NCBI RefSeq assembly: GCF_900155545.1
Contig: NZ_LT732526.1
Coordinates: 652,484 to 716,483, forward strand
DNA: 64,000 bases
Origin: Clostridium sp. Marseille-P2415
Lineage (GTDB): Bacteria; Bacillota; Clostridia; Lachnospirales; Lachnospiraceae
Direction of reading: 5' to 3'
A program made the position numbers and the translations under genes. Below are positions 1 to 64,000 of this stretch, one piece after another; position 1 is the first letter of the stretch, and the number at the start of each line of letters is the position of its first letter. Below the pieces are notes generated by a model. The model searched no databases. It was not told where the DNA came from and worked only from the letters and a program-made list of their open reading frames with translations.

Positions 1-889
1 CTTTCGCAAGATCAGGCATGATTTCCGGAACGGGGTTAGCCATGGCGAACAGAATGGCGCCGGAATTCATGGAAGCGACCATTTCTTCGGAAACGATACC
101 CGGAGCGGATACCCCCACGAAGATATCGGCTCCCTTCATGGCATCGGCCAAAGATCCCTGTTTTCCTTCCGGATTGGTCACATCCATCATCTTTTCCTGC
201 ATCCAGTTTAAGCCTTCCATGCCCTTTGCCAGAATACCGGCGCGGTCACACATGGTAATATGGGGAAAACCGTAGGTCAGAAGAAGCTTTGTAATGGCGA
301 TTCCGGCGGAGCCTGCACCGTTTACCACCACGCGGCATTCTTCTTTTTTCTTTCCGGTCACCTTTAAGGCGTTGATGATGCCTGCAAGAACTATAATGGC
401 CGTACCGTGCTGGTCATCATGGAATACCGGAATGTCTAGGAGTTTCTTTAACCGTTCTTCGATTTCAAAGCAGCGGGGAGCGGAGATGTCCTCTAAATTG
501 ATCCCGCCGAAAGCAGGCGCGATATTTACCACTGTTTTGATGATCTCTTCCGTGTCCTGAGTGTCCAGGCAGATCGGGATGGCATTGATCCCTCCGAATT
601 CTTTAAAAAGCACCGCTTTTCCTTCCATAACGGGCATAGCTGCCAGCGGGCCGATGTTACCAAGGCCAAGCACCGCGCTTCCGTCGGAAACCACGGCTAT
701 GGTATTGGATTTGATTGTGTATTGGTAGGCAGACTCCGGATCCTGGGCGATAACCTTGCAGGGTTCCGCTACGCCGGGGGTGTAGGCAAGTGCCAGATCT
801 TCCCTGCTATTGACCTTTGCCTTGGAAATGATTTCCAGTTTCCCATTCCATTCTTTGTGCAGCAGTAAAGCTTTCTCATTGGTCGTCAT
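1..889 (-). CDS. NAD(P)-dependent malic enzyme (oxaloacetate-decarboxylating), C-terminus cut by window edge
   Basis: Converts malate to pyruvate and CO2 with NAD(P)+ in the cytosol. About 296 residues are visible, read leftward from an ATG at 889. Family motifs appear in order: YTPGVAEPCKVI near residue 37, GLGNIGPLAAMPVMEGKA near 75, NLEDISAPRCFEIE, FHDDQHGTAI, and the nucleotide-binding GAGSAGIAIAKLL. Family members are usually about 390-410 residues, so roughly the last 100 lie beyond the left edge. It is divergent from the DUF5717 operon. The family call is secure; cofactor preference cannot be read from the sequence. Confidence 0.93.
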   Translation of the reverse strand, partial: MTTNEKALLLHKEWNGKLEIISKAKVNSREDLALAYTPGVAEPCKVIAQDPESAYQYTIKSNTIAVVSDGSAVLGLGNIGPLAAMPVMEGKAVLFKEFGGINAIPICLDTQDTEEIIKTVVNIAPAFGGINLEDISAPRCFEIEERLKKLLDIPVFHDDQHGTAIIVLAGIINALKVTGKKKEECRVVVNGAGSAGIAITKLLLTYGFPHITMCDRAGILAKGMEGLNWMQEKMMDVTNPEGKQGSLADAMKGADIFVGVSAPGIVSEEMVASMNSGAILFAMANPVPEIMPDLAK

Positions 890-1031
890 AATCAGTTTGT
901 CCTTTTTTCAACAGTTTTTATTTTATCATACCAATTTTAGGGTTTTAAATCAATAGAAAATATGATAGAATATAGAGTAATTGAATTCAAATAAGATAAT
1001 AAGACAAGGAAATTAAGATACAGGTGGTACT

Positions 1032-4000
1032 ATGAGAGAACGAATCAACAGGCTGGCAAAGGGCATCATTGATTCAGAGATTCCAAAGATTAAGGTAACC
1101 CCATCCGGAATTGACGATGTGGTGCGCTCCGGTGGAGCCACGAGGCGGGAACTTGTCGTTACCAGTGAGAATAATCTGCACATAAAAGGACTTGCATATT
1201 CCTCAAACTTCCGCGTCCGGCTCATGAACGGAGCGTTTGGTGGTACATATAACCATCTGGTCTATGAGATAAACGGCAGTTTCCTGGAAGATGGGGATGT
1301 GATTAAGGGATCTTTTTATCTGGTTACCAATGGCGGCGAGAGAGAAGTCCCTTATTCTTTTCGTGTAGAACTGAGTACGTCGGGAAAAGCGCTTAGTGAT
1401 TTAAAGACAGCAGAGGATTTTGCAGATACTGCAAAAAAAGATATGGACACGGCTCTTCGTTTATTTGAGTACCGCGATTTTGTTACGGCCCCGTTTATGA
1501 AGGACCTTCATGTAAGGGCAGTCTATGACGGGCTGAAAGGAAGGCCTGACAGAAGAAAGGAACTGGAAGAGTTTCTGACCGCTTTAAAGGTTAAGAAGCC
1601 GGTTCAGTTATCGGCAGAAACCGAAGAGCGCAGATTTGGAGAACTGGAGGACGCTGTGAAGGACTGCGTGATCTTAAAGCGCAGCGGCTGGGGCTATGTG
1701 AACCTGGAAGTAACGGTGGACTGTGATTTTATAGAGCTGCCGAAAAAAAGCATCGGGGAGCAGGATTTTGATGGTGAGGAATGCAGGGTGCCCTTTCTGG
1801 TCCACCCTGTGCGGATGCATCAGGGAGAGAATTTTGGAAGAATTCTTATAACCGGAATGGAAGAACGTTTTATCATCCCGGTTATGGCGGTCAGCAACCC
1901 CGGAGGAGGGATATCGGCGGAGGACGCCTTTACAAAGGAGGCTTTCGGCCGTTTTTTAAGACTTCGCCTGGAGGAAGAGGCGGGACAGAAGGATTCCAAT
2001 ACTCTTTATGGAGAGATGGGAAAAGCTCTGGACGAGATCGAACTGATGAAGGGAGAGAAAAGTCTTTTTAAGCTGTTCCGCGCTGAGATATGTCTTGGGG
2101 AGGGCAAGCCTTCAAAAGCAGCATTGCTTCTTGATGAGTGCAGGGATGAAATCCTGAATGAGCGGCAGGAAAAAAGAGAGCTTTACTGTTATTATCAGTA
2201 TTTGCGCATAAAAGTGCAGCCGGACGAGTATCAGAAGGAATCCCTGATCCGTCTCATGAAAAAGTATCTGGAAGAAGACCCGCGGCTCTCCTGGCTTTTT
2301 TTATTGCTCGTAAGGCTGGATCATAAGCTTTTTGAGAATCTGCCTGTTTTGTTTTCCCTGTTGAAGCGGCAGTTTGACATGGGAGTTAGAAGCCCTTTTT
2401 TCTATGTCTGGGGCTGCAGGGTATTAAACCGTGCACCGGAACTTATAAGAACGGTGGGGCCCCTGGAAATACAGATTCTTTACCACTGTGCAGGAAAAGG
2501 GCTGGTGGAGAGAAAGCTGGCCATTGCCGTATCAAAGCTTACCCTGACTGCAAAACATTTTAACCGCCTTCATTACCGGATGCTGGTAAGGCTTTATAAA
2601 GAATTTCCCGAAAAGGAAGTGCTGGAGGCAATCTGTGCCCTGCTGATCAAAGGGGAATGCCGGATGGCGGAAGCCTTTGCCTGGTATGAAAAGGGCATAA
2701 AGGCCGGAATCAGTCTGACAAGGCTGTATGAATATTATCTGTATGCGCTGCCTAAGAATTACTGTTATCTGCTGCCAAAGGAAGTGCTCCTTTATTTTTC
2801 CTATGGGGGAAACGAACTGGACTTACATAGCAGGACCGTCCTTTATAAAAACGTTCTGGTATATCTGGAACCTTCGGACCCTCTCTATCAGGCTTATGAA
2901 CGGACCATTGAGAAGTTTGCAACAGAGCAGCTGTTTGAATCGCGGATCAACAGCCGGCTGGCAGCGATTTATGAACGCATGATCTTAAAGGATGTCATTG
3001 ACCTTCCGATGGCAAAGGTGCTGCCATCCATTCTCCGGTCTTACCGGGTGGAATGCAGCAACAAAAAGATGAAGTACGTCATTGTCTGTTATGAGGAAAT
3101 GACAGAGGAGGATGCCTTCCTTCTTGAAAATGGGGTCGCTTATGTGCCGTTATTTTCTGAACACAGCATATTGCTCTTTCAGGATTCCTTCGGAAACCGG
3201 TATGCCAATATTCCGTATAATAAGGAACCGGTCATGGACCGGGCGGAACTGGAAAAACGCTGCTTTGAACTGTATCCGGAACATCCCATGCTCCGCCTTC
3301 GGGCCTGTCAGAAGGTTTTGGACCAGGGAAGCGCTGATATCGAAGAGATCAGAATTTTAGAAAACACCCTGGAAGATCCGAAGCTGCGTCCGCTTTACAA
3401 ACAGCTCCTGCTTTCCAGAATCATTGAATTTTATCAGAAAGAGACGTTTAAAAGAGAAGAAGGCGGGGAAGGAGCCGGATATCTGCTCAAACTGGATAAG
3501 AAAGTCCTTTCCAGATCCGAGCGGATTGGCGTCTGCAATACCCTCATCCATAACGATTACATGGAAGAGGCCTTTGAAATGATCCGGGAATTTGGAAGTG
3601 AGGGGATTCCGGCCGAAAGACTGTTTAAAATGTGTACGAAGATGATCCTTCGGAATCTCTTTGATGAAGACCCCCTTCTTTTGCATCTGTCCTACCGGGT
3701 TTTCAAAGAAGGGAAAAGTGACAGCGTCATCCTGGATTACCTATGCGAGCATTTTAACGGGCTGACGGACCAGATGTACCGCGTGCTTAAGCGGGGAGTT
3801 TCCGAGCATGTGGAGACTTATGATCTGGAAGAACGGCTGACGGCCCAGATGATGTTTTCCGGCTGCAGTTCAAAGCTGGATAAGGTATTTCATCTGTACC
3901 GAAGCCGTAAGGAGCCCGGTGACAATATCGTAAAGGCGTATTTTACCATTAAATGTACAGAATACTTTATGAAGGATAAGGAACCGGAGGATAAGGTTTT

Positions 4001-4604
4001 TGCTTATCTGGAAGGAGTGGTGCAGGCTGCTTCCTTAAAAGGCCGTCTTCCTACTATTTACCTTCTGGCCATTACAAAGTATTATGCACAGCTTTCTGCC
4101 CTTGATGAAGACCAGCAGGTGCTGTGCAGCAATACGGTGGCCTTCCTTCTGGAGGAGGGATTCGTGTTCCCCTATTTTAAAGTTCTTGCCAGGTATGCCC
4201 CAGTGCCGGAAGATATCATGGATAAAGCCATGGTACAATACTGCGGGGACCGTGATTCCAAAATTGACCTTCAGATCCGGATTCTCCCGGATGAGGAGGA
4301 ATTCCACAGCGAGGACATTCCGCGCATGTATCAGGGAGTTTTCGTTAAGCAGAAAATATTATTTGAAGGCGAGATCATGGAATACCGGATCCGTGAGCTG
4401 ATCGATGAAAAATGGGTACTTAAGAAGGAAGGCAGCATAAGCTGCGACACCGGGGGAGCCCCGAAGGATTCGGACAGCAGGTTTGCCTGTTTAAATGAAA
4501 TGAGCCTTTCCTTAAGCTTAAAGGATGAAACCGGGCTCAAAAAACGGATGCAGGAGTACTTAAAAAAGAATGCTGCTGCGGAAGAGTTATTTCCACTGAT
4601 GTAA
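1032..4604 (+). CDS. DUF5717-type large helical-repeat protein (unknown function)
   Basis: A 1190-residue protein with no signal peptide or obvious membrane segment, so probably cytosolic. The first ~120 residues look beta-rich. The rest is a long run of helical, TPR-like segments rich in Leu, Glu and Lys. It resembles the proteins annotated DUF5717 in Lachnospiraceae; I infer this from length, composition and its partner genes, and see no catalytic motif. The start has a GGTGG-like ribosome site 5 nt upstream of the ATG. It is 16 bases from the Hsp70-like gene and is the first gene of a three-gene operon. Function is unknown. A scaffold or co-chaperone for the next gene product is plausible but inferred. 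Confidence 0.75.
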   Translation: MRERINRLAKGIIDSEIPKIKVTPSGIDDVVRSGGATRRELVVTSENNLHIKGLAYSSNFRVRLMNGAFGGTYNHLVYEINGSFLEDGDVIKGSFYLVTNGGEREVPYSFRVELSTSGKALSDLKTAEDFADTAKKDMDTALRLFEYRDFVTAPFMKDLHVRAVYDGLKGRPDRRKELEEFLTALKVKKPVQLSAETEERRFGELEDAVKDCVILKRSGWGYVNLEVTVDCDFIELPKKSIGEQDFDGEECRVPFLVHPVRMHQGENFGRILITGMEERFIIPVMAVSNPGGGISAEDAFTKEAFGRFLRLRLEEEAGQKDSNTLYGEMGKALDEIELMKGEKSLFKLFRAEICLGEGKPSKAALLLDECRDEILNERQEKRELYCYYQYLRIKVQPDEYQKESLIRLMKKYLEEDPRLSWLFLLLVRLDHKLFENLPVLFSLLKRQFDMGVRSPFFYVWGCRVLNRAPELIRTVGPLEIQILYHCAGKGLVERKLAIAVSKLTLTAKHFNRLHYRMLVRLYKEFPEKEVLEAICALLIKGECRMAEAFAWYEKGIKAGISLTRLYEYYLYALPKNYCYLLPKEVLLYFSYGGNELDLHSRTVLYKNVLVYLEPSDPLYQAYERTIEKFATEQLFESRINSRLAAIYERMILKDVIDLPMAKVLPSILRSYRVECSNKKMKYVIVCYEEMTEEDAFLLENGVAYVPLFSEHSILLFQDSFGNRYANIPYNKEPVMDRAELEKRCFELYPEHPMLRLRACQKVLDQGSADIEEIRILENTLEDPKLRPLYKQLLLSRIIEFYQKETFKREEGGEGAGYLLKLDKKVLSRSERIGVCNTLIHNDYMEEAFEMIREFGSEGIPAERLFKMCTKMILRNLFDEDPLLLHLSYRVFKEGKSDSVILDYLCEHFNGLTDQMYRVLKRGVSEHVETYDLEERLTAQMMFSGCSSKLDKVFHLYRSRKEPGDNIVKAYFTIKCTEYFMKDKEPEDKVFAYLEGVVQAASLKGRLPTIYLLAITKYYAQLSALDEDQQVLCSNTVAFLLEEGFVFPYFKVLARYAPVPEDIMDKAMVQYCGDRDSKIDLQIRILPDEEEFHSEDIPRMYQGVFVKQKILFEGEIMEYRIRELIDEKWVLKKEGSISCDTGGAPKDSDSRFACLNEMSLSLSLKDETGLKKRMQEYLKKNAAAEELFPLM

Positions 4605-4620
4605 GATAAGGGGGCTGTCG

Positions 4621-5844
4621 ATGGACGGACTGATAATAGGGCTTGATTTATGTGATGCCTATACCCGCATTTGCTGCCATGACAGGGAAAAAACATGGTG
4701 CATTCCTACGGTCATCTGCAGGAAAAAGGATGAAGATGCCTGGTATGTAGGGGAAGAGGCTTATGCCTATACCCTTGTGGGTGAGGGAATCATTGTGGAC
4801 AAGCTGATAAAAATGGTTAGGAAAGAAGGAACTGCGACCTTAAGCGGAACCAAATACGAAGGCCTTGAACTTTTAAAAATGTTCTTAAAGAAAATATTAA
4901 AATTTCCAATGGAAGAGTTTTTCTGCGAAGAGGTGAAGCAGCTGGTGATCACCTTACAGAGGGTGGATGGAAGGCTGATGGATGCGCTCATGTACTGCGC
5001 GGATTATCTGGGGATTCGCAGAGAACGTGTTCACATCGTCAGTCATACGGAGAGCTTTGTATATTACGTTCTCAGTCAGAAGACAGAAGTCTGGAGCAAT
5101 CAGGTATGTGTATTCGATCTGTCCGAGGACTCCTTTCATTATCATGAACTCAAGGTGCAGAGAGGCTTAAGAAAGATGGTCGTGGTTGCAGAGGATGAGG
5201 ACTTAGAGGAGAGCTTTAACCTGGATATACTGGATACGCCATCCGGAGGCAGGCTGGCGGATAAAATCTTAAGTTCCTGTGCGGACCGGCTTCTGCAGAA
5301 GAAATTGTTTTCCTCTGTATTCCTCACCGGAAAAGGCTTTGAACGGCATGACTGGGCGGCTGATTCCATGAAGGTGCTCTGTTCCCGCCGGAAGGTCTAT
5401 ATGGAGCCGGAGCTGTTTGCCAGAGGTGCTGCCTTTAAGGGGATGGATTACCTTCAGGAAAAGACATCCTATCCCTTCACCTGCATCTGCGAAGGAAGGC
5501 TTCATTCCACCATTTCCATGCAGGTGATACATAAAGAACGGGAGAGCCAGCTGGTGGTGGCCGCTGCCGGAGACAACTGGTATGAATCCAGGAGCAGCGT
5601 GGATCTGATCGTTGATAATCAGGATTATGTGGAATTTATGGTAACTCCCATGGATCCAAAGCAGAAACGGCTGGTAAAGATCACCCTGGAGGGATTTCCT
5701 GACCGGCCGGAAAAAACCACCCGTGTGGGAATCAGCGTTGGATTTTTGGATGAAAAAACCATGGCAGTGGTACTTAAGGACAAAGGCTTTGGAGAATTGT
5801 TCCCGGCCACGGATGCTGTGGTAAGACAAGAGGTCATGTTATGA
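4621..5844 (+). CDS. DUF5716-type Hsp70/actin-like ATPase-fold protein
   Basis: A 407-residue protein whose N-terminal ~270 residues carry the signature pieces of the Hsp70/actin nucleotide-binding fold. A phosphate-1-like loop is GLDLCDAYTRI (residues 7-17). IPTVICRK and a YVGEEAY segment resemble the opening of DnaK proteins. A phosphate-2-like strand is VCVFDLSEDSFHYHEL, an adenosine-type motif is VFLTGKGF, and PELFARGAAFKG follows. The C-terminal ~120 residues look like a beta-rich substrate domain. The canonical Gly-rich phosphate-2 loop is changed, so ATP hydrolysis is uncertain. It overlaps the next gene by 4 bases (ATGA), which suggests coupled translation. The DUF5716 label is from memory of such operons; the role is unknown. 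Confidence 0.72.
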   Translation: MDGLIIGLDLCDAYTRICCHDREKTWCIPTVICRKKDEDAWYVGEEAYAYTLVGEGIIVDKLIKMVRKEGTATLSGTKYEGLELLKMFLKKILKFPMEEFFCEEVKQLVITLQRVDGRLMDALMYCADYLGIRRERVHIVSHTESFVYYVLSQKTEVWSNQVCVFDLSEDSFHYHELKVQRGLRKMVVVAEDEDLEESFNLDILDTPSGGRLADKILSSCADRLLQKKLFSSVFLTGKGFERHDWAADSMKVLCSRRKVYMEPELFARGAAFKGMDYLQEKTSYPFTCICEGRLHSTISMQVIHKERESQLVVAAAGDNWYESRSSVDLIVDNQDYVEFMVTPMDPKQKRLVKITLEGFPDRPEKTTRVGISVGFLDEKTMAVVLKDKGFGELFPATDAVVRQEVML

Positions 5845-6656
5845 GTCTGATTCTTTGCCGGCCGGAGCCGGTTCATCATCCCTTTTATTTTGAAGGCCTG
5901 GGGGTACGCCTGTATTCTTCCCAGGAGCTTTGCTATGTGATTTATAACAATCCGCTTCTGGTCATGGATGGATTTGTGGATCAGAATCTGATTGAATTTA
6001 TCCGTGACGATCTGGATATGGCTTTTCTTGCTTCCAAGCTGGATAAATGGCAGCAGAGCGGTGAGGAGCCGGATGAACTCCTGGCCATCATTCTTCATGA
6101 ATGCGATTACTATCATGCTGCAGAAGTCAGCCGGTTCCGGCAGAAGTTAATTTCTTACAGGAAAATGCCTGCAGCTGAATTTTTAAAGGCAAAAGCGGAT
6201 TACCTCTTTTCCATAAAACAGTACGGAAAGGCTGTGGCGGAATATCAGAGGATCATTGATCTTCCAAAGGCAGATCGCGGGGATGATGTCTTTCTTGCTA
6301 AAATTTATAACAATCTTGGTGCCTCTTACGCCAGATTGTTTATGACCGATAAAGCTTATCAGGCATATCAGAAATCCTTTGATCTGGTGAAAAACGGGGA
6401 AGTTTTAAAAAGAATATGCCATCTTGCCCAGTGGAATCCGGCTATGGTGGTAAACGAACGGTTTCAGTCCTTAATCACAGAGGAGTTAAAACAGGAATGC
6501 AAAAGCGAAAGGGAAAAAGCAGAGGAGCTGGCGGTCGGAGCGGACAGCCTCAAAGAGCTCGAAAACCTGTTTCAAAAGGACCCGATCAAGCGCATCCATG
6601 GAGCCGGAGAGCTTGTTCAGAAGTGGAAACAGGAGTACCGGAATATTATGTCTTGA
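5841..6656 (+). CDS. TPR-repeat protein, third gene of the DUF5717/DUF5716 operon
   Basis: A 271-residue soluble protein. Two TPR-like units are readable around residues 115-200 (KADYLFSIKQYGKAVAEYQR and IYNNLGASYARLFMTDKAYQ, with the usual A/G/Y spacing). The tail is Lys/Glu-rich and probably coiled. The ATG overlaps the stop of the Hsp70-like gene, so translation is probably coupled. TPR proteins often dock to Hsp70-type partners, so an adaptor role is a reasonable inference, but nothing in the sequence proves it. The stop codon lies inside the -35 box of the valS promoter. Confidence 0.75.
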   Translation: MSLILCRPEPVHHPFYFEGLGVRLYSSQELCYVIYNNPLLVMDGFVDQNLIEFIRDDLDMAFLASKLDKWQQSGEEPDELLAIILHECDYYHAAEVSRFRQKLISYRKMPAAEFLKAKADYLFSIKQYGKAVAEYQRIIDLPKADRGDDVFLAKIYNNLGASYARLFMTDKAYQAYQKSFDLVKNGEVLKRICHLAQWNPAMVVNERFQSLITEELKQECKSEREKAEELAVGADSLKELENLFQKDPIKRIHGAGELVQKWKQEYRNIMS

Positions 6657-7000
6657 CAAATTGATAAAAAAACACTATCATTACAAAGTATAAGAAAACA
6701 CCCTGCGGGTATACCTCTATGCCCAAAGAGCATGGGCGGGAATAAGGAAAAGGTAGAGAAGAAGAGGAGTACGCTCACAACCCTGAAAGAGAAAACCGTC
6801 CACCGGCTGAAAGGCGGTTAAGGAAGTATGTGCGGAAGGTAGCTTCGGAACCGGAAGGCTGAAATGACGGATATACAGTAAGCTTTCACGCGCGGCTGCG
6901 TTAAAGGCTGAGAGATATATGGCAGGAACTGCCATATGAAAAAAGGTGGTACCGCGTTGATTCGCCCTTTGCATCCCAGGGATGCAGAGGGCTTTTCTTT
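6653..7000 (+). promoter_or_regulatory. Promoter and valine T-box leader of valS
   Basis: A sigma-A promoter TTGACA (6653-6658), 17-bp spacer, TATCAT (6676-6681) starts a ~300-base leader. The T-box motif GGTGGTACCGCG is at 6945-6956. A terminator follows: GCCCTTTGCATCC (6964-6976) pairs with 980-992, then a T-rich tract. In stem I, an AGTA on the 5' side and a GTA triplet at 6839-6841 followed by a purine sit above a GAAG/CTTC lower helix. GTA is a Val codon and matches the downstream gene. By T-box knowledge, uncharged tRNA-Val should stabilise the antiterminator. A second GTA at 6826-6828 is the alternative specifier. Confidence 0.9.
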
Positions 7001-7036
7001 TTTTATGCAACAAACAGAATGCAAAAGGAGAAGATT

Positions 7037-9676
7037 ATGAAAGAGTTAGAAAAAACCTATAACCCGGCAGGGATTGAAGACAAGCTTTACCAGAAATGGC
7101 TGGATAAGAAGTATTTCCATGCAGAACCGAACAGGGATAAAAAGCCTTTTACCATTGTAATGCCGCCGCCCAATATTACAGGACAGCTTCACATGGGCCA
7201 TGCTTTGGATAACACCATGCAGGATATTTTGATCCGCTATAAGAGGATGCAGGGCTATGAGGCTCTGTGGCAGCCGGGAACAGACCATGCGGCCATTGCG
7301 ACGGAAGTTAAGGTCATTGAAAGCCTTAAAAAGCAGGGGATCGACAAGGCGGATTTAGGCAGGGAAGGATTCCTGGAGAAATGCTGGGACTGGAGAAAAG
7401 AGTATGGCGGACGGATCATCAATCAGCTTCATAAGATGGGGTCATCTGCCGACTGGGACAGAGAGCGCTTTACCATGGATGAGGGCTGTTCCGCGGCTGT
7501 ACAGGAAGTTTTTATCCGGCTCTATGAAAAAGGTTATATTTACAAGGGTTCCCGTATAATAAACTGGTGTCCGGTATGCCAGACTTCCATTTCCGATGCA
7601 GAAGTAGAGCATGAGGACCAGAACGGCTTCTTCTGGCATATCAATTATCCCATTGCAGGAGAAGAAGGCAGGTTTGTGGAGATTGCCACGACCAGACCGG
7701 AAACTCTCCTTGGGGATACAGCGGTGGCAGTCAATCCGGAAGATGAGCGATATCAGGGCCTGATCGGCAAGATGTTAAAGCTTCCGCTTACGGACCGTGA
7801 GATACCGGTTGTGGCGGATTCCTATGTGGACAAAGAGTTCGGTACCGGCTGTGTGAAGATCACACCGGCCCACGACCCCAACGACTTTGAGGTAGGAAAG
7901 AGGCATGATCTGCCTGAAATCAACATCATGAATGACGATGCGACCATCAACCTTCCCGGCAGCAAATACCATGGCATGGAGCGTTATGAGGCCAGAAAGG
8001 CCATGGTGAAGGATCTTGAGGAGCTGGGCCTTCTGGTGAAGGTGGTTCCCCATACCCATGCAGTAGGGACCCATGACCGCTGTAAAACAACGGTAGAACC
8101 CATGGTAAAGCAGCAGTGGTTTGTCAGGATGGAAGAGATGGCAAAGCCGGCGGTTGAGGCGTTAAAGACAGGGAAGCTTAAATTCGTTCCGGAGAGATTT
8201 GATAAAATTTACCTTCATTGGCTGGAGAATATCCGCGACTGGTGTGTTTCCAGGCAGTTATGGTGGGGACACCGCATTCCGGCTTACTACTGTGACCGGT
8301 GCGGGGAGATCATAGTGGCGAAAGAGGCTCCGGCCGTATGTCCCAAATGCGGAGGAACCTGTTTTGTTCAGGATGAAGATACGCTTGACACCTGGTTTTC
8401 CTCTGCCCTCTGGCCTTTCTCCACGCTCGGCTGGCCAAAGGAAACGGAGGATTTAAAATACTTTTACCCAACCGATGTACTTGTTACAGGCTATGATATT
8501 ATTTTCTTCTGGGTGATCCGTATGGTGTTTTCCGGAATCGAGCAGACGGGTGAGCTTCCATTCCATACGGTGCTGATTCATGGGCTGGTCCGGGATTCCG
8601 AAGGACGTAAAATGAGCAAATCCTTAGGTAACGGCATTGATCCCCTGGAGGTCATTGATAAATACGGAGCCGATGCCCTGCGCATGACCCTGATCACCGG
8701 AAACGCACCTGGCAATGATATGCGTTTTTACTGGGAGCGCGTGGAAGCCAGCAGAAACTTTGCCAATAAAGTATGGAACGCTTCCCGCTTCATTATGATG
8801 AATATAGAGAAGGCGCCCGAAGCAAAGGCAGAGCTTTCAGAACTTACCATTGCGGACAAATGGATTCTGTCCAAGGTGAACACCCTTGCAAAGGATGTTA
8901 CGGAGAATCTGGATAAATATGAACTGGGAATTGCCCTTCAGAAGGTTTATGACTTTATCTGGGAGGAATTCTGTGACTGGTATATTGAAATGGTGAAGCC
9001 AAGGTTGTGGGATGATCAGGATACGACCAAGGCAGCGGCCGTCTGGACGCTGAAAACCGTGCTGATCAGCTCTTTAAAGCTTCTCCATCCTTACATGCCG
9101 TTCCTCACTGAGGAAATTTTCTGCAATCTTCAGGAAGAAGAGGAGTCCATTATGATTTCCAGCTGGCCGGAGTACCGGGAGGCATGGAATTTCGAAACCG
9201 AGGAGCATGCGGTTGAGACCATCAAGGAAGCTGTAAGAGGGATCCGGAACGTACGTACTTCCATGAACGTTCCGCCGAGCAGGAAGGCAAAGGTTTATGT
9301 TGTTTCTGAGAATCAGGAGATTCTTGATATCTTCGAACACAGCAAGGTATTCTTTGCCACTCTGGGTTATGCCGGCGAAGTATATTTACAAAAGGATAAG
9401 AGCGGCATAGCAGACGATGCGGTATCAGCGGTGATTCCTCAGGCGGTTATCTATATGCCGTTTGCGGAACTGGTGGATATTGAAAAAGAAGTTGAACGGC
9501 TTAGGAAAGAAGAAGAACGTTTAAGTAAGGAGCTGGCTCGCGTTAACGGCATGTTAAGCAATGAAAAGTTCGTAAACAAGGCTCCGGCGGCCAAAATCCA
9601 AGAGGAAAAGGCAAAGCTTGAGAAATATGCTCAGATGATGGATCAGGTGAAGGAGAGGCTTTCCCAGCTTTCTTAA
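7037..9676 (+). CDS. valS: Valyl-tRNA synthetase
   Basis: Charges tRNA-Val with valine. The protein has 879 residues, normal for bacterial ValRS. The class I signatures are [14 protein letters not shown] (HMGH near residue 51) and KMSKS near residue 524. Between them lies the CP1 editing domain, with [17 protein letters not shown]. Next come Cys pairs near DRCGE and CPKCGG (zinc-type insertion), the anticodon-binding domain, and a C-terminal coiled arm ([18 protein letters not shown]). I chose the ATG at 7037 because AAAGGAG lies 6 bases upstream; the ATG at 7019 lacks a ribosome site. Controlled by the T-box just upstream and followed by a terminator at 9721. Confidence 0.98.
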
Positions 9677-9720
9677 AAGCCATCATGAAAAATCGACAAA
9701 ATAAAATGGAATGTGAAAAA

Positions 9721-9762
9721 CAGTCGAACATGGCAGAATATGCCATGGCCGGCTGTTTTTTA
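9721..9762 (+). terminator. Rho-independent terminator after valS
   Basis: CATGGCA (9729-9735) pairs with TGCCATG (9741-9747), extended by CAG/CTG at the base, followed by six Ts. Confidence 0.8.
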
Positions 9763-9934
9763 TTGTGGCTGCGCCTGTTACAGGAAGGTGTCAGGAAACT
9801 TTCTTTCTTTTGTCCATTTGTCAGGAAGAGAGAGGATGTGGACAAAAGGGGAACATACGGTCTGTAAGAATGTGTCGGTAAATGCCACAGCCGGATGGAA
9901 AAAGACGATGAAAAATTGGAATCATCCCCATGGT

Positions 9935-9968
9935 TTTGACAAATTCTGAAAGACTTACTGGCTATAAT
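9935..9968 (+). promoter_or_regulatory. spoIIG-type promoter with 21-bp spacer and Spo0A-like box
   Basis: TTGACA (9936-9941) and TATAAT (9963-9968) are both perfect sigma-A hexamers but stand 21 bp apart instead of 17. The B. subtilis spoIIG promoter is known for a comparably stretched spacer that depends on Spo0A~P. TTTGACA at 9935-9941, overlapping the -35, is the reverse complement of TGTCAAA, one base off the 0A box TGTCGAA. A weaker match, TGTCGGT, is at 9873-9879, about 100 bases before the predicted start near 9975. The 9763-9930 stretch shows no convincing gene. Confidence 0.75.
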
Positions 9969-9986
9969 GTTCGTACAGGGCGGGAG

Positions 9987-10823
9987 GTGAAAGCAGCAAC
10001 GGAAATAAACCTGTACATAGACGTGTTGTTCTTAGTTAATTTTACCATGGATTTCCTGGTATTATCCATCGTAAGGCGGGGGATGAAGTACCGTCTTATA
10101 AGATGGAGAATGATTTTAGGGGCTATGATGGGGGCGGCGTGGGCCGTGTTTGCTGCCGCCTTTCCATTTTTGCCCTTGTGGCTTGAGATGGTAATTACCT
10201 ATCTGGCGGTGAGCACCCTGATGGTAATGACGGCCTTCGACGTAAAAAGACCAAAGGAAATAGGGAAAGCAGTAGGGGCTCTTTATCTGGCTGCAGTGGT
10301 GGTGGCCGGGATAATGGATGCCCTATATCAACATACGAAGGCCGGTTATTATATAGAACAGATTCTTAAGGGAAATGGTCAGGAAGCCATACCCTTTTAC
10401 CGGTTGATTTTTCTTGCAGCGGGCACTTACTTCGGAATCCGCTATATTCTGTGGCGGATTCCCGGCATATTAAAGGGAAAGAGCAATTTTTATGAGGTCA
10501 CCATGCACTACAGGGGAAAGGAAAAAAAGGTGACGGCTCTGCTTGATACGGGGAACCGGCTGTATGAACCGGTAAGCCGCCGTCCCGTCCATGTTGTGAC
10601 CTATGAGGCTGTCCGGGAGCTCTGCGAAAGTGTGACAGCGGTCGTCTACATTCCCTTTGGCAGTGTTGGGAAAAGTGACGGCATGATGCCCGGAATCTTT
10701 TTAGACGAGATGGAGGTACGTCAAGGGGAAGATGTGAAAGTAATTGAAAAGCCTCTGGTAGCTGTCTGCAAAAAGGCATTATCCAAAAACGGAGAATACC
10801 AGATGCTGCTGCATGAAGAGTGA
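9987..10823 (+). CDS. spoIIGA: Sigma-E processing peptidase SpoIIGA
   Basis: Membrane-embedded aspartic protease that removes the pro-sequence of sigma-E in the mother cell. The first ~150 residues hold about five hydrophobic helices beginning YIDVLFLVNFTMDFL, typical of the family. The C-terminal protease half has the catalytic motif ALLDTGNRLYEP. The start is uncertain. The upstream in-frame ATG at 9930 lies before the promoter, so it is excluded for that transcript. GTG at 9987 has no well-placed ribosome site. A strong GGAGGTGA (9983-9990) points instead to an ACG at 9999, 8 bases away. I list GTG as the conservative choice (278 residues). It sits 29 bases upstream of sigE, in the usual order. 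Confidence 0.9.
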   Translation: MKAATEINLYIDVLFLVNFTMDFLVLSIVRRGMKYRLIRWRMILGAMMGAAWAVFAAAFPFLPLWLEMVITYLAVSTLMVMTAFDVKRPKEIGKAVGALYLAAVVVAGIMDALYQHTKAGYYIEQILKGNGQEAIPFYRLIFLAAGTYFGIRYILWRIPGILKGKSNFYEVTMHYRGKEKKVTALLDTGNRLYEPVSRRPVHVVTYEAVRELCESVTAVVYIPFGSVGKSDGMMPGIFLDEMEVRQGEDVKVIEKPLVAVCKKALSKNGEYQMLLHEE

Positions 10824-10852
10824 ATGATTGATGTAAAGGAGAGAGTATCGAC

Positions 10853-11593
10853 ATGATTATAAAAGTTTCAGTACCAAACCGTTTTCAGTTTAAGGCAATT
10901 CCAACATTCAAAACGCTGATGATGCCGTCTCAGGGGGAAATCCATTACATCGGGGGAGCGGATATCCTGCCTCCGCCTTTAGACAATGAGAAGGAGGCGC
11001 AGATCATTGCTCTCCTGGGCGGAGATGAGGATCAAAAGGCAAAATCAGAGTTAATCGAGCACAATCTGCGTCTTGTGGTCTACATAGCGAAAAAGTTCGA
11101 TAATACCAGTGTGGGTGTTGAGGATTTGATCTCCATAGGGACCATCGGACTTATTAAAGCCATCAATACCTTTAATCCGAAGAAAAATATCAAGCTGGCC
11201 ACCTATGCATCCCGCTGCATTGAAAACGAAATACTCATGTACCTGCGCCGGAATAATAAAACAAAGATGGAGGTTTCCATTGATGAGCCTTTGAATGTGG
11301 ATTGGGATGGCAATGAGCTCCTTTTATCAGATATTCTTGGAACGGATGAAGATGTCATTTACAAGGACTTGGAAACCGAGGTGGAACGGAATCTGCTCAA
11401 TACCGCCATCAGCCGTTTAAGTCCGAGAGAGCGGAAGATCGTGGAGCTTCGGTTTGGGCTTACGGATGAGGAAGGGGAAGAAATGACCCAGAAGGAAGTA
11501 GCGGACTTACTGGGGATATCCCAGTCCTATATATCCAGGTTGGAAAAGAAGATTATGAAGAGGCTTAAGAAAGAAATCGTACGGTTTGAATAA
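10853..11593 (+). CDS. sigE: Sporulation sigma factor sigma-E (pro-form)
   Basis: RNA polymerase sigma factor for early mother-cell genes. It has 246 residues. An N-terminal pro-region of roughly 30-35 residues, ending near [20 protein letters not shown], precedes sigma region 2 ([33 protein letters not shown]). Region 4 has [15 protein letters not shown] and the helix-turn-helix [27 protein letters not shown] lies 9-10 bases before the ATG. It is co-transcribed with spoIIGA, whose product activates it. Confidence 0.97.
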
Positions 11594-11612
11594 GGGTCTG
11601 ATGGTATGTAAG

Positions 11613-11701
11613 ATAAGCCTGCCTTTTTGTCTGGAAAGGTGGGCTTATGCTCTTATAAGGAAGTTCGATTCGCCGGATGGCTCATCGAACGGCTTATTTT
11701 C
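11613..11701. terminator. Hairpins between convergent sigE and sigG
   Basis: ATAAGCC (11613-11619) plus CCTTT (11622-11626) pair with AAAGG (11635-11639) plus GGCTTAT (11642-11648). A second hairpin, GTTCGAT (11663-11669) with ATCGAAC (11684-11690), is followed by a T-rich stretch. They are placed to end both converging transcripts, though neither has a textbook T-tract. Confidence 0.5.
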
Positions 11702-11748
11702 TAAATTCAGGCGGCGCTTTTCGCTTGCCTTCATTAAGAAAATAATGC

Positions 11749-12525
11749 CTAAGAAAGGTAATTCTTCATGGTCTTTAACGCATTTTTTTCCAGGCGGCTT
11801 ACCTGTGCCTGACTGATATGGATTTCTTCCGCCACCTCGGTCTGGGTTTTCCCTTCAAAAAAGCGCATATCAATAATATGACGCTCCCGCTCCGGAAGAC
11901 GTCTCATTGCCTCGTTTAAGGAGATATCCTCCACCCAGTTTTCCTCCAGGTTTTTTTTGTCGCTGATCTGGTCCATGACAAAAAGAGGATCACCTCCATC
12001 GGAATAAACCGGTTCATAAAGGCTGACCGGACTTTGTATGGCATCCAGGGCATAGGTGATGTCTTCCTTGCTGACCCCGATTTCCTCCGCAATTTCCATA
12101 AGGGTTGGTTCTTTTAAATTTTTTTTCATTAAGTTTTCTTTGGCATAAATGGCCTTATAAGCGGTATCACGCAGGGAACGGCTGACGCGGATGGAATTGT
12201 TATCCCGAAGATAGCGCCGTACTTCACCCAGGATCATGGGCACCGCATAGGTGGAGAACCGGACATTCTGCGTAATATCAAAATTGTCAATGGCTTTGAT
12301 TAAACCGATGCAGCCAATCTGAAATAAGTCGTCCACGTTTTCGTTGCTGCCGGAAAAACGCTGTATGACACTGAGAACCAGTCTTAAGTTTCCCTTGATG
12401 TAATCTTCTCTGGCTTTCTTATCCCCGTCAAGAATCCGTTTGAACAGGACTTCCTTCTCCTCATTGCTCAGAAGAGGCAGTTTGGAAGTATTGACGCCAC
12501 AAATCTCTACTTTGTATCCAGACAT
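11749..12525 (-). CDS. sigG: Sporulation sigma factor sigma-G
   Basis: Late forespore sigma factor, 258 residues. It opens with the characteristic KVEICGVNTSKLPLLSN. Region 2 has GNLRLVLSVIQRFSGSNENV and DLFQIGCIGLIKAIDNFD. Region 4 ends with TQTEVAEEIHISQAQVSRLE. No pro-sequence, as expected. It faces sigE instead of following it in the same direction as in B. subtilis and several clostridia, so it cannot be made by read-through from the spoIIG promoter here. I could not identify a sigma-F-type promoter with confidence in the 109 bases upstream. Confidence 0.96.
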   Translation of the reverse strand: MSGYKVEICGVNTSKLPLLSNEEKEVLFKRILDGDKKAREDYIKGNLRLVLSVIQRFSGSNENVDDLFQIGCIGLIKAIDNFDITQNVRFSTYAVPMILGEVRRYLRDNNSIRVSRSLRDTAYKAIYAKENLMKKNLKEPTLMEIAEEIGVSKEDITYALDAIQSPVSLYEPVYSDGGDPLFVMDQISDKKNLEENWVEDISLNEAMRRLPERERHIIDMRFFEGKTQTEVAEEIHISQAQVSRLEKNALKTMKNYLS

Positions 12526-12634
12526 ATCTTTCCCTCCGCATCATTTTTTATTGCTCATAAGGAAATGATGTACTCAATCGAGGGCTTTTATACGATGGCT
12601 GAATCAAATTTTATTTCCAGTTTTTGGGGCGTTT

Positions 12635-13405
12635 TTAATCTTGTCTATTTTTTTCATACAATATCAGCAATCCCTTTAACAACAGTGCATCGTCATAATG
12701 AATTGTGTGACGGCAAAGCGAAATGACAGAAGAAGCCAGTCCTCCGGTTGCCACCAGGCTTGCAGAACTTCCCAGTTCTTTTTCGATGCGGTCGATGACA
12801 CCGTCTATCATGGCGGCGTTGCCGTAAAGGATTCCGTTTCTCATGCAGTCAATGGTATTTTTCCCGATTATTTTCGTCGGCTTGTTCAAACCGATATAGG
12901 GCAGCTGCGCGGCCCGGCTGCTTAAGGAATCCAGGGATACTCTTAAGCCCGGAAAAATAATGCCTCCGGTGTAGTTCCCTGCACGGTCAATGACGGACAT
13001 GGTGGTGGCGGTTCCCATATCAATGACGATAATAGGGGCCGGATAATCCTTTAAGGCAGCGACTGCATCTACAATCAAATCGCTGCCAACGGTCTTTGGG
13101 TTATCCATTTTGATGTTCAGTCCGGTTTTCATCCCAGAACCGACCAGCATGGGAACCTTTCCTATTATTTTTTTAACAGCAGAGAGAATCACATCGGTGA
13201 GAGGAGGAACGACGGAAGATACGATTGCTCCTTCGATGGAAGAGATGGGCAGGCTGTGGATTTCCATAATATCTTTTATATTAACCGCATATTCCAATTC
13301 TGTTTTTCCGTGATTGGTGGTTACGCGCTCTACAAAATACGTTCTGGTATGATCGATGCCTCCTATGACAATATTGCTGTTTCCCAAATCAATGGCTAAA
13401 ATCAT
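12635..13405 (-). CDS. coaX: Type III pantothenate kinase
   Basis: Catalyses the first step of CoA synthesis (pantothenate to 4'-phosphopantothenate). It has 256 residues from the ATG at 13405, where AAAGGAG lies 9 bases upstream; a longer frame to 13477 has no ribosome site. CoaX signatures: MILAIDLGNSNIVIGG (ATP phosphate loop), DLIVDAVAALKDYP, IVIDMGTATTMSVID, and GGIIFPGLRVSLDSLSSRAA. It is divergent from coaBC, which acts later in the same pathway, with only 84 bases between the two starts. Confidence 0.95.
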   Translation of the reverse strand: MILAIDLGNSNIVIGGIDHTRTYFVERVTTNHGKTELEYAVNIKDIMEIHSLPISSIEGAIVSSVVPPLTDVILSAVKKIIGKVPMLVGSGMKTGLNIKMDNPKTVGSDLIVDAVAALKDYPAPIIVIDMGTATTMSVIDRAGNYTGGIIFPGLRVSLDSLSSRAAQLPYIGLNKPTKIIGKNTIDCMRNGILYGNAAMIDGVIDRIEKELGSSASLVATGGLASSVISLCRHTIHYDDALLLKGLLILYEKNRQD

Positions 13406-13441
13406 AGAGGGAACTCCTTTCCAACTTTTTTTTCTTATGCT

Positions 13442-13455
13442 ATACTGTAGAGTAT
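13442..13455. promoter_or_regulatory. Inverted repeat in the coaX-coaBC divergent promoter region
   Basis: ATACT (13442-13446), GTAG, AGTAT (13451-13455) form a short perfect dyad between two divergent CoA-synthesis genes. It overlaps a TATACT -10-like box. It may be only a promoter element or a small operator. Confidence 0.3.
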
Positions 13456-13489
13456 CATATTTTAAGTCAAAAAACAACGGGAGGCGCTT

Positions 13490-14695
13490 ATGCTGAAAGG
13501 AAAAAATATCGTTTTAGGAGTAACAGGAAGCATCGCGGCCTATAAAATAGCCGGACTTGCCAGCATGCTGGTGAAAAAGGGCTGTAAGGTACATGTCCTG
13601 ATGACGCAGAATGCCACAAATTTTATCAATCCCATTACCTTTGAGTCATTAACGGGCACCAAATGCCTGGTCGATACCTTTGACCGGAATTTCCAGTTTA
13701 ACGTGGAACATGTGTCACTAGCAAAGCTGGCGGATGTTGTGATGATCGCACCGGCAAGCGCCAATGTGGTTGCAAAGCTGGCTCACGGTCTGGCGGATGA
13801 CATGCTGACCACCACGGTTCTGGCCTGCAGATGCAAAAAGATCATAGCTCCGGCCATGAATACCAACATGTATGAAAACCCCATCGTACAGGATAATTTA
13901 AAGATCTGTGAATCCTATGGAATGGAAGTGATAAAGCCGGCCGTGGGGTATCTTGCCTGCGGAGATACCGGAGCCGGTAAGATGCCGGAACCGGAGGTCT
14001 TATTTGATTACATTGAAAAAGAAGCAGGCTATGAAAAGGACTTAATTGGGAAAAAGGTCCTGGTTACGGCCGGGCCTACCAGAGAAGCCATAGATCCGGT
14101 ACGGTTTATCACCAATTATTCCACTGGAAAAATGGGCTATGCGGTAGCCAAAGCAGCATCCTTAAGGGGAGCTGATGTGACACTTGTGACCGGCAGGACC
14201 GATACCCCAAAGCCCAGGTTTGTGCGGCTCATAGAGGTTGACAGCGCCAGGGAGATGTTTGACGCGGTCACAGCGGTATCGGAAAATCAGGATGCCATCA
14301 TCAAGGCAGCGGCTGTGGCGGATTACAGGCCAAAGCATGTGGGAACGGAAAAAACAAAGAAAAAAGACGGAGATATGGTTATAGAACTGGAACGGACGGA
14401 CGATATCTTAAAATGGCTGGGAGAACATAGGAGAGAGGGACAATTTCTCTGCGGTTTTTCCATGGAAACCCAGAACATGCTGGAAAACTCAAGGGCCAAG
14501 CTTGAAAAAAAGAATATTGACATGATCGTGGCCAATAATTTAAAAGTAGCCGGAGCCGGGTTTGGAACGGATACCAATGTGGTGACCATCATAACCAGGG
14601 AAAAGGAACTGCCGTTGGATAAGATGAGCAAGGAAGAAGTGGCGGACCGTCTTCTGAATGAAATCTTTTCCCTTCAGAATGATCCGGCAGAGTGA
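13490..14695 (+). CDS. coaBC: Bifunctional phosphopantothenoylcysteine decarboxylase / phosphopantothenate-cysteine ligase
   Basis: Carries out two consecutive CoA-synthesis steps: CTP-dependent joining of cysteine to phosphopantothenate, then FMN-dependent decarboxylation. It has 401 residues. The N-terminal CoaC domain (1-185) shows GVTGSIAAYKIAGL, VEHVSLAKLADVVMIAPASA (catalytic His) and YLACGDTGAGKMPEPE (catalytic Cys). The C-terminal CoaB domain shows VTAGPTREAIDPVRFITN, KAAAVADYRPK and GFSMET. GGGAGG precedes the ATG. Divergent from coaX. Confidence 0.97.
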   Translation: MLKGKNIVLGVTGSIAAYKIAGLASMLVKKGCKVHVLMTQNATNFINPITFESLTGTKCLVDTFDRNFQFNVEHVSLAKLADVVMIAPASANVVAKLAHGLADDMLTTTVLACRCKKIIAPAMNTNMYENPIVQDNLKICESYGMEVIKPAVGYLACGDTGAGKMPEPEVLFDYIEKEAGYEKDLIGKKVLVTAGPTREAIDPVRFITNYSTGKMGYAVAKAASLRGADVTLVTGRTDTPKPRFVRLIEVDSAREMFDAVTAVSENQDAIIKAAAVADYRPKHVGTEKTKKKDGDMVIELERTDDILKWLGEHRREGQFLCGFSMETQNMLENSRAKLEKKNIDMIVANNLKVAGAGFGTDTNVVTIITREKELPLDKMSKEEVADRLLNEIFSLQNDPAE

Positions 14696-14698
14696 ATC

Positions 14699-14727
14699 TT
14701 GACTTATGGTAGGAATCATACTACAAT
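14699..14727 (+). promoter_or_regulatory. Sigma-A promoter of prfC
   Basis: TTGACT (14699-14704), 17-bp spacer, TACAAT (14722-14727), starting right after the coaBC stop. Predicted start near 14734. It excludes the upstream in-frame ATG at 14699-14706 as a prfC start and supports GTG at 14765. Confidence 0.75.
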
Positions 14728-14764
14728 AGACAAGTTGAGACGTAAAATTGGAGGAACTATTTTT

Positions 14765-16354
14765 GTGAATATAGCGGAAGAAATTAAAAAGAGAAGAACA
14801 TTTGCCATTATTTCCCATCCGGATGCCGGAAAGACGACGTTAACAGAGAAGTTTCTTCTTTATGGAGGCGCAATCAACTTAGCGGGCTCCGTAAAAGGCA
14901 GAAAGACTGCCAGGCATGCCGTTTCTGACTGGATGGAGATCGAGAAGGAGAGAGGAATTTCCGTCACCTCCTCTGTTTTGCAGTTTAACTATGACGGATT
15001 CTGCATCAACATTCTGGACACGCCCGGACATCAGGATTTCTCGGAGGATACCTACCGGACCCTGATGGCGGCCGATTCGGCAGTCATGGTCATTGACGGC
15101 TCAAAAGGTGTGGAGGCCCAGACCATCAAGCTGTTTAAGGTCTGCGTGATGCGCCATATTCCGATCTTTACCTTTGTTAATAAGATGGACCGTGAAGCGA
15201 GAGATCCATTTGAGCTGATGGGTGAAATCGAGGACGTCCTTGGGATCCGGACCTGTCCGGTCAACTGGCCCATAGGCTGCGGAAGGGAATTCAAAGGGGT
15301 TTATGACCGTTTCAAGGAAACCATAACCACATTCCGGGCGGCTATGAACGGACAGAAGGAAGTGGAATCCACAGAAGTCCGGCTGGGAGATTCCCAGGTG
15401 GATGGGATGATCGGAGAGGATTACCACCGTCAGCTTATGGAAGATATCGAACTGCTTGACGGCGCCAGTGACGAGCTGGATATGGAACGGGTCAGCAAAG
15501 GCGATCTTTCTCCTGTATTTTTTGGTTCCGCGCTGACCAACTTCGGAGTCGAGACATTTTTACAGCATTTTCTTCAGATGACAACATCCCCGCTTCCAAG
15601 GCTGACGACAACAGGAGTTGTTGATCCCTTTGATGAGGGTTTTTCCGCTTTTGTATTTAAGATTCAGGCCAATATGAATAAGGCCCACCGGGACCGCATT
15701 GCATTTATGCGGATCGTCTCCGGTAAATTTGACGCAGGCATGGAAGTGAACCATGTACAGGGCAGTAAAAAGCTTCGTCTATCCCAGCCTCAGCAGCTTA
15801 TGGCCCAGGATAGAAAGATCGTGGAGGAGGCTTATGCAGGTGATATCATCGGAGTGTTTGATCCGGGTATTTTCTCAATAGGAGATACGCTCTGCAAATC
15901 CAATGAGAAGTTCGAATTTGAGGGAATCCCAACCTTTGCACCGGAGCATTTCGCAAGAGTACGCCAGATGGATACGATGAAGAGGAAGCAGTTCATCAAA
16001 GGTGTAAACCAGATTGCCCAGGAAGGTGCCATTCAGATTTTCCAGGAATTTAATACCGGAATGGAAGAAATCATTGTCGGAGTCGTCGGAGAACTGCAGT
16101 TTGAGGTATTGACCTACCGTCTGGAAAATGAGTACAATGTAGAGGTAAAGCTTGAAAAGCTTCCATATGAATATATCCGCTGGATCGAGAATAAAGATGA
16201 AATTGATGTGACAAAGATTCAGGGAACATCCGATATGAAGCGCATCAAAGATTTAAAGGACAACCCACTTCTTTTATTTGTCAACAGCTGGAGCGTTGGC
16301 ATGGTATTGGAACGTAATCCGGGACTGAAGCTTTCTGAGTTCGGCCACAATTAG
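14765..16354 (+). CDS. prfC: Peptide chain release factor 3
   Basis: GTPase that recycles RF1/RF2 from the ribosome after termination. It has 529 residues from GTG at 14765 (GGAGG 10 bases upstream), the usual RF3 length. G motifs: SHPDAGKTTLTEK, DTPGHQDF and NKMDRE. RF3-type features include RKTARHAVSDWMEIEKERGI and the C-terminal VGVVGELQFEVLTYRLENEY. It has its own promoter. Confidence 0.97.
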   Translation: MNIAEEIKKRRTFAIISHPDAGKTTLTEKFLLYGGAINLAGSVKGRKTARHAVSDWMEIEKERGISVTSSVLQFNYDGFCINILDTPGHQDFSEDTYRTLMAADSAVMVIDGSKGVEAQTIKLFKVCVMRHIPIFTFVNKMDREARDPFELMGEIEDVLGIRTCPVNWPIGCGREFKGVYDRFKETITTFRAAMNGQKEVESTEVRLGDSQVDGMIGEDYHRQLMEDIELLDGASDELDMERVSKGDLSPVFFGSALTNFGVETFLQHFLQMTTSPLPRLTTTGVVDPFDEGFSAFVFKIQANMNKAHRDRIAFMRIVSGKFDAGMEVNHVQGSKKLRLSQPQQLMAQDRKIVEEAYAGDIIGVFDPGIFSIGDTLCKSNEKFEFEGIPTFAPEHFARVRQMDTMKRKQFIKGVNQIAQEGAIQIFQEFNTGMEEIIVGVVGELQFEVLTYRLENEYNVEVKLEKLPYEYIRWIENKDEIDVTKIQGTSDMKRIKDLKDNPLLLFVNSWSVGMVLERNPGLKLSEFGHN

Positions 16355-16407
16355 GCGTCAGGGAGCCGGAAACGGTGAAATAGAAAAATATAAGGAGGCA
16401 GCAGACA

Positions 16408-16860
16408 ATGAGCAGGATTGATGAAGTAAGAGCGGCGATGGTAGAGGCCATGAAGGCAAAAGACAAGCAGAGGAAAGATGCCTTATCCATGCTTCTTGCA
16501 GCACTTAAGAACTTTGAAATTGATAAAAAGGACCATACCCCGATTACGGAGGATGAGGCCAATGCGGTCGTAAAAAAGGAAATCAAACAGACCCAGGAGA
16601 CTTATGATCTGGCACCTGCAGACCGGGAGGATATCCGGGGAGAAGCAGCACTGCGCATTGCGGTATATAAGGAATTTGCTCCGGAGGATATGGGCGTGGA
16701 GCAGATTAAGGAAGTTATCCTTTCTGTTCTTGCGGAACTGGGGATTGAGGCTCCGACTGCAGCAGACAAGGGAAGGATCATGAAGGTTCTGATGCCGAAG
16801 GTAAAAGGCAAGGCAGACGGCAAGGCAGTGAATGATACGCTGGCAGCTATGATGAAATAA
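16408..16860 (+). CDS. GatB/YqeY domain protein
   Basis: A 150-residue soluble protein matching the YqeY family, related to the tail domain of the GatB amidotransferase subunit. It has ITEDEANAVVKKEIKQTQET in the middle and the characteristic C-terminal ADKGRIMKVLMPKVKGKADG. AAGGAGG precedes the ATG by about 9 bases. The exact role of stand-alone YqeY proteins is not established. It lies 14-23 bases before the dipeptidase gene, so the two may be co-transcribed. Confidence 0.9.
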   Translation: MSRIDEVRAAMVEAMKAKDKQRKDALSMLLAALKNFEIDKKDHTPITEDEANAVVKKEIKQTQETYDLAPADREDIRGEAALRIAVYKEFAPEDMGVEQIKEVILSVLAELGIEAPTAADKGRIMKVLMPKVKGKADGKAVNDTLAAMMK

Positions 16861-16883
16861 AAATAGAAAAAGGGGTGTGGATT

Positions 16884-18287
16884 ATGTATAAGAAAGAGAT
16901 AGAAGCGTATATCGAGTCCCATAAGCAGGAAATGATAGAGGACATCTGTACTCTGTGCCGGATCAACAGCGAGAAGATGCCTTATAGAGAAGGGATGCCC
17001 TATGGACCGGGAGCGTTTGAGGCGCTGAATGAAGCTTTGTCCATGGCGGAATCCTATGGTTTTTCCATTACCAATTATGATAATTACGTAGGAACTGCAG
17101 ATTTAAATGTTAAAGAACACCAGCTTGATATTCTGGCCCACTTAGACGTTGTTCCGGCCGGGGAAGGCTGGAAGGAAACGGAGCCTTTTGAGCCTGTGGT
17201 AAAGGGAGATAAATTATTCGGCCGCGGTACAGCCGATGATAAGGGACCGGCTGTTGCAGCTCTTTATGCCATGAGAGCGGTAAAAGAGCTGAATATTCCC
17301 CTTAAGAAAAATGTCCGGTTGATTTTGGGAACCGATGAAGAGTGCGGAAGCTCTGATATCGCTCATTATTATGCCATTGAAAAGGAAGCACCCATGACCT
17401 TTTCCCCTGACGGGGCATTTCCGGTGGTGAATACGGAAAAAGGAGGCTTAAACGGCCATTTTACTGCGGAATGGACTCCCTCCGGCAAGCTTCCAAGGCT
17501 GGTCAGCATAAATGCAGGCATTAAGGTAAATGTTGTACCCGGTAAGGCCAATGCGGTGGTTGCCGGCGTTGATGAGGAATCTCTTTCTAAGGCTGCGGCG
17601 GAATGTGAGAAAAAGACAGGAATCCGTTTTGAACCGGAATGGGGAGAAGGAACTGTCTCCATTACGGCAATCGGGGAAAGTGCCCATGCTTCCATACCCG
17701 GAGAAGGGAATAATGCCCTGACAGGACTTCTTGTATACCTGACAGAACTTCCTCTGGCAGAGTGTGAGCAGATGACCATGATCCGCCGCCTGCTGGAGCT
17801 GATTCCTCATGGTGATACCTCCGGAAAGGCTCTGGGAATCGCCATGGGCGATGAGATCTCCGGCGATCTGACCCTGGCGTTCAGCTTATTGAAGGTGACG
17901 GATTCCGGTCTGGAGGGTACGTTTGACAGCCGGTGTCCTATTTGCGCAACGGAAGAGAATGTCCTGGAAGTTGTGAGAAAGAACATGGCAGAAAAGGGAT
18001 TCACCCTACACAATGATTCCATGAGACCGCCTCATCATGTGGATGGAAATTCGGAATTTGTAAAGACCCTGCTTCGTGCTTATGAGGATTATACCGGCCG
18101 CAAGGGAGCGTGCGTATCCATGGGCGGCGGTACCTATGTTCACGAATTAAAGAACGGCGTTGCTTTCGGAGCCGCCATGCCGGAGACCGATAACCGTATG
18201 CACGGTGCGGATGAATATGCCGTCATTGAGGAACTGGTTGTAAGCGCAAAGATATTTGCACAGGTGATCGTGGACCTTTGCTCTTAA
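16884..18287 (+). CDS. pepV: Dinuclear-zinc dipeptidase, PepV/Sapep type
   Basis: M20-family metallopeptidase that splits dipeptides. It has 467 residues from ATG at 16884 (AGGGG 8 bases upstream; GTG at 16875 is the alternative). Metal and catalytic motifs: LDILAHLDVVPAGEGW (His ligand and catalytic Asp), GRGTADDKGPAVAA, LGTDEECGSSD (catalytic Glu and ligand), and late GGGTYVHELKNGVAFG. Length and motif order fit PepV better than the shorter DapE or ArgE relatives. Confidence 0.93.
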   Translation: MYKKEIEAYIESHKQEMIEDICTLCRINSEKMPYREGMPYGPGAFEALNEALSMAESYGFSITNYDNYVGTADLNVKEHQLDILAHLDVVPAGEGWKETEPFEPVVKGDKLFGRGTADDKGPAVAALYAMRAVKELNIPLKKNVRLILGTDEECGSSDIAHYYAIEKEAPMTFSPDGAFPVVNTEKGGLNGHFTAEWTPSGKLPRLVSINAGIKVNVVPGKANAVVAGVDEESLSKAAAECEKKTGIRFEPEWGEGTVSITAIGESAHASIPGEGNNALTGLLVYLTELPLAECEQMTMIRRLLELIPHGDTSGKALGIAMGDEISGDLTLAFSLLKVTDSGLEGTFDSRCPICATEENVLEVVRKNMAEKGFTLHNDSMRPPHHVDGNSEFVKTLLRAYEDYTGRKGACVSMGGGTYVHELKNGVAFGAAMPETDNRMHGADEYAVIEELVVSAKIFAQVIVDLCS

Positions 18288-18323
18288 ATTGAAAGATTTT
18301 CAGCTTCATTTATAAAATAAGTA

Positions 18324-18352
18324 TTGACAAAAACGGGAACAAAGCGTAAAAT
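18324..18352 (+). promoter_or_regulatory. Sigma-A promoter of the metNIQ leader
   Basis: TTGACA (18324-18329), 17-bp spacer, TAAAAT (18347-18352). A predicted start near 18359 makes a ~270-base leader before metN. A hairpin, ATTCCTA with TAGGAAT, lies at 18366-18388, just before the leader ORF's ribosome site. Confidence 0.8.
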
Positions 18353-18409
18353 ACGCCTCATAAGTAATTCCTAGTTTATCTATAGGAATCAGTAGAAGGA
18401 GCAGCTGCC

Positions 18410-18505
18410 ATGAACCAATGGAAAGCCATGCAGATGAATATGAATCGGATGAACGGCATGTGTCGGATGATGTGTCGTATATCAGAGCGCGTAAATAACC
18501 GATAA
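18410..18505 (+). CDS. Met-rich leader peptide of the metNIQ operon (31 aa)
   Basis: Short ORF with AGAAGGA 9 bases before its ATG. The peptide begins MNQWKAMQMNMNRMNGMCRM. It has Met at positions 1, 7, 9, 11, 14, 17, 20 and 21 (8 of 31) and Cys at 18 and 22. It sits between a perfect promoter and a terminator hairpin, directly upstream of the methionine transporter genes. This layout matches classical amino-acid leader-peptide attenuators (trp, his, leu), where ribosome stalling at the scarce amino acid's codons decides termination. The Met codons, ribosome site and terminator are seen. Attenuation is inferred; I did not find a clear antiterminator by eye. Confidence 0.75.
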   Translation: MNQWKAMQMNMNRMNGMCRMMCRISERVNNR

Positions 18506-18536
18506 TGGATCTTCATTTGTATGGATTGTGATTGAG

Positions 18537-18612
18537 TTCGCTGGTGGCAGCGAAATGCGGAGTTTTTCAGGTCGCAGGTCTGTGCAGGGCTTGCGGCCTT
18601 TTTGTACCTGAA
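18537..18612 (+). terminator. Candidate transcription attenuator before metN
   Basis: First a hairpin TTCGCT (18537-18542), loop GGTGGC, AGCGAA (18549-18554). Then a terminator: GGTCGCA (18570-18576) pairs with TGCGGCC (18592-18598) with one G-U, followed by TTTTT (18599-18603). TTCAGGT (18566-18572) can instead pair with ACCTGAA (18606-18612), enclosing the terminator. TGCGG at 18556-18560 can pair weakly with TCGCA at 18572-18576 and would then block the terminator's 5' arm. Confidence 0.7.
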
Positions 18613-18629
18613 AGAAAGGAAATGGACAT

Positions 18630-19652
18630 ATGCAGTCAGCAGAACCTATTATCCAGCTGGTCGGACTCGGGAAAGAGTTCCATACGGCAAACGGCCCGAT
18701 CAAGGCGTTAGATGATATTAACCTGTCCATCGAGCAGGGAGAAATATTTGGAATTATCGGTTTGAGCGGGGCCGGAAAAAGCACTTTGGTCCGTTGTATC
18801 AATTATTTGGAGATCCCTACTTCGGGAGATGTGCTTTTTGAAAACAAAAGCCTTTCTTCCATGAGACCCGGGGAACAGAGATTGGCCAGACGATCCATGG
18901 GCATGATATTTCAGCAGTTTAACTTACTGGCCCAGAGGAACGTTCTTCAGAATGTCTGCTTCCCTCTGGAAATTGCAAATGTTCCAAAGAAGGGAGCGGT
19001 AAAGAGAGCCATGGAGCTTTTGGAGATGGTTGGCCTTAAGGACCGGGCCAAAGCATATCCATCCCAGTTGTCGGGAGGACAGAAGCAGAGAGTTGCCATA
19101 GCAAGAGCCCTGGCAACGAATCCCAAGATTCTTCTCTGTGATGAGGCTACAAGTGCCTTAGACCCCAACACCACAAAGTCCATTCTTGGACTTCTTAAGG
19201 AAATCAACAGATCCATGGGCGTTACCGTGGTAGTCATCACTCATGAGATGGCAGTCATTGAAGCTATCTGTGACCGGGTAGCGATCATCGACCAGAGCCA
19301 TATCGCTGAGGCCGGAAGCGTGACAGAGATATTTTCTGAGCCCAAATCCAGGATTGGCCGCCAGCTTATATTAGGGGATGCGGCAGAACAGGCTATCCGG
19401 TTCGGGAACTCCAGAAGGGTGAGGATTTCTTTTGATGGACGCTCCTCTTTTGAGCCGGTGCTTGCCAACATGATCCTGGCCTGTAAGGTTCCGGTGAATA
19501 TCATACATGCGGAGACAAGAGACATAAGCGGCACCGCTATGGGGCAGATGGTCATACAGCTTCCTGAAGATGAAGTGGACCAGACCCGGGTGCTTAATTA
19601 TTTAAAAACAGCAAAGATAACACATGAGGAGGTGAAGGATTATGACCTTTGA
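18630..19652 (+). CDS. metN: Methionine ABC transporter, ATP-binding protein
   Basis: ATPase of the MetNIQ importer for methionine and its derivatives. It has 340 residues: Walker A GLSGAGKSTLV, signature LSGGQKQRVAIARA, Walker B ILLCDEATSALDP, H-loop VVITHEM. A C-terminal NIL domain (about 245-340) is the methionine-sensing regulatory domain of MetN. AAAGGAAA precedes the ATG. It overlaps metI by 11 bases. The upstream leader codes for a Met-rich peptide, which supports methionine as the substrate. Confidence 0.95.
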   Translation: MQSAEPIIQLVGLGKEFHTANGPIKALDDINLSIEQGEIFGIIGLSGAGKSTLVRCINYLEIPTSGDVLFENKSLSSMRPGEQRLARRSMGMIFQQFNLLAQRNVLQNVCFPLEIANVPKKGAVKRAMELLEMVGLKDRAKAYPSQLSGGQKQRVAIARALATNPKILLCDEATSALDPNTTKSILGLLKEINRSMGVTVVVITHEMAVIEAICDRVAIIDQSHIAEAGSVTEIFSEPKSRIGRQLILGDAAEQAIRFGNSRRVRISFDGRSSFEPVLANMILACKVPVNIIHAETRDISGTAMGQMVIQLPEDEVDQTRVLNYLKTAKITHEEVKDYDL

Positions 19653-20307
19653 TGCAGCGGCCTTGGGAATGCTTAAGACAGGAATATGGGAAACCCTGTT
19701 CATGACATTTACCTCATCCTTTTTTGCATACCTCATCGGAATTCCGTTAGGCATTATCCTCATAGTCATGGATAAAGACGGCATCTATCCGGTTCCCTGG
19801 TTCCAAAGGGTTCTTGGACTTATTATTAACCTGCTTCGTTCGGTGCCTTTCATCATTTTGCTTATTATGGTAATGCCGATTACGAAGAAAATCGTGGGGA
19901 CTACTTTGGGAGCAAAGGCTGTGATCCCCCCTCTGGTAATTGCTTCCGCACCCTATGTGGCAAGAGTCGTAGAGTCATCCTTTAAGGAAGTGGATGCAGG
20001 GGTGATAGAAGCGGCAAAATCCATGGGTGCTTCCACCTTTCAAATCATATGGAAGGTTCTTCTCCCGGAGGCAAAGCCTTCTCTTTTGGTAGGTGCGGCC
20101 CTTTCTGTTACCACCATACTGGCTTATTCCGCCATGTCGGGCTTTGTAGGAGGAGGCGGACTGGGAGATATTGCGATCAAATACGGATATTATCGCTATC
20201 AGACGGAGATGATGTTTGTAACGGTAGCGATCCTTGTTATCATTGTCCAGATCATTCAGGAAGCCGGCATGAAATTATCCAGAGTGAGCGATAAAAGAAT
20301 CAACTAG
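19642..20307 (+). CDS. metI: Methionine ABC transporter, permease
   Basis: Membrane subunit of MetNIQ, 221 residues with about five hydrophobic segments. The EAA loop for MetN contact reads EAAKSMGASTFQIIWKVLLP, and the late GGGGLGDIAIKYGYYRYQ is typical of MetI. GGAGGTG lies 8 bases before the ATG, inside the end of metN, so the two are translationally coupled. Confidence 0.95.
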   Translation: MTFDAAALGMLKTGIWETLFMTFTSSFFAYLIGIPLGIILIVMDKDGIYPVPWFQRVLGLIINLLRSVPFIILLIMVMPITKKIVGTTLGAKAVIPPLVIASAPYVARVVESSFKEVDAGVIEAAKSMGASTFQIIWKVLLPEAKPSLLVGAALSVTTILAYSAMSGFVGGGGLGDIAIKYGYYRYQTEMMFVTVAILVIIVQIIQEAGMKLSRVSDKRIN

Positions 20308-20354
20308 TAACAGCCTAAGGCGTTACCATATAAAATTATAAGGAGGAAAAAATT

Positions 20355-21245
20355 ATGAAAAAATCACTTTATGTACTTACGGCAGCTTTGCTTGCGGCAG
20401 GTGCGTTGACAGCATGCTCAGGAGGCAAAGAAACACCTGCGACAACAGCAGCGGAAACACAGGCTGCGACGGCCGAGGGGACAAAAGCGGAGGAAACAAC
20501 GGCAGCAGCAGGCGAATTGGAGAAGATTGTTGTCGGTGCTACCCCGGCTCCTCATGCGGAAATTTTAAACGCCGCTAAGGAGATTCTGAAGGAACAGGGC
20601 TATGATCTGGTAGTCAAAGAATATACGGATTATGTACAGCCGAACCTGGCGCTGGAATCTGGTGATCTGGATGCGAACTATTTCCAGCACAAGCCATATC
20701 TGGATCAGTTCAATGAAGAAAAAGGAACCAATCTTGTAAGTGCGGCAGCCATTCATTATGAACCATTCGGCATTTACGCAGGAAAGACAGATTCTCTTGA
20801 CAAGCTTGCCGACGGGGCACAGATTGCAGTTCCCAATGACGTTTCCAATGAAGCGAGAGCGCTTCTTTTACTGGCAGACAACGGCCTGATCGAATTGAAA
20901 GAAGGCGTAGAGCTGGAAGCGACCAAAAATGATATTGTAAAGAATGACAGGAATTTTAAAATTGTTGAAGTAGAAGCTGCCCAGCTTCCCCGTTCCTTAG
21001 GCGACGTGGATATTGCGGTCATTAACGGAAACTATGCTATTGAAGCAGGCTTAAAGGTATCCGATGCTCTGGCGGTAGAGGATGCACAGTCTGCCGCAGC
21101 AACCAAGTACAGCAATATCGTTGCGGTACGCTCCGGGGAAGAGACCAGCGAGAAAACAAAGGCTCTGGTTCAGGCTCTGTCAAGTGACACGGTGAAGAAA
21201 TTCATCGAAGATACCTATGACGGCGCTGTAGTTCCTTCGTTCTGA
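20355..21245 (+). CDS. metQ: Methionine-binding lipoprotein MetQ (NlpA family)
   Basis: Extracellular, membrane-anchored substrate-binding protein of MetNIQ, 296 residues. It has a lipoprotein signal peptide with lipobox LTAC (Cys near residue 21), then a Thr/Ala/Glu-rich linker to about residue 55. NlpA/MetQ family features include VGATPAPHAEIL, LDANYFQHKPYLDQF, AIHYEPFGIYAGK and VDIAVINGNYAIEAG. AAGGAGG lies before the ATG. Last gene of the operon, with a terminator following. Confidence 0.96.
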   Translation: MKKSLYVLTAALLAAGALTACSGGKETPATTAAETQAATAEGTKAEETTAAAGELEKIVVGATPAPHAEILNAAKEILKEQGYDLVVKEYTDYVQPNLALESGDLDANYFQHKPYLDQFNEEKGTNLVSAAAIHYEPFGIYAGKTDSLDKLADGAQIAVPNDVSNEARALLLLADNGLIELKEGVELEATKNDIVKNDRNFKIVEVEAAQLPRSLGDVDIAVINGNYAIEAGLKVSDALAVEDAQSAAATKYSNIVAVRSGEETSEKTKALVQALSSDTVKKFIEDTYDGAVVPSF

Positions 21246-21277
21246 TTAAGGGCTTATTTTCAGTGATTGCCGGAAAG

Positions 21278-21318
21278 CCGTTGCTAAAGCACATTGCGTT
21301 GCTTTTGCAGCGGTTTTT
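21278..21318 (+). terminator. Rho-independent terminator after metQ
   Basis: The arm at 21278-21291 (CCGTTGCTAAAGCA) pairs with 21300-21313 with one wobble and one mismatch, then TTTTT. Confidence 0.85.
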
Positions 21319-21352
21319 CAGCGTTTCAGGATTTATGACAGAAAATCTTAAT

Positions 21353-21381
21353 TTTACAGATGGTGGAAAATATTGTATAAT
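21353..21381 (+). promoter_or_regulatory. Sigma-A promoter of the DUF4190/DUF975 pair
   Basis: TTTACA (21353-21358), 17-bp spacer, TATAAT (21376-21381), about 35 bases before the next ATG. Confidence 0.7.
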
Positions 21382-21416
21382 CGCTATATTATGACAAAAA
21401 AGGGAGATGATACTGA

Positions 21417-21839
21417 ATGGATCAGGATGATCATAAGGATTACAGCGGTCCTTCCACTGATTTAGATAACGAGGTCCGGCCGGACTCCTTAAGTCCTGTG
21501 GAAGGGTCTGAGCATGGTTCCTTACAGGAAAAAAGGGATTGGAATTACAATACCGTTTATCAGCAGCCTAAGAAGTCTCCCCAGAGCAATATGGCACTTG
21601 CTTCTCTGATCATGGGAATTATTGGGATCGTCACAGCCTGCTGTTGCTATGGGGGATTGATTTTCGGAAGCCTGGGAATTTTATTTGCGTTGCTTTCAAG
21701 GACAGAGGACAGGTTTGAAGGGTATGCAAAGGCAGGTCTTATCACATCATCTGTCGCTTTGGTGATGGTTGTTTTGGTGGCCATTGCTTTTGGGGTTTTC
21801 ATTATGGTTGAAGGTCTGCAGTCAGGAGGTGTATTTTGA
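21417..21839 (+). CDS. DUF4190-type small membrane protein
   Basis: 140 residues. A polar N-terminus of ~55 residues precedes two hydrophobic helices (about 60-90 and 105-135) with the DUF4190 pattern MALASLIMGIIGIVTACC, GSLGILFALLSR and AKAGLITSSVAL. Function unknown. Its TGA overlaps the ATG of the next gene. Confidence 0.75.
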   Translation: MDQDDHKDYSGPSTDLDNEVRPDSLSPVEGSEHGSLQEKRDWNYNTVYQQPKKSPQSNMALASLIMGIIGIVTACCCYGGLIFGSLGILFALLSRTEDRFEGYAKAGLITSSVALVMVVLVAIAFGVFIMVEGLQSGGVF

Positions 21840-22663
21840 TGAAGACTCCGTCATCGGAACTGAAACGGCGTGCCAAACAAACATTAAAGGGCAGATATGG
21901 CTTATGCATTGGTACAATGTTTATTGTGTATGCTGTTGTGTTTACCATTGTGCTGATTTATTTCGGAGCTGTATTTTCTCTGGAACTTGCAAAAGCTTCT
22001 TTTTTTACAAGTGGAAATGGAAAAGCAACATTTATAATCTTCCGTGGAGCGGCTTTTTTCGCATACGTGGTGATGCTCTCTCTGGTCGGTCTTTTGACGC
22101 CGGGAATCAGCAGGATTTATTTAAATTTATGTACGGGCCAGCCGGCCCGGGTCTCAGACCTGCTTTATGCGTTCCAGAATAAGCCTCATAAGTTTTTAGG
22201 GTTTTATTTTATGACCATTTTGATTAGGATCGTCTGGGGAATTCCTTATTTCGTGGTTTTTGCTGTTTCCATCATTACTGACTTCATACCGGTCATGACC
22301 GTGCTGACGGTGCTTATGTATCTGCTGTGGCTTTTCGGTGCCTTATTTACCATGCTGTTCCTGTCCCAGTCCATGTTCATTCTTATTGAATCGCCGGATA
22401 AGAAGGTTTTTGCAAGCTTTCGGAAAAGCGCGGATATGATGAAGGACTATAAGGGAAGTCTTTTCTATCTTTACTTGAGCTTTTTTGGAATCATTGTGCT
22501 GGGATATTGCTCTTTCGGCATCGGTTTTCTTTGGATTTCGCCTTATGTCCAGTGTACATTAACCGAGTTTTATCTGGATTTAAAAGCCCGTTATGAGCCA
22601 AAGTCCTATGACAGATATGAGGACCGTTCGTTTGAAACAATGCGGAATCCGGAAAATCAATGA
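21839..22663 (+). CDS. DUF975-type integral membrane protein
   Basis: 274 residues from ATG at 21839 (GGAGGT 8 bases upstream), overlapping the preceding stop. The N-terminus SELKRRAKQTLKGRYGLCIG matches the DUF975 opening, followed by about six hydrophobic segments and YKGSLFYLYLSFFG. Function unknown. Coupled translation suggests it works with the DUF4190 protein. It is the last gene before the interrupted YlmC/YmxH locus. Confidence 0.75.
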   Translation: MKTPSSELKRRAKQTLKGRYGLCIGTMFIVYAVVFTIVLIYFGAVFSLELAKASFFTSGNGKATFIIFRGAAFFAYVVMLSLVGLLTPGISRIYLNLCTGQPARVSDLLYAFQNKPHKFLGFYFMTILIRIVWGIPYFVVFAVSIITDFIPVMTVLTVLMYLLWLFGALFTMLFLSQSMFILIESPDKKVFASFRKSADMMKDYKGSLFYLYLSFFGIIVLGYCSFGIGFLWISPYVQCTLTEFYLDLKARYEPKSYDRYEDRSFETMRNPENQ

Positions 22664-22691
22664 TTGAAACGTGTCACACGGTTTGTATGCG

Positions 22692-22726
22692 CATAGAATA
22701 CACTAAGGAGGATAGGAGGTGTATCT
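22692..22726 (+). promoter_or_regulatory. Promoter/ribosome-site region of the interrupted YlmC/YmxH gene
   Basis: CATAGAAT (22692-22699) resembles the sigma-E -10 CATACAAT, but the -35 side (GTCACA at 22673-22678) is only suggestive. Ribosome sites AAGGAGG and AGGAGG precede the ATG at 22727. TGCGCATAGA with ATACAC (22688-22703) and GTGTAT with CTATGCGCA (22719-22733) form an inverted repeat with a one-base bulge. The ribosome sites lie in its loop. Confidence 0.45.
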
Positions 22727-22762
22727 ATGCGCATTTCTGAATAGATACTAAGATGATATCAG
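22719..22762. other. attL of the serine-recombinase element
   Basis: Left chromosome-element junction. The GA at 22739-22740 is the inferred crossover dinucleotide. The element-side arm (22741-22762) contains ATACTA and GATATCAG, which mirror TAGTAT and CTGATATC in the right-end arm. Confidence 0.8.
22727..22740 (+). pseudogene. 5' fragment of interrupted YlmC/YmxH-family sporulation gene
   Basis: ATG CGC ATT TCT GA, reading M-R-I-S, is the usual opening of YlmC/YmxH proteins. The frame then runs into the element and stops at once (GAA TAG). The rest of the gene resumes at 27591 with codon 5. See the mobile element. Confidence 0.85.
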
Positions 22763-22773
22763 TAATTGACATG

Positions 22774-24339
22774 CTAAATCTTGGGGTATATTTTAAGGTG
22801 GAATTCGGGGATCTCTTTTTTAGTTCCACGTTTTTCTTTAGAGTATTCGATTTTTTCCAAAACCTCCTTCAATAAAATATTTTGTTCTTCTGGGGTTAAA
22901 TTGTTATAATTATCAAGTAAAAATTCTACCTTTGGAATTAATGATTGTCTTCTTGTCTTAAATTCTTCCTGGCTTTTTTTCTGTTCAAGTAAGTCGTTAA
23001 GAGCATTCTGTGATAGGTTTAATTCATATTTTATCTTTTCTGCCCGATCTTTGAGTGTATCTGCATCATAAATCCCTTTCTCAAACGCTTCATATGCCTT
23101 GTCTAACCATTTTTGGCATTTATCTATACAAGATATAGTCTCTTTTATCTTGGCTTGTGTAACAGCCGTTCCTATGACTGTAAGTTGAGAGGTAGAAATT
23201 GATATGCGATAATCGGCAAGCCATTCTTTTAAAGCTATTAGCAGCTTTTCCATCACATCTTCAGCAGCAGCTCCGGGCATATCACATTTCTTACATAGAA
23301 ATAACTCTTGTTTAATCCTTCCACTAATAGGACGTCGAATCATTGTATATCCGCATTGCCGGCATTTAAGTAACCCGGCAAGAGGATTTTTGATTGTGCC
23401 ATTCAGCCAAATTGGAGCCTTGGAACGGGAATTAAAAACTTTTTGCGCCAGATCAAAGATTTCTTTATCGATGATCGGTTCATGTAAAGCGGGAAAGTAA
23501 TCACAATCTTTATTGACTGGTGTAGAATTTTTGACATTTCCATTTACCATAATCTTTACGATCTTACGTTTACCAGCCGGTATTTCGCCAATATAAGTAT
23601 GATTAAGCAATATGTCACGTATTACGTTATGAGCCCATGTTTCGCTAAACCGCGGCTTTATGCGCAGTTTATCGAGGGCTTTACCAATAGCTGTAGCGCT
23701 AATAGGTTTATTATTGGTTTCCGGGGTTCCTATAGTATACATAGCGTAAATCAAACGAACTATTTCAGCTTCTTCGGGGACTATTTTAAGACTATAGCCT
23801 TTTTGATCTTTGAGTTTATAACGTTCATATCCATATGGAGCTTTTCCCCATGGCCATTTTCCTTCTTTTGCTGTATTATATTTTCCGTCTCGCAGTCGCC
23901 GGCAAATTGTTTTATATTCGCGCCGGCTCATGAAGAGGCCGAATTCAGCATACTCTTCATCAAATTCATTATTGGGATCGAAGGTTTTCATAGGAGTGAT
24001 TATTTTTGTATTACCGTATTTAAAAGTCTCCATAATGAGTCCCTGATCCCTGGTATCTCCACGGGCTAAACGTTCCAGTTCTACGACCAGAATACCATCT
24101 GGCCGGTTGTTTTCGATATCGGTAAGCAAACGCATCATTTCCGGCCTTGCAGCAATAGTTTCGCCAGATACAACTTCACGATAAATTTTGGAAATATTTA
24201 TTCCCAAGTGCTCGGCGAGTTCCTTTAAACGGTTCTCATGTCTAGCCAGGGTTTCACCTTCTCCATGTGCCTCCGCTTCTACATCTTCACGTGACTTGCG
24301 TAAATACATATAATATTTTCCATTGGGGTCTAGTGCCAA
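22774..24339 (-). CDS. Large serine recombinase / integrase
   Basis: Site-specific recombinase, 521 residues, likely responsible for integrating and excising this element. The N-terminal resolvase domain has the catalytic Ser in YMYLRKSREDVE (Ser near 16), the motif LVVELERLARGD, and SRREYKTICRRL. A recombinase domain follows. Next comes a zinc ribbon (LLKCRQCGYTMIRR ... LFLCKKCDMPG), then a long coiled-coil tail (about 395-500) typical of large serine integrases. The start is TTG at 24339 with AAGGAG 9 bases upstream. It reads toward attL and its stop is only 12 bases from the att arm. No inactivating lesion is visible. Confidence 0.93.
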   Translation of the reverse strand: MALDPNGKYYMYLRKSREDVEAEAHGEGETLARHENRLKELAEHLGINISKIYREVVSGETIAARPEMMRLLTDIENNRPDGILVVELERLARGDTRDQGLIMETFKYGNTKIITPMKTFDPNNEFDEEYAEFGLFMSRREYKTICRRLRDGKYNTAKEGKWPWGKAPYGYERYKLKDQKGYSLKIVPEEAEIVRLIYAMYTIGTPETNNKPISATAIGKALDKLRIKPRFSETWAHNVIRDILLNHTYIGEIPAGKRKIVKIMVNGNVKNSTPVNKDCDYFPALHEPIIDKEIFDLAQKVFNSRSKAPIWLNGTIKNPLAGLLKCRQCGYTMIRRPISGRIKQELFLCKKCDMPGAAAEDVMEKLLIALKEWLADYRISISTSQLTVIGTAVTQAKIKETISCIDKCQKWLDKAYEAFEKGIYDADTLKDRAEKIKYELNLSQNALNDLLEQKKSQEEFKTRRQSLIPKVEFLLDNYNNLTPEEQNILLKEVLEKIEYSKEKRGTKKEIPEFHLKIYPKI

Positions 24340-24380
24340 TTATATCATCTCCTTGTTAAATGTACGTAAAACAGGGCATA

Positions 24381-24406
24381 AAAATAACACCCATTGACCG
24401 GGTGCA
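24381..24406 (-). terminator. Hairpin upstream of the recombinase gene
   Basis: On the minus strand, CACCC, a 7-base loop, GGGTG, then TTATTTTT. It may be a weak terminator or attenuator between the recombinase promoter and its start, or it may insulate the gene. The 24340-24585 gap shows no other gene. Confidence 0.4.
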
Positions 24407-24585
24407 CCAAGAACGCGTTTTTTTCTATTCTTTTCCCCTCACTTACCATAATGTTATTGAGCGTATAGCGTAAGCAAGGTTAGTGCAAACGCGCGAATGA
24501 ACGTGTCAACTAAAAAGGGAAGATTAGAAACAAGTACAAACCGTATTACATAGTATCAATTAGAGGATCTTTTAAGAGGTGCTAT

Positions 24586-24747
24586 ATGAAAGTAAAGGAA
24601 TACAAGTTCGACAATTGTACAATTGAAATTCATGATGATTACCTTGTCGATGAAACTAGGAAGAAGGAAATACTTGAAAATGCTGGGAAAATTGTATCTC
24701 GAGCATTGGAAAGACAACTCATGGATAACCAGATAGGAACCGCCTGA
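24586..24747 (+). CDS. Small hypothetical protein (53 aa)
   Basis: ORF with AAGAGGT 5 bases before the ATG. The peptide starts MKVKEYKFDNCTIEIHDDYL and ends in an amphipathic Lys/Glu-rich helix. I do not recognise it. Its position divergent from the recombinase and its small charged nature would fit a recombination directionality factor or regulator, but this is speculation from position only. Confidence 0.5.
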   Translation: MKVKEYKFDNCTIEIHDDYLVDETRKKEILENAGKIVSRALERQLMDNQIGTA

Positions 24748-24831
24748 TATGGCGGACATGCTGGACAAGCTACCTTTCGATTATTACTTGTTTCGTGTTC
24801 CTTACTATGGTTAAATTACAACTTATAAAAG

Positions 24832-24891
24832 TTGAATATATAAGGACGTAATATAATTGAATATTGACTCTTTATTGGTTTGAATATATAA
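24832..24891 (+). repeat. Three direct repeats (TTGAATAT) upstream of the ribbon-helix-helix gene
   Basis: TTGAATATATAA at 24832-24843 and 24880-24891, with a shorter copy TTGAATAT at 24857-24864, spaced 25 and 23 bases. They lie in AT-rich DNA 25-80 bases before the RHH start, where an autoregulatory operator would be expected. Confidence 0.6.
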
Positions 24892-24915
24892 AAGTTTATA
24901 TAAGGCGGTGAAAAT

Positions 24916-25116
24916 GTGGGAGCAACACCAGAATACACTAAGAAGGCAATACAGAATTACAATAATAAATTTGACAGAATAGCGGTAAACTTACCCAAAG
25001 GTAGTAAAGAACGGATTAGAGAAATTACGGGTAAAAGTTGTAATTCTTATATATCCGAATTGGTTATAGATGACCTGGAGAGATTAGAAAGAGAGGGGAA
25101 TAACAATGAGCAATAG
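24916..25116 (+). CDS. Ribbon-helix-helix-like DNA-binding protein (antitoxin-like)
   Basis: 66 residues from GTG at 24916. The pattern DRIAVNLPKGSKERIREI, then SYISELVIDDLERLE, fits an Arc/MetJ-type fold: one beta strand followed by two helices. Small proteins of this type serve as antitoxins or element repressors. It overlaps the next gene by 11 bases. The repeats at 24832-24891 may be its binding sites. Confidence 0.6.
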   Translation: MGATPEYTKKAIQNYNNKFDRIAVNLPKGSKERIREITGKSCNSYISELVIDDLERLEREGNNNEQ

Positions 25117-25333
25117 AGAAAGAGCGATAGAGCTATTGAACCAAGTCCCGGAGTATAAAATGGGCTATGTGCTGGCATATATCCAGGGCATAACAGCAGA
25201 TGAAGAAGCGGACGATATTTTCTGTGAAAAAATGTATCAAAATTATCTAAACGATCATGATCCGGAAAAGGATAAAACATACAGTCTTGGAGAATGTAAA
25301 GAAGAATGGGGGATTGGTGGTAATTGTCATTGA
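25106..25333 (+). CDS. Small acidic protein, possibly antitoxin-like (75 aa)
   Basis: Overlaps the RHH gene and has AGAGGGG before its ATG. Starts MSNRERAIELLNQVPEYKMG and carries an acidic stretch (TADEEADDIF). Proteins of this look often accompany small toxins in Clostridia, but no toxin gene follows here, so it would be an orphan. I cannot assign a function. Confidence 0.5.
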   Translation: MSNRERAIELLNQVPEYKMGYVLAYIQGITADEEADDIFCEKMYQNYLNDHDPEKDKTYSLGECKEEWGIGGNCH

Positions 25334-25405
25334 CGCTGGGAACAGAGGAGAAATTTATAAAGATTATTAATACTTAAGGGCTGGCAGTTGATTTTTTAAA
25401 TGAAT

Positions 25406-25434
25406 CCCCCATGTATTTATTACTTACATAGGGG
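25406..25434. terminator. Hairpin between converging element genes
   Basis: CCCCCATGTA (25406-25415) pairs with TACATAGGGG (25425-25434) with one mismatch. It is placed to end both the 75-aa gene and the secreted-protein gene. Confidence 0.55.
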
Positions 25435-25452
25435 ATGTCATCTACCATTATG

Positions 25453-25872
25453 TCAGAAAATTGTTTCGTAAAGTAAGAGATAGGCTGTTTCTTTTAGCGG
25501 ATTAGCTGTAGTTTCTATAACACGATAAGTTGCGCTGGGCTCTAAATTTGTAAAAGATGAATTTATACTCGTTGAACCTATAGTAGTCCTAGAATCTATA
25601 GTAGTCCATCTACCATTGACATATTTTTGTAAGGTTATTGTACTGGTATAATCATTAGTAGCTGGGGTGGCAAAAAGAATAGCAAAACTATAAGATAGAC
25701 AGTCTGAATATAATACAAAGGATGGAGTTATATTTAAAGACCGACTATTAATATTTTGCGCCTTTTCATATATGGTTCTTTGCGTAGAAGTAGAAGCAGA
25801 AGCAGAAATAGATAGTACTAGAACTAATATTGCACATAATAAAATTGAAAATATTCTTCTTTTTTTCAACAC
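25453..25872 (-). CDS. Secreted protein of unknown function (139 aa)
   Basis: Starts at GTG 25872 with GGAGG 5 bases upstream. A clear signal peptide (KKRRIFSILLCAILVLVLSI, cleavage near ASA-ST) is followed by a Ser/Thr-rich mature part of ~110 residues. That part is predicted mostly beta, with TITLQKYVNGRWTTID and a Tyr-rich end. No Cys. It looks like a small beta-sandwich exoprotein. I do not recognise a family. AT-rich codons match the element. Confidence 0.65.
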   Translation of the reverse strand: MLKKRRIFSILLCAILVLVLSISASASTSTQRTIYEKAQNINSRSLNITPSFVLYSDCLSYSFAILFATPATNDYTSTITLQKYVNGRWTTIDSRTTIGSTSINSSFTNLEPSATYRVIETTANPLKETAYLLLYETIF

Positions 25873-25921
25873 AATCGCCTCCTTATTAATTATGTAATAG
25901 ATGCCGCTGTTTAATTATATA

Positions 25922-26057
25922 TTAACCGGAAAACTGTATGGAGCGATTCAGCCGGTACAGGATCCCCGTTTCGCTCATGATGTTTTCATAAGACTCCTGA
26001 CGCTTCTCCATAAAAAACATACAGCCGTTTGTTCCCATTTGCTCTGGGCATGTAGGA
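25922..26057 (-). pseudogene. Transposase C-terminal remnant (IS1182-like)
   Basis: A minus-strand frame reads ...MEKRQESYENIMSETGILYR then LNRSIQ, resembling the region before the RSIQ.EG motif of IS1182-family transposases. The conserved continuation is lost (FSG then stop). No start, inverted repeats or catalytic residues remain. The family is from memory of such sequences and needs a search. Confidence 0.4.
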
Positions 26058-26068
26058 ACTCAATTGCC

Positions 26069-27073
26069 TTAAACATATACCATTGTTTGAGGTGTAACAA
26101 TAAATTTATATCCGATAAGTATTCTCGGTTCCCAAACAAAGTAATTGCTATGTCTTATTTTACCAAATATTTCCCAATTCTGCTTCACATAATAAGCCAT
26201 ATCAGGGACAACAAACCTATCGAGATTTCCAATTTGTTCCATTCCATAACCTGATGGTTCTTTAATATATTTGAAAAAACCAATCCAGTAAGCACCATTT
26301 CCATCTGCTGTCATATCTAAGGTTGTCATTACAGAACCATTTGGAATAGTTGAATCATTTGTCAGGTCGTAATACTGTGATGGAACATAAGTATCATAGT
26401 CATTCCCCAGAGGAACATATCCAAAGTTAAAGCTTAATCCCGGATCTCTCCATCCTGTGTCACCATTTTTAAAGGCCGGACCAAAATAAAGAGTATATGG
26501 ATAATCACTGTAACCTGTATTCGGCTGAACAGCTAAATAGTATGTACCTGTCTGATTAATATTGATATAAAATTCCTCAGCAGTATTTCCAGCCTGAAAA
26601 TTATAATATGCACCAGTTAAATCACTGTTAAACAGTGCCATATCATAATCGCAGCCAGAGGGAATATTCATAAGTACGAATGAATATGGCTCAGAAGTAT
26701 CTAATATTTCAAGCTTATACCAATCTACATCTCCTTCATGGATCGTTGCAGTAATCTTTTGCCCCATAAGACCACCCGTTGCTGTTGCTATGGAATTATT
26801 AGGTTCATATTTATCTCCACTTGAAGCCAATGCCATTGCCTCGTCAGCATTAAATTCCATGTTAAACTTTCCCTTTAAAGTATCTACTGATACAAAGTCA
26901 CTGCAATCCGCAACGTTTTCAGTTCCAGTCAAATTTTTAAATAAAATGGAATCTGCATCTTCATTTACAATATTAATAACATTTCCACCTTCTGTACATT
27001 CTGCTGCAAATACAGGCATTGAAAAAATCATAGTCCCTACTAAAGCTAAACATAAAATTTTTCTAAGTTTCAT
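26069..27073 (-). CDS. Secreted protein with PPC-type (bacterial pre-peptidase C-terminal) domain
   Basis: 334 residues with a signal peptide (MKLRKILCLALVGTMIFSMP, cleavage near VFA-AE). Residues ~105-200 match the PPC pattern: DKYEPNNSIATAT, VDWYKLEI, SGCDYDMALFNSD, GTYYLAVQP. The C-terminal ~130 residues, rich in Tyr and Trp, are unrecognised. PPC domains usually ride on secreted proteases, but no protease domain is present. AGGAG lies about 9 bases before the ATG. It is cargo of the element, in the same orientation as the other secreted protein. Confidence 0.75.
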   Translation of the reverse strand: MKLRKILCLALVGTMIFSMPVFAAECTEGGNVINIVNEDADSILFKNLTGTENVADCSDFVSVDTLKGKFNMEFNADEAMALASSGDKYEPNNSIATATGGLMGQKITATIHEGDVDWYKLEILDTSEPYSFVLMNIPSGCDYDMALFNSDLTGAYYNFQAGNTAEEFYININQTGTYYLAVQPNTGYSDYPYTLYFGPAFKNGDTGWRDPGLSFNFGYVPLGNDYDTYVPSQYYDLTNDSTIPNGSVMTTLDMTADGNGAYWIGFFKYIKEPSGYGMEQIGNLDRFVVPDMAYYVKQNWEIFGKIRHSNYFVWEPRILIGYKFIVTPQTMVYV

Positions 27074-27109
27074 AGCATATTTCTCCTTTCTACATTTGGG
27101 TGTTACGTT

Positions 27110-27234
27110 TTAGTTTCTTGGGTTGATAAATCCCATACACGGTGGTGGCCAGCCGGAATAAATTACATTTGACTCGACCTCTGCTACTTTAGTAATTACT
27201 TGAAGTACACTCTTTTTTATTTGATTTTATCCAT
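27110..27234 (-). pseudogene. Possible AgrD-like peptide gene, broken by a frameshift
   Basis: A strong ribosome site (AAGGAGGGAGAGG) precedes ATG at 27234, but that frame stops after five codons (MDKIK). In the -1 frame from the same point the text reads KKSVLQVITKVAEVES, then GWPPPCMGFINPRN and stop. An amphipathic helix followed by Cys plus four residues and a short polar tail resembles AgrD peptides. No agrB or agrC is nearby. Weak call. Confidence 0.25.
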
Positions 27235-27568
27235 ACCTCTCCCTCCTTTCCGCGACTTTTTGAAATAATTATAAAAAAGTATCTAAAGCAAGTCCTCTTA
27301 TGGTATATAATGGGAATCTATTTATCAAAGACACAATGTTGTAATCTGCTGCGGGGTACTTCCGCACATTGCATGTGCTTTACACCTGCAGCTTGTACAT
27401 CTTCATATCTTACGGAATTAGGCAAAATGCTGTATAAAATACTTAAATAAACATGTACTTTTAAAATAATAGTAGTACTACAAAATGTAAAAATCAATAC
27501 AAGTGCTAAAATTATACATGTTAAGTGCCAAAATTTGCATTTGATTAGTATAAAATAATGGATTTTTA
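27235..27568. other. AT-rich right end of the element, no convincing gene
   Basis: A minus-strand frame (27318-27602) encodes one hydrophobic stretch, but it begins across attR and has no ribosome site that I can see. Otherwise only AT-rich sequence is visible up to the right att arm at 27569. Confidence 0.5.
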
Positions 27569-27612
27569 CTGATATCACTTTAGTATTATTGATCTCAAGC
27601 AAAAAGAAGTAA
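27569..27612. other. attR of the serine-recombinase element
   Basis: Right junction. The element-side arm (27569-27590) begins CTGATATC and contains TAGTAT. The GA at 27591-27592 is the shared dinucleotide, followed by chromosomal TCTCAAGCAAAAAGAAG, codons 5-10 of the split gene. Confidence 0.8.
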
Positions 27613-27839
27613 TAAACATCTGCGACTGCAGGCGCCTTGGCTACGTTGGTGATGTGGACTTTGACATGGAAACCGGATGCCTTCTGGCAATCATTGTGCC
27701 CGGACCCGGGTGCTTCTGCGGATTTCTGGTCAGAGAGAGGGAATATGTGATCCCCTTCTGTGACATACGTCAGGTAGGACCGGATATCATTCTGGTGAAT
27801 GTGGATTTGGATAAAGCAACGGAAAAATGCGGAATATAG
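27591..27839 (+). pseudogene. 3' part of interrupted YlmC/YmxH-family sporulation gene
   Basis: From GAT at 27591 the frame reads DLKQKEVINICDCRRLGYVG and runs 82 residues to the TAG at 27837. With the MRIS encoded at 22727 it makes an 86-residue protein, normal for the YlmC/YmxH family (PRC-barrel-like, confined to endospore formers, exact role unclear). In the current arrangement there is no ATG or ribosome site at the 5' end; an in-frame GTG at 27654 would give only 61 residues. The gene should be silent or truncated unless the element leaves. Confidence 0.85.
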
Positions 27840-27924
27840 TAGTGGATGGGGTTGCGAATCTGCGGATTGTAAGTTATGATATACATAATGAAATTACAGT
27901 CCGTAAGACAGGAGGATCAGAGGC

Positions 27925-28377
27925 GTGAAATGTCCATTTTGCAACGAAGCAGATACAAAGGTCATTGATTCCAGGCCGGCAGATGACAACAGCTCCATCA
28001 GACGCCGCAGACAGTGTGAGAAGTGCGGAAAGCGTTTTACTACTTATGAGAAGCTGGAGACCATGCCACTCATGGTAATTAAAAAAGATAATTCCAGAGA
28101 GGTTTATGACCGTTCCAAGATAGAATCAGGAATTCTTCATTCCTGCCATAAGCGGCCGGTATCATCCCAGCAGATCGACTCTATGGTAGATGAGATAGAA
28201 ACTCAGGTTTTTAACCGTGAGGAGAGGGAAGTGGAAAGTACCGTGATCGGAGAGCTTGTCATGAAAAAACTGCAGGAAGTGGATGAGGTGGCCTATGTCC
28301 GCTTTGCTTCCGTATACCGGGAATTTAAAGATGTGAATACGTTTATGGAAGAAATAGGAAAATTATTAAAGAAGTAG
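27925..28377 (+). CDS. nrdR: Transcriptional repressor NrdR
   Basis: Zinc-ribbon/ATP-cone repressor of ribonucleotide reductase genes. It has 150 residues from GTG at 27925 (GGAGG 9 bases upstream). The zinc ribbon is CPFC ... [12 protein letters not shown], and the ATP-cone spans about 50-140. A likely target site lies in this window, in front of nrdD (37473-37488). Confidence 0.97.
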
Positions 28378-28384
28378 GAGATCT

Positions 28385-28915
28385 ATGTTTGAGACATTTT
28401 ATCCGGATGAAGATGTGGTTTCCACGTATGAGATACCCTTTGAGAAATTGCATGATAATGGAATCAGGGGCGTGATTTTTGATATAGACAATACTTTAGT
28501 TCCCCACGGCGCGCCTGCGGATGCAAGGGCAAAGAGACTGTTTTTGCGATTAAGGAAGCTTGGTATGGAAACCTGCCTTCTTTCCAACAACAAAGAGCCG
28601 AGGGTAGCTTCCTTTGCCCGGGCTGTTGGCAGTTCCCATTATATTTATAAGGGGAATAAGCCCGGAATAAAAGGCTACCGGAGGGCCATGGAATTAATGG
28701 GAACGGCTGCCGGGCAGACGGTTTTTGTGGGGGATCAGCTCTTTACGGATGTTTTTGGAGCCAAGCGGGCGGGAATCCACAACATCCTCGTAAGGCCGAT
28801 CCATCCGAAGGAGGAAATCCAAATCGTATTTAAGCGGTTTCTGGAAGCGGTCGTGTTATATTTTTATCACAGGGATAAGAAAAACAAAAGTGATAAGCTT
28901 GGAAACCGGGAGTAA
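28385..28915 (+). CDS. YqeG-family HAD phosphatase
   Basis: 176 residues. HAD motifs: VIFDIDNTLVPHG (nucleophile Asp), LLSNNKEPR, a KPGIKGY lysine, and VFVGDQLFTDVFGAKRAG (acidic motif). This is the YqeG / IIIA type. The substrate is uncertain; some relatives are phosphatidylglycerophosphate phosphatases. It is 8 bases after nrdR. The 167 bases to aroQ hold only a weak 62-codon frame that I do not credit. Confidence 0.9.
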   Translation: MFETFYPDEDVVSTYEIPFEKLHDNGIRGVIFDIDNTLVPHGAPADARAKRLFLRLRKLGMETCLLSNNKEPRVASFARAVGSSHYIYKGNKPGIKGYRRAMELMGTAAGQTVFVGDQLFTDVFGAKRAGIHNILVRPIHPKEEIQIVFKRFLEAVVLYFYHRDKKNKSDKLGNRE

Positions 28916-29082
28916 CTTCAAGCGGGTAAAAGGCAGCTTTAAGGGTATAATATGGCTGAGAAGATCCGGACAAGCTGATTTAACCGGAAATAATGGAATG
29001 GAAACTGCATATTCGGAAATATACAGGAAATTACAAAGGAAATCCGTGATTCACGAACGGAAAGAGAGGCGGGAGTAAGGAT

Positions 29083-29511
29083 ATGAAAATTCTTGTGCTG
29101 AACGGACCAAATCTGAATTTTTTGGGAATCCGTGAAAAAGGAATCTATGGAACAGAGGATTACAGCTCTCTGGTTGAAATGCTGAAAGAAAAAGCGCAGC
29201 GGGAAGGACATGAGCTGGAGGTCTGTCAAAGCAATTATGAAGGCGGACTCATAGATAAGATTCAGGAAGCTTATCACGACGGAACGGAAGGGATCATCAT
29301 TAATCCCGGGGCTTTTACCCATTACAGCTATGCCCTAAGGGATGCTTTGAGCTCCGTTGAAATACCGAAAATTGAAGTCCACATATCCAATGTCCATAAA
29401 AGGGAGGAATTCCGCCATGTGTCGGTGACTGCACCTGTTTGTACCGGACAGGTGGTTGGTCTGGGGCTGAAGGGCTATGCTCTGGCGATGGACTTTCTGA
29501 CAGGCAGGTAG
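29083..29511 (+). CDS. aroQ: Type II 3-dehydroquinate dehydratase
   Basis: Shikimate pathway enzyme (3-dehydroquinate to 3-dehydroshikimate), 142 residues. Motifs: LNGPNLNFLGIREKGIYG (with the catalytic Tyr), QSNYEGGLIDKIQEA, INPGAFTHYSYALRDAL and VEVHISN-type VHISNVHKREEFRHVS. GGCGGGAG precedes the ATG. Confidence 0.96.
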   Translation: MKILVLNGPNLNFLGIREKGIYGTEDYSSLVEMLKEKAQREGHELEVCQSNYEGGLIDKIQEAYHDGTEGIIINPGAFTHYSYALRDALSSVEIPKIEVHISNVHKREEFRHVSVTAPVCTGQVVGLGLKGYALAMDFLTGR

Positions 29512-29623
29512 TCCTTTGGGATCAAAGAAAAAGGAGTTATTTGCAAAAAACTGTTGAAAATGCATTTATTATAGTATAGAATATAAAAGGTTAAGAAGAG
29601 AAATTCAAGGAGGAATATCATTT

Positions 29624-30181
29624 ATGATATCAGCGGGTGATTTTAGAAACGGTATCACATTGGAGATCGATGGTACTGTATATCAGATTATGGAGTTCCA
29701 GCATGTAAAACCTGGAAAGGGTGCCGCGTTCGTAAGAACTAAGATTAAAGATGTGGTAAACGGCGGCGTTGTAGAGCGCACATTCCGCCCGACAGAAAAG
29801 TTCCCACAGGCAAGAATCGACAGAGTAGACATGCAGTATCTGTATGCCGATGGAGATCTTCATAACTTTATGGATACGAATACCTACGAGCAGATGGCTT
29901 TGAGCCCGGAGGTGATCGGCGATGCATTAAAGTTTGTAAAAGAGAATGAATCAGTTAAGGTTTGCTCTTACAACGGCAAGGTATATTCCGTGGAACCACC
30001 GTTATTTGTGGAGCTCGTGATCACAGATACGGAGCCTGGATTCAAGGGTGATACCGCTCAGGGCGCTACCAAGCCGGCTACCGTTGAGACCGGTGCAGTG
30101 GTATATGTTCCTTTATTCGTTGAACAGGGTGATAAGATTAAGATTGATACACGTACAGGTGAATACCTGTCCAGAGTTTAA
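29624..30181 (+). CDS. efp: Elongation factor P
   Basis: Helps ribosomes through polyproline stretches. It has 185 residues with three beta-barrel domains. The acceptor loop reads [12 protein letters not shown], with Lys at the tip. The C-terminus is [17 protein letters not shown] lies 10 bases upstream. The stop codon abuts the four-way-junction element at 30181. Confidence 0.97.
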
Positions 30182-30364
30182 CCGAATCAAGTAAGTCCCC
30201 CGCTTCAAATACGAAAAGCATTAAGTGGTGGGTGGGGACTTGCTTGTGTCAGGTGGAGTATAAGCTCCACCTGACAAGCAGCGATAGCTGCTATTCGGTT
30301 ATGCCCGATGGAGCGGGGCACGCTGTGAGCAAGTAGCGAAGCGGATTGCGAATATCCGTTTGAC
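30181..30364. repeat. Structured intergenic element: perfect four-way junction plus right-end repeat
   Basis: ACCGAAT (30181-30187) pairs with ATTCGGT (30293-30299), enclosing three hairpins with no unpaired bases at the junction. They are 188-200 with 234-246 (13 bp, one G-T), 247-258 with 265-276 (12 bp, perfect, loop TATAAG) and 277-282 with 287-292 (6 bp, loop GATA). Further hairpins follow at 302-320 and 321-338. The right end (30331-30364) ends GCGGATTGCGAATATCCG. Both ends recur at 41857-41903. The second half may act as the efp terminator region, but there is no T-tract until 30398. Confidence 0.8.
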
Positions 30365-30435
30365 TCAGGAAGGAAAAGGACCGGGCTGCCCGGTCTTTTT
30401 TGCTATTATAAAGAAAAGAAGGGAGAGTCGGAGCA

Positions 30436-31773
30436 ATGATGGAACAGCTGTCTATGTTTGACCAGATACAGGCGGGCGCCGGCCCGTTAGCCAGCAGGCT
30501 GCGGCCTAAAAATATGAATGAGTTCGTTGGCCAGAAACACCTTTTAGGCGAGGGCCGGGTCTTAAAGCAGATGATTGACCAGGACCGCATCTGCTCCATG
30601 ATATTCTGGGGGCCGCCGGGGGTGGGGAAGACGACTCTGGCCAGGATCATCGCAGGCCGGACAAAAGCTTCCTTTGTTGATTTCAGCGCTGTAACCAGCG
30701 GAATCCGGGAAATTAAAGAAGTCATGGCACAGGCGGAGAGAGACCGCCGCACGGGTCTTAACACCCTGGTATTTGTGGACGAGATACACCGTTTTAACAA
30801 AGCGCAGCAGGATGCATTTCTCCCCTATGTAGAAAAAGGAAGCATTATCCTCATTGGCGCCACGACTGAGAATCCTTCTTTTGAGATTAATGCCGCATTG
30901 CTTTCCAGATGCAAGGTATTCGTCCTTCAGGCCCTCTCTTCGGAGGATTTGGTGGAACTGCTGCACCATGCCCTGGAAAGCCCGGATGGATTGGGAGACC
31001 AGAAAATCGGTATAGAAGAGGACAGTTTAAAGGCCATTGCCCAGTTCGCAAACGGCGATGCCAGAACTGCTCTTAATACGCTGGAAATGGCGGTTCTAAA
31101 CGGTGAGATAAGCGCAAAGGAAACAACGGTAACAAAAGCGGTGCTGGAGCAGTGCTTAAGCCGGAAATCTTTGTTGTATGATAAAAACGGAGAGGAACAT
31201 TATAATCTCATATCGGCTCTTCACAAATCCATGCGGAACAGCGATCCGGATGCCGCCCTTTACTGGCTGGCCCGGATGCTGGAAGCGGGGGAGGATCCTC
31301 TTTATGTAGCCAGGCGGCTGATCCGGTTTGCCAGCGAGGATATCGGAATGGCAGACAGCCAGGCGCTTACTGTGGCTGTGTCCGCTTATCAGGCCAGTCA
31401 TTTTAACGGGATGCCGGAATGCAATGTGAATCTGGCTCATACAGTCATTTATTTATCCATGGCTCCCAAATCCAATTCAGCTTACCGTGCTTATGAGATG
31501 TGTAAAGAGGATGCGCTTCATACCCTGGCGGAGCCGGTGCCTCTTGTGATCCGGAATGCGCCTACCGGTCTTATGAAGGAGCTTCATTACGGCGAAGGTT
31601 ATCAGTATGCCCACGGGACAGAAGATAAGATTGCCGCAATGCAGTGTCTGCCGGACTCTCTAAAGGACAGGGAATATTATAAGCCCACAGAGGAAGGTCA
31701 GGAGGACAGGGCTTATAAGCGCCTGAAAGAAATAAAAGAATGGCGGAGAGACCATAAAAAATTTGATTTTTAA
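30436..31773 (+). CDS. rarA: Replication-associated recombination protein A (AAA+ ATPase)
   Basis: RarA/MgsA, acts at stalled replication forks. It has 445 residues. An N-terminal RLRPKNMNEFVGQKHLLG is followed by Walker A WGPPGVGKTTLARI, Walker B FVDEIHRFN, sensor LIGATTENPSFEIN and a C-terminal tetramerisation region (HYGEGYQYAH). GGGAGAG lies upstream of the double ATG. Confidence 0.95.
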   Translation: MMEQLSMFDQIQAGAGPLASRLRPKNMNEFVGQKHLLGEGRVLKQMIDQDRICSMIFWGPPGVGKTTLARIIAGRTKASFVDFSAVTSGIREIKEVMAQAERDRRTGLNTLVFVDEIHRFNKAQQDAFLPYVEKGSIILIGATTENPSFEINAALLSRCKVFVLQALSSEDLVELLHHALESPDGLGDQKIGIEEDSLKAIAQFANGDARTALNTLEMAVLNGEISAKETTVTKAVLEQCLSRKSLLYDKNGEEHYNLISALHKSMRNSDPDAALYWLARMLEAGEDPLYVARRLIRFASEDIGMADSQALTVAVSAYQASHFNGMPECNVNLAHTVIYLSMAPKSNSAYRAYEMCKEDALHTLAEPVPLVIRNAPTGLMKELHYGEGYQYAHGTEDKIAAMQCLPDSLKDREYYKPTEEGQEDRAYKRLKEIKEWRRDHKKFDF

Positions 31774-31841
31774 CATTACTTGTAATATAATTAGTATTTA
31801 GCTTAGAAATATCTGGAATAGAAAAAGGAGACCAGGAACCG

Positions 31842-33611
31842 ATGAAGAAGATTCTTGATTTGATTACGGCAGAGATGAAAGCAGCATTTGCGGTCTGCGG
31901 GTACGACGAAGCCTATGCAAAGGTAACCTTATCCAACCGCCCGGATCTTTGCGAGTATCAGTGCAACGGGGCTATGGCGGCAGCCAAGGCTTATAAAAAG
32001 AAACCCTTTGATATTGCGTCGGAAGTGGTGGAGAAGCTTTCCGGCAGCCATATATTTGCTGCGGTAAATGCCGTGATGCCGGGCTTTATCAATTTAAAGC
32101 TGGGCGCAGATTATCTGGCGGAATATTTGAACGGCATGGCTGACGGGGAGCAGTGCGGATGTGAAAAGACCGGGAACCCCATTACGATCATCGTGGATTA
32201 CGGCGGAGCCAATGTAGCGAAACCGCTGCATGTAGGGCATCTCCGTTCTGCAATTATCGGCGAGAGCATCAAAAGAATGGGCCGTTTTCTGGGCCATCGG
32301 GTGACCGGAGACGTTCATCTGGGAGACTGGGGCCTTCAGATGGGGTTAATCATTGAAGAACTGAAGGACAGAAAGCCGGATCTGGCTTATTTTGATGAGT
32401 CCTATGAAGGGGAGTATCCGGAGGAAGCGCCTTTTACCATCAGTGAATTGGAGGAGATCTATCCGGCAGCCAGTTCAAAAGCCAAAGCAGATGAGGCATT
32501 CAGTGTAAGGGCTCACGAGGCTACCTTAAAGCTCCAGAACGGCTACCGGCCTTACCGGGCGGTCTGGCAGCATATCATTAAAGTTTCAGTCGCTGATTTA
32601 AAAAAGAATTATGAAAATCTGAACATTTCCTTTGATTTGTGGAAAGGGGAAAGCGATGCGGAAGCCTATATCCCGGGCCTGATTCAAGAGCTGGAGGACA
32701 AAGGCCTTGCATATGAGAGCCAGGGGGCACTTGTTGTGGATATTTCAGAAGAAAGTGATTCCAAGGAACTTCCTCCATGCATTGTAAGAAAATCAGATGG
32801 CGCTGCACTTTACTCTACCTCTGATCTGGGGACCATTATTGAGAGGGAAAAGGATTTAAAACCGGACTGGTATATTTACATCACGGATAAACGCCAGGAA
32901 CTGCACTTCATTCAGGTATTCCGTGTGGCGAAAAAGGCGGGCATTGTCCCGCAGGACAAGAAGATGTCCCATCTCTGTTTTGGCACCATGAACGGAAAAG
33001 ACGGAAAGCCCTTTAAGACAAGGGAAGGCGGAGTCATGCGTCTGGAAACCCTGATTTCGGATATCAGCCAGGCAGCCTATGAAAAAATCATGGAGAACCG
33101 GACCGTTTCCGAGGATGAAGCAAGAGCGACTTCCAGGATCGTGGGTATGGCGGCCTTAAAGTATGGCGATCTGTCCAATCAGGCTTCTAAGGATTATGTA
33201 TTCGATATGGACCGTTTTGTATCCTTTGAGGGAAATACCGGCCCTTATATCCTTTATACCATTGTACGCATCAAGTCCATTCTGGCAAAATACCAGAGCC
33301 TTGAAGACAAAGATCAGGAAAAGGAGCAGATTCTTTCCGCCGCATCCGATGCAGAAAAAGACCTGATGCTGCAGCTTTCCAGATACAATGAAATCATGGA
33401 GACGAGCTTTGCTGAGCTTGCGCCACATAAAATCTGCCAGTATATTTATGAGCTGGCCAATGCATTCAACCGGTTCTATCATGATACAAAGATTATAACC
33501 GAACAGGATAAAAAACAGCGGGCATCCTGGATCCGTTTGATCAGTCTTGTCAAGGATGTGCTGAACTGCTGCATTCATGTACTGGGAATTGAGGCACCGG
33601 AACGAATGTAA
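31842..33611 (+). CDS. argS: Arginyl-tRNA synthetase
   Basis: Charges tRNA-Arg. It has 589 residues. The class I HVGH motif is ANVAKPLHVGHLRSAIIGE near residue 129. The KMSKS loop is replaced by the ArgRS form (MNGKDGKPFKTREGG). The C-terminal anticodon-binding domain begins near 465 (FEGNTGPYILYTIVRI). AAAGGAGA precedes the ATG. No T-box is visible upstream, unlike valS and thrS here. Confidence 0.97.
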   Translation: MKKILDLITAEMKAAFAVCGYDEAYAKVTLSNRPDLCEYQCNGAMAAAKAYKKKPFDIASEVVEKLSGSHIFAAVNAVMPGFINLKLGADYLAEYLNGMADGEQCGCEKTGNPITIIVDYGGANVAKPLHVGHLRSAIIGESIKRMGRFLGHRVTGDVHLGDWGLQMGLIIEELKDRKPDLAYFDESYEGEYPEEAPFTISELEEIYPAASSKAKADEAFSVRAHEATLKLQNGYRPYRAVWQHIIKVSVADLKKNYENLNISFDLWKGESDAEAYIPGLIQELEDKGLAYESQGALVVDISEESDSKELPPCIVRKSDGAALYSTSDLGTIIEREKDLKPDWYIYITDKRQELHFIQVFRVAKKAGIVPQDKKMSHLCFGTMNGKDGKPFKTREGGVMRLETLISDISQAAYEKIMENRTVSEDEARATSRIVGMAALKYGDLSNQASKDYVFDMDRFVSFEGNTGPYILYTIVRIKSILAKYQSLEDKDQEKEQILSAASDAEKDLMLQLSRYNEIMETSFAELAPHKICQYIYELANAFNRFYHDTKIITEQDKKQRASWIRLISLVKDVLNCCIHVLGIEAPERM

Positions 33612-33634
33612 ATGGTGAACGGATGTGAGGAGTT

Positions 33635-36600
33635 ATGAGAATATCACATATGACGACAAATGCCTTTTGGAAAGGTGAATCAGGCGTCAGAGCCCTGGTG
33701 GAGGATCAGGGAATAGAATATCGGGCAAGTCTGCATATCAAGGGTAGTCAGGTTTTTGACTACTCTTGTTCCTGTGCTCAGGGGAATTCTTACCGGGGCA
33801 TGTGCCCTCACTGCAGAGCTTTGTATGAGGTCTATAAGGAACAGGGAGCGGATAACCAGGGCAGGCCGGTCACCACTTCCCAGCAGGCCAGAGCCATGAT
33901 CCGGGAATACACCAACCGTGAGGTGGCCCGCATCATGAGCGAGGGAGAAGAGGAAAAGATCAGGCTTTCGGTTTCCATGCTGGTCAGCCGCCGGGAAGTG
34001 AAGCTGGAATTTAAGCTGGGAAGGGACCGGCTCTATATGGTCAAGGACCTGGCAGCTTTTGCAAAGGCGGTGGAAAACGGTACCTATGTAGAATACGGAA
34101 AAAATCTGGCATTCCATCATAACCTTTCCGTGTTTGTAAAGGAAAGCAGGCCGCTTCTGGAATATATCTTAGAGATCGTGAATGCTTACTGCGAGCATCA
34201 TGAGCAGTTCCAGAAAAGCTCCTTTTCCACCCGCCCTGTTTTACGGTTCCTGAATTTAAGCCGTGCAAGCCGGGACCGTTTTTTTCAGATCATGAAGGGA
34301 ACGGTCCTGGAACTGGAGGATTACAGGGGACAGAAGCGGCAGCTGGAGATTGTGGACCGCAATCCGGCTCTAAGAGTTACCATAAAACGTCAGGGGCGGG
34401 AGGGCGTGCTGATATCCATTGACAGGGATCTTCTTTCCTTTGAAGGGGAACACCACCTTTACCTGGCGGATATGAAATATCTGTACTGCTGTGACCAGTC
34501 CTGCAGCGAAACGCTTGGGGTATTCCTGCAGCAGATGATGGAAGGGTATGGCACCGCTTATGAAACGGAAATCAATGACAAGGATATGCCTCTTTTCTAT
34601 GAGCGGGTGCTAAAAAGGATAGCGGCTTATTGCAGCATTGATTCCGGGGAACTGGATTTGGAGATATTTAAACCCGACGAATTAAAAGCCAGGTTTGATT
34701 TTGATTCGGACGGTCCGGAAGGGCTGGTTTTAAAGCCCACCCTGTCCTATGGAGATTATTCTTTCCAGCCTGTGGAAGATGAGCGGCTGCCCCGTACCGT
34801 GTGCAGGGATGTACCGGGAGAGTTCCGCATCAGCCAGCTCATAACCCGTTATTTTAAGTATAAGGAATATGAATCCGAGTATCCTGCCATACGCAACGAT
34901 GAAGAAGCGGTTTATCGTCTGTTAACGGAAGGCATGAACGAATTCATGGCTTTGGGCGAGGTATATTTTTCGGAATCCTTTAAAAAGCTGAAGGTTCTTC
35001 CGCCTCCGAAAGTCTCCATAGGAGTCCGCAGCGCGGGAAACTGGCTGGAGCTTCAAGTGGATACCGACGGGCTGTCCGGAGCTGAGCTTGCCAGGCTTTT
35101 GGCGGAATACAGCCAGAAAAAGAAATATTACCGTTTAAAAAACGGAGAATTTATAAGTCTTGATGATAACGGGCTGATGACGGTTGCAAAGCTTGTAGAT
35201 GGTCTTTCCGTTGACCGTTCAGATGTCCGGAACAAGTCGTTTTGCCTTCCGAAATACAGGGCGCTCTATCTGGATGGCCTCCTGAAGGAGGGGAATGGCA
35301 TTACGCTTTACCGGGACCGGCTCTATAAGGCGTTGGTCCGGGGGATGAAGTCGGTGGAAGACAGCGACTTTGAGATCCCGGAAGCTCTCCGCCATGTGCT
35401 GAGAGGGTATCAAAAGACGGGTTACCGGTGGCTGCGGACTCTTGACAGCTATGGCTTTGGGGGAATCCTCGCGGATGATATGGGCCTTGGGAAAACCATT
35501 CAGGTGATCGCCCTGCTTCTTGACGAGGCGGGGAAAATGGAACATACCACCTCCCTCATTGTCTGCCCTGCTTCTCTTGTGTATAACTGGGAAAATGAGT
35601 TTCACACCTTTGCGCCAAATCTTAAGGTTCTGACGGTCGCCGGTACGGCATCGGAACGTGAGGCACTGTTAAAGCATACGGATGAAGAAGATGTACTGAT
35701 TACCTCCTATGATCTGTTAAAGCGGGATATCGACCTTTATGAAGACAAATCTTTCCGTTTTCAGATCATTGATGAAGCCCAGTATATTAAAAACGCATCC
35801 ACACAAAGTGCTAAGGCAGTAAAGGGTATTGCCGCAGGCTGCAGGTTTGCATTAACCGGAACTCCTATCGAAAACCGCCTGTCTGAGCTGTGGAGTATCT
35901 TTGATTTTCTGATGCCGGGATTCTTGTTTTCGTACAAGAAGTTTAAAAAGGAGTATGAGCTTCCCATTGTCCGGGATCAGGAGCGGTCTGTATTAGAAGG
36001 CCTTCACCGCCTGATCGGCCCTTTTATTCTGCGGCGCCTTAAGAAAGATGTGTTAAAAGAACTTCCGGATAAGCTGGAAACTGTTATTTATTCCGCTTTT
36101 GATAAGGAACAGAAGGAGCTGTATGCGGCCAATGCGTTTCGCTTGAAGGAGGAGCTGGAAAGTCTGGAAGGCGGGACGGGAAGAGATAATATCCAGATAC
36201 TTGCCGGGCTTACCAGGCTCCGGCAGATATGCTGCGATCCTCATTTGTGCTATGAGAATTATAATGGGGAGTCGGCAAAGCTGGAAACCTGTATCGACCT
36301 GGTGAGGAACGGGGTGGAAGGAGGACATAAGATTCTGCTCTTTTCCCAATTCACCTCCATGCTGGAGATCATCGAGAAAAGGCTCAAAAAGGAAGCATTC
36401 CCCTACTATATGCTGACCGGATCCACGCCGAAGGAGGAACGGCTTCACATGGTGAATTCCTTTAAAGCTGACGATGTCCCCCTGTTCCTGATTTCCTTAA
36501 AGGCAGGCGGAACAGGACTTAACTTAACAGCGGCCGATCTGGTCATTCACTATGATCCGTGGTGGAATGTAGCAGCTCAGAATCAAGCCACGGACCGGGC

Positions 36601-36796
36601 TCACAGAATCGGACAGGAGAAACAGGTGTCCGTATTTAAGCTGATCACAAAAGGTACCATTGAGGAAAATATTTTAAGGCTGCAGGAGTCCAAGAAGGAT
36701 TTGGCGGAGCAGATCATAACAGAGGGAACGATTTCCTTAAGCAATCTGACCCGGGAGGATTTAATCGGGCTCCTGGATGAAAGAAAGGATGGATGA
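33635..36796 (+). CDS. SNF2-family helicase with SWIM zinc finger
   Basis: 1053 residues. The N-terminal SWIM finger (about 46-66) has CSCAQG ... CPHCRALY. A ~500-residue DUF-type middle region follows. The SNF2 ATPase has Walker A LADDMGLGKTIQVIAL near 612, DEAQ in IIDEAQYIKNA near 712, GTPIENRLSELWSIFDFLMP, and the helicase C domain ending QATDRAHRIGQ near 985. It is a DNA translocase-like protein of uncertain cellular job. GAGGAG lies before the ATG. The next gene starts within 4 bases of its stop, so they are co-transcribed. Confidence 0.93.
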   Translation: MRISHMTTNAFWKGESGVRALVEDQGIEYRASLHIKGSQVFDYSCSCAQGNSYRGMCPHCRALYEVYKEQGADNQGRPVTTSQQARAMIREYTNREVARIMSEGEEEKIRLSVSMLVSRREVKLEFKLGRDRLYMVKDLAAFAKAVENGTYVEYGKNLAFHHNLSVFVKESRPLLEYILEIVNAYCEHHEQFQKSSFSTRPVLRFLNLSRASRDRFFQIMKGTVLELEDYRGQKRQLEIVDRNPALRVTIKRQGREGVLISIDRDLLSFEGEHHLYLADMKYLYCCDQSCSETLGVFLQQMMEGYGTAYETEINDKDMPLFYERVLKRIAAYCSIDSGELDLEIFKPDELKARFDFDSDGPEGLVLKPTLSYGDYSFQPVEDERLPRTVCRDVPGEFRISQLITRYFKYKEYESEYPAIRNDEEAVYRLLTEGMNEFMALGEVYFSESFKKLKVLPPPKVSIGVRSAGNWLELQVDTDGLSGAELARLLAEYSQKKKYYRLKNGEFISLDDNGLMTVAKLVDGLSVDRSDVRNKSFCLPKYRALYLDGLLKEGNGITLYRDRLYKALVRGMKSVEDSDFEIPEALRHVLRGYQKTGYRWLRTLDSYGFGGILADDMGLGKTIQVIALLLDEAGKMEHTTSLIVCPASLVYNWENEFHTFAPNLKVLTVAGTASEREALLKHTDEEDVLITSYDLLKRDIDLYEDKSFRFQIIDEAQYIKNASTQSAKAVKGIAAGCRFALTGTPIENRLSELWSIFDFLMPGFLFSYKKFKKEYELPIVRDQERSVLEGLHRLIGPFILRRLKKDVLKELPDKLETVIYSAFDKEQKELYAANAFRLKEELESLEGGTGRDNIQILAGLTRLRQICCDPHLCYENYNGESAKLETCIDLVRNGVEGGHKILLFSQFTSMLEIIEKRLKKEAFPYYMLTGSTPKEERLHMVNSFKADDVPLFLISLKAGGTGLNLTAADLVIHYDPWWNVAAQNQATDRAHRIGQEKQVSVFKLITKGTIEENILRLQESKKDLAEQIITEGTISLSNLTREDLIGLLDERKDG

Positions 36797-36799
36797 GTG

Positions 36800-37420
36800 A
36801 TGAAAGTATTACTGTTAAACGGAAGCCCTCATGAGAAGGGCTGTACCAATCGGGCGCTGCTTGAGGTGGCAAAAGCATTGGATGGGGAAGGCATTGAGGC
36901 TGAGACCGTCCATATCGGAAACCAGGCGATCCATGGCTGCATCGCTTGCGGAAAGTGCGCCCAGACCGGCAGATGTGTATTTAAAGGCGATCCGGTGAAT
37001 GCGGTATTGGATCAAATGGATCAGGTGGATGGGCTGGTTGTCGGTTCACCGGTTTACTATGCCTCGGCCAATGGCTCGCTTTTCTCCTTTTTAGACCGTC
37101 TGTTTTATGCGGGAAGGGATTTTGCCTTTAAGCCGGCCGCGGCGGTTGCTTCTGCACGCCGGGCAGGAACCACGGCGACTCTTGACGCCTTAAACAAATA
37201 TTTTACCATCGCCCAGATGCCTGTAGTCTCTTCCAGATATTGGAATATGGTTCATGGAAGAACCCCGGAAGAAGTGGAACAGGATTTGGAAGGACTCCAG
37301 ACCATGAGAACCCTTGGAAAAAATATGGCATGGCTTTTAAAATGTCTGGAAGCCGGGAAAGCCGCAGGAATCAGCCTTCCGGCGCAGGAAGAGAAGACCT
37401 GGACAAATTTTATCCGGTAA
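36800..37420 (+). CDS. Flavodoxin-fold NAD(P)H-dependent FMN reductase family protein
   Basis: 206 residues from ATG at 36800. N-terminal flavin-binding LLLNGSPHEKGCTNRALLEV. A Cys pair, HGCIACGKCAQTGRC, typical of the iron-sulfur flavoprotein-like subgroup. Then VGSPVYYASANGSLFSFLDR. The electron acceptor is unknown. It directly follows the SNF2 gene. Confidence 0.88.
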   Translation: MKVLLLNGSPHEKGCTNRALLEVAKALDGEGIEAETVHIGNQAIHGCIACGKCAQTGRCVFKGDPVNAVLDQMDQVDGLVVGSPVYYASANGSLFSFLDRLFYAGRDFAFKPAAAVASARRAGTTATLDALNKYFTIAQMPVVSSRYWNMVHGRTPEEVEQDLEGLQTMRTLGKNMAWLLKCLEAGKAAGISLPAQEEKTWTNFIR

Positions 37421-37437
37421 AAGATGCAAAAATTCCC

Positions 37438-37488
37438 TTTACTTTTTCTCTGGGTAGTGTATAATGAAAAAGGCACTATATGTAGTGT
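37438..37488 (+). promoter_or_regulatory. nrdDG promoter with NrdR box
   Basis: TTTACT (37438-37443), 16-bp spacer, TATAAT (37460-37465). Immediately downstream, GCACTATATGTAGTGT (37473-37488) matches 14 of 16 positions of the NrdR box ACACWATATATWGTGT and covers the predicted start site, a position suited to repression. Only one clear box is visible; they usually come in pairs. Confidence 0.8.
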
Positions 37489-37535
37489 TTATAAAATCAC
37501 AGATACAAAATATAGAAGAGGTTAAGGTGACAGGG

Positions 37536-39665
37536 ATGATAAAGGTTCAAAAGCGTGACGGCAGAATTGTTGAGTATAACAGAGAGAAGATCATTACGGC
37601 TATCCGAAAGGCCAATGCAGAGGTGGAAGCCTATGAGCAGGCCGGCGAGGACATGATTGATGCAATCCTGGATTATGTGGAGGGCCACGGGTCCGACGTG
37701 ATTAACGTGGAGACCATCCAGGATATGATAGAGAGCAGTCTGGTGAATAAGAATAAATACACCCTTTCCAAGAAGTACATGATTTACCGCTACCAGAGGG
37801 CGCTGCTCCGTAAGGCCAATACAACGGATGAGTCCATCCTTAAGCTGATCAAGAACGAGAATAAGGAGCTGGCAGAGGAAAATTCCAATAAGAATACCAT
37901 TCTGGCTTCCACCCAGAGGGATTATATTGCAGGAGAGGTGTCCAGAGATTTAACCAAGCGGATGCTGCTTCCGGAGCGGCTCACCCTTGCCCATGAGCAG
38001 GGAGCCATTCATTTCCATGATGCGGATTACTTCGTACAGCCGATTTTTAACTGCTGTCTGATTAACATTGGGGATATGCTGGACAATGGCACGGTGATGA
38101 ACGAAAAGATGATTGAGAGCCCGAAAAGCTTTCAGGTAGCATGCACCGTCATGACCCAGATTATCGCAGCCGTTGCCAGCAACCAGTACGGCGGACAATC
38201 CGTGGATATCCGCCATCTGGGCAAATATTTAAGAAGAAGCAATGACAAATTCCATAAACAGATCCGTGAGGAATTCGGAGATATGGTAACGGACGAGATG
38301 GTGGAAAAGATGGCCGGTATCCGCCTTCGGGATGAACTGAAATCCGGTGTCCAGACCATACAGTATCAGATTAACACCCTGATGACAACCAATGGGCAGG
38401 CTCCGTTTGTCACCCTGTTTTTATGCCTTGACGATCACGATGAGTACATCAATGAAAATGCCATGATCGTAGAGGAAATCCTCCGTCAAAGGCTTGAGGG
38501 AATTAAGAACGAGGCCGGTGTTTATGTCACTCCGGCGTTTCCGAAGCTGATTTATGTGTTAGATGAAAATAACTGCTTAAAGGGCGGGAAATATGATTAT
38601 ATCACCAAGCTGGCGGTAAAATGTTCCTCCAAGCGCATGTATCCGGATTACATTTCCGCCAAGAAGATGAGGGAGAACTACGAAGGCAATGTGTTCAGCT
38701 GTATGGGCTGCCGAAGCTTCCTGTCCACATGGAAGGATGAAAACGGAAATTATAAATTCGAGGGAAGGTTCAATCAGGGCGTGGTAAGCATTAACCTGCC
38801 CCAGATCGGCATTCTGGCAAAGGGAGACGAGGAAACGTTCTGGAAGCTTTTGGATGAGCGCCTGAACCTGTGCTATGAGGCACTTATGTGCAGGCATAAA
38901 TCCCTGGAGGGCACTCTTTCTGATGTGAGCCCCATCCATTGGCAGTACGGAGCCATTGCAAGGCTTAAGAAGGGGGAGAAGATCGATCCGCTGCTCCACA
39001 ATGGCTATTCTACCATTTCACTGGGATACATTGGCCTTTATGAGACCACAAAGCTTATGAAGGGAATGAGCCACACGGCTCCGGAAGGAGAAGAATTCGC
39101 CCTTCGCGTGATGAACCGTATGCGGGAGGCCGTTGATAAGTGGAAAGAGCAGACCGGCCTTGGCTTTGGCTTATACGGAACACCGGCAGAATCCCTTTGC
39201 TACCGTTTTGCCAAAATTGACCGGGAGCGTTTCGGAATAATCCCGGATGTGACGGATAAGGGGTATTACACCAACTCCTACCATGTAGATGTGCGGGAGC
39301 ATATCGATGCATTCAGCAAGTTCACCTTTGAGAGCCAGTTCCAGAAGATATCTTCCGGCGGGGCTATTTCCTATGTGGAAGTGCCTAATATGAAGAACAA
39401 TCTGGAGGCGATGGAGGAAGTGGTGAAATTCATTTACGACAACATCCAGTATGCAGAGTTTAACACAAAATCGGACTATTGCCAGGCATGCGGCTTTGAC
39501 GGCGAGATCATCATCAACGACGACATGGAATGGGAATGTCCTCAGTGCCACAACAAAGACAAGAGCAAGATGAATGTAACCAGAAGAACCTGCGGCTATC
39601 TGGGAGAGAATTTCTGGAACACCGGAAAGACAAAAGAGATCAAATCCAGGGTTCTTCACCTGTAG
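37536..39665 (+). CDS. nrdD: Anaerobic ribonucleoside-triphosphate reductase
   Basis: Oxygen-sensitive glycyl-radical enzyme making dNTPs from NTPs. It has 709 residues from ATG at 37536; the in-frame ATG at 37464 lies inside the -10 box and is excluded. An N-terminal ATP-cone (VQKRDGRIVEYNREKI, about 1-90) gives allosteric control. Active-site region includes NCCLINIGDMLDNG. C-terminal zinc site CQACG ... CPQCH, then the glycyl-radical motif RRTCGYLGENFWN near 685-697. The activase nrdG follows 11 bases later. Confidence 0.97.
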   Translation: MIKVQKRDGRIVEYNREKIITAIRKANAEVEAYEQAGEDMIDAILDYVEGHGSDVINVETIQDMIESSLVNKNKYTLSKKYMIYRYQRALLRKANTTDESILKLIKNENKELAEENSNKNTILASTQRDYIAGEVSRDLTKRMLLPERLTLAHEQGAIHFHDADYFVQPIFNCCLINIGDMLDNGTVMNEKMIESPKSFQVACTVMTQIIAAVASNQYGGQSVDIRHLGKYLRRSNDKFHKQIREEFGDMVTDEMVEKMAGIRLRDELKSGVQTIQYQINTLMTTNGQAPFVTLFLCLDDHDEYINENAMIVEEILRQRLEGIKNEAGVYVTPAFPKLIYVLDENNCLKGGKYDYITKLAVKCSSKRMYPDYISAKKMRENYEGNVFSCMGCRSFLSTWKDENGNYKFEGRFNQGVVSINLPQIGILAKGDEETFWKLLDERLNLCYEALMCRHKSLEGTLSDVSPIHWQYGAIARLKKGEKIDPLLHNGYSTISLGYIGLYETTKLMKGMSHTAPEGEEFALRVMNRMREAVDKWKEQTGLGFGLYGTPAESLCYRFAKIDRERFGIIPDVTDKGYYTNSYHVDVREHIDAFSKFTFESQFQKISSGGAISYVEVPNMKNNLEAMEEVVKFIYDNIQYAEFNTKSDYCQACGFDGEIIINDDMEWECPQCHNKDKSKMNVTRRTCGYLGENFWNTGKTKEIKSRVLHL

Positions 39666-39676
39666 GAGGCTGTAAC

Positions 39677-40195
39677 ATGAATTATGCTGCCATAAAGCCT
39701 ACGGATGTTGCCAACGGTCCCGGTGTCCGCGTGTCACTGTTTGTCAGCGGGTGCACCCATTATTGTAAGGGCTGCTTTAATTCGGAGGCCTGGGATTTTC
39801 ATTATGGGCAGGAATACAGGCCGGAAACCACAAAAAAGATACTGGAGTATCTGGATCATACCTACATTGCCGGCTTAAGTCTTTTAGGCGGAGAACCCAT
39901 GCACCCGGAAAACCAGAAGGGAATCCTGCCCCTGGTGGAATTGGTAAAGGAACGTTTCCCGGAAAAGACAATCTGGTGTTACACCGGTTATGATTTTGAG
40001 AAGGATATTATGGGGGATATGGCAGGGAGTCTTGCGGAGACGATGAGGATTTTAGCGTGTCTGGATGTTCTGGTAGACGGAAAGTTTGAAATTGAAAAAA
40101 AAGACTTGAAGCTGCGGTTTAAGGGCTCCTCCAACCAGAGAATCATCAGGGTGCCGGAGTCTCTGGCTTTGGGGAAGATCGTATTGTGGGAATAA
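39677..40195 (+). CDS. nrdG: Anaerobic RNR-activating protein (radical SAM)
   Basis: Generates the glycyl radical on NrdD with a 4Fe-4S cluster and SAM. It has 172 residues from ATG at 39677 (TAGGAGG upstream). Cluster motif CTHYCKGCFN (CxxxCxxC), PGVRVSLFVSGC before it and LLGGEP later. A longer in-frame reading starts inside nrdD and is not used. Confidence 0.96.
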   Translation: MNYAAIKPTDVANGPGVRVSLFVSGCTHYCKGCFNSEAWDFHYGQEYRPETTKKILEYLDHTYIAGLSLLGGEPMHPENQKGILPLVELVKERFPEKTIWCYTGYDFEKDIMGDMAGSLAETMRILACLDVLVDGKFEIEKKDLKLRFKGSSNQRIIRVPESLALGKIVLWE

Positions 40196-40217
40196 ACTTG
40201 ATTCAGAAATCAAGATA

Positions 40218-40275
40218 AAGAAGGATATGAGAAGGGGAATGATATGCCATCGGTTTCCTTACTCATATCCTTCTT
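40218..40275. terminator. Long hairpin between convergent nrdG and MATE genes
   Basis: AAGAAGGATATGAG (40218-40231) pairs perfectly with 40262-40275 (14 bp); an inner AAGG/CCTT extends it. Probably bidirectional. No strong T-tract. Confidence 0.65.
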
Positions 40276-40291
40276 AAATTCATATTGGCTA

Positions 40292-41719
40292 TCAGGAATG
40301 CTGGACAGTCTCAAGGTATTTCTGCATGAAAGAAAAGGTGATGTCATATTGTCTGCATATCCTGTGGATTTCCACAAGTCCGATGATAAGGGCGAAAATC
40401 CCGGTAGCAATGTTGCTGACTGCCATGACTATCCCCACGCTGGTGCTCCCTAAATCTGTGAAATTCTGTAAATACCACAGCACAGGCACCCGGAACACAA
40501 AAACCCTGCAAAAGTTAATGGTCAGCGTGATTTTTGTTCTGCCAAACCCGTAAAGCAGCGCCAGAACCGCTGCATTGATGCCCAGGGGAATAGCCCCATA
40601 GGCTTCATAACGGTAGATAGAGGCGATCATCCTGCCGAATTCCCCGTCATTTCCGGCGAACAGGGCGCTGACCTGGTCTAAGAAAAACAGGGAGAAGGAC
40701 ATAAGCGTGGCTCCCAGTATGATGTTGATGAGCAGAATACAGCCAAATGCCTTTAAGGCCCGCTTTGGTTTGCCGGCTCCTACGCTCTGGCTGATGATCG
40801 CGGACCCGCCTTCCTGGAATCCGTTCTGGGGCATGGTGGTGATTCCGCCAATGTTATTGGATATGCCCAAAGCACCCACGGTCAGAGCACTGTAAATGGT
40901 ACTCATGGAGTTGATGATAACCTTGCCGAAAGAAAAAGCTATTTTTTCAATGATCACCGGTATGGATAGAAAAATCATGGGCTTTGTGACGGCTGGTTTT
41001 AAACTGATGCTATGGAACGAGAATCCAAATGCATTATCCTTCTGGTTTAAATTCACCACGGCAGCGGCCAGTAAGAAGGATTGGGAAACAATGGTTGCTG
41101 CAGAAATCATGTTGATTCCGGCTCCCAGTACATATACGAAAAGAGCCGTTAAGGACAGCTTGATGGCAATGACGCCCATATTTAAATGAAGGATTCTCCT
41201 GGAGTTACCCCGTGCCCGTTCAATCGCTATGTATACGTTGTTAAAAAAGCTGATGACCATTCCAATGAGCTCCAGACGGAAATACTGGGTTCCTTCTGCG
41301 ATAAAGCTTTCCGGAGTCCTGGCAAAACGGAGAAACTGGGGTGCTGCCGGTATGAGCAGAAGCAGGATGGCGGTTCCCAGGATCCCGCACATGGCAAATA
41401 AGCTGCTTACCCGTTTCTTTACCAGCTCATAATCACCGGCACCGTAGGCCTCGCTGATTTTCAAACTGGAACCGATGGCAAGACCTCCTCCCAGAGCGGA
41501 AAGCATTAAATTGATCTGGGAAAGATAAGCGACCGCTGAGACGGAGCTGGCGCTGATGTGGGCTGCCATCATGGAATCGAATATCTTAAAAAGCTGGTTC
41601 AGGCTCTGGTACAGGGCCAGAGGCGTTCCGACGTAGAGTACGACCTTCCACATATTGTCATTTAAGGCAAAATTGCGGAATTTTTCATCCTTGGCGGACA
41701 GATTTGCTTTGAGTGACAT
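40292..41719 (-). CDS. MATE-family efflux transporter
   Basis: Multidrug/metabolite exporter of the MATE fold, 475 residues from ATG at 41719 (AAGGAG 7 bases upstream). Twelve hydrophobic segments are expected. It opens VGTPLALYQSLNQLFKIFDS and has a mid-sequence NIGGITTMPQNGFQEGGSAI. Substrate unknown. Convergent with nrdG. Confidence 0.9.
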   Translation of the reverse strand: MSLKANLSAKDEKFRNFALNDNMWKVVLYVGTPLALYQSLNQLFKIFDSMMAAHISASSVSAVAYLSQINLMLSALGGGLAIGSSLKISEAYGAGDYELVKKRVSSLFAMCGILGTAILLLLIPAAPQFLRFARTPESFIAEGTQYFRLELIGMVISFFNNVYIAIERARGNSRRILHLNMGVIAIKLSLTALFVYVLGAGINMISAATIVSQSFLLAAAVVNLNQKDNAFGFSFHSISLKPAVTKPMIFLSIPVIIEKIAFSFGKVIINSMSTIYSALTVGALGISNNIGGITTMPQNGFQEGGSAIISQSVGAGKPKRALKAFGCILLINIILGATLMSFSLFFLDQVSALFAGNDGEFGRMIASIYRYEAYGAIPLGINAAVLALLYGFGRTKITLTINFCRVFVFRVPVLWYLQNFTDLGSTSVGIVMAVSNIATGIFALIIGLVEIHRICRQYDITFSFMQKYLETVQHS

Positions 41720-41856
41720 GTTTTTTCTCCTTTTGTACAATGGAATCTTGTGCATAAATAAGCATAAAGCAAAGAAGAAATAAAATCTACGAATAATATG
41801 TTGGATTTCACCCTTATTACAGAAAATTTGCTCTCTATTTTTAAATTTCAGGTTTT

Positions 41857-41903
41857 AACCGAATCAAGTAAGTAGCGATGCGGATTGCGAATATCCGCTT
41901 GAC
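41857..41903. repeat. Shortened copy of the intergenic repeat at 30181-30364
   Basis: AACCGAATCAAGTAAGT is joined directly to AGCGATGCGGATTGCGAATA TCCGCTTGAC, that is, the left and right ends of the 30181 element without its middle. TCAAG/CTTGA and GCGGAT/ATCCGC form a nested hairpin. Confidence 0.75.
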
Positions 41904-41953
41904 GTAGTGTGAAATTGTGATATAGTAACCCTTTGAAAGGCTGGTGATACCAA

Positions 41954-42640
41954 ATGATTCAGAAAAAAAAACATGGACAGATGTCAGAAGCGGTATCGAC
42001 CGGAATCATTCTGACACTCTCCGGGGGGTTACAGGATGCATATACCTATTATTTCCGGGGCAAAGTCTTCGCTAACGCACAGACCGGTAATATTATTATC
42101 TTAAGCAGCAATGTAATGGACGGTAACTGGCAGGGGGCATTTCATTACATCCTTCCAATTCTGGCTTTTGCATCGGGAATTTACGTATCTGAAATAATAC
42201 GCGGAATTTTTAAAGAACTTAATCTGCTGCATTGGAGACAGATTGTGGTGATGATTGAGATTCTGCTGCTTTTATTGGTGGGTTTTCTTCCGCAGTCCTT
42301 CAATATGGCGGCAAATGCCCTGGTATCCTTTGTCTGTGCCATGCAGGTGGAAGCATTCCGCAAGATGAAGGGAAGCGCTTTTGCCAGCACCATGTGCATC
42401 GGGAATTTAAGGTCTGCCACGGAGATGCTGTACCGTCACCGGCACACAAAGGAGAGAGGCAGTCTGGAAAAATGCCTCCGTTACTATGGAGTCATTGCCA
42501 TATTTGCCATTGGAGCCGGTGCGGGAAGCTTTCTGATCCCGTATTTCGCAGAAAAGACCATCTGGTTTTCCTGTGCACTTTTGATTGCCGCCTTCTGTAT
42601 GATGTTTATCCGGGAGGAGTCGGAATCTGAACGAAATTGA
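41954..42640 (+). CDS. YoaK/DUF1275 family membrane protein
   Basis: 228 residues with about six hydrophobic segments and the family opening LTLSGGLQDAYTYYFRGKVF, ANAQTGNIIILS, then a later FASTMCIGNLRSATEMLY. Function unknown. GAAAGG lies upstream of the ATG. Confidence 0.88.
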   Translation: MIQKKKHGQMSEAVSTGIILTLSGGLQDAYTYYFRGKVFANAQTGNIIILSSNVMDGNWQGAFHYILPILAFASGIYVSEIIRGIFKELNLLHWRQIVVMIEILLLLLVGFLPQSFNMAANALVSFVCAMQVEAFRKMKGSAFASTMCIGNLRSATEMLYRHRHTKERGSLEKCLRYYGVIAIFAIGAGAGSFLIPYFAEKTIWFSCALLIAAFCMMFIREESESERN

Positions 42641-42791
42641 AAGAAAATGTTACACAGGCTGAAAGATTGTATTTTCTGTATAAAAAGATTGCTCTCTTTC
42701 GTGGATTGTGCCCATAGGAAATCGGCATCTGTTCATTTATAATGCAAGCTGTAACCGGGAAATGAGATTAAAAAAAAGGAGGCACTTCAAT

Positions 42792-43226
42792 ATGGAATAT
42801 CGAAAATTTGAGCATACATTTGTAGTACGGCTGGATCCGGGAGATGAGATCCTTACCAGTCTGATAAAGCTATGCAGGGATGAAAAGATCGGACTTGCTT
42901 CCGTTACAGGACTTGGCGCCGTAGGAACGGTCCAGCTGGGTGTCTTTGATACGGAAAAAAAGCAGTATTACAGCCGGGAATATAAGGGACTTTATGAGAT
43001 TGCCTCTTTAATGGGCAGCATCACAAAAAAGGAAGGGGATCCATACCTCCATCTTCATATGGTAATTGGAAATCCCCAAACAGGAGAATGCCACGGCGGA
43101 CATTTGGGCCGGGCCGTCATCAGCGCTACGGGAGAACTGGTGCTGACGGAAATTCCGGGAGCGGTCGGGCGCAGGGAAGATGAAGCAATCGGATTAAATC
43201 TGTTTCAGTTTGATGCGGAAGCTTAA
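42792..43226 (+). CDS. PPC/DUF296-domain protein
   Basis: 144 residues from ATG at 42792 (AGGAGG 9 bases upstream). DUF296 (plants-and-prokaryotes conserved) features: VVRLDPGDEILTSLIKLC, ASVTGLGAVG and HLHMVIGNPQTGECHGGHL, whose His residues may bind metal. Some relatives bind DNA through an added AT-hook, which is absent here. Its stop overlaps the end of the convergent LysR gene. Confidence 0.88.
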   Translation: MEYRKFEHTFVVRLDPGDEILTSLIKLCRDEKIGLASVTGLGAVGTVQLGVFDTEKKQYYSREYKGLYEIASLMGSITKKEGDPYLHLHMVIGNPQTGECHGGHLGRAVISATGELVLTEIPGAVGRREDEAIGLNLFQFDAEA

Positions 43227-44131
43227 GCCTTCCAGTATTTCCTGGCAAGTTCTATAAAATACTGGGCCGCATGGGTCAGATAACTGCCTTTCCGGTAGGT
43301 GGCAACCACATCCCAGGACGGATGGGATTGTATGGAAAAACATGCAATTCCTTCGTATCCTTTCCGTAAATAATAATAAGGAATCAGGCCGCAGCACAGG
43401 TTTGCCTGGATCATCGTTAAAATGGTACTGGTGCTGGCGGTCTCGAACAAAACATTTGGTTCAAATCCCGCCTCCTCAAAGATCCCATCCACCAGCTGCC
43501 GAATGGTAGATTCCTTATACATGAGGACAAACGGTTCATAGGCAAAGGAGGCAATATCCAGTATTGGAAACGGACCGGATTCCATTGCAGTTGAAAATTC
43601 GCTGAGAGGGTGCTTTTTCGGTATGGCAAGGTAGATTTCTTCTGTAGCGATAGGAATGTATTCATCCGAAGTTCGCTGGTTGTCACAAAGCGTCAGAAAG
43701 CCGATATCCAAGTCGCCCCGGGCAATCATAGCCTGCTGTTTTTTTACACTCAGCTCATTGGGAGTCACGATGATTTCCGGAAATTCCCTGTGAAATTCCG
43801 GATAAACGGCAGAAAACATAGCAATTCCCCTTCCTGTGGTGAAGCCAACGGAAAGGCGGCCCTTTTTATCGGAGACCATATCGTTAATGATACGATAGGT
43901 CTCTTGTTTTGTCTGCAGCATTTTCCGGGCGTTTTCCAGATAGACCTTTCCGGCTTCGGTAGGACGCCAGTCCGTGCGGGACCGGTGAAAAAGCTGAGTG
44001 CCCAGCTCCTTTTCCAGGCGCAGAAGCTGCTGGTTTAAAGCAGGCTGAGTAATAAAGAGCTTTTCCGCGGCCCGTGTAATGTTATTTTCTTCCGCAATTT
44101 TTAAGATATATTCAATCTGTTTCGTATCCAA
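43223..44131 (-). CDS. LysR-family transcriptional regulator
   Basis: 302 residues from TTG at 44131 with GAGAGG 8 bases upstream; a TTG at 44152 is the longer option. An N-terminal helix-turn-helix (NNITRAAEKLFITQPALNQQ) is followed by a substrate-binding domain. It is divergent from the LarA-like/galactarate dehydratase operon, so it probably controls that operon in response to a sugar acid. This role is inferred from position. Confidence 0.9.
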   Translation of the reverse strand: MDTKQIEYILKIAEENNITRAAEKLFITQPALNQQLLRLEKELGTQLFHRSRTDWRPTEAGKVYLENARKMLQTKQETYRIINDMVSDKKGRLSVGFTTGRGIAMFSAVYPEFHREFPEIIVTPNELSVKKQQAMIARGDLDIGFLTLCDNQRTSDEYIPIATEEIYLAIPKKHPLSEFSTAMESGPFPILDIASFAYEPFVLMYKESTIRQLVDGIFEEAGFEPNVLFETASTSTILTMIQANLCCGLIPYYYLRKGYEGIACFSIQSHPSWDVVATYRKGSYLTHAAQYFIELARKYWKA

Positions 44132-44215
44132 CTCTTGTACCTCTCTTTTCAAAACGTCCCATATAGTATAAGACTGTTTCTACAAAAATACAATAATGAT
44201 TCTAACAAAAATTTA

Positions 44216-44266
44216 TAGATATCTAAAATCTATTAATTTTACAAATAGTAAACTTGCCTATATAAT
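44216..44266 (+). promoter_or_regulatory. Divergent promoter region of the sugar-acid operon
   Basis: TTTACA (44238-44243), 17-bp spacer, TATAAT (44261-44266). The perfect palindrome TAGATATCTA (44216-44225) just upstream is a candidate LysR site. Confidence 0.6.
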
Positions 44267-44309
44267 GAAAGCAATCAAAAGGAAATAGTAAAGAAAGGAA
44301 AGAATTCGA

Positions 44310-45620
44310 ATGAATGTCATAAATGGAGGAACTGTTTCAGGGTTGTTAAAGGACATCGCGATTCCAAGGATGTTTCATGCGAGGCAGCAGTTTCCGAGAG
44401 AAGTAATTAAGCCGGAGGATATTCCGGCGGCTGTTAGGAAAGAGCTGGAGAAACCCTGTTTTTCTTCTCTGATTAAGCCGGATATGAGGATTGCCATAAC
44501 CGCAGGAAGCCGGGGAATCCGAAATGTGGATATCATCACCAGGGCGATCGTGGATTTTGTTAAATCCAGAGGTGCAAGGCCTTTTATCGTTCCTGCCATG
44601 GGAAGCCATGGCGGTGCAACGGCCGAAGGCCAGCTGGAAGTGCTGGCAAGCTATCACATCACTCCGGAAACCATGGGCTGCCCCATACGTTCTTCCATGG
44701 ATGTGGCAGAGCTTGGCTATTCCGAACGGGGAAGGAGGGTGGTTCTGGACCGGAATGCCTATGAAGCAGACGGCATCATTATCTCATGCCGCTTAAAACC
44801 CCACAACGCATTCCGTGGTTCTTACGAAAGCGGACCCTGTAAAATGATGACGGTAGGGCTGGGAAAACAGGTTGGTGCATCGGCCGTGCACAGCGACGGC
44901 ATGGATGTGATTGCACAGAACATCCCTTCCATGGCAAAAGTCGTGCTGGAGAAAGCAAACATCCTGTTTGCGATTCCATGCATAGAAAATGCATACGATG
45001 AAACCTGTAAAATAGAAGCCATACTGGCAAAGGATATCCTTTCCAGAGAACCGGAGCTTTTAAAATACGCATTCTCCAACATGCCTAAGCTGATTGTCGG
45101 AGAGACCGATGTGCTGGTAGTCGATGAAATCGGAAAGAATTACAGCGGTACCGGAGTGGATCCCAATATTACAGGAACATTTTCCACACCCTATGCAACG
45201 GGTGGGATCAAAGTGCAGAGAACCTGCTTTTTGAATTTAAGCGAAGCCTCCCATGGCAATGCGCTGGGCTGCGGTCTGGCGAGCGCCATCACAAAAAAAA
45301 TATTCGATGAGATGGATGTGGAAAAAATGTATCCCAACTGCATTACAAGCACAGTACTGGCATCTGCCAGAATCCCCTGCGTGGTTGCTACCGATAAGGA
45401 GGCCATACAGATATGCATCCGTACCTGTAATAAAATCGAGCCGGAGCGTATCCGGATCGTCAGGATCTCAAATAGTCTTCATATTGATGCCATTTTACTG
45501 TCAGAAGCCTATTATGCAGATGTAAAGGCCGGCAGATATGAAGGGCTGGAGGCCGTGGACGAACCCCGGGAACTGGAATTTGACGAGGCAGGGAATGTAT
45601 TGACGCCTGTCAGAATATAG
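44310..45620 (+). CDS. LarA-like (DUF2088) hydroxyacid racemase/epimerase-family protein
   Basis: 436 residues. The N-terminal half matches DUF2088/LarA: MRIAITAGSRGIRNVD, VPAMGSHGGATAEGQ, IIISCRLKPHNAFRGSYESG and CKMMTVGLGKQVGASAVH. In LarA a Lys and His in the last type of segment hold the nickel-pincer cofactor, and both residue types are present. Relatives act on various hydroxyacids. Directly followed by galactarate dehydratase (7 bases), so a sugar-acid epimerase role is plausible. No larBCE cofactor genes are in the window. Confidence 0.75.
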   Translation: MNVINGGTVSGLLKDIAIPRMFHARQQFPREVIKPEDIPAAVRKELEKPCFSSLIKPDMRIAITAGSRGIRNVDIITRAIVDFVKSRGARPFIVPAMGSHGGATAEGQLEVLASYHITPETMGCPIRSSMDVAELGYSERGRRVVLDRNAYEADGIIISCRLKPHNAFRGSYESGPCKMMTVGLGKQVGASAVHSDGMDVIAQNIPSMAKVVLEKANILFAIPCIENAYDETCKIEAILAKDILSREPELLKYAFSNMPKLIVGETDVLVVDEIGKNYSGTGVDPNITGTFSTPYATGGIKVQRTCFLNLSEASHGNALGCGLASAITKKIFDEMDVEKMYPNCITSTVLASARIPCVVATDKEAIQICIRTCNKIEPERIRIVRISNSLHIDAILLSEAYYADVKAGRYEGLEAVDEPRELEFDEAGNVLTPVRI

Positions 45621-45627
45621 GGAGTGA

Positions 45628-47154
45628 ATGATAATCATGAATACACCATTGTATGTAAAAATGAAAGAACAGGATAATGTAGCGATCGCAGTCAATGAAA
45701 TAAAGGCTGGTACAGAGGTCATGGATGGAGTGACCGTGCATCAGAATATTCCGCAGGCCCATAAAATTGCCCTCTGTGACATTCCGGAAGGCGGAGAAAT
45801 CGTCCGTTATGGGGTAATTCTCGGCTATGCCATAAATCCAATTGCCAAAGGTGACTGGATCAATGAGCATATGCTGGAGCTGCCTGCACCGCCGGATGTT
45901 GACAATATGGAGTTTGCCACCAATCTGGTAACAGATCTGCCGGAACCTCCCATCACGACCTGGGAGGGGTACGTAAATCCAAACGGCGGTCCGGCAGGGA
46001 CCCGCAACCTTTTGGGAATCAGCACCACGGTTCAATGTGTAACCGGCGTGTTAAATGTAGCAGTTGAAAAAATGAAGCGGGAGCTGCTTTCCAAATATCC
46101 TAACGTTGACGATATCGTACCCATTAACCATGCGTATGGCTGCGGCGTTGCCATAAACGCACCCGAGGCGAAGGTGCCCATCCGCGCACTGCGCAATTTA
46201 TCCAAGCATCCAAACTTCGGAGGACAGATGATGGTAGTCGGGCTCGGATGCGAGAAATTTACCGTTGACATGCTCTGCGACGCAGCAGACATCACGGAAG
46301 AAAATGTCATCATCCTACAGGAGAAAAAGGGCTTTGACGATATGATTGACTCCTTAATGGAAATGGCCGAAAAAAAGCTGAAAATCTTAAATGAGAGAAA
46401 ACGGGAGACCCTTCCCCTGTCGGATTTATTGATCGGCATGCAATGCGGAGGCAGCGACGCCCTTTCCGGTGTGACTGCAAATCCATCTGCCGGTTATGCC
46501 GCCGATATGCTGGTAAAAGGAGGTGCGACGGTCCTGTTTTCCGAGGTTACAGAAGTGCGGGACGGCGTATACTTACTGGCTCAGCGCTGCGTGAACGAAG
46601 AGGTAGGAAAGAAGCTGGCAGAGGAGATGAAGTGGTACGATCACTATTTAAAAGAAGGTGAGGTGGACCGGAGTGCCAATCCGACTCCGGGAAACAAAAA
46701 AGGCGGACTTGCAAATATTGTGGAGAAGGCCATGGGTTCGATTGCCAAATCCGGTACCTCCCCGATTGTGGAAGTGTTGTCCCCGGCTGAGAAACCGACC
46801 CAAAAAGGGCTTATTTATGCAGCTACCCCGGCAAGTGATATAGTCTGCGGCCCATGTCAGCTGGCAAGCGGAATCGGCCTGCAGGTATTTATGACCGGCC
46901 GGGGAACTCCGTATGGACTGGCGATCGCCCCGGTGATCAAAGTATGTTCCAGAAGTGATATGAAAGCCCAATGGATGGATCTGATTGATGTAGACGCAGG
47001 CCCCATTGCAACCGGTGAGGCAACCATAGAACAGATCGGTACCCTGTTATTTAGGGAAATCATTGATGTTGCAAGCGGCCGCAAGCAGACTTATGCGGAA
47101 AAATATAAATTACACAACGACTTATGTATTTTTAATCCTGCTCCAATCACCTGA
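45628..47154 (+). CDS. garD: Galactarate dehydratase (UxaA/GarD family)
   Basis: Dehydrates galactarate to 5-keto-4-deoxy-glucarate. It has 508 residues. An N-terminal SAF domain (about 10-95) has [16 protein letters not shown] and [18 protein letters not shown]. The catalytic part has [61 protein letters not shown] and [20 protein letters not shown], close to the E. coli GarD pattern. Two candidate ATGs (45628, 45637) are at non-ideal distances from GGAG. Altronate dehydratase is the main alternative, but the motif detail favours GarD. Confidence 0.9.
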
Positions 47155-47232
47155 TAAAAGAGTTTTTATACAATTCCTTTGGCTATGACATGTTCACAAA
47201 AGCACCGCCTTATGGTAAAATAGGTTATAAAT

Positions 47233-47823
47233 ATGAAAGGACAGGGGCGGAACATGGCTGCATATCCAAACAAAAGCGAAAAAACAAAATACCGTCTGGC
47301 TGACTCCGTAAAAGACTGTATGAAAACGAAGCCCGTAGATAAGATTACGGTACAGAACATCGTGGACGGATGTGGAATGACCAGACAGACCTTTTACCGG
47401 AATTTTAAGGATAAATATGATTTGATCAACTGGTATTTTGACAAGCTGGTGCTGGAATCCTTTGCCCAGATCGGGGTGGACAAGACCGTATGCCAGAGCC
47501 TGAGTGAAAAGTTTGAATTCATCAAAAAGGAAAAGGTCTTTTTTACAGAGGCTTTCCGTTCCGACGATTATAATTCTTTAAAAGAGCATGATTTTGAACT
47601 GATCATGGGATTCTACACGGAGCTGATCATCCGGAAGCGGCAGGAGCCGCTTTCTGAGGAGATCCGGTTCCTTTTGGAAATGTATTGCCGGGGATCTGTT
47701 TATATGACCGTGAAATGGGTCCTTTCCGGCATGAGGCAGACGCCGGGGGAGATGGCCGTCAGCCTTGTGGAAGCCATGCCTCCCAAGCTGGCAGCCGTAT
47801 TTTCAGAGGCAAGACTGGTTTAA
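47233..47823 (+). CDS. TetR/AcrR-family regulator
   Basis: 196 residues; an internal ATG at 47254 with AGGGG upstream may be the true start. The helix-turn-helix reads KITVQNIVDGCGMTRQTFYR with NFKDKYDLINWYF, the DhaS/TetR_C_8 type. It lies between garD and fucO. An array of GTTACA/TGTAAC half-sites after it could be its operator. Confidence 0.88.
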   Translation: MKGQGRNMAAYPNKSEKTKYRLADSVKDCMKTKPVDKITVQNIVDGCGMTRQTFYRNFKDKYDLINWYFDKLVLESFAQIGVDKTVCQSLSEKFEFIKKEKVFFTEAFRSDDYNSLKEHDFELIMGFYTELIIRKRQEPLSEEIRFLLEMYCRGSVYMTVKWVLSGMRQTPGEMAVSLVEAMPPKLAAVFSEARLV

Positions 47824-47850
47824 AATACGGCAGAAATGCACATAATGAAA

Positions 47851-47902
47851 GTTACAGTTTACGTTTGTTGTAACATTTGTTACAAAATACGGAGATTGTA
47901 AC
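47851..47902. promoter_or_regulatory. Inverted GTTACA/TGTAAC array upstream of fucO
   Basis: GTTACA (47851-47856), TGTAAC (47869-47874), GTTACA (47879-47884) and TGTAAC (47897-47902) are four half-sites in alternating orientation. The central pair forms a perfect TTGTAAC-ATTT-GTTACAA dyad (47868-47885). Candidate operator for the neighbouring TetR protein. Confidence 0.55.
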
Positions 47903-47985
47903 TTTATTTTTTGTGCACATGTCGTTAAAATAATAACAGATAGAACATGTCTTCCCTGAGAAGAAAAAGAAAAGGAGAGATTCCC

Positions 47986-49134
47986 ATGGCAAACAGAATC
48001 GTTTTAAATGAAACCTCTTATCATGGCGCAGGTGCGGTAAATGAGATTCCAGGCGAGGTAAAAAAGAGAGGGTTTCAGAAAGCATTTGTAGCATCCGATC
48101 CCGATTTGATTCAATTCAATGTGACTTCCAAAGTGACAAAGATCCTGGAAGAGAACGGAATGGATTACGAGATCTATTCTGATATTAAACCGAACCCAAC
48201 CATAGAAAACGTCCGGACCGGAGTGGAAGCATTTAAGAAATCCGGTGCTGATTATATCATTGCCATAGGCGGAGGTTCTTCCATAGATACCGCCAAGGCC
48301 ATTGGCATCATCGTTACGAATCCGGAATTTGCAGATGTGAGGAGCCTGGAGGGAGTTGCGCCTACCGGAAAACCGAGCGTCCCCATCATCGCCGTTCCCA
48401 CCACTGCCGGTACGGCGGCAGAAGTTACCATTAACTACGTAATCACCGATGTAGAGAAAAAACGCAAATTTGTCTGCGTAGATCCTCACGATATTCCAGT
48501 GGTTGCAATCGTAGATCCGGATATGATGTCCAGCATGCCAAAAGGCCTGACTGCTGCTACCGGTATGGATGCGTTGACCCATGCCATCGAAGGCTATATT
48601 ACGAAAGGTGCAAATACCATTACGGATATGTTTAACTTAAAGGCAGTTGAATTAATTGCCGGGAGTTTAAGAGGTGCAGTCGAAAATACAGCCGAAGGCC
48701 GCGAAGGAATGGCTTTGGGCCAATATATCACCGGCATGGGATTTTCTAACTGCGGTCTTGGAATCGTGCATTCCATGGCTCATGCGCTGGGCGCTGTTTA
48801 TGATACACCTCACGGCGTGGGAAATGCCATTCTGCTTCCCACGGTCATGGAATTCAATGCCGATGCCACAGGGGAAAAGTACCGCGATATTGCAAAGGCC
48901 ATGGGCGTGGACCATACTGAGAAGATGACCCGGGAAGAATACCGCAAAGCAGCCGTTGATGCCGTTAAAAAGCTTTCTTCCGATGTTGGCATACCGGCCG
49001 ATTTAAAACAGATTGTAAAAGAAGAGGATATTCAGTTTCTGGCTGAATCCGCAGCAGCAGATGCCTGCGCTCCGGGGAATCCCAAGGAAGCTAGCCTGGA
49101 AGATATCATCAGACTTTATAAATCACTCATGTAA
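47986..49134 (+). CDS. fucO: Lactaldehyde reductase-type iron-containing alcohol dehydrogenase
   Basis: 382 residues from ATG at 47986 (AAGGAGAG 8 bases upstream), exactly the E. coli FucO length. Very FucO-like: MANRIVLNETSYHG, PNPTIENV, IAIGGGSSIDTAKAIGII, EFADVRSLEGV and TTAGTAAEVTINYVITD. Metal-site residues lie in DALTHAIEGYI and HSMAHALGAVYDTPHG. It reduces small aldehydes with NADH. Beside garD it might reduce tartronate semialdehyde, but that is inference. Confidence 0.9.
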   Translation: MANRIVLNETSYHGAGAVNEIPGEVKKRGFQKAFVASDPDLIQFNVTSKVTKILEENGMDYEIYSDIKPNPTIENVRTGVEAFKKSGADYIIAIGGGSSIDTAKAIGIIVTNPEFADVRSLEGVAPTGKPSVPIIAVPTTAGTAAEVTINYVITDVEKKRKFVCVDPHDIPVVAIVDPDMMSSMPKGLTAATGMDALTHAIEGYITKGANTITDMFNLKAVELIAGSLRGAVENTAEGREGMALGQYITGMGFSNCGLGIVHSMAHALGAVYDTPHGVGNAILLPTVMEFNADATGEKYRDIAKAMGVDHTEKMTREEYRKAAVDAVKKLSSDVGIPADLKQIVKEEDIQFLAESAAADACAPGNPKEASLEDIIRLYKSLM

Positions 49135-49141
49135 ACATAAA

Positions 49142-49176
49142 AAAATCCTTCGGATGCTCGGTCCGGAGGATTTTTT
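49142..49176 (+). terminator. Rho-independent terminator after fucO
   Basis: AAATCCTTCGGA pairs with TCCGGAGGATTT, then a run of Ts to 49176. Confidence 0.85.
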
Positions 49177-49288
49177 ATGCCCTGATTTATATGGAAAAAC
49201 TGCCGCAGACGGAGTCCATGAGGGAAAAACTGGATGCAAAATCAGAAAGATGGTGTTATGATAAGACAGGTAAGGAGGCAGCAAAGAT

Positions 49289-50671
49289 ATGGCAGATACA
49301 AAAAATGATTTTTCAAAGGGAAATGTAGTGGAAAACATATTGAAGCTGGCCGTTCCCATGACACTGGCCCAGCTCATCAATGTACTTTATAATATCATAG
49401 ACAGGATTTACATAGGCAGAATACCGGAGCACGCCACACTGGCCTTAACAGGTCTGGGGCTGTGTCTTCCCATTATTTCCATAGTCATTGCTTTTGCCAA
49501 TTTATTTGGCATGGGCGGTGCGCCCTTATGCTCCATTGAGAGGGGGCGCGGAAATTTGAAGGAAGCCGAAAAGATCATGGGCAACTCCTTTGTCCTTTTG
49601 GTGATATTCGGCCTGGTGCTCACAGCCTTAGGGCTTATTTTTAAGAAACCCATGCTGTATCTGTTCGGTGCCAGTGATAAGACCTATCCTTTTGCAGAGC
49701 AGTACATCAGCATTTACCTGCTGGGCAGTATCTTTGTCATGGTCGGTCTGGGGATGAACAGTTTTATCAATTCCCAGGGCTTTGGTACCATTGGTATGAT
49801 GACGGTTCTTTTAGGAGCGGTTGCCAATATTATATTAGATCCCGTATTCATTTTCGTTTTTGACATGGGTGTGAAAGGGGCGGCATTTGCAACCATATTG
49901 TCCCAGTTCCTCTCCGCTCTGTGGATTGTTAAGTTCCTGACCGGTAAGAAAACCATTTTAAAGCTCAGGACCTCCTGCTTTCCTTTAACGAAGCAAAGGG
50001 CAAAGGATATTACTGCCCTGGGAATGTCAGGCTTCACCATGTCAATCACCAACAGTTCGGTTCAGGTTATGTATAATGCTTCCCTTCAGAATTATGGAGG
50101 CGATTTGTATGTTGGCATTATGACCGTCATTAATTCGGTCAGGGAAGTGATTTCCATGCCTGTAAGCGGCATTACAAACGGCTCTCAGCCGGTTATGGGT
50201 TTTAACTACGGGGCAGGGGAATATGGCCGGGTAAAACGGGCGATTGTTTTTACCTCGGCCGTTTCCATTATATATACCACTGTCATGTGGGGGCTGGTCC
50301 ACGGTTTTCCGGAGTTTTTTATCCGGATTTTCAATCAGGATGCAGAGCTTTTAAAAGCAGGGGTTCCGGCCATGCGGATTTATTATTTCGGCTTCTTTTT
50401 CATGTCGCTGCAGTTCGCAGGCCAGTCGGTGTTCGTAGCCTTGGGAAAAGCCAGGAGAGCGGTGTTCTTTTCCATATTCCGGAAGGTGGTAATCGTAATA
50501 CCGTTAATCCTTATCCTTCCCCGCATTTTCGGAAACGGAACAGCCGGAGTCCTGATGGCGGAGCCCGTATCCAACCTGCTTGGAGGCGGAGCCTGCTTTC
50601 TCACCATGCTGGTTACCGTATGGCCGGAGCTTAGCGGCAAAAAGAAAAAAACCAGAGGTGCAGAAGTATGA
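49289..50671 (+). CDS. MATE-family efflux transporter
   Basis: 460 residues with twelve predicted membrane segments. It opens ENILKLAVPMTLAQLINVLY and has NIIDRIYIGRIP. Mid-protein MPVSGITNGSQPVMGFNYGA is typical of the clostridial MATE group. Its stop overlaps the ATG of the acetamidase-like gene (4 bases), so they are coupled. Substrate unknown. Confidence 0.9.
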   Translation: MADTKNDFSKGNVVENILKLAVPMTLAQLINVLYNIIDRIYIGRIPEHATLALTGLGLCLPIISIVIAFANLFGMGGAPLCSIERGRGNLKEAEKIMGNSFVLLVIFGLVLTALGLIFKKPMLYLFGASDKTYPFAEQYISIYLLGSIFVMVGLGMNSFINSQGFGTIGMMTVLLGAVANIILDPVFIFVFDMGVKGAAFATILSQFLSALWIVKFLTGKKTILKLRTSCFPLTKQRAKDITALGMSGFTMSITNSSVQVMYNASLQNYGGDLYVGIMTVINSVREVISMPVSGITNGSQPVMGFNYGAGEYGRVKRAIVFTSAVSIIYTTVMWGLVHGFPEFFIRIFNQDAELLKAGVPAMRIYYFGFFFMSLQFAGQSVFVALGKARRAVFFSIFRKVVIVIPLILILPRIFGNGTAGVLMAEPVSNLLGGGACFLTMLVTVWPELSGKKKKTRGAEV

Positions 50672-51579
50672 AAATCATAACCAGGAATTATATTACAAAT
50701 ATCCTGTCAAGGGACAACAGGCCCTGTGACAGGATTAAGGCTGGAGAAACGGTAGCCTTTGAGACTTATGACTGCTTCACCAATCAGTTTCTGCCTGAGG
50801 ATGCAACGTTTGAAAATGTGGTGAGAAAGCCGGGAAATCCGGCTACAGGTCCTCTCTATATTGAAGATGCGATGCCGGGAGACATGTTAAAGATCGATAT
50901 TCTGGATATCGAAATGGGGCCGGCAGGCATTGTTATGCTTGGGCCGGACAGCGGGAGCGAAAAGGAGGAATTTCCGAAAAAAGTCTTAAAGAGGGTGCCG
51001 GTAAAGGGAGGGTTTGCCTTCTACAATGAAAAGGTTCCAATACCGGTAAAGCCAATGATCGGCGTCATCGGAGTTGCTCCGGCGGGGGAGGGGGTATCTA
51101 CCATCACCCCCATGGATCATGGCGGAAATATGGACTGCACCCAGATTAAAAAAGGAGCAACCCTCTATCTGCCTGTATTTGTGGAAGGAGCACTCCTGTC
51201 CATGGGAGATTTTCATGCGGTCATGGGCGATGGCGAGGTGGAGGACTGCGGTCTGGAAATAGAAGGACGGGCCACCATCCGGGTCAATGTAGTTCGGAAT
51301 AAAAACTGCGTTCCTTATCCCATGATTGAGACAGAGGACAAGCTTATCACCATTGCGTCCCGGGAACATGTAGAAGAGGCGTGGCGGGCGGCTGCCAGAC
51401 AGATGTATGATTTCATGAAGGGGAAGATCGGCATGGATTATGAGGATGCCGGTATGCTTTTGACCATGACCGGAGATCTTGTCATCTGTCAGACAGTGAA
51501 CCCCATGAAAACAGTGAGAATGGAACTACCGCGCCATATAACCCAGAGTTATGGTTTTAATTCCATATCGGTAGAGTAA
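50668..51579 (+). CDS. Acetamidase/formamidase-family amidohydrolase
   Basis: 303 residues, the FmdA/AmdA family that hydrolyses short amides to ammonia and acid. Seen: NPATGPLYIEDAMPGDMLKI, HGGNMDCTQIKKGATLYLPV, FHAVMGDGEVEDCGLEIEG and a metal/active-site-type HGGNMD. Translation is coupled to the MATE gene. Substrate unknown. Confidence 0.9.
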   Translation: MKIITRNYITNILSRDNRPCDRIKAGETVAFETYDCFTNQFLPEDATFENVVRKPGNPATGPLYIEDAMPGDMLKIDILDIEMGPAGIVMLGPDSGSEKEEFPKKVLKRVPVKGGFAFYNEKVPIPVKPMIGVIGVAPAGEGVSTITPMDHGGNMDCTQIKKGATLYLPVFVEGALLSMGDFHAVMGDGEVEDCGLEIEGRATIRVNVVRNKNCVPYPMIETEDKLITIASREHVEEAWRAAARQMYDFMKGKIGMDYEDAGMLLTMTGDLVICQTVNPMKTVRMELPRHITQSYGFNSISVE

Positions 51580-51595
51580 AACAGGCCAAAATTTC

Positions 51596-51624
51596 TTGAC
51601 AGCCGGCGGTTTTTGGAACATAAT
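51596..51624 (+). promoter_or_regulatory. Sigma-A promoter of ilvE
   Basis: TTGACA (51596-51601), 17-bp spacer, CATAAT (51619-51624). No T-box is visible in the 55-base leader. Confidence 0.7.
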
Positions 51625-51678
51625 GATAAGCAATTATAAAAACTGACAGATATGCCGGTATGGGAAAGGGAGAGTAAA

Positions 51679-52749
51679 ATGCAGACGATCAGAATTGAGA
51701 AAACAACTTGTCCGAAGGAAAAACCAGGCAAAGACAACCCATTGACATTTGGAACCATATTCACGGATCATATGTTTGAGGTGGACTATGAAGAGGGAAA
51801 GGGCTGGTACGACCCAAGAATCGTGCCTTACCACAAGCTGGAGCTGGAGCCGTCTTCCATGGTTTTCCATTACGGTCAGGAGATGTTCGAGGGCTTAAAG
51901 GCATATAAGACAGAGGATGGCAGGATCCTGCTATTCCGCCCGGATAAGAATATTGAGCGTGCCAACAGGAGCAACAGCCGGCTTTGCATCCCGGAAATTC
52001 CGGAAGACTTATTTTTAGAGGCATTAAAAACAGTTGTAAGCGTGGATCAGGACTGGATTCCGACAAAACCGGGAACCTCCCTTTATATCAGGCCTTTTGT
52101 TATTGCTACGGATCCGTTTTTGGGTGTCAGGCCATCCCATACCTATAAATTCATGATTATTTTATCTCCGGTAGGGGCTTATTATGCCAGCGGCCTTGAT
52201 CCGGTTAAAATCTGGATCGAAGATGAATATGTGAGAGCCGTAAAGGGCGGCATCGGGGAAGCGAAGACCGGAGGAAATTATGTTGCTTCCCTGGCCTCCC
52301 AGGTAAAGGCTCATGAGGAGGGCTATTCCCAGGTGTTATGGCTTGACGGCGTTCACCGTAAATACATTGAAGAAGTAGGTGCCATGAACATCTTCTTTAA
52401 GATAAACGGCGTGGTCATCACTCCTGCGTTAAACGGCAGCATTCTCCCGGGCGTTACCAGAGATTCTGTGATTTCATTGTGCAGGGAATGGGGCATTCCG
52501 GTGGAGGAACGGAAAATTTCAGTAGACGAAATCGTTGCGGCAGCGGCATCCGGAGCCATGGAGGAGTGCTTCGGTACCGGAACGGCGGCTGTTGTCTCTC
52601 CGGTTGGGGAACTTCGTTTTGAAGAAGAGAGAATGTCCATTGGCGGCGGCAGGATCGGCGAATTGACTCAGAAATTTTATGATACCATTACCGGCATTCA
52701 GCTTGGCCGGACAGAGGGGCCAAAGGGCTGGAGCGTAGAAGTAAAATAA
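51679..52749 (+). CDS. ilvE: Branched-chain amino acid aminotransferase
   Basis: PLP enzyme for the last step of Ile, Val and Leu synthesis. It has 356 residues from ATG at 51679 (AGGGAGAG upstream); the frame to 51652 lacks a ribosome site. Class IV motifs: YGQEMFEGLKAY, the PLP Lys in GGIGEAKTGGNYVASL, EVGAMNIFF and EECFGTGTAAVVSPVG. Confidence 0.96.
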   Translation: MQTIRIEKTTCPKEKPGKDNPLTFGTIFTDHMFEVDYEEGKGWYDPRIVPYHKLELEPSSMVFHYGQEMFEGLKAYKTEDGRILLFRPDKNIERANRSNSRLCIPEIPEDLFLEALKTVVSVDQDWIPTKPGTSLYIRPFVIATDPFLGVRPSHTYKFMIILSPVGAYYASGLDPVKIWIEDEYVRAVKGGIGEAKTGGNYVASLASQVKAHEEGYSQVLWLDGVHRKYIEEVGAMNIFFKINGVVITPALNGSILPGVTRDSVISLCREWGIPVEERKISVDEIVAAAASGAMEECFGTGTAAVVSPVGELRFEEERMSIGGGRIGELTQKFYDTITGIQLGRTEGPKGWSVEVK

Positions 52750-52834
52750 TACCGTATGAATTTATCCGGCGGAGCTGAGAAAAGCGCCGCCGGAAGCTTT
52801 TTAGAAAAGACAGACAGAAAAAAGGGAGTCAGGT

Positions 52835-53746
52835 ATGGCAGCGGTTCTTACGAAAGCAGTTGCATTTGTAGCAATGATAATTATGGGATACCTGCTTAAA
52901 CGGGCAGGTTTTTTTCAAGCAAAGGATTTTTATCTGGTTTCCAGGATCGTAATCAAGATTACCCTTCCGGCGGCCATTGTATCTAATTTCAGCAAGATTA
53001 CCATGGATTATTCCCTGCTTGCCATGTGTGCGGTCGGCCTTTTGTGCAACTTTGTGACGATCGTAGCCGGTTATCTGATGAATGCTTCCGGATCAAGAGA
53101 AGCGAAGGCATTTGCAATGCTCAACATGTCCGGGTATAACGTCGGAAACTTTACCATGCCCTTTGTACAGAGCTTTTTAAGTCCGGTTGGATTTGCTGCA
53201 ACCAGCCTGTTTGATGCCGGGAATTCGGTTATGTGTACCGGAATGACCTATACCCTGGCCAGTATGGTGATCGGAGGGGAAGAAAAGCCCTCCTTAAAGA
53301 AAATGGCACGGAAGCTGTTTTCTTCGGTCCCCTTTGATACCTATGTCATCATGACCGTTTTGAGCATATTAAACTGGAAGCTGCCGGCCATTTTAATCAG
53401 TTTCGCGGATACGGCAGGAGGAGCCAATGCGTTCCTTGCCCTTCTTATGCTTGGGATCGGCTTTGAGTTCCGTATGGAAAAGGAAAAAATGAACCGGATT
53501 CTTAAAATATTAGGGACGCGGTATGGGATCGCCTTGATCATGGCTGTGGGATTTTACTTTCTGGCTCCCTTTGAGCTGGAGGTACGCCGGACACTGGCTA
53601 TCGTTTCCCTGGGTCCTGTGGCATCGGTGGCACCGGCCTTTACGGGAGCCTTAAACGGCGATATCGAGATGGCCAGCGCCATTAATTCCCTTTCCATTGT
53701 CATCAGCATCGCAGCGATCACGGCTGCTCTTATCTTTCTCTTATAA
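52835..53746 (+). CDS. AEC-family transporter (auxin efflux carrier-like)
   Basis: 303 residues with about ten hydrophobic helices. It opens with MIIMGYLLKRAGFF, then a central NMSGYNVGNFTMPFVQSF, as in bacterial AEC permeases for dicarboxylates or other organic acids. AAAGGGAG precedes the ATG. A small GC-rich hairpin, GGCGGAGC with GCGCCGCC, lies between ilvE and this gene. Confidence 0.88.
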   Translation: MAAVLTKAVAFVAMIIMGYLLKRAGFFQAKDFYLVSRIVIKITLPAAIVSNFSKITMDYSLLAMCAVGLLCNFVTIVAGYLMNASGSREAKAFAMLNMSGYNVGNFTMPFVQSFLSPVGFAATSLFDAGNSVMCTGMTYTLASMVIGGEEKPSLKKMARKLFSSVPFDTYVIMTVLSILNWKLPAILISFADTAGGANAFLALLMLGIGFEFRMEKEKMNRILKILGTRYGIALIMAVGFYFLAPFELEVRRTLAIVSLGPVASVAPAFTGALNGDIEMASAINSLSIVISIAAITAALIFLL

Positions 53747-53764
53747 GATTTTTTTTCACGGCAC

Positions 53765-54060
53765 TTGACAAACAGTATAACCATGCTATAATTTAAAAAT
53801 GTAAAGCAATATAGAAAAAGCATTGACAAGACCAGTATCATATCAGGAAAGTTCAGAGAGAGGCACATTTGGTGAAAGTGCTTTACCGGAATGTTATGAG
53901 AAAACCAGCTTGGAGCGTCCCTTAATGGGGAACGGTGATTCCGTTATCATCAGAATAAGTGGTTTGAACGTTTTTTGTTCACTCAAGCAAGGGTGGAACC
54001 GCGATTAATATAGTTGAATCGTCCCTTTCTGTATGGAAACATACGGAAAGGGGCTTTTTT
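53765..54060 (+). promoter_or_regulatory. Promoter and threonine T-box leader of thrS
   Basis: TTGACA (53765-53770), 16-bp spacer, TATAAT (53787-53792). T-box AGGGTGGAACCGCG at 53990-54003. Terminator arms CCCTTTC/GTATG with CATAC/GAAAGGG (54023-54052), then seven Ts. A Thr codon ACC at 53904-53906 is followed by AG and CTTG, which pairs with CAAG near 53826; AGTA follows on the 5' side. So ACC is the likely specifier. The leader is compact. Confidence 0.88.
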
Positions 54061-54113
54061 TATTCAAAGAAATAGAATATATCACAATAATTTGTAAAGG
54101 AGATTGAAGCAAA

Positions 54114-56075
54114 ATGAAGATTACGTTAAAAGACGGCTCAGTCAAAGAGTATGAAAATGCAATTTCAGTGATTGATATCGCTTCCGATATAAGCGAAGGC
54201 CTGGCAAGAAATGCCTGTGCAGGCGAAGTAAATGGAAAGGTCACAGATTTGAGAACCGTCATAGATACGGACTGTAATTTAAGCATTCTGACCGTCAGTG
54301 ATCCGGCAGGACTTTCCGCTTACCGCCATACGGCCAGCCACATCCTGGCACAGGCTGTAAAAAGACTGTACCCGGAAGCAAAGCTTGCCATCGGGCCATC
54401 CATTGAAAATGGCTTTTACTATGATTTCGATATTCCTTCCTTTTCAAGAGAAGATTTGGATAAAATCGAAGCCGAGATGAAGAAAATCATTAAGGAAGGC
54501 GAAAAGATCGAACGCTTTACACTTCCAAGAGAAGAAGCGGTTAAGTTCATGGAAGAAAAAGGAGAACCATATAAGGTAGAGCTCATCCGGGACCTTCCGG
54601 AAGGAGAGGAGATTTCCTTCTACCGTCAGGGAGATTTTACGGATCTCTGCGCAGGGCCTCACCTTATGAGCACAAAGCCGGTCAAGGCATTTAAGCTTAT
54701 TTCTTCCTCAGGTGCTTATTGGAGAGGCAGCGAGAAAAATGCCATGCTGACCAGGGTTTATGGAACCGCTTTTGCCAAGAAGGAAGAATTAAATGAATAT
54801 CTGGAATATCTGGCAAACATCAAGAACCGTGACCATAACAAGCTGGGCCGTGATTTGGAGCTTTTTGCAACGGTTGATGTCATAGGACAGGGACTTCCTC
54901 TGCTGATGCCAAAGGGTGCCAAGATCGTCCAGACCTTGCAGAGATGGATTGAGGATGAGGAAGAGAAGCGCGGATATATGAGAACGAAAACTCCTCTCAT
55001 GGCAAAAAAAGAGCTTTATATCATTTCCGATCACTGGGATCATTACAAAGAGGGAATGTTTGTGCTGGGAGATGAAGAGAAGGATGATGAGGTATTTGCC
55101 CTCCGCCCAATGACCTGTCCATTCCAGTACTATGTTTATAAGCAGAGCCAGAAATCCTATCGTGACCTGCCATGCAGATACGGCGAGACTTCTACGCTGT
55201 TTCGAAATGAGGATTCCGGCGAGATGCACGGCTTGACCCGTGTGCGTCAGTTCACCATTTCTGAGGGCCATTTAATCGTTCGCCCGGACCAGATTGAAGA
55301 AGAGTTTAAGGGCTGCGTGGATCTGGCTAAATACTGTCTGACTACGCTTGGCCTGGAAGGGGATGTGACCTACCGGATGTCCAAATGGGATCCCAACAAT
55401 GCCGATCACTATTTGGGAACACCGGAAATGTGGGATGAAGTAGAAGACATGATGCGTAAGATCCTTGATCACATCGGCATCCAATATACGGAAGCTGCCG
55501 GAGAAGCGGCATTCTACGGACCAAAGCTGGATATCCAGGCGAAGAACGTATATGGCAAGGAAGATACGATGATCACCATTCAGCTGGATATGTTCTTAGC
55601 CGAACGTTTTGACATGAGCTTCGTGGATAAGGATGGAACAAAGAAACGCCCTTACATCATTCACAGAACCTCCATGGGCTGCTATGAGAGAACGCTGGCA
55701 TGGCTGATTGAAAAATACGAGGGCGCTTTCCCGACCTGGTTATGTCCGGAGCAGGTACGCGTGCTTCCGATTTCTGAGAAATACCATGAGTATGCCGGAA
55801 AAGTTGCGGCTCAATTAAAGGAAAACGGCATTCAGGCAACGGTTGATGAACGTGCGGAAAAGATTGGCTATAAGATCCGTGAGGCACGTCTTTCAAAGCT
55901 TCCTTATATGCTGGTTGTGGGCCAGAAGGAAGAAGAGGATGGAGTAGTATCTGTCCGCAGCCGTTTTAACGGCGATGAAGGCCAGCGGGCGCTTGCAGAT
56001 TTCATTGATGATATCTGCCGTGAGATCCGCGCAAAAGAAATCAAAAAAGTAAATGTGGCGGAAGAAGCAAAATAA
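54114..56075 (+). CDS. thrS: Threonyl-tRNA synthetase
   Basis: Charges tRNA-Thr. It has 653 residues. A TGS domain (1-62) is followed by the editing domain with RHTASHILAQAV (His pair) and the class II core with zinc ligands (MTCPFQYYVYK Cys, later His). RNEDSGEMHGLTRVRQFT is motif 2. The C-terminal anticodon domain has EQVRVLPISEKY. AAGGAG lies before the ATG. Controlled by the T-box upstream. Confidence 0.98.
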   Translation: MKITLKDGSVKEYENAISVIDIASDISEGLARNACAGEVNGKVTDLRTVIDTDCNLSILTVSDPAGLSAYRHTASHILAQAVKRLYPEAKLAIGPSIENGFYYDFDIPSFSREDLDKIEAEMKKIIKEGEKIERFTLPREEAVKFMEEKGEPYKVELIRDLPEGEEISFYRQGDFTDLCAGPHLMSTKPVKAFKLISSSGAYWRGSEKNAMLTRVYGTAFAKKEELNEYLEYLANIKNRDHNKLGRDLELFATVDVIGQGLPLLMPKGAKIVQTLQRWIEDEEEKRGYMRTKTPLMAKKELYIISDHWDHYKEGMFVLGDEEKDDEVFALRPMTCPFQYYVYKQSQKSYRDLPCRYGETSTLFRNEDSGEMHGLTRVRQFTISEGHLIVRPDQIEEEFKGCVDLAKYCLTTLGLEGDVTYRMSKWDPNNADHYLGTPEMWDEVEDMMRKILDHIGIQYTEAAGEAAFYGPKLDIQAKNVYGKEDTMITIQLDMFLAERFDMSFVDKDGTKKRPYIIHRTSMGCYERTLAWLIEKYEGAFPTWLCPEQVRVLPISEKYHEYAGKVAAQLKENGIQATVDERAEKIGYKIREARLSKLPYMLVVGQKEEEDGVVSVRSRFNGDEGQRALADFIDDICREIRAKEIKKVNVAEEAK

Positions 56076-56096
56076 ATATCATCCGACAGAGAAATG

Positions 56097-56135
56097 CGGA
56101 AGGGAGTATTCGTGAGAATATTTTCCTTCCGTTTT
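56097..56135 (+). terminator. Rho-independent terminator after thrS
   Basis: CGGAAGG (56097-56103) pairs with CCTTCCG (56125-56131), with an inner ATTC/GAAT, then TTTT. Confidence 0.75.
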
Positions 56136-56191
56136 GCGCATACTACCTCCTGAAAGATCATCTTAAAAAGAGTGCCAGGAGGAAACAGGCC

Positions 56192-56506
56192 ATGACGAAA
56201 TTAGACTGTAATGTTACAAGTTGTCTCCATAATTCTGATAATTACTGCTGTAAAGCCGCCATCATTGTAGAGGGACCGCAGGCAAAGGATAGCTATGAGA
56301 CCTGCTGCGGAAGCTTTGACGAGAATAAGGACGGTTCTTTCCATAACCTGTTCAAAACTCCGGAAAACCGGCTGGAAGTGGATTGCGAAGCAGTGAATTG
56401 TGTTTACAATGAAGAACGCCACTGTTCGGCAGAACATATCGGGATTGCAGGAGACGGCGCCAGAGAAGCAGAACATACGGAGTGCGCAACATTTAAAAAC
56501 AGATAA
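56192..56506 (+). CDS. DUF1540-domain protein
   Basis: 104 residues with two copies of the Cys-rich DUF1540 unit: LDCNVTSCLHNSDNYCCKAA with CCGSF, then VDCEAVNCVYNEERHCSAEH with CATF. The Cys clusters probably bind metal. Function unknown. CAGGAGG precedes the ATG. Confidence 0.88.
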   Translation: MTKLDCNVTSCLHNSDNYCCKAAIIVEGPQAKDSYETCCGSFDENKDGSFHNLFKTPENRLEVDCEAVNCVYNEERHCSAEHIGIAGDGAREAEHTECATFKNR

Positions 56507-56526
56507 AATTGCTGTAAGTATAAGAT

Positions 56527-56558
56527 GCGTCAGGAAAAAATCTCCTGACGCGTTTTTT
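56527..56558 (+). terminator. Rho-independent terminator after DUF1540 gene
   Basis: GCGTCAGGA (56527-56535) pairs perfectly with TCCTGACGC (56543-56551), then six Ts. Confidence 0.88.
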
Positions 56559-56574
56559 AATTGTGGAGCTATCG

Positions 56575-56988
56575 TTATAAGATCATGACAAAGGTTCCTG
56601 CTGTGATCAGAAATATTCCTATGAGTTTTTTAATGGTCACCTGTTCATGGAGGATAAGAAAAGCGAGAAGAACGGTCAGGACAATGCTCAATTTGTCCAC
56701 AGGGACTACCTTGGAAGCTTCTCCCATTTGCAGCGCTTTATAATAGCAGATCCAGGAGGCGCCGGTAGCAATACCGGACAGAATAAGAAAAAGCCAGCTC
56801 TTTTTGCTGATTTCAGAAATTCCGTTTTGAGCGCCTGTAAGAAAGACGATCAGCCAGGCCATTAATACTACGACAACCGTTCGGATAGCAGTGGCCAGAT
56901 TGGAATTAACTCCTTCAATCCCCATTTTGGCCAAAATGGAGGTGAGTGCGGCAAAAATGGAGGAAAGAAGTGCGAAAACAAACCACAT
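56575..56988 (-). CDS. EamA-family small transporter
   Basis: 137 residues from ATG at 56988 (AGGAGA 8 bases upstream). It is a single EamA/EmrE-like unit with five hydrophobic helices (WFVFALLSSIFAALTSILAK at the start, VPVDKLSIVLTVLLAFLILH near the end). That is half the usual DMT length, so it probably works as a dimer. Substrate unknown. The frame extends to 57174, but that part is not credited. Confidence 0.85.
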   Translation of the reverse strand: MWFVFALLSSIFAALTSILAKMGIEGVNSNLATAIRTVVVVLMAWLIVFLTGAQNGISEISKKSWLFLILSGIATGASWICYYKALQMGEASKVVPVDKLSIVLTVLLAFLILHEQVTIKKLIGIFLITAGTFVMIL

Positions 56989-57094
56989 AAAAATGTCTCC
57001 TATCTTTATTTTATAATTTCCTGATATAATTGTAGCGCTGTTATCGGCAGGTTGCAAGAGAATGCGGATAAATAATGCTGCCCTAAAAAATATG

Positions 57095-57272
57095 TTGACA
57101 GATGGAAAAATATATAGTATTATAATCAGAGTTGTGAAAACAACAGACAGGAAAGTAGGTATCCGCCTCACCATGGCACGAGCAAGTGACCCTGGTTCAT
57201 AGCCTTTGGTACATAGGTGTACTGTGTAGAGACTTTGGTGGTGGATAGCGTTTGTCTATCTACTTTTTTTAT
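57095..57272 (+). promoter_or_regulatory. Promoter and L20-type autoregulatory leader of infC-rpmI-rplT
   Basis: TTGACA (57095-57100), 17-bp spacer, TATTAT (57118-57123). A ~200-base leader ends in a terminator: GTGGATAG and CTATCTAC arms, then TTTTTTT near 57263-57269. In low-GC Gram-positives this operon is known to be attenuated by ribosomal protein L20 binding such a leader. That is inferred here from position and the terminator. Confidence 0.75.
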
Positions 57273-57332
57273 GCCTATGGGCAGCAATGTGGATTCCGGC
57301 CAACACACACTATATGATGGAGGTGCACGACA

Positions 57333-57839
57333 ATTAGCGATTTAATGATTAATGAACAGATCAGAGATAAGGAAGTTCTGTTGATTGGTGAAAACGGAGA
57401 AAAATTGGGAATTATGTCTACCAGAGATGCTTTGCAGCTTGCAAAGGAAGCAGAACTCGACCTGGTAAAAATTGCTCCGACTGCAAAACCACCGGTTTGT
57501 AAGATTATCGATTACGGTAAATATCGTTATGAACTGGCGAGAAAAGAAAAAGAAGCTAAAAAGAAACAGAAGGTAATCGAAGTGAAGGAAGTTCGCTTAT
57601 CTCCTAACATTGACACAAATGATTTAAATACAAAGATGAGCGCCGCAAGGAAGTTCCTCGAAAAAGGAGATAAAGTAAAGGTAACCTTACGTTTCAGAGG
57701 TCGTGAGATGGCGCATATGTCAAAGTCAAAGTATATTCTGGATGATTTCGCTGAGAAGTTAGCCGATATCGCAGCCATTGACAAGCCGTCCAAGGTGGAA
57801 GGAAGAAGCATGGTTATGTTTTTAACTGCAAAACGCTAA
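57333..57839 (+). CDS. infC: Translation initiation factor IF-3
   Basis: 168 residues, assuming ATT at 57333 as start: GGAGGTG ends 7 bases before it and the protein then begins (M)SDLMINEQIRDKEV, as in other IF-3 proteins. ATT starts on infC are known from other bacteria and allow IF-3 to control its own translation. ATG at 57345 lacks correct spacing. Motifs: NGEKLGIMSTRDAL, APTAKPPVCKIIDYGKYRYE and VTLRFRGREMAH. Confidence 0.95.
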   Translation: MSDLMINEQIRDKEVLLIGENGEKLGIMSTRDALQLAKEAELDLVKIAPTAKPPVCKIIDYGKYRYELARKEKEAKKKQKVIEVKEVRLSPNIDTNDLNTKMSAARKFLEKGDKVKVTLRFRGREMAHMSKSKYILDDFAEKLADIAAIDKPSKVEGRSMVMFLTAKR

Positions 57840-57866
57840 TAGAACATTATCAAGGAGGAAAATACA

Positions 57867-58064
57867 ATGCCTAAATTAAAAACAAGCAAAGCAGCTGCAA
57901 AACGTTTCAAAGTTACAGGAACAGGAAAGCTTGTAAGAAATAAAGCTTACAAATCTCACATCTTAACTAAGAAATCAACTAAGAGAAAAAGAAATCTTAG
58001 AAAAGATATCGTTACGGATGCAACCAACGCAAAAGTAATGAAGAAGATTTTACCATATTTATAG
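57867..58064 (+). CDS. rpmI: Ribosomal protein L35
   Basis: 65 residues, very basic, with the family opening [27 protein letters not shown] upstream. Middle gene of the infC operon. Confidence 0.97.
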
Positions 58065-58093
58065 GATCTTAAGTTAAGAAGGAGGAAAAACCG

Positions 58094-58450
58094 ATGGCAA
58101 GAATTAAAGGCGGTATGAACGCTAAGAAAAAACATAACAGAGTGTTAAAGATGGCTAAAGGCTACAGAGGCGCTCGTTCCAAACAGTATAGAGTAGCAAA
58201 GCAGTCAGTCATGAGAGCATTAACAAGCTCCTATGCAGGCAGAAAAGAAAGAAAGAGACAGTTCAGACAGTTATGGATCGCCCGTATCAATGCTGCAGCC
58301 CGTATCAATGGCATATCCTACAGCGTATTTATGCATGGCTTAAAGTTAGCCGGAGTTGATTTAAACAGAAAAGTTCTGGCTGATATGGCAGTAAATGATG
58401 CAGAAGGCTTTGCAAAGTTAGCAGAACTGGCTAAATCCAAAGTGGCATAA
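58094..58450 (+). CDS. rplT: Ribosomal protein L20
   Basis: 118 residues. Signatures: [40 protein letters not shown] and [24 protein letters not shown] upstream. It probably represses its own operon by binding the leader at 57124-57272. Confidence 0.98.
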
Positions 58451-58461
58451 TCGTATATTCG

Positions 58462-58494
58462 AACCCCGAGAACCTCGTGTCTACGGGGTTTTTT
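58462..58494 (+). terminator. Rho-independent terminator after rplT
   Basis: AACCCCG (58462-58468) pairs with CGGGGTT (58484-58490), then Ts. Confidence 0.85.
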
Positions 58495-58535
58495 GATGTC
58501 CGCAGATACGGAAAAATGAGTAGATTTTGATTCGT

Positions 58536-58575
58536 AATATACGAACAATATACGTATAATATACTCACGATATAC
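58536..58575. repeat. Four 7-bp repeats phased at exactly 11 bp
   Basis: AATATAC at 58536, 58547 and 58558, and GATATAC at 58569: a spacing of one helical turn. OmpR/PhoB-type regulators bind direct repeats with 11-bp phasing. It lies ~170 bases before the next gene. The rest of 58495-58747 shows only an AT-rich promoter-like stretch. Confidence 0.6.
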
Positions 58576-58747
58576 AAGCATATTTATAACTTGGCAGGAA
58601 TTTTATTAATTTCCGTAAGAAGAGTAAAAATACCAAAGTCAGATGGAGCTTTCTTAAAAAAATAACATACAGATCTACAGCTAGAAATAATTTCCATATC
58701 GGGTTATAATAATTATGAAATAATAAAAAGGAAGGGCGTAATCAGAT

Positions 58748-59248
58748 ATGATTGGTACAATTATTATTACAGCAATAATTTTTCTTCTTGGTGGAGTGGC
58801 AGCAGTTTTTTGTATTAGAATGATAATCATTACAAGTACACAGAGAAGAAATGATAAGCGTGCAGGAATAGTTAGATTTTATTCTATCGTTCATATTAGG
58901 GGATTGAATGCTCCTGTAAATTGTAATAGCATGGTTTATTTAAGTCCGGAACACTTGTCAATTACTTGTGGAGGTCAAGAATTTTTAATTAGATTAAATC
59001 AAATCACGAATGCAGAACATCAAGTTGATTTAGATGAAGATCAATATTTAACAAATAGAAACGGACAATTGGTCGCTAAGACCGGCAGGACTGCATCATG
59101 CTATGCAATCATATCTTATGAAAGTACTTATGGTGGATTATCAGCAATTATTTTAAGAGATAAGTATGCGAACAGAATAGAATGCTTAAAATTAATAAAT
59201 AAAATAAAGCCCCATATTGATGCTCAAATAAGGCAGGTTCAATTGTAA
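58748..59248 (+). CDS. Hypothetical protein with N-terminal membrane anchor
   Basis: 166 residues. One hydrophobic helix (about 4-28, IIITAIIFLLGGVAAVF) is followed by a ~130-residue soluble domain, predicted mixed alpha/beta, with no motif that I recognise. AAGGAAGGG lies 10 bases before the ATG. AT-rich codon use, unlike the ribosomal operon before it, suggests acquisition or low expression. Confidence 0.65.
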   Translation: MIGTIIITAIIFLLGGVAAVFCIRMIIITSTQRRNDKRAGIVRFYSIVHIRGLNAPVNCNSMVYLSPEHLSITCGGQEFLIRLNQITNAEHQVDLDEDQYLTNRNGQLVAKTGRTASCYAIISYESTYGGLSAIILRDKYANRIECLKLINKIKPHIDAQIRQVQL

Positions 59249-59351
59249 ATTTACATATTTAACTTTTTGTTTTTTTACCTGTTTACTTGACAGAGAGCGG
59301 TTCAAATACGGGACTTCCCAAATGGCAGTGTACATCGGCATTCCCATTATT

Positions 59352-59380
59352 CACCCCTCGTCTATCCGTCCCATATAATA
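59352..59380 (+). promoter_or_regulatory. Sigma-K-like promoter of the first Cys/Asn-rich gene
   Basis: CACC (59352-59355), 16-bp spacer, CATATAATA (59372-59380), which fits the sigma-K -10 CATAnnnTA with an AC -35. The same arrangement recurs at 60568-60596. Confidence 0.55.
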
Positions 59381-59410
59381 AAATATAATTCGGAAAAAGA
59401 GGTGCTGAAT

Positions 59411-59632
59411 ATGAGTTGTTTTTGGGGTTGCAGTAATAATTGCAGATGCAATTGGAATAATAACTGCAATAATAATCGAAATAATAATTGTAACAATAAT
59501 CGTAACAATAGCAGAAATTGCAATAATAATGACTGCGAAGAGGAAAGAAGAAAAGCTTACCGGGCTGGTTTCAGAGATGGGTGTAGAAATCCCCGCTGCC
59601 GCAGGCGTAATGATGATCGTGGTTGTAATTAA
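59411..59632 (+). CDS. Cys/Asn-rich small protein, likely spore-coat type
   Basis: 73 residues from ATG at 59411 (AGAGGTG upstream). It starts MSCFWGCSNNCRCNWNNNCN, then a run of Asn/Cys/Arg, an acidic-basic patch and a Cys/Arg-rich tail (CRNPRCRRRN). Low-complexity Cys/Asn-rich proteins are common in spore coats and exosporium. The sigma-K-like promoter supports late mother-cell expression. A decayed paralog lies at 60627. Confidence 0.7.
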   Translation: MSCFWGCSNNCRCNWNNNCNNNRNNNCNNNRNNSRNCNNNDCEEERRKAYRAGFRDGCRNPRCRRRNDDRGCN

Positions 59633-59664
59633 GGAATGCAGAAAAGGTAATAGGATACTTTACA

Positions 59665-59697
59665 GGCGGGCATTTGATATTCAGGGCCCGCCTTTTT
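59665..59697 (+). terminator. Rho-independent terminator after the Cys/Asn-rich gene
   Basis: GGCGGGC (59665-59671) pairs with GCCCGCC (59686-59692), then TTTTT. Confidence 0.9.
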
Positions 59698-59756
59698 AAG
59701 TTAAAAGAGATATTGAGTGCCAATACTCATATTTATGTAGTTTGGTTATAGATTAA

Positions 59757-60480
59757 GGCGTGTAGCCTCTGCCTGATTCGGCCAGGATGCTGCTGTTCAA
59801 ATGATCGTAAGCGGTAACGGTTAATTGATGTCTGGCATTACCGGGAGAGGTTATAGTGGTATCCGGAGTTGAATGAATGAAAAAGGTCTCGTTGGAAATA
59901 AGGTTTCCCGAAGGCAGCCAGGAATGAAAAGAAAAGGGCTCCTTTTCGGGATTTTCAACCCTCAGATACCAGATTCCCGGTTTGGAGAAGAAATATCAAC
60001 GGTAAGCTTTGCCGGAGCGTAGTCTGCGTTTAATGCGGCGTTGATCTGTTCTCTGCTGTATTCGGAGCCGAATGTAAAATCCCCGGGAGGCTCGCCGCCC
60101 TGTTCTGTCTGATCCCATATGGAAAGAATATGGGATGTCCCATCACGATTCTTAAATGCCGGATGCTGATAATCAATGCCGGTGTCAATGACAGCCACCA
60201 GAACGCCTTGCCCAAACAAAGCTAAATAAGGATTTCGCTGAGCCGTGCTGATACCGGATTTTTCCAGGCTGACGGAAGAGGTGAGCGTATATAAGGTAGG
60301 AAAACTGTTATATGAAAACCGGCCTAAATCACAGGGATTGATACTGTCGCTGACGATGGGGACATGGAGCAAAGAGTGCCTTCTGTTTAAATAGGTGATA
60401 TTATCTCCTGTGTCATACGACGGAGCCAGGGTATTGCTGATGATTAAATCATAATAGTTATTGTCCAGTATTTTTTTCAT
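59757..60480 (-). pseudogene. Decayed Csp-type germination protease (S8 subtilase) gene
   Basis: The 172-codon frame from 60480 carries the pro-region start and the catalytic Asp (LVAVIDTGIDYQHPAF, then ILSIWDQTEQ). It then shifts: about 59980 the reading continues in another frame as PGIWYLRVENPEKEPFSFHS through NETFFIHSTPDTTITSPGNA to SGRGYTP and stop. This is subtilase C-terminal text just before the Ser region. The His and Ser catalytic segments are missing, which means an internal deletion, a one-base frameshift (A lost in CCAAACC) and a 3' truncation. Assignment to the CspB/C germination group is from motif resemblance. Confidence 0.75.
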
Positions 60481-60567
60481 TTTAGCTTCCCTGCCTGTTT
60501 TATGGTAGAGTATATGATAAATCTTATGCGGTGGATTTCATATTATGAGGGGGAGGACAGCTTTATT

Positions 60568-60596
60568 CACCTCTTGTCTATATGCCCCATATAATA
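60568..60596 (+). promoter_or_regulatory. Sigma-K-like promoter of the second Cys/Asn-rich gene
   Basis: CACC (60568-60571), 16-bp spacer, CATATAATA (60588-60596). It duplicates the promoter at 59352-59380. Confidence 0.5.
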
Positions 60597-60626
60597 AAGT
60601 ATATTTGGATAAAAGTGGTGTAAGAT

Positions 60627-60725
60627 ATGAGCTGCTTTTTGGGATTTCGCTGCAATGATTTCAGATGCAATTGGAATAATAATTGCGGATGAAATGGTAA
60701 TGATGATAACTGCGGATGTGATTAA
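60627..60725 (+). pseudogene. Truncated paralog of the Cys/Asn-rich gene with internal TGA
   Basis: MSCFLGFRCNDFRCNWNNNC then G and TGA at codon 22; the frame continues NGNDDNCGCD to TAA at 60725. It is similar to the start of the gene at 59411, including promoter and spacing (GTGGTG ribosome site). The TGA stands where a Cys codon (TGT/TGC) would suit the pattern. Confidence 0.6.
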
Positions 60726-60733
60726 GACAAAAC

Positions 60734-60769
60734 GGGCGGAAAACCTACAGGAGATGGAGGTTTCCGCCC
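60734..60769 (-). terminator. Terminator of the minus-strand tRNA operon
   Basis: GGGCGGAAA (60734-60742) pairs with TTTCCGCCC (60761-60769). On the minus strand it is followed by GTTTTGTCTT. Located after tRNA-Asn. The stretch 60770-60936 has nothing else that I recognise. Confidence 0.65.
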
Positions 60770-60936
60770 TGGAATGTGGGTGCCGTAACAGGCGCCAAAG
60801 TACCACCTTGACAGGTATGTACATTTCATAATATGACTTCAGACAGGAAAATATGATAAAAGTGCAAAAAAAATTTTAATGATAAACCGGGTATTTTAAA
60901 CATTTGCAAGCATGTATGATTTCAGGCAACAAAAAA

Positions 60937-61009
60937 CTCCCCGAGTAGGACTTGAACCTACGACCCAACGGTTAACAGCCGTTTGCTCTACCGACTGAGC
61001 TATCGAGGA
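60937..61009 (-). tRNA. tRNA-Asn (GTT)
   Basis: 73 bases. Acceptor arm TCCTCGA with TCGGGGA, anticodon loop CTGTTAA with GTT, TTCAAGT T-loop. No encoded CCA. Co-oriented with the tRNA-Leu just upstream. Confidence 0.95.
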
Positions 61010-61079
61010 ATACATGACTTATTATACCCGAAAAGTAAAATATGTCAATAGTAAAATGAAATAATTAAAAAAAGAAAAG

Positions 61080-61163
61080 TGCGGGAGATGGGACTTGAAC
61101 CCACACAGGTCTGCACCTACAAGATCCTTAGTCTTGCCTGTCTGCCAATTCCAGCACTCCCGC
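61080..61163 (-). tRNA. tRNA-Leu (AAG)
   Basis: 84 bases with a long variable arm. Acceptor GCGGGAG/CTCCCGC. Anticodon stem CAAGA/TCTTG with loop CTAAGGA, giving AAG. Needs A34-to-inosine editing (TadA) to read CTC as well as CTT. Same body as the copy at 61454, with a different variable arm. Confidence 0.9.
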
Positions 61164-61259
61164 ACAACGAATGTTATCTTAGCACCTTTGGATGAAATTG
61201 TCAATATTTTTTGAAAAATATACACAAAAAAATAATTTGAAAAATTTAGAGAAATGTTG

Positions 61260-61288
61260 TTGACAGATAGGAGCTTGTATACTATAAT
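61260..61288 (+). promoter_or_regulatory. Sigma-A promoter of plus-strand tRNA-Leu genes
   Basis: TTGACA (61260-61265), 17-bp spacer, TATAAT (61283-61288). Confidence 0.85.
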
Positions 61289-61321
61289 AGCTATTGTCGT
61301 TGCGAGAGACAATGACAAAAT

Positions 61322-61405
61322 GCAGAAGTGGCGGAATTGGCAGACGCGCACGGTTCAGGTCCGTGTGGTAGCAATACCTTGAGGGTTCAAGTCCCTTCTT
61401 CTGCA
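61322..61405 (+). tRNA. tRNA-Leu (CAG), copy 1
   Basis: 84 bases. Acceptor GCAGAAG/CTTCTGC, D-stem GCG/CGC, anticodon stem CACGG/CCGTG with loop TTCAGGT, giving CAG. Appears identical to 61834-61917. Confidence 0.95.
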
Positions 61406-61453
61406 TGAAGCTATACAAGCAGTCATGGCTGTATGGTTTTAATTCATATGACT

Positions 61454-61537
61454 GCGGGAGTGCTGGAATTGGCAGACAGGCAAGACTAAGGATCTTGTGG
61501 GTGTATGCTCGTGTGGGTTCAAGTCCCATCTCCCGCA
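61454..61537 (+). tRNA. tRNA-Leu (AAG), copy 2
   Basis: 84 bases. Same acceptor, D-arm and anticodon arm as the minus-strand copy, but the variable arm reads GGGTGTATGCTC. Probably co-transcribed with the tRNA-Leu (CAG) 48 bases upstream. Confidence 0.9.
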
Positions 61538-61571
61538 TTATTTTTTAGAATCCTCGATGAAGATGGGGATT

Positions 61572-61618
61572 TTTTTATTTTCCAGGAAAGTTCTCCGGAC
61601 TCCCCTGGAAAATAAAAA
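61572..61618. terminator. Long bidirectional hairpin after tRNA-Leu
   Basis: TTTTTATTTTCCAGG (61572-61586) pairs perfectly with 61604-61618 (15 bp). The A/T ends give a T-run on either strand. Confidence 0.85.
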
Positions 61619-61686
61619 GCGCGACCTGCAGGATGCACATGACGCTTAAGAGGAAGATGTCACTGATGTGACCGCGCGTCAGCGCC

Positions 61687-61713
61687 AGAGTCTGACAAGT
61701 CAGACTCTTTCTT
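61687..61713 (+). terminator. Second hairpin between tRNA-Leu genes
   Basis: AGAGTCTGAC (61687-61696) and GTCAGACTCT (61699-61708), perfect, then TTCTTC. A -35/-10 pair (TTGATT, 17 bp, TATTAT) near 61764-61792 serves the next tRNA. Confidence 0.6.
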
Positions 61714-61833
61714 CTGATGTTAATTGGCAGGTTTTAAGAAAGTTTAAAAAAAGAAAAAAAGTACTTGATTATTTGTCTAAAGTATAGTATTATAATTGTA
61801 CGAATTGATTCGTCAATTTATACAATTAAAAAA

Positions 61834-61917
61834 GCAGAAGTGGCGGAATTGGCAGACGCGCACGGTTCAGGTCCGTGTGGTAGCAATACCTTGAGGGTTC
61901 AAGTCCCTTCTTCTGCA
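61834..61917 (+). tRNA. tRNA-Leu (CAG), copy 2
   Basis: 84 bases, apparently identical to the copy at 61322. It has its own upstream promoter-like sequence, so it is an independent unit. Confidence 0.95.
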
Positions 61918-61973
61918 TGATGATGATTGGAAATGTCCTGCGGATAACACTGCAGGACATTTTTACATAACTG

Positions 61974-63617
61974 TCATGAATCCGTCATGCTCATACCAGG
62001 TTCATAAACCGCATATTGGTTGCGGCCGTGTTTCTTTGCCTGATAAAGTGCAATATCGGCTTTTTCATATAATTCCTCAAAAGCAGTTCCATCCTCCGGG
62101 TAAGCTGCCGTTCCCAGGCTGCCGGAGATATGGGCTTCCGGTTCCAGAGCACTGCCTATGAGGCTGCATAAATTTTCCAGACGTGCGTATAAATCCATGC
62201 TGTAAGCCACGTCTTTTAATAATATGATAAATTCGTCACCTCCCAGCCGCCCGAAGATGTCATCACGCCTTAAAGCGGATTTAAGCCTTGAGGCGGCACG
62301 GTGGAGTGCCTTATCTCCGAACTGATGACCGTAATTATCATTCAGCTGTTTGAATCGGTCAATATCCAGCATAATGAGAATATGATGGCCCTGGCTGTTT
62401 TTTAATGTGTGGCGTATTGCACGTATGGCAGTTGCTCTGTTTAGCAGTCCGGTCAGGGAATCCTGTTCGGAAAGTTCCTGAAGATTCAAAGCCTCCCGCT
62501 TGGATTCATCAATATCCTTAATGAGGATAAAGGCCTTGATGGTATCGGTATAGGGATCGGAAACAATCTGCACCAGGCCGAGTCCCCAGTAGACGCTGCC
62601 GTCCGGCCTTAAACGCCGGTGCTCCAGCCGTAAGGAGCGGTTTCCCCGATAGTAGTGGTAGAGCAATTGGTTTTTATTGAAAAATTTTAGATACATCTCC
62701 CGGTCTTCTTCAAAAATGTGGTGTTCTGCAATGTAGCTCATGATGTCGGAAAAGGAATTCACCGCATATTCCGGCATGGTCTGGGTCATTTCCCCGATGA
62801 TTTCTTCAAACAAGTCAAATTTCAAATTATATTCATAATAGCCGATGCAGTCTTTTTTCTGTTCGCGCATGTACTCCATCCACCTTTGATAGGCCAGCTC
62901 TTTTTCATACTGGTCCGTAATATCCTGGTAGGATATGATCCCCCTGAGAGGCTTCTGATCTTCAGTACACACCAGAGAGTAATGAGTGGAGAACCAGCAG
63001 TAATCTCCTGAGCCTGTTTTTAGGCGTGTGATGCATTTTCCCTCAGGGACACCCTGCTCCATGGCCTGGTAAAAATTCAGAAAATCGACAACGCTTTCCC
63101 TGTGTACGATGCCGTTTTCAATGAGAAATTCGGGGGAGAGCGGCAGAGTATAGGGGAAGGGGAAGGTTCTGGAAAATTCAGGCGAGGGGGAAAGGGTTCT
63201 GGAAGGGATGTCGTAGATGCTTACAAGGCAGCCGGAATGCTGGCTGGCCAGCCGGTATTGTTCTTCCCGGATCCGTAAGTTTTCCTGACAGTTTTTCATA
63301 CATGTGATATCGGAGACCGCACAGTACAATGTTTCCTCCTCAGGGATATAATTCAGTTGTATGGAGCACCAGATGCAATTTTTTTGCATATTTGCTTTGA
63401 ATTCCAATTCAAAGCTGTCCGCCCGGTCTGCCAGATGGCTGCGTATTTCTGTTGACAGCCCCGGATATTCTGGTCCATATACCATGTCCTTAAGAGAAGC
63501 AGGCACCTGGAACCGTGTTTTTATAGCCTGATTGGAATAAAGAATGGTAAAGCTTTCATCGATTTTAAGCTTCAGTATGCCGCAGGGAATGCGATCTAAA
63601 AAAGATTCTTGGTTCAT
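61974..63617 (-). CDS. PAS-GGDEF diguanylate cyclase
   Basis: 547 residues, soluble. Two or three PAS-like sensor regions occupy about 1-370. The GGDEF domain (about 385-540) has DSLTGLLNRA at its start, DIDRFKQLND, the inhibitory site RRDD five residues before the intact GGDEF near 458-462, and KADIALYQAKKHGRNQYAVY. It should make cyclic di-GMP from GTP, with product inhibition through the RxxD site. No EAL domain. Signal unknown. Confidence 0.93.
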   Translation of the reverse strand: MNQESFLDRIPCGILKLKIDESFTILYSNQAIKTRFQVPASLKDMVYGPEYPGLSTEIRSHLADRADSFELEFKANMQKNCIWCSIQLNYIPEEETLYCAVSDITCMKNCQENLRIREEQYRLASQHSGCLVSIYDIPSRTLSPSPEFSRTFPFPYTLPLSPEFLIENGIVHRESVVDFLNFYQAMEQGVPEGKCITRLKTGSGDYCWFSTHYSLVCTEDQKPLRGIISYQDITDQYEKELAYQRWMEYMREQKKDCIGYYEYNLKFDLFEEIIGEMTQTMPEYAVNSFSDIMSYIAEHHIFEEDREMYLKFFNKNQLLYHYYRGNRSLRLEHRRLRPDGSVYWGLGLVQIVSDPYTDTIKAFILIKDIDESKREALNLQELSEQDSLTGLLNRATAIRAIRHTLKNSQGHHILIMLDIDRFKQLNDNYGHQFGDKALHRAASRLKSALRRDDIFGRLGGDEFIILLKDVAYSMDLYARLENLCSLIGSALEPEAHISGSLGTAAYPEDGTAFEELYEKADIALYQAKKHGRNQYAVYEPGMSMTDS

Positions 63618-63810
63618 TGTTCACTTTCTCCCATAAGTGCTTATGAAAATAGAAATAGGCCTTATTATGAATATATGAAGCATGCTGTCAAAAAATGCGT
63701 AAAAAGAAATAAATATAGTAAACATTTGTAAAATAGATGGATATTAGCGGATGCGGATATTTGATTGAAGCATTGAGGGGGAAGAGAGGTTCAGAGATTT
63801 TAGCGTAAAT

Positions 63811-63852
63811 AAAAGCGGCACAGCAAGATAAGAAACTGGGCTGCGCCGCTTT
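63811..63852 (-). terminator. Terminator after the phosphofructokinase-like gene
   Basis: AAAGCGGCACAGC (63812-63824) pairs with GCTGCGCCGCTTT (63840-63852) with one mismatch. On the minus strand it is followed by TTTTATTTA. The 63618-63810 stretch shows no gene. Confidence 0.8.
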
Positions 63853-63873
63853 GGCAGGTTTGGCGGAACAGGA

Positions 63874-64000
63874 TCATTTCCGGTACAGATACACAGGTCT
63901 GCCGCTTTCCATCTTTCTTTGAAGCTCGCCATGGATCAGTGGCAGGGCATATTCCAGGAAATCTGCGGTTACATCAGTGCCATTGCTGCAGATCCATTCG
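63874..64000 (-). CDS. C-terminal end of a probable phosphofructokinase (partial)
   Basis: 41 codons are visible before the stop: EWICSNGTDVTADFLEYALP, LIHGELQRKMESGRPVYLYRK. The YALPLI.GE / G.P.Y pattern resembles the tail of ATP- or PPi-dependent 6-phosphofructokinases of Clostridia. The catalytic part is outside the window, so this is tentative. Confidence 0.45.
   Translation of the reverse strand, partial: EWICSNGTDVTADFLEYALPLIHGELQRKMESGRPVYLYRK

Follow-up and report, generated by a model that had tools for sequence, protein, structure and literature searches.

A 4,852-bp element in Clostridium sp. Marseille-P2415 interrupts the sporulation gene ymxH, a member of the YlmC/YmxH family, after codon 4, and we suggest that it belongs with the skin/SPbeta-type intervening elements of sporulation genes and is likely excised in the mother cell. 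As read from the sequence, the element encodes its own recombinase, is bordered by att sites, and its excision would restore the ymxH frame. The likeness of this architecture to that of known sporulation intervening elements, claimed in the initial annotation, stands, and the arrangement recurs at the identical base in four further genomes.

Results

Geometry of the split gene

The features of the element and its flanks in the window (the whole 64,000-nucleotide stretch of DNA that was analysed) are:

22692..22699, + strand: -10-like box CATAGAAT in the ymxH promoter region, resembling mother-cell sigma-E/K boxes (putative sigma assignment)
22727..22740, + strand: ymxH 5' piece, codons 1-4 plus GA, left half of attL (sequence)
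22739..22740, no strand: crossover dinucleotide GA in attL (probable placement within the shared TGA)
22745..22765, + strand: attP inverted-repeat arm ATACTAAGATGATATCAGTAA (sequence)
22774..24339, - strand: large serine integrase, 521 aa, nearest solved relative SprA/YokA (Pfam, phrog_95 integrase, profile search of solved structures)
24535..24556, + strand: mother-cell-promoter-like motif TACAAACCGTATTACATAGTAT preceding orf53 (comparison of upstream stretches)
24586..24747, + strand: orf53, 53 aa, candidate recombination directionality factor (conservation, family profile, fold)
24916..25116, + strand: 66-aa ORF matching phage families of unknown function (phrog_31631, phrog_13890)
25106..25333, + strand: 75-aa ORF without a match in profile searches including Pfam and PHROG
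25453..25872, - strand: 139-aa ORF, N terminus hydrophobic by eye, no profile match under E 0.01
26069..27073, - strand: 334-aa ORF, N terminus hydrophobic by eye, weak PPC match below the Pfam cut-off
27566..27586, + strand: attP inverted-repeat arm TTACTGATATCACTTTAGTAT (sequence)
27591..27592, no strand: crossover dinucleotide GA in attR (sequence, five-element comparison)
27591..27839, + strand: ymxH 3' piece, codons 5-86 and stop (TIGR02888)

The left flank (22727-22740) reads ATGCGCATTTCTGA and the right flank, from 27591, begins with GATCTCAAG. Joined at the common GA, the two pieces give an 86-codon ymxH frame that starts with MRISDLKQKEVINI and encodes a protein beginning MRISDLKQKEV. 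In the unexcised state, the 5' piece reads MRISE followed by a stop codon, and the first in-frame ATG, GTG or TTG of the 3' piece is the GTG at codon 26 (27654). The attP half-sites are the arms of an imperfect palindrome at 22745-22765 and 27566-27586. The initial annotation was correct on both flanks, the GA crossover, the size of ~4.85 kb, the restored frame, and the state of the two pieces, of which one yields only MRISE and the other is startless. The 3' piece scores above the curated cut-off of the NCBIfam model TIGR02888 (63.1 vs 44.2 bits) and is the single match, and so the sole family copy, in the whole host genome (5.25 Mb in 9 contigs, probably of the genus Lacrimispora).

Intact ymxH in relatives and recurrent insertion at one base

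The YlmC/YmxH family was matched in 24 of 25 genomes of the genus, host included: 21 have an intact ymxH, two are split at the identical base (the window and genome G306), and one, G315, which had been considered as an insertion, has an internal deletion instead. In G308 (67% complete) no family match was found. Intact genes in the genus start MRI[CS][DE]L. The gene of G310 begins with ATGCGCATTTCTGATCTGAAG, and its protein is identical to the reconstruction over codons 1-7; G300 and G310 both begin MRISDLK, and thus Ser4 of the reconstruction is natural. Codons 4-6 had been named beforehand as the place where uninterrupted genes in related genomes could contradict the reconstruction; the intact relatives found in that search read MRISD or MRIC[DE] and agree with it. 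In one genome per genus across the family, the gene is present in 194 of 299. Some genomes with late profile starts, at position 3-4 (G223, G243, G221, G011, G066, G040 and G092), proved to be free of an insertion and to have divergent starts.

At least four further elements lie at the same base of ymxH, those beyond the genus having been found among the matches listed. The carriers are G306, Candidatus Hungatella pullicola (G132/L114, with the locus spread across two contigs), Clostridium sp. MCC353 (G253/L118) and Clostridium sp. chh4-2 (L116). In five of five split genes, the left side ends with TGA and the right side starts with GAT; the joined frames begin MRICDLKQKEV in G306, MCC353 and chh4-2, and VRISDLKQKEV in Hungatella. 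In MCC353 and chh4-2 the element measures about 4.9 kb and about 5.1 kb, respectively, and contains an amidase-like gene, named by eye. The insert in G306 (~84.9 kb) is a prophage that shares with the window element the attB base, the integrase (85%) and orf53 (92%). By contrast to the window element, it has head, tail, packaging and lysis genes, encoding terminase, portal, scaffolding, major head, tail and amidase/endolysin proteins. At the DNA level the two are alike only around the integrase gene (82%), around orf53 (86%) and at the right end, which includes the ymxH 3' piece (86%). IMG/VR contains a prophage like that of G306 (2524614838_000004).

The integrase and the cargo ORFs

The recombinase was described as intact in the initial annotation, and we agree: the 521-aa ORF is open and has PF00239 (Resolvase) followed by PF07508 (Recombinase), both above cut-off, as in large serine recombinases. 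A zinc ribbon (PF13408) scores 22.4 bits, under its cut-off of 25.3. Ser16, which we take to be the catalytic serine, is invariant in an alignment of four integrases. Among solved proteins, the integrase profile is closest to YokA/SprA (E 5e-60). Isolated phages provide 336 records with a relative of the integrase, none of them at 60% identity or above. Profile searches with six ORFs of the window element returned no phage structural gene, and for the 66-, 75-, 139- and 334-aa ORFs the fetched loci, those of the host genome aside, contain no relative at E 1e-4.

Selection on split copies

Split copies of ymxH look to be under purifying selection. Between MCC353 and chh4-2, the 3' piece (82 codons) shows 41 synonymous changes and 0 non-synonymous ones (pS 0.846 for the 3' frame); the 3' pieces of the window and G306 differ by 31 synonymous changes and encode an identical protein. 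In the same MCC353/chh4-2 comparison, the element genes have pS values of 0.615 (integrase), 0.598 (amidase), 0.695 and 0.578 (two more genes) and 0.526 (orf53 family). For 13 flanking genes, chosen by eye from the ORF list, pS is 0.44-0.54 in 11, 0.246 in nrdR and 0.677 in the gene directly left of ymxH. These values fit an element that predates the split of MCC353 and chh4-2, with ymxH conserved throughout; related elements may also have been taken up separately by the two. A permanently dead ymxH would make the conservation hard to explain.

These comparisons bear on the possibility that an ordinary integrative element, or the remnant of a prophage, uses ymxH as its attB and inactivates it, with no regulated excision. 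Any site-specific integrase is expected to leave the identical geometry, and an element with 0 of 6 searched ORFs being a phage structural gene would suit such a remnant. However, the ratios of synonymous to non-synonymous differences between split copies (41:0 and 31:1), the divergence of element genes between two species, which is about that of most neighbours, and the conserved motif upstream of orf53 described below all argue against it, and we regard this explanation as improbable.

Upstream boxes and orf53

The motif CATAG[AT]AT is found 19-30 nt upstream of the ymxH start in 26 of 28 sequences, split and intact alike; the exceptions are L072, which comprises only the 3' side in G306, and L065, which reads CATAGACT. 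Boxes of the form CATANNAT, which we liken to sigma-E/sigma-K -10 boxes, stand before both ymxH and orf53. In PMC9332280, ylmC is described as sporulation-specific and sigE-dependent in C. perfringens, and sigE dependence is also reported for B. subtilis ylmC.

orf53 adjoins the integrase gene, and its product has 92% amino acid identity to the copy of the G306 prophage and 39% to that of MCC353. For four members of the orf53 family, Pfam and PHROG returned nothing at 0.01 (orf53 itself reaches phrog_33435 at E 0.081), and a search by sequence gave no credible relative among solved chains; short matches to complex I (E about 0.01) were dismissed as chance. In comparisons of the predicted Orf53 model, the top PDB match, a weak one, is SprB. 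We consider Orf53 a candidate excision (directionality) factor from an unannotated family.

The layout upstream of orf53 is GTACAAAC-N7-CATAGTAT, and a similar layout precedes the orf53 homologues of ymxH, sleL and some cotJC elements. GTACAA[AC]C-N5-9-CATA is present in 28 of 138 distinct upstream stretches (0.02 in two-base-block shuffles), and because the orf53 modules are kin, this count indicates conservation rather than independent origin. The ACAA box is reminiscent of SpoIIID sites; its fit is inexact to the B. subtilis consensus and also to the C. difficile consensus given in PMC5025042. We rejected the motif as the mark of a genome-wide regulon, since the host genome has 5 sites vs 3 with the reversed pattern; two of the five belong to orf53 in the ymxH element and its counterpart in the sleL element. 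A general link between the motif and sporulation targets also fails: counted over loci with orf53, with ymxH loci assigned separately, the motif occurs in 4 of 46 cotJC, 5 of 6 sleL, 3 of 3 ymxH (excluding the window and fetched duplicates) and 2 of 51 other loci, and is thus absent from 42 of the 46 cotJC elements having orf53.

Targets of related integrases

Among 160 related integrase loci, 159 were classified from the integrase C-terminal side, and L213, cut at a contig end, was excluded. The flank is at least 300 nt in 125 loci and under 300 nt in 34, and the class "other" includes many loci with element interior there. A cotJC piece lies no more than 600 nt from the end of the integrase in 58 of the 125 and a sleL piece in 6 of the 125, these being counts and not rates among the best relatives of the query, many of them kin. 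The genes were named from Mn_catalase, LysM and GH18 matches, and their identity as cotJC and sleL is in part our assumption. Four of the integrase loci are ymxH cases (L114, L116, L118 and L194); by eye, L229 lies at cotJC, and L240 and L258 at asparagine synthetase. In C. difficile, a prophage adjoins a cotJC-like gene, according to PMC11222575.

Elsewhere in the host genome, a second integrase from this group separates the two parts of a LysM/GH18 gene (sleL; 3489171-3489920 and 3481897-3482361), and sigK is also split (832319-832594 and 844082-844438) with a serine recombinase of its own. Three split genes (sigK, sleL and ymxH) can thus co-occur in one genome.

Excision could also be real and yet follow growth phase or DNA damage, as in active lysogeny or phase variation, rather than the mother-cell programme. 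The closest same-site relative is the prophage described above, which has genes for head, tail, packaging and lysis, and in C. botulinum yin was reported excised from yabG at every time point (PMC10747680). Against this stand the CATANNAT boxes upstream of ymxH and orf53 and the many integrase relatives that lie in spore-associated genes, and we give this explanation a lower probability than that of an ordinary, inactivating element.

Discussion

Alongside the observed geometry of the split, its recurrence at one base and the conservation of the gene, we propose a model in which the element is excised in the mother cell, with Orf53 as putative factor and sigma control of its gene. In this model, the large serine integrase would have inserted a 4.85-kb circle into attB within ymxH, and the gene would remain split in vegetative cells and in the forespore. 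In the mother cell, the type of sigma factor that reads ymxH would also read orf53, as the -10-like boxes suggest, and Orf53, acting as directionality factor, would allow the integrase to recombine attL with attR at GA. The circle would then be lost from the mother-cell chromosome and the 86-codon ymxH, the frame of which is seen on joining the pieces, rebuilt. The element would be retained in the spore, and the host gene would be kept under selection, as the comparison of split copies indicates. Translation of the 3' piece in the split state, from a non-standard start (ATT ATT GAT, 27585-27593) or the GTG at 27654, would find an open frame in the six codons before the junction, but no Shine-Dalgarno-like stretch is seen there by eye, the GTG start loses 25 residues, and the start codon and -10-like box are kept on the far side in five of five split genes, making it very improbable.

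We see about an even chance that, across Clostridia, a serine-integrase lineage with its own small factor family has become specialised for the splitting of sporulation genes of the mother cell, namely cotJC, sleL, ymxH and possibly others. Both complete phages and stripped 5-kb elements would be its carriers, and in part of the lineage the factor would be wired to mother-cell transcription, confining the rebuilding of host genes to the doomed cell. If so, split-and-rebuild sporulation genes would be a common habitat of one Clostridia integrase lineage and not rarities of sigK and spsM, and a large integrase group useful as genetic tools would have a testable candidate excision factor. The prophage and the mini-element at one attB would provide a natural pair for studying the path from phage to domesticated developmental element. 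In sporulating species, annotation would record genes of this sort as absent or damaged.

Elements of this kind are known already (skin, SPbeta, gin, vfbin and yin). Full-text literature searching found, among the matches listed, no published report of an element inside ylmC or ymxH. Yin in C. botulinum yabG is, as described in PMC10747680, likewise prophage-like, in a sporulation gene and equipped with a putative 53-aa factor; the target gene differs. Gin in Bacillus cereus gerE (GirC, GirX) resembles the window element in being non-phage-like and in splitting a short mother-cell gene; however, according to PMC5595907, it has 28.6 kb and three recombinases vs 4.85 kb and one. SPbeta in Bacillus spsM (SprA, SprB) also splits a sporulation gene and has a small separate factor, and SprA is, among solved proteins, closest to the integrase described here; the Orf53 model is weakly SprB-like. 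By contrast, SPbeta is a 134-kb phage (PMC6957869) vs 4.85 kb without recognised structural genes, its target differs, and Orf53 matches no solved chain credibly by sequence. SkinCd in Clostridioides difficile sigK (CD1231, CD1234) differs in target gene and size. Its excision factor is controlled by sigma-E and SpoIIID (PMC5025042); in the window element, a CATANNAT box with an ACAA-containing box precedes orf53. For both skinCd and SPbeta, sporulation control acts on the factor and not on the recombinase (PMC5595907).

Neighbouring genes, promoter and cargo of the related elements

Among the 125 loci that hold a relative of the window integrase with flank (at least 300 nt beyond its C-terminal side), the commonest neighbour found was cotJC, which encodes a manganese-catalase coat protein (58 loci, among them L115, L117, L119, L121 and L277), these figures being counts and not rates, as many of the loci are akin. 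An asparagine synthetase gene (named by eye) is the site of related elements in L240 and L258.

The promoter region beside the integrase was compared by eye at three places:

Window, 24385-24420
L110, 2700-2740
L083, 5815-5860

By eye, the TTGACC-N17-TATAAT promoter in G306, the same-genus genome with a prophage in ymxH, is directed away from the integrase, and a TATAAT-like box is likewise present in L083. In the window copy, TTGACC is retained and TATAAT is absent.

By eye, the ymxH elements of Clostridium sp. MCC353 and chh4-2 (L082, L118, L116) include a gene for an amidase-like protein whose repeats resemble those that bind cell walls. In the draft same-genus genome G315 (L081), the ymxH frame is broken by an internal deletion.

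Further split genes in the same genome

Two other genes are split on contig C9 of the window's own genome, G000:

G000:C9:3481897-3489920 (L274, L275), split sleL/yaaH-like LysM-GH18 gene, element about 6.8 kb
G000:C9:832319-844438 (L293), split sigK and intervening element, element about 11.5 kb

The element in the sleL/yaaH-like gene belongs to the same integrase group as the window ymxH element, and its cargo comprises a peptide transporter, an M24-type peptidase and a cupin regulator (named by eye). In this genome (L294, L295), the assembly also has runs of unknown bases flanked on both sides by repeated ORF copies, which are perhaps scaffolding artefacts.

The sigK-splitting element encodes a 569-aa serine recombinase and carries a nickel hydrogenase large subunit gene together with hyp maturation genes and an alpha-galactosidase-like gene (the latter two named by eye). 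It is a skin-like element with metabolic cargo.
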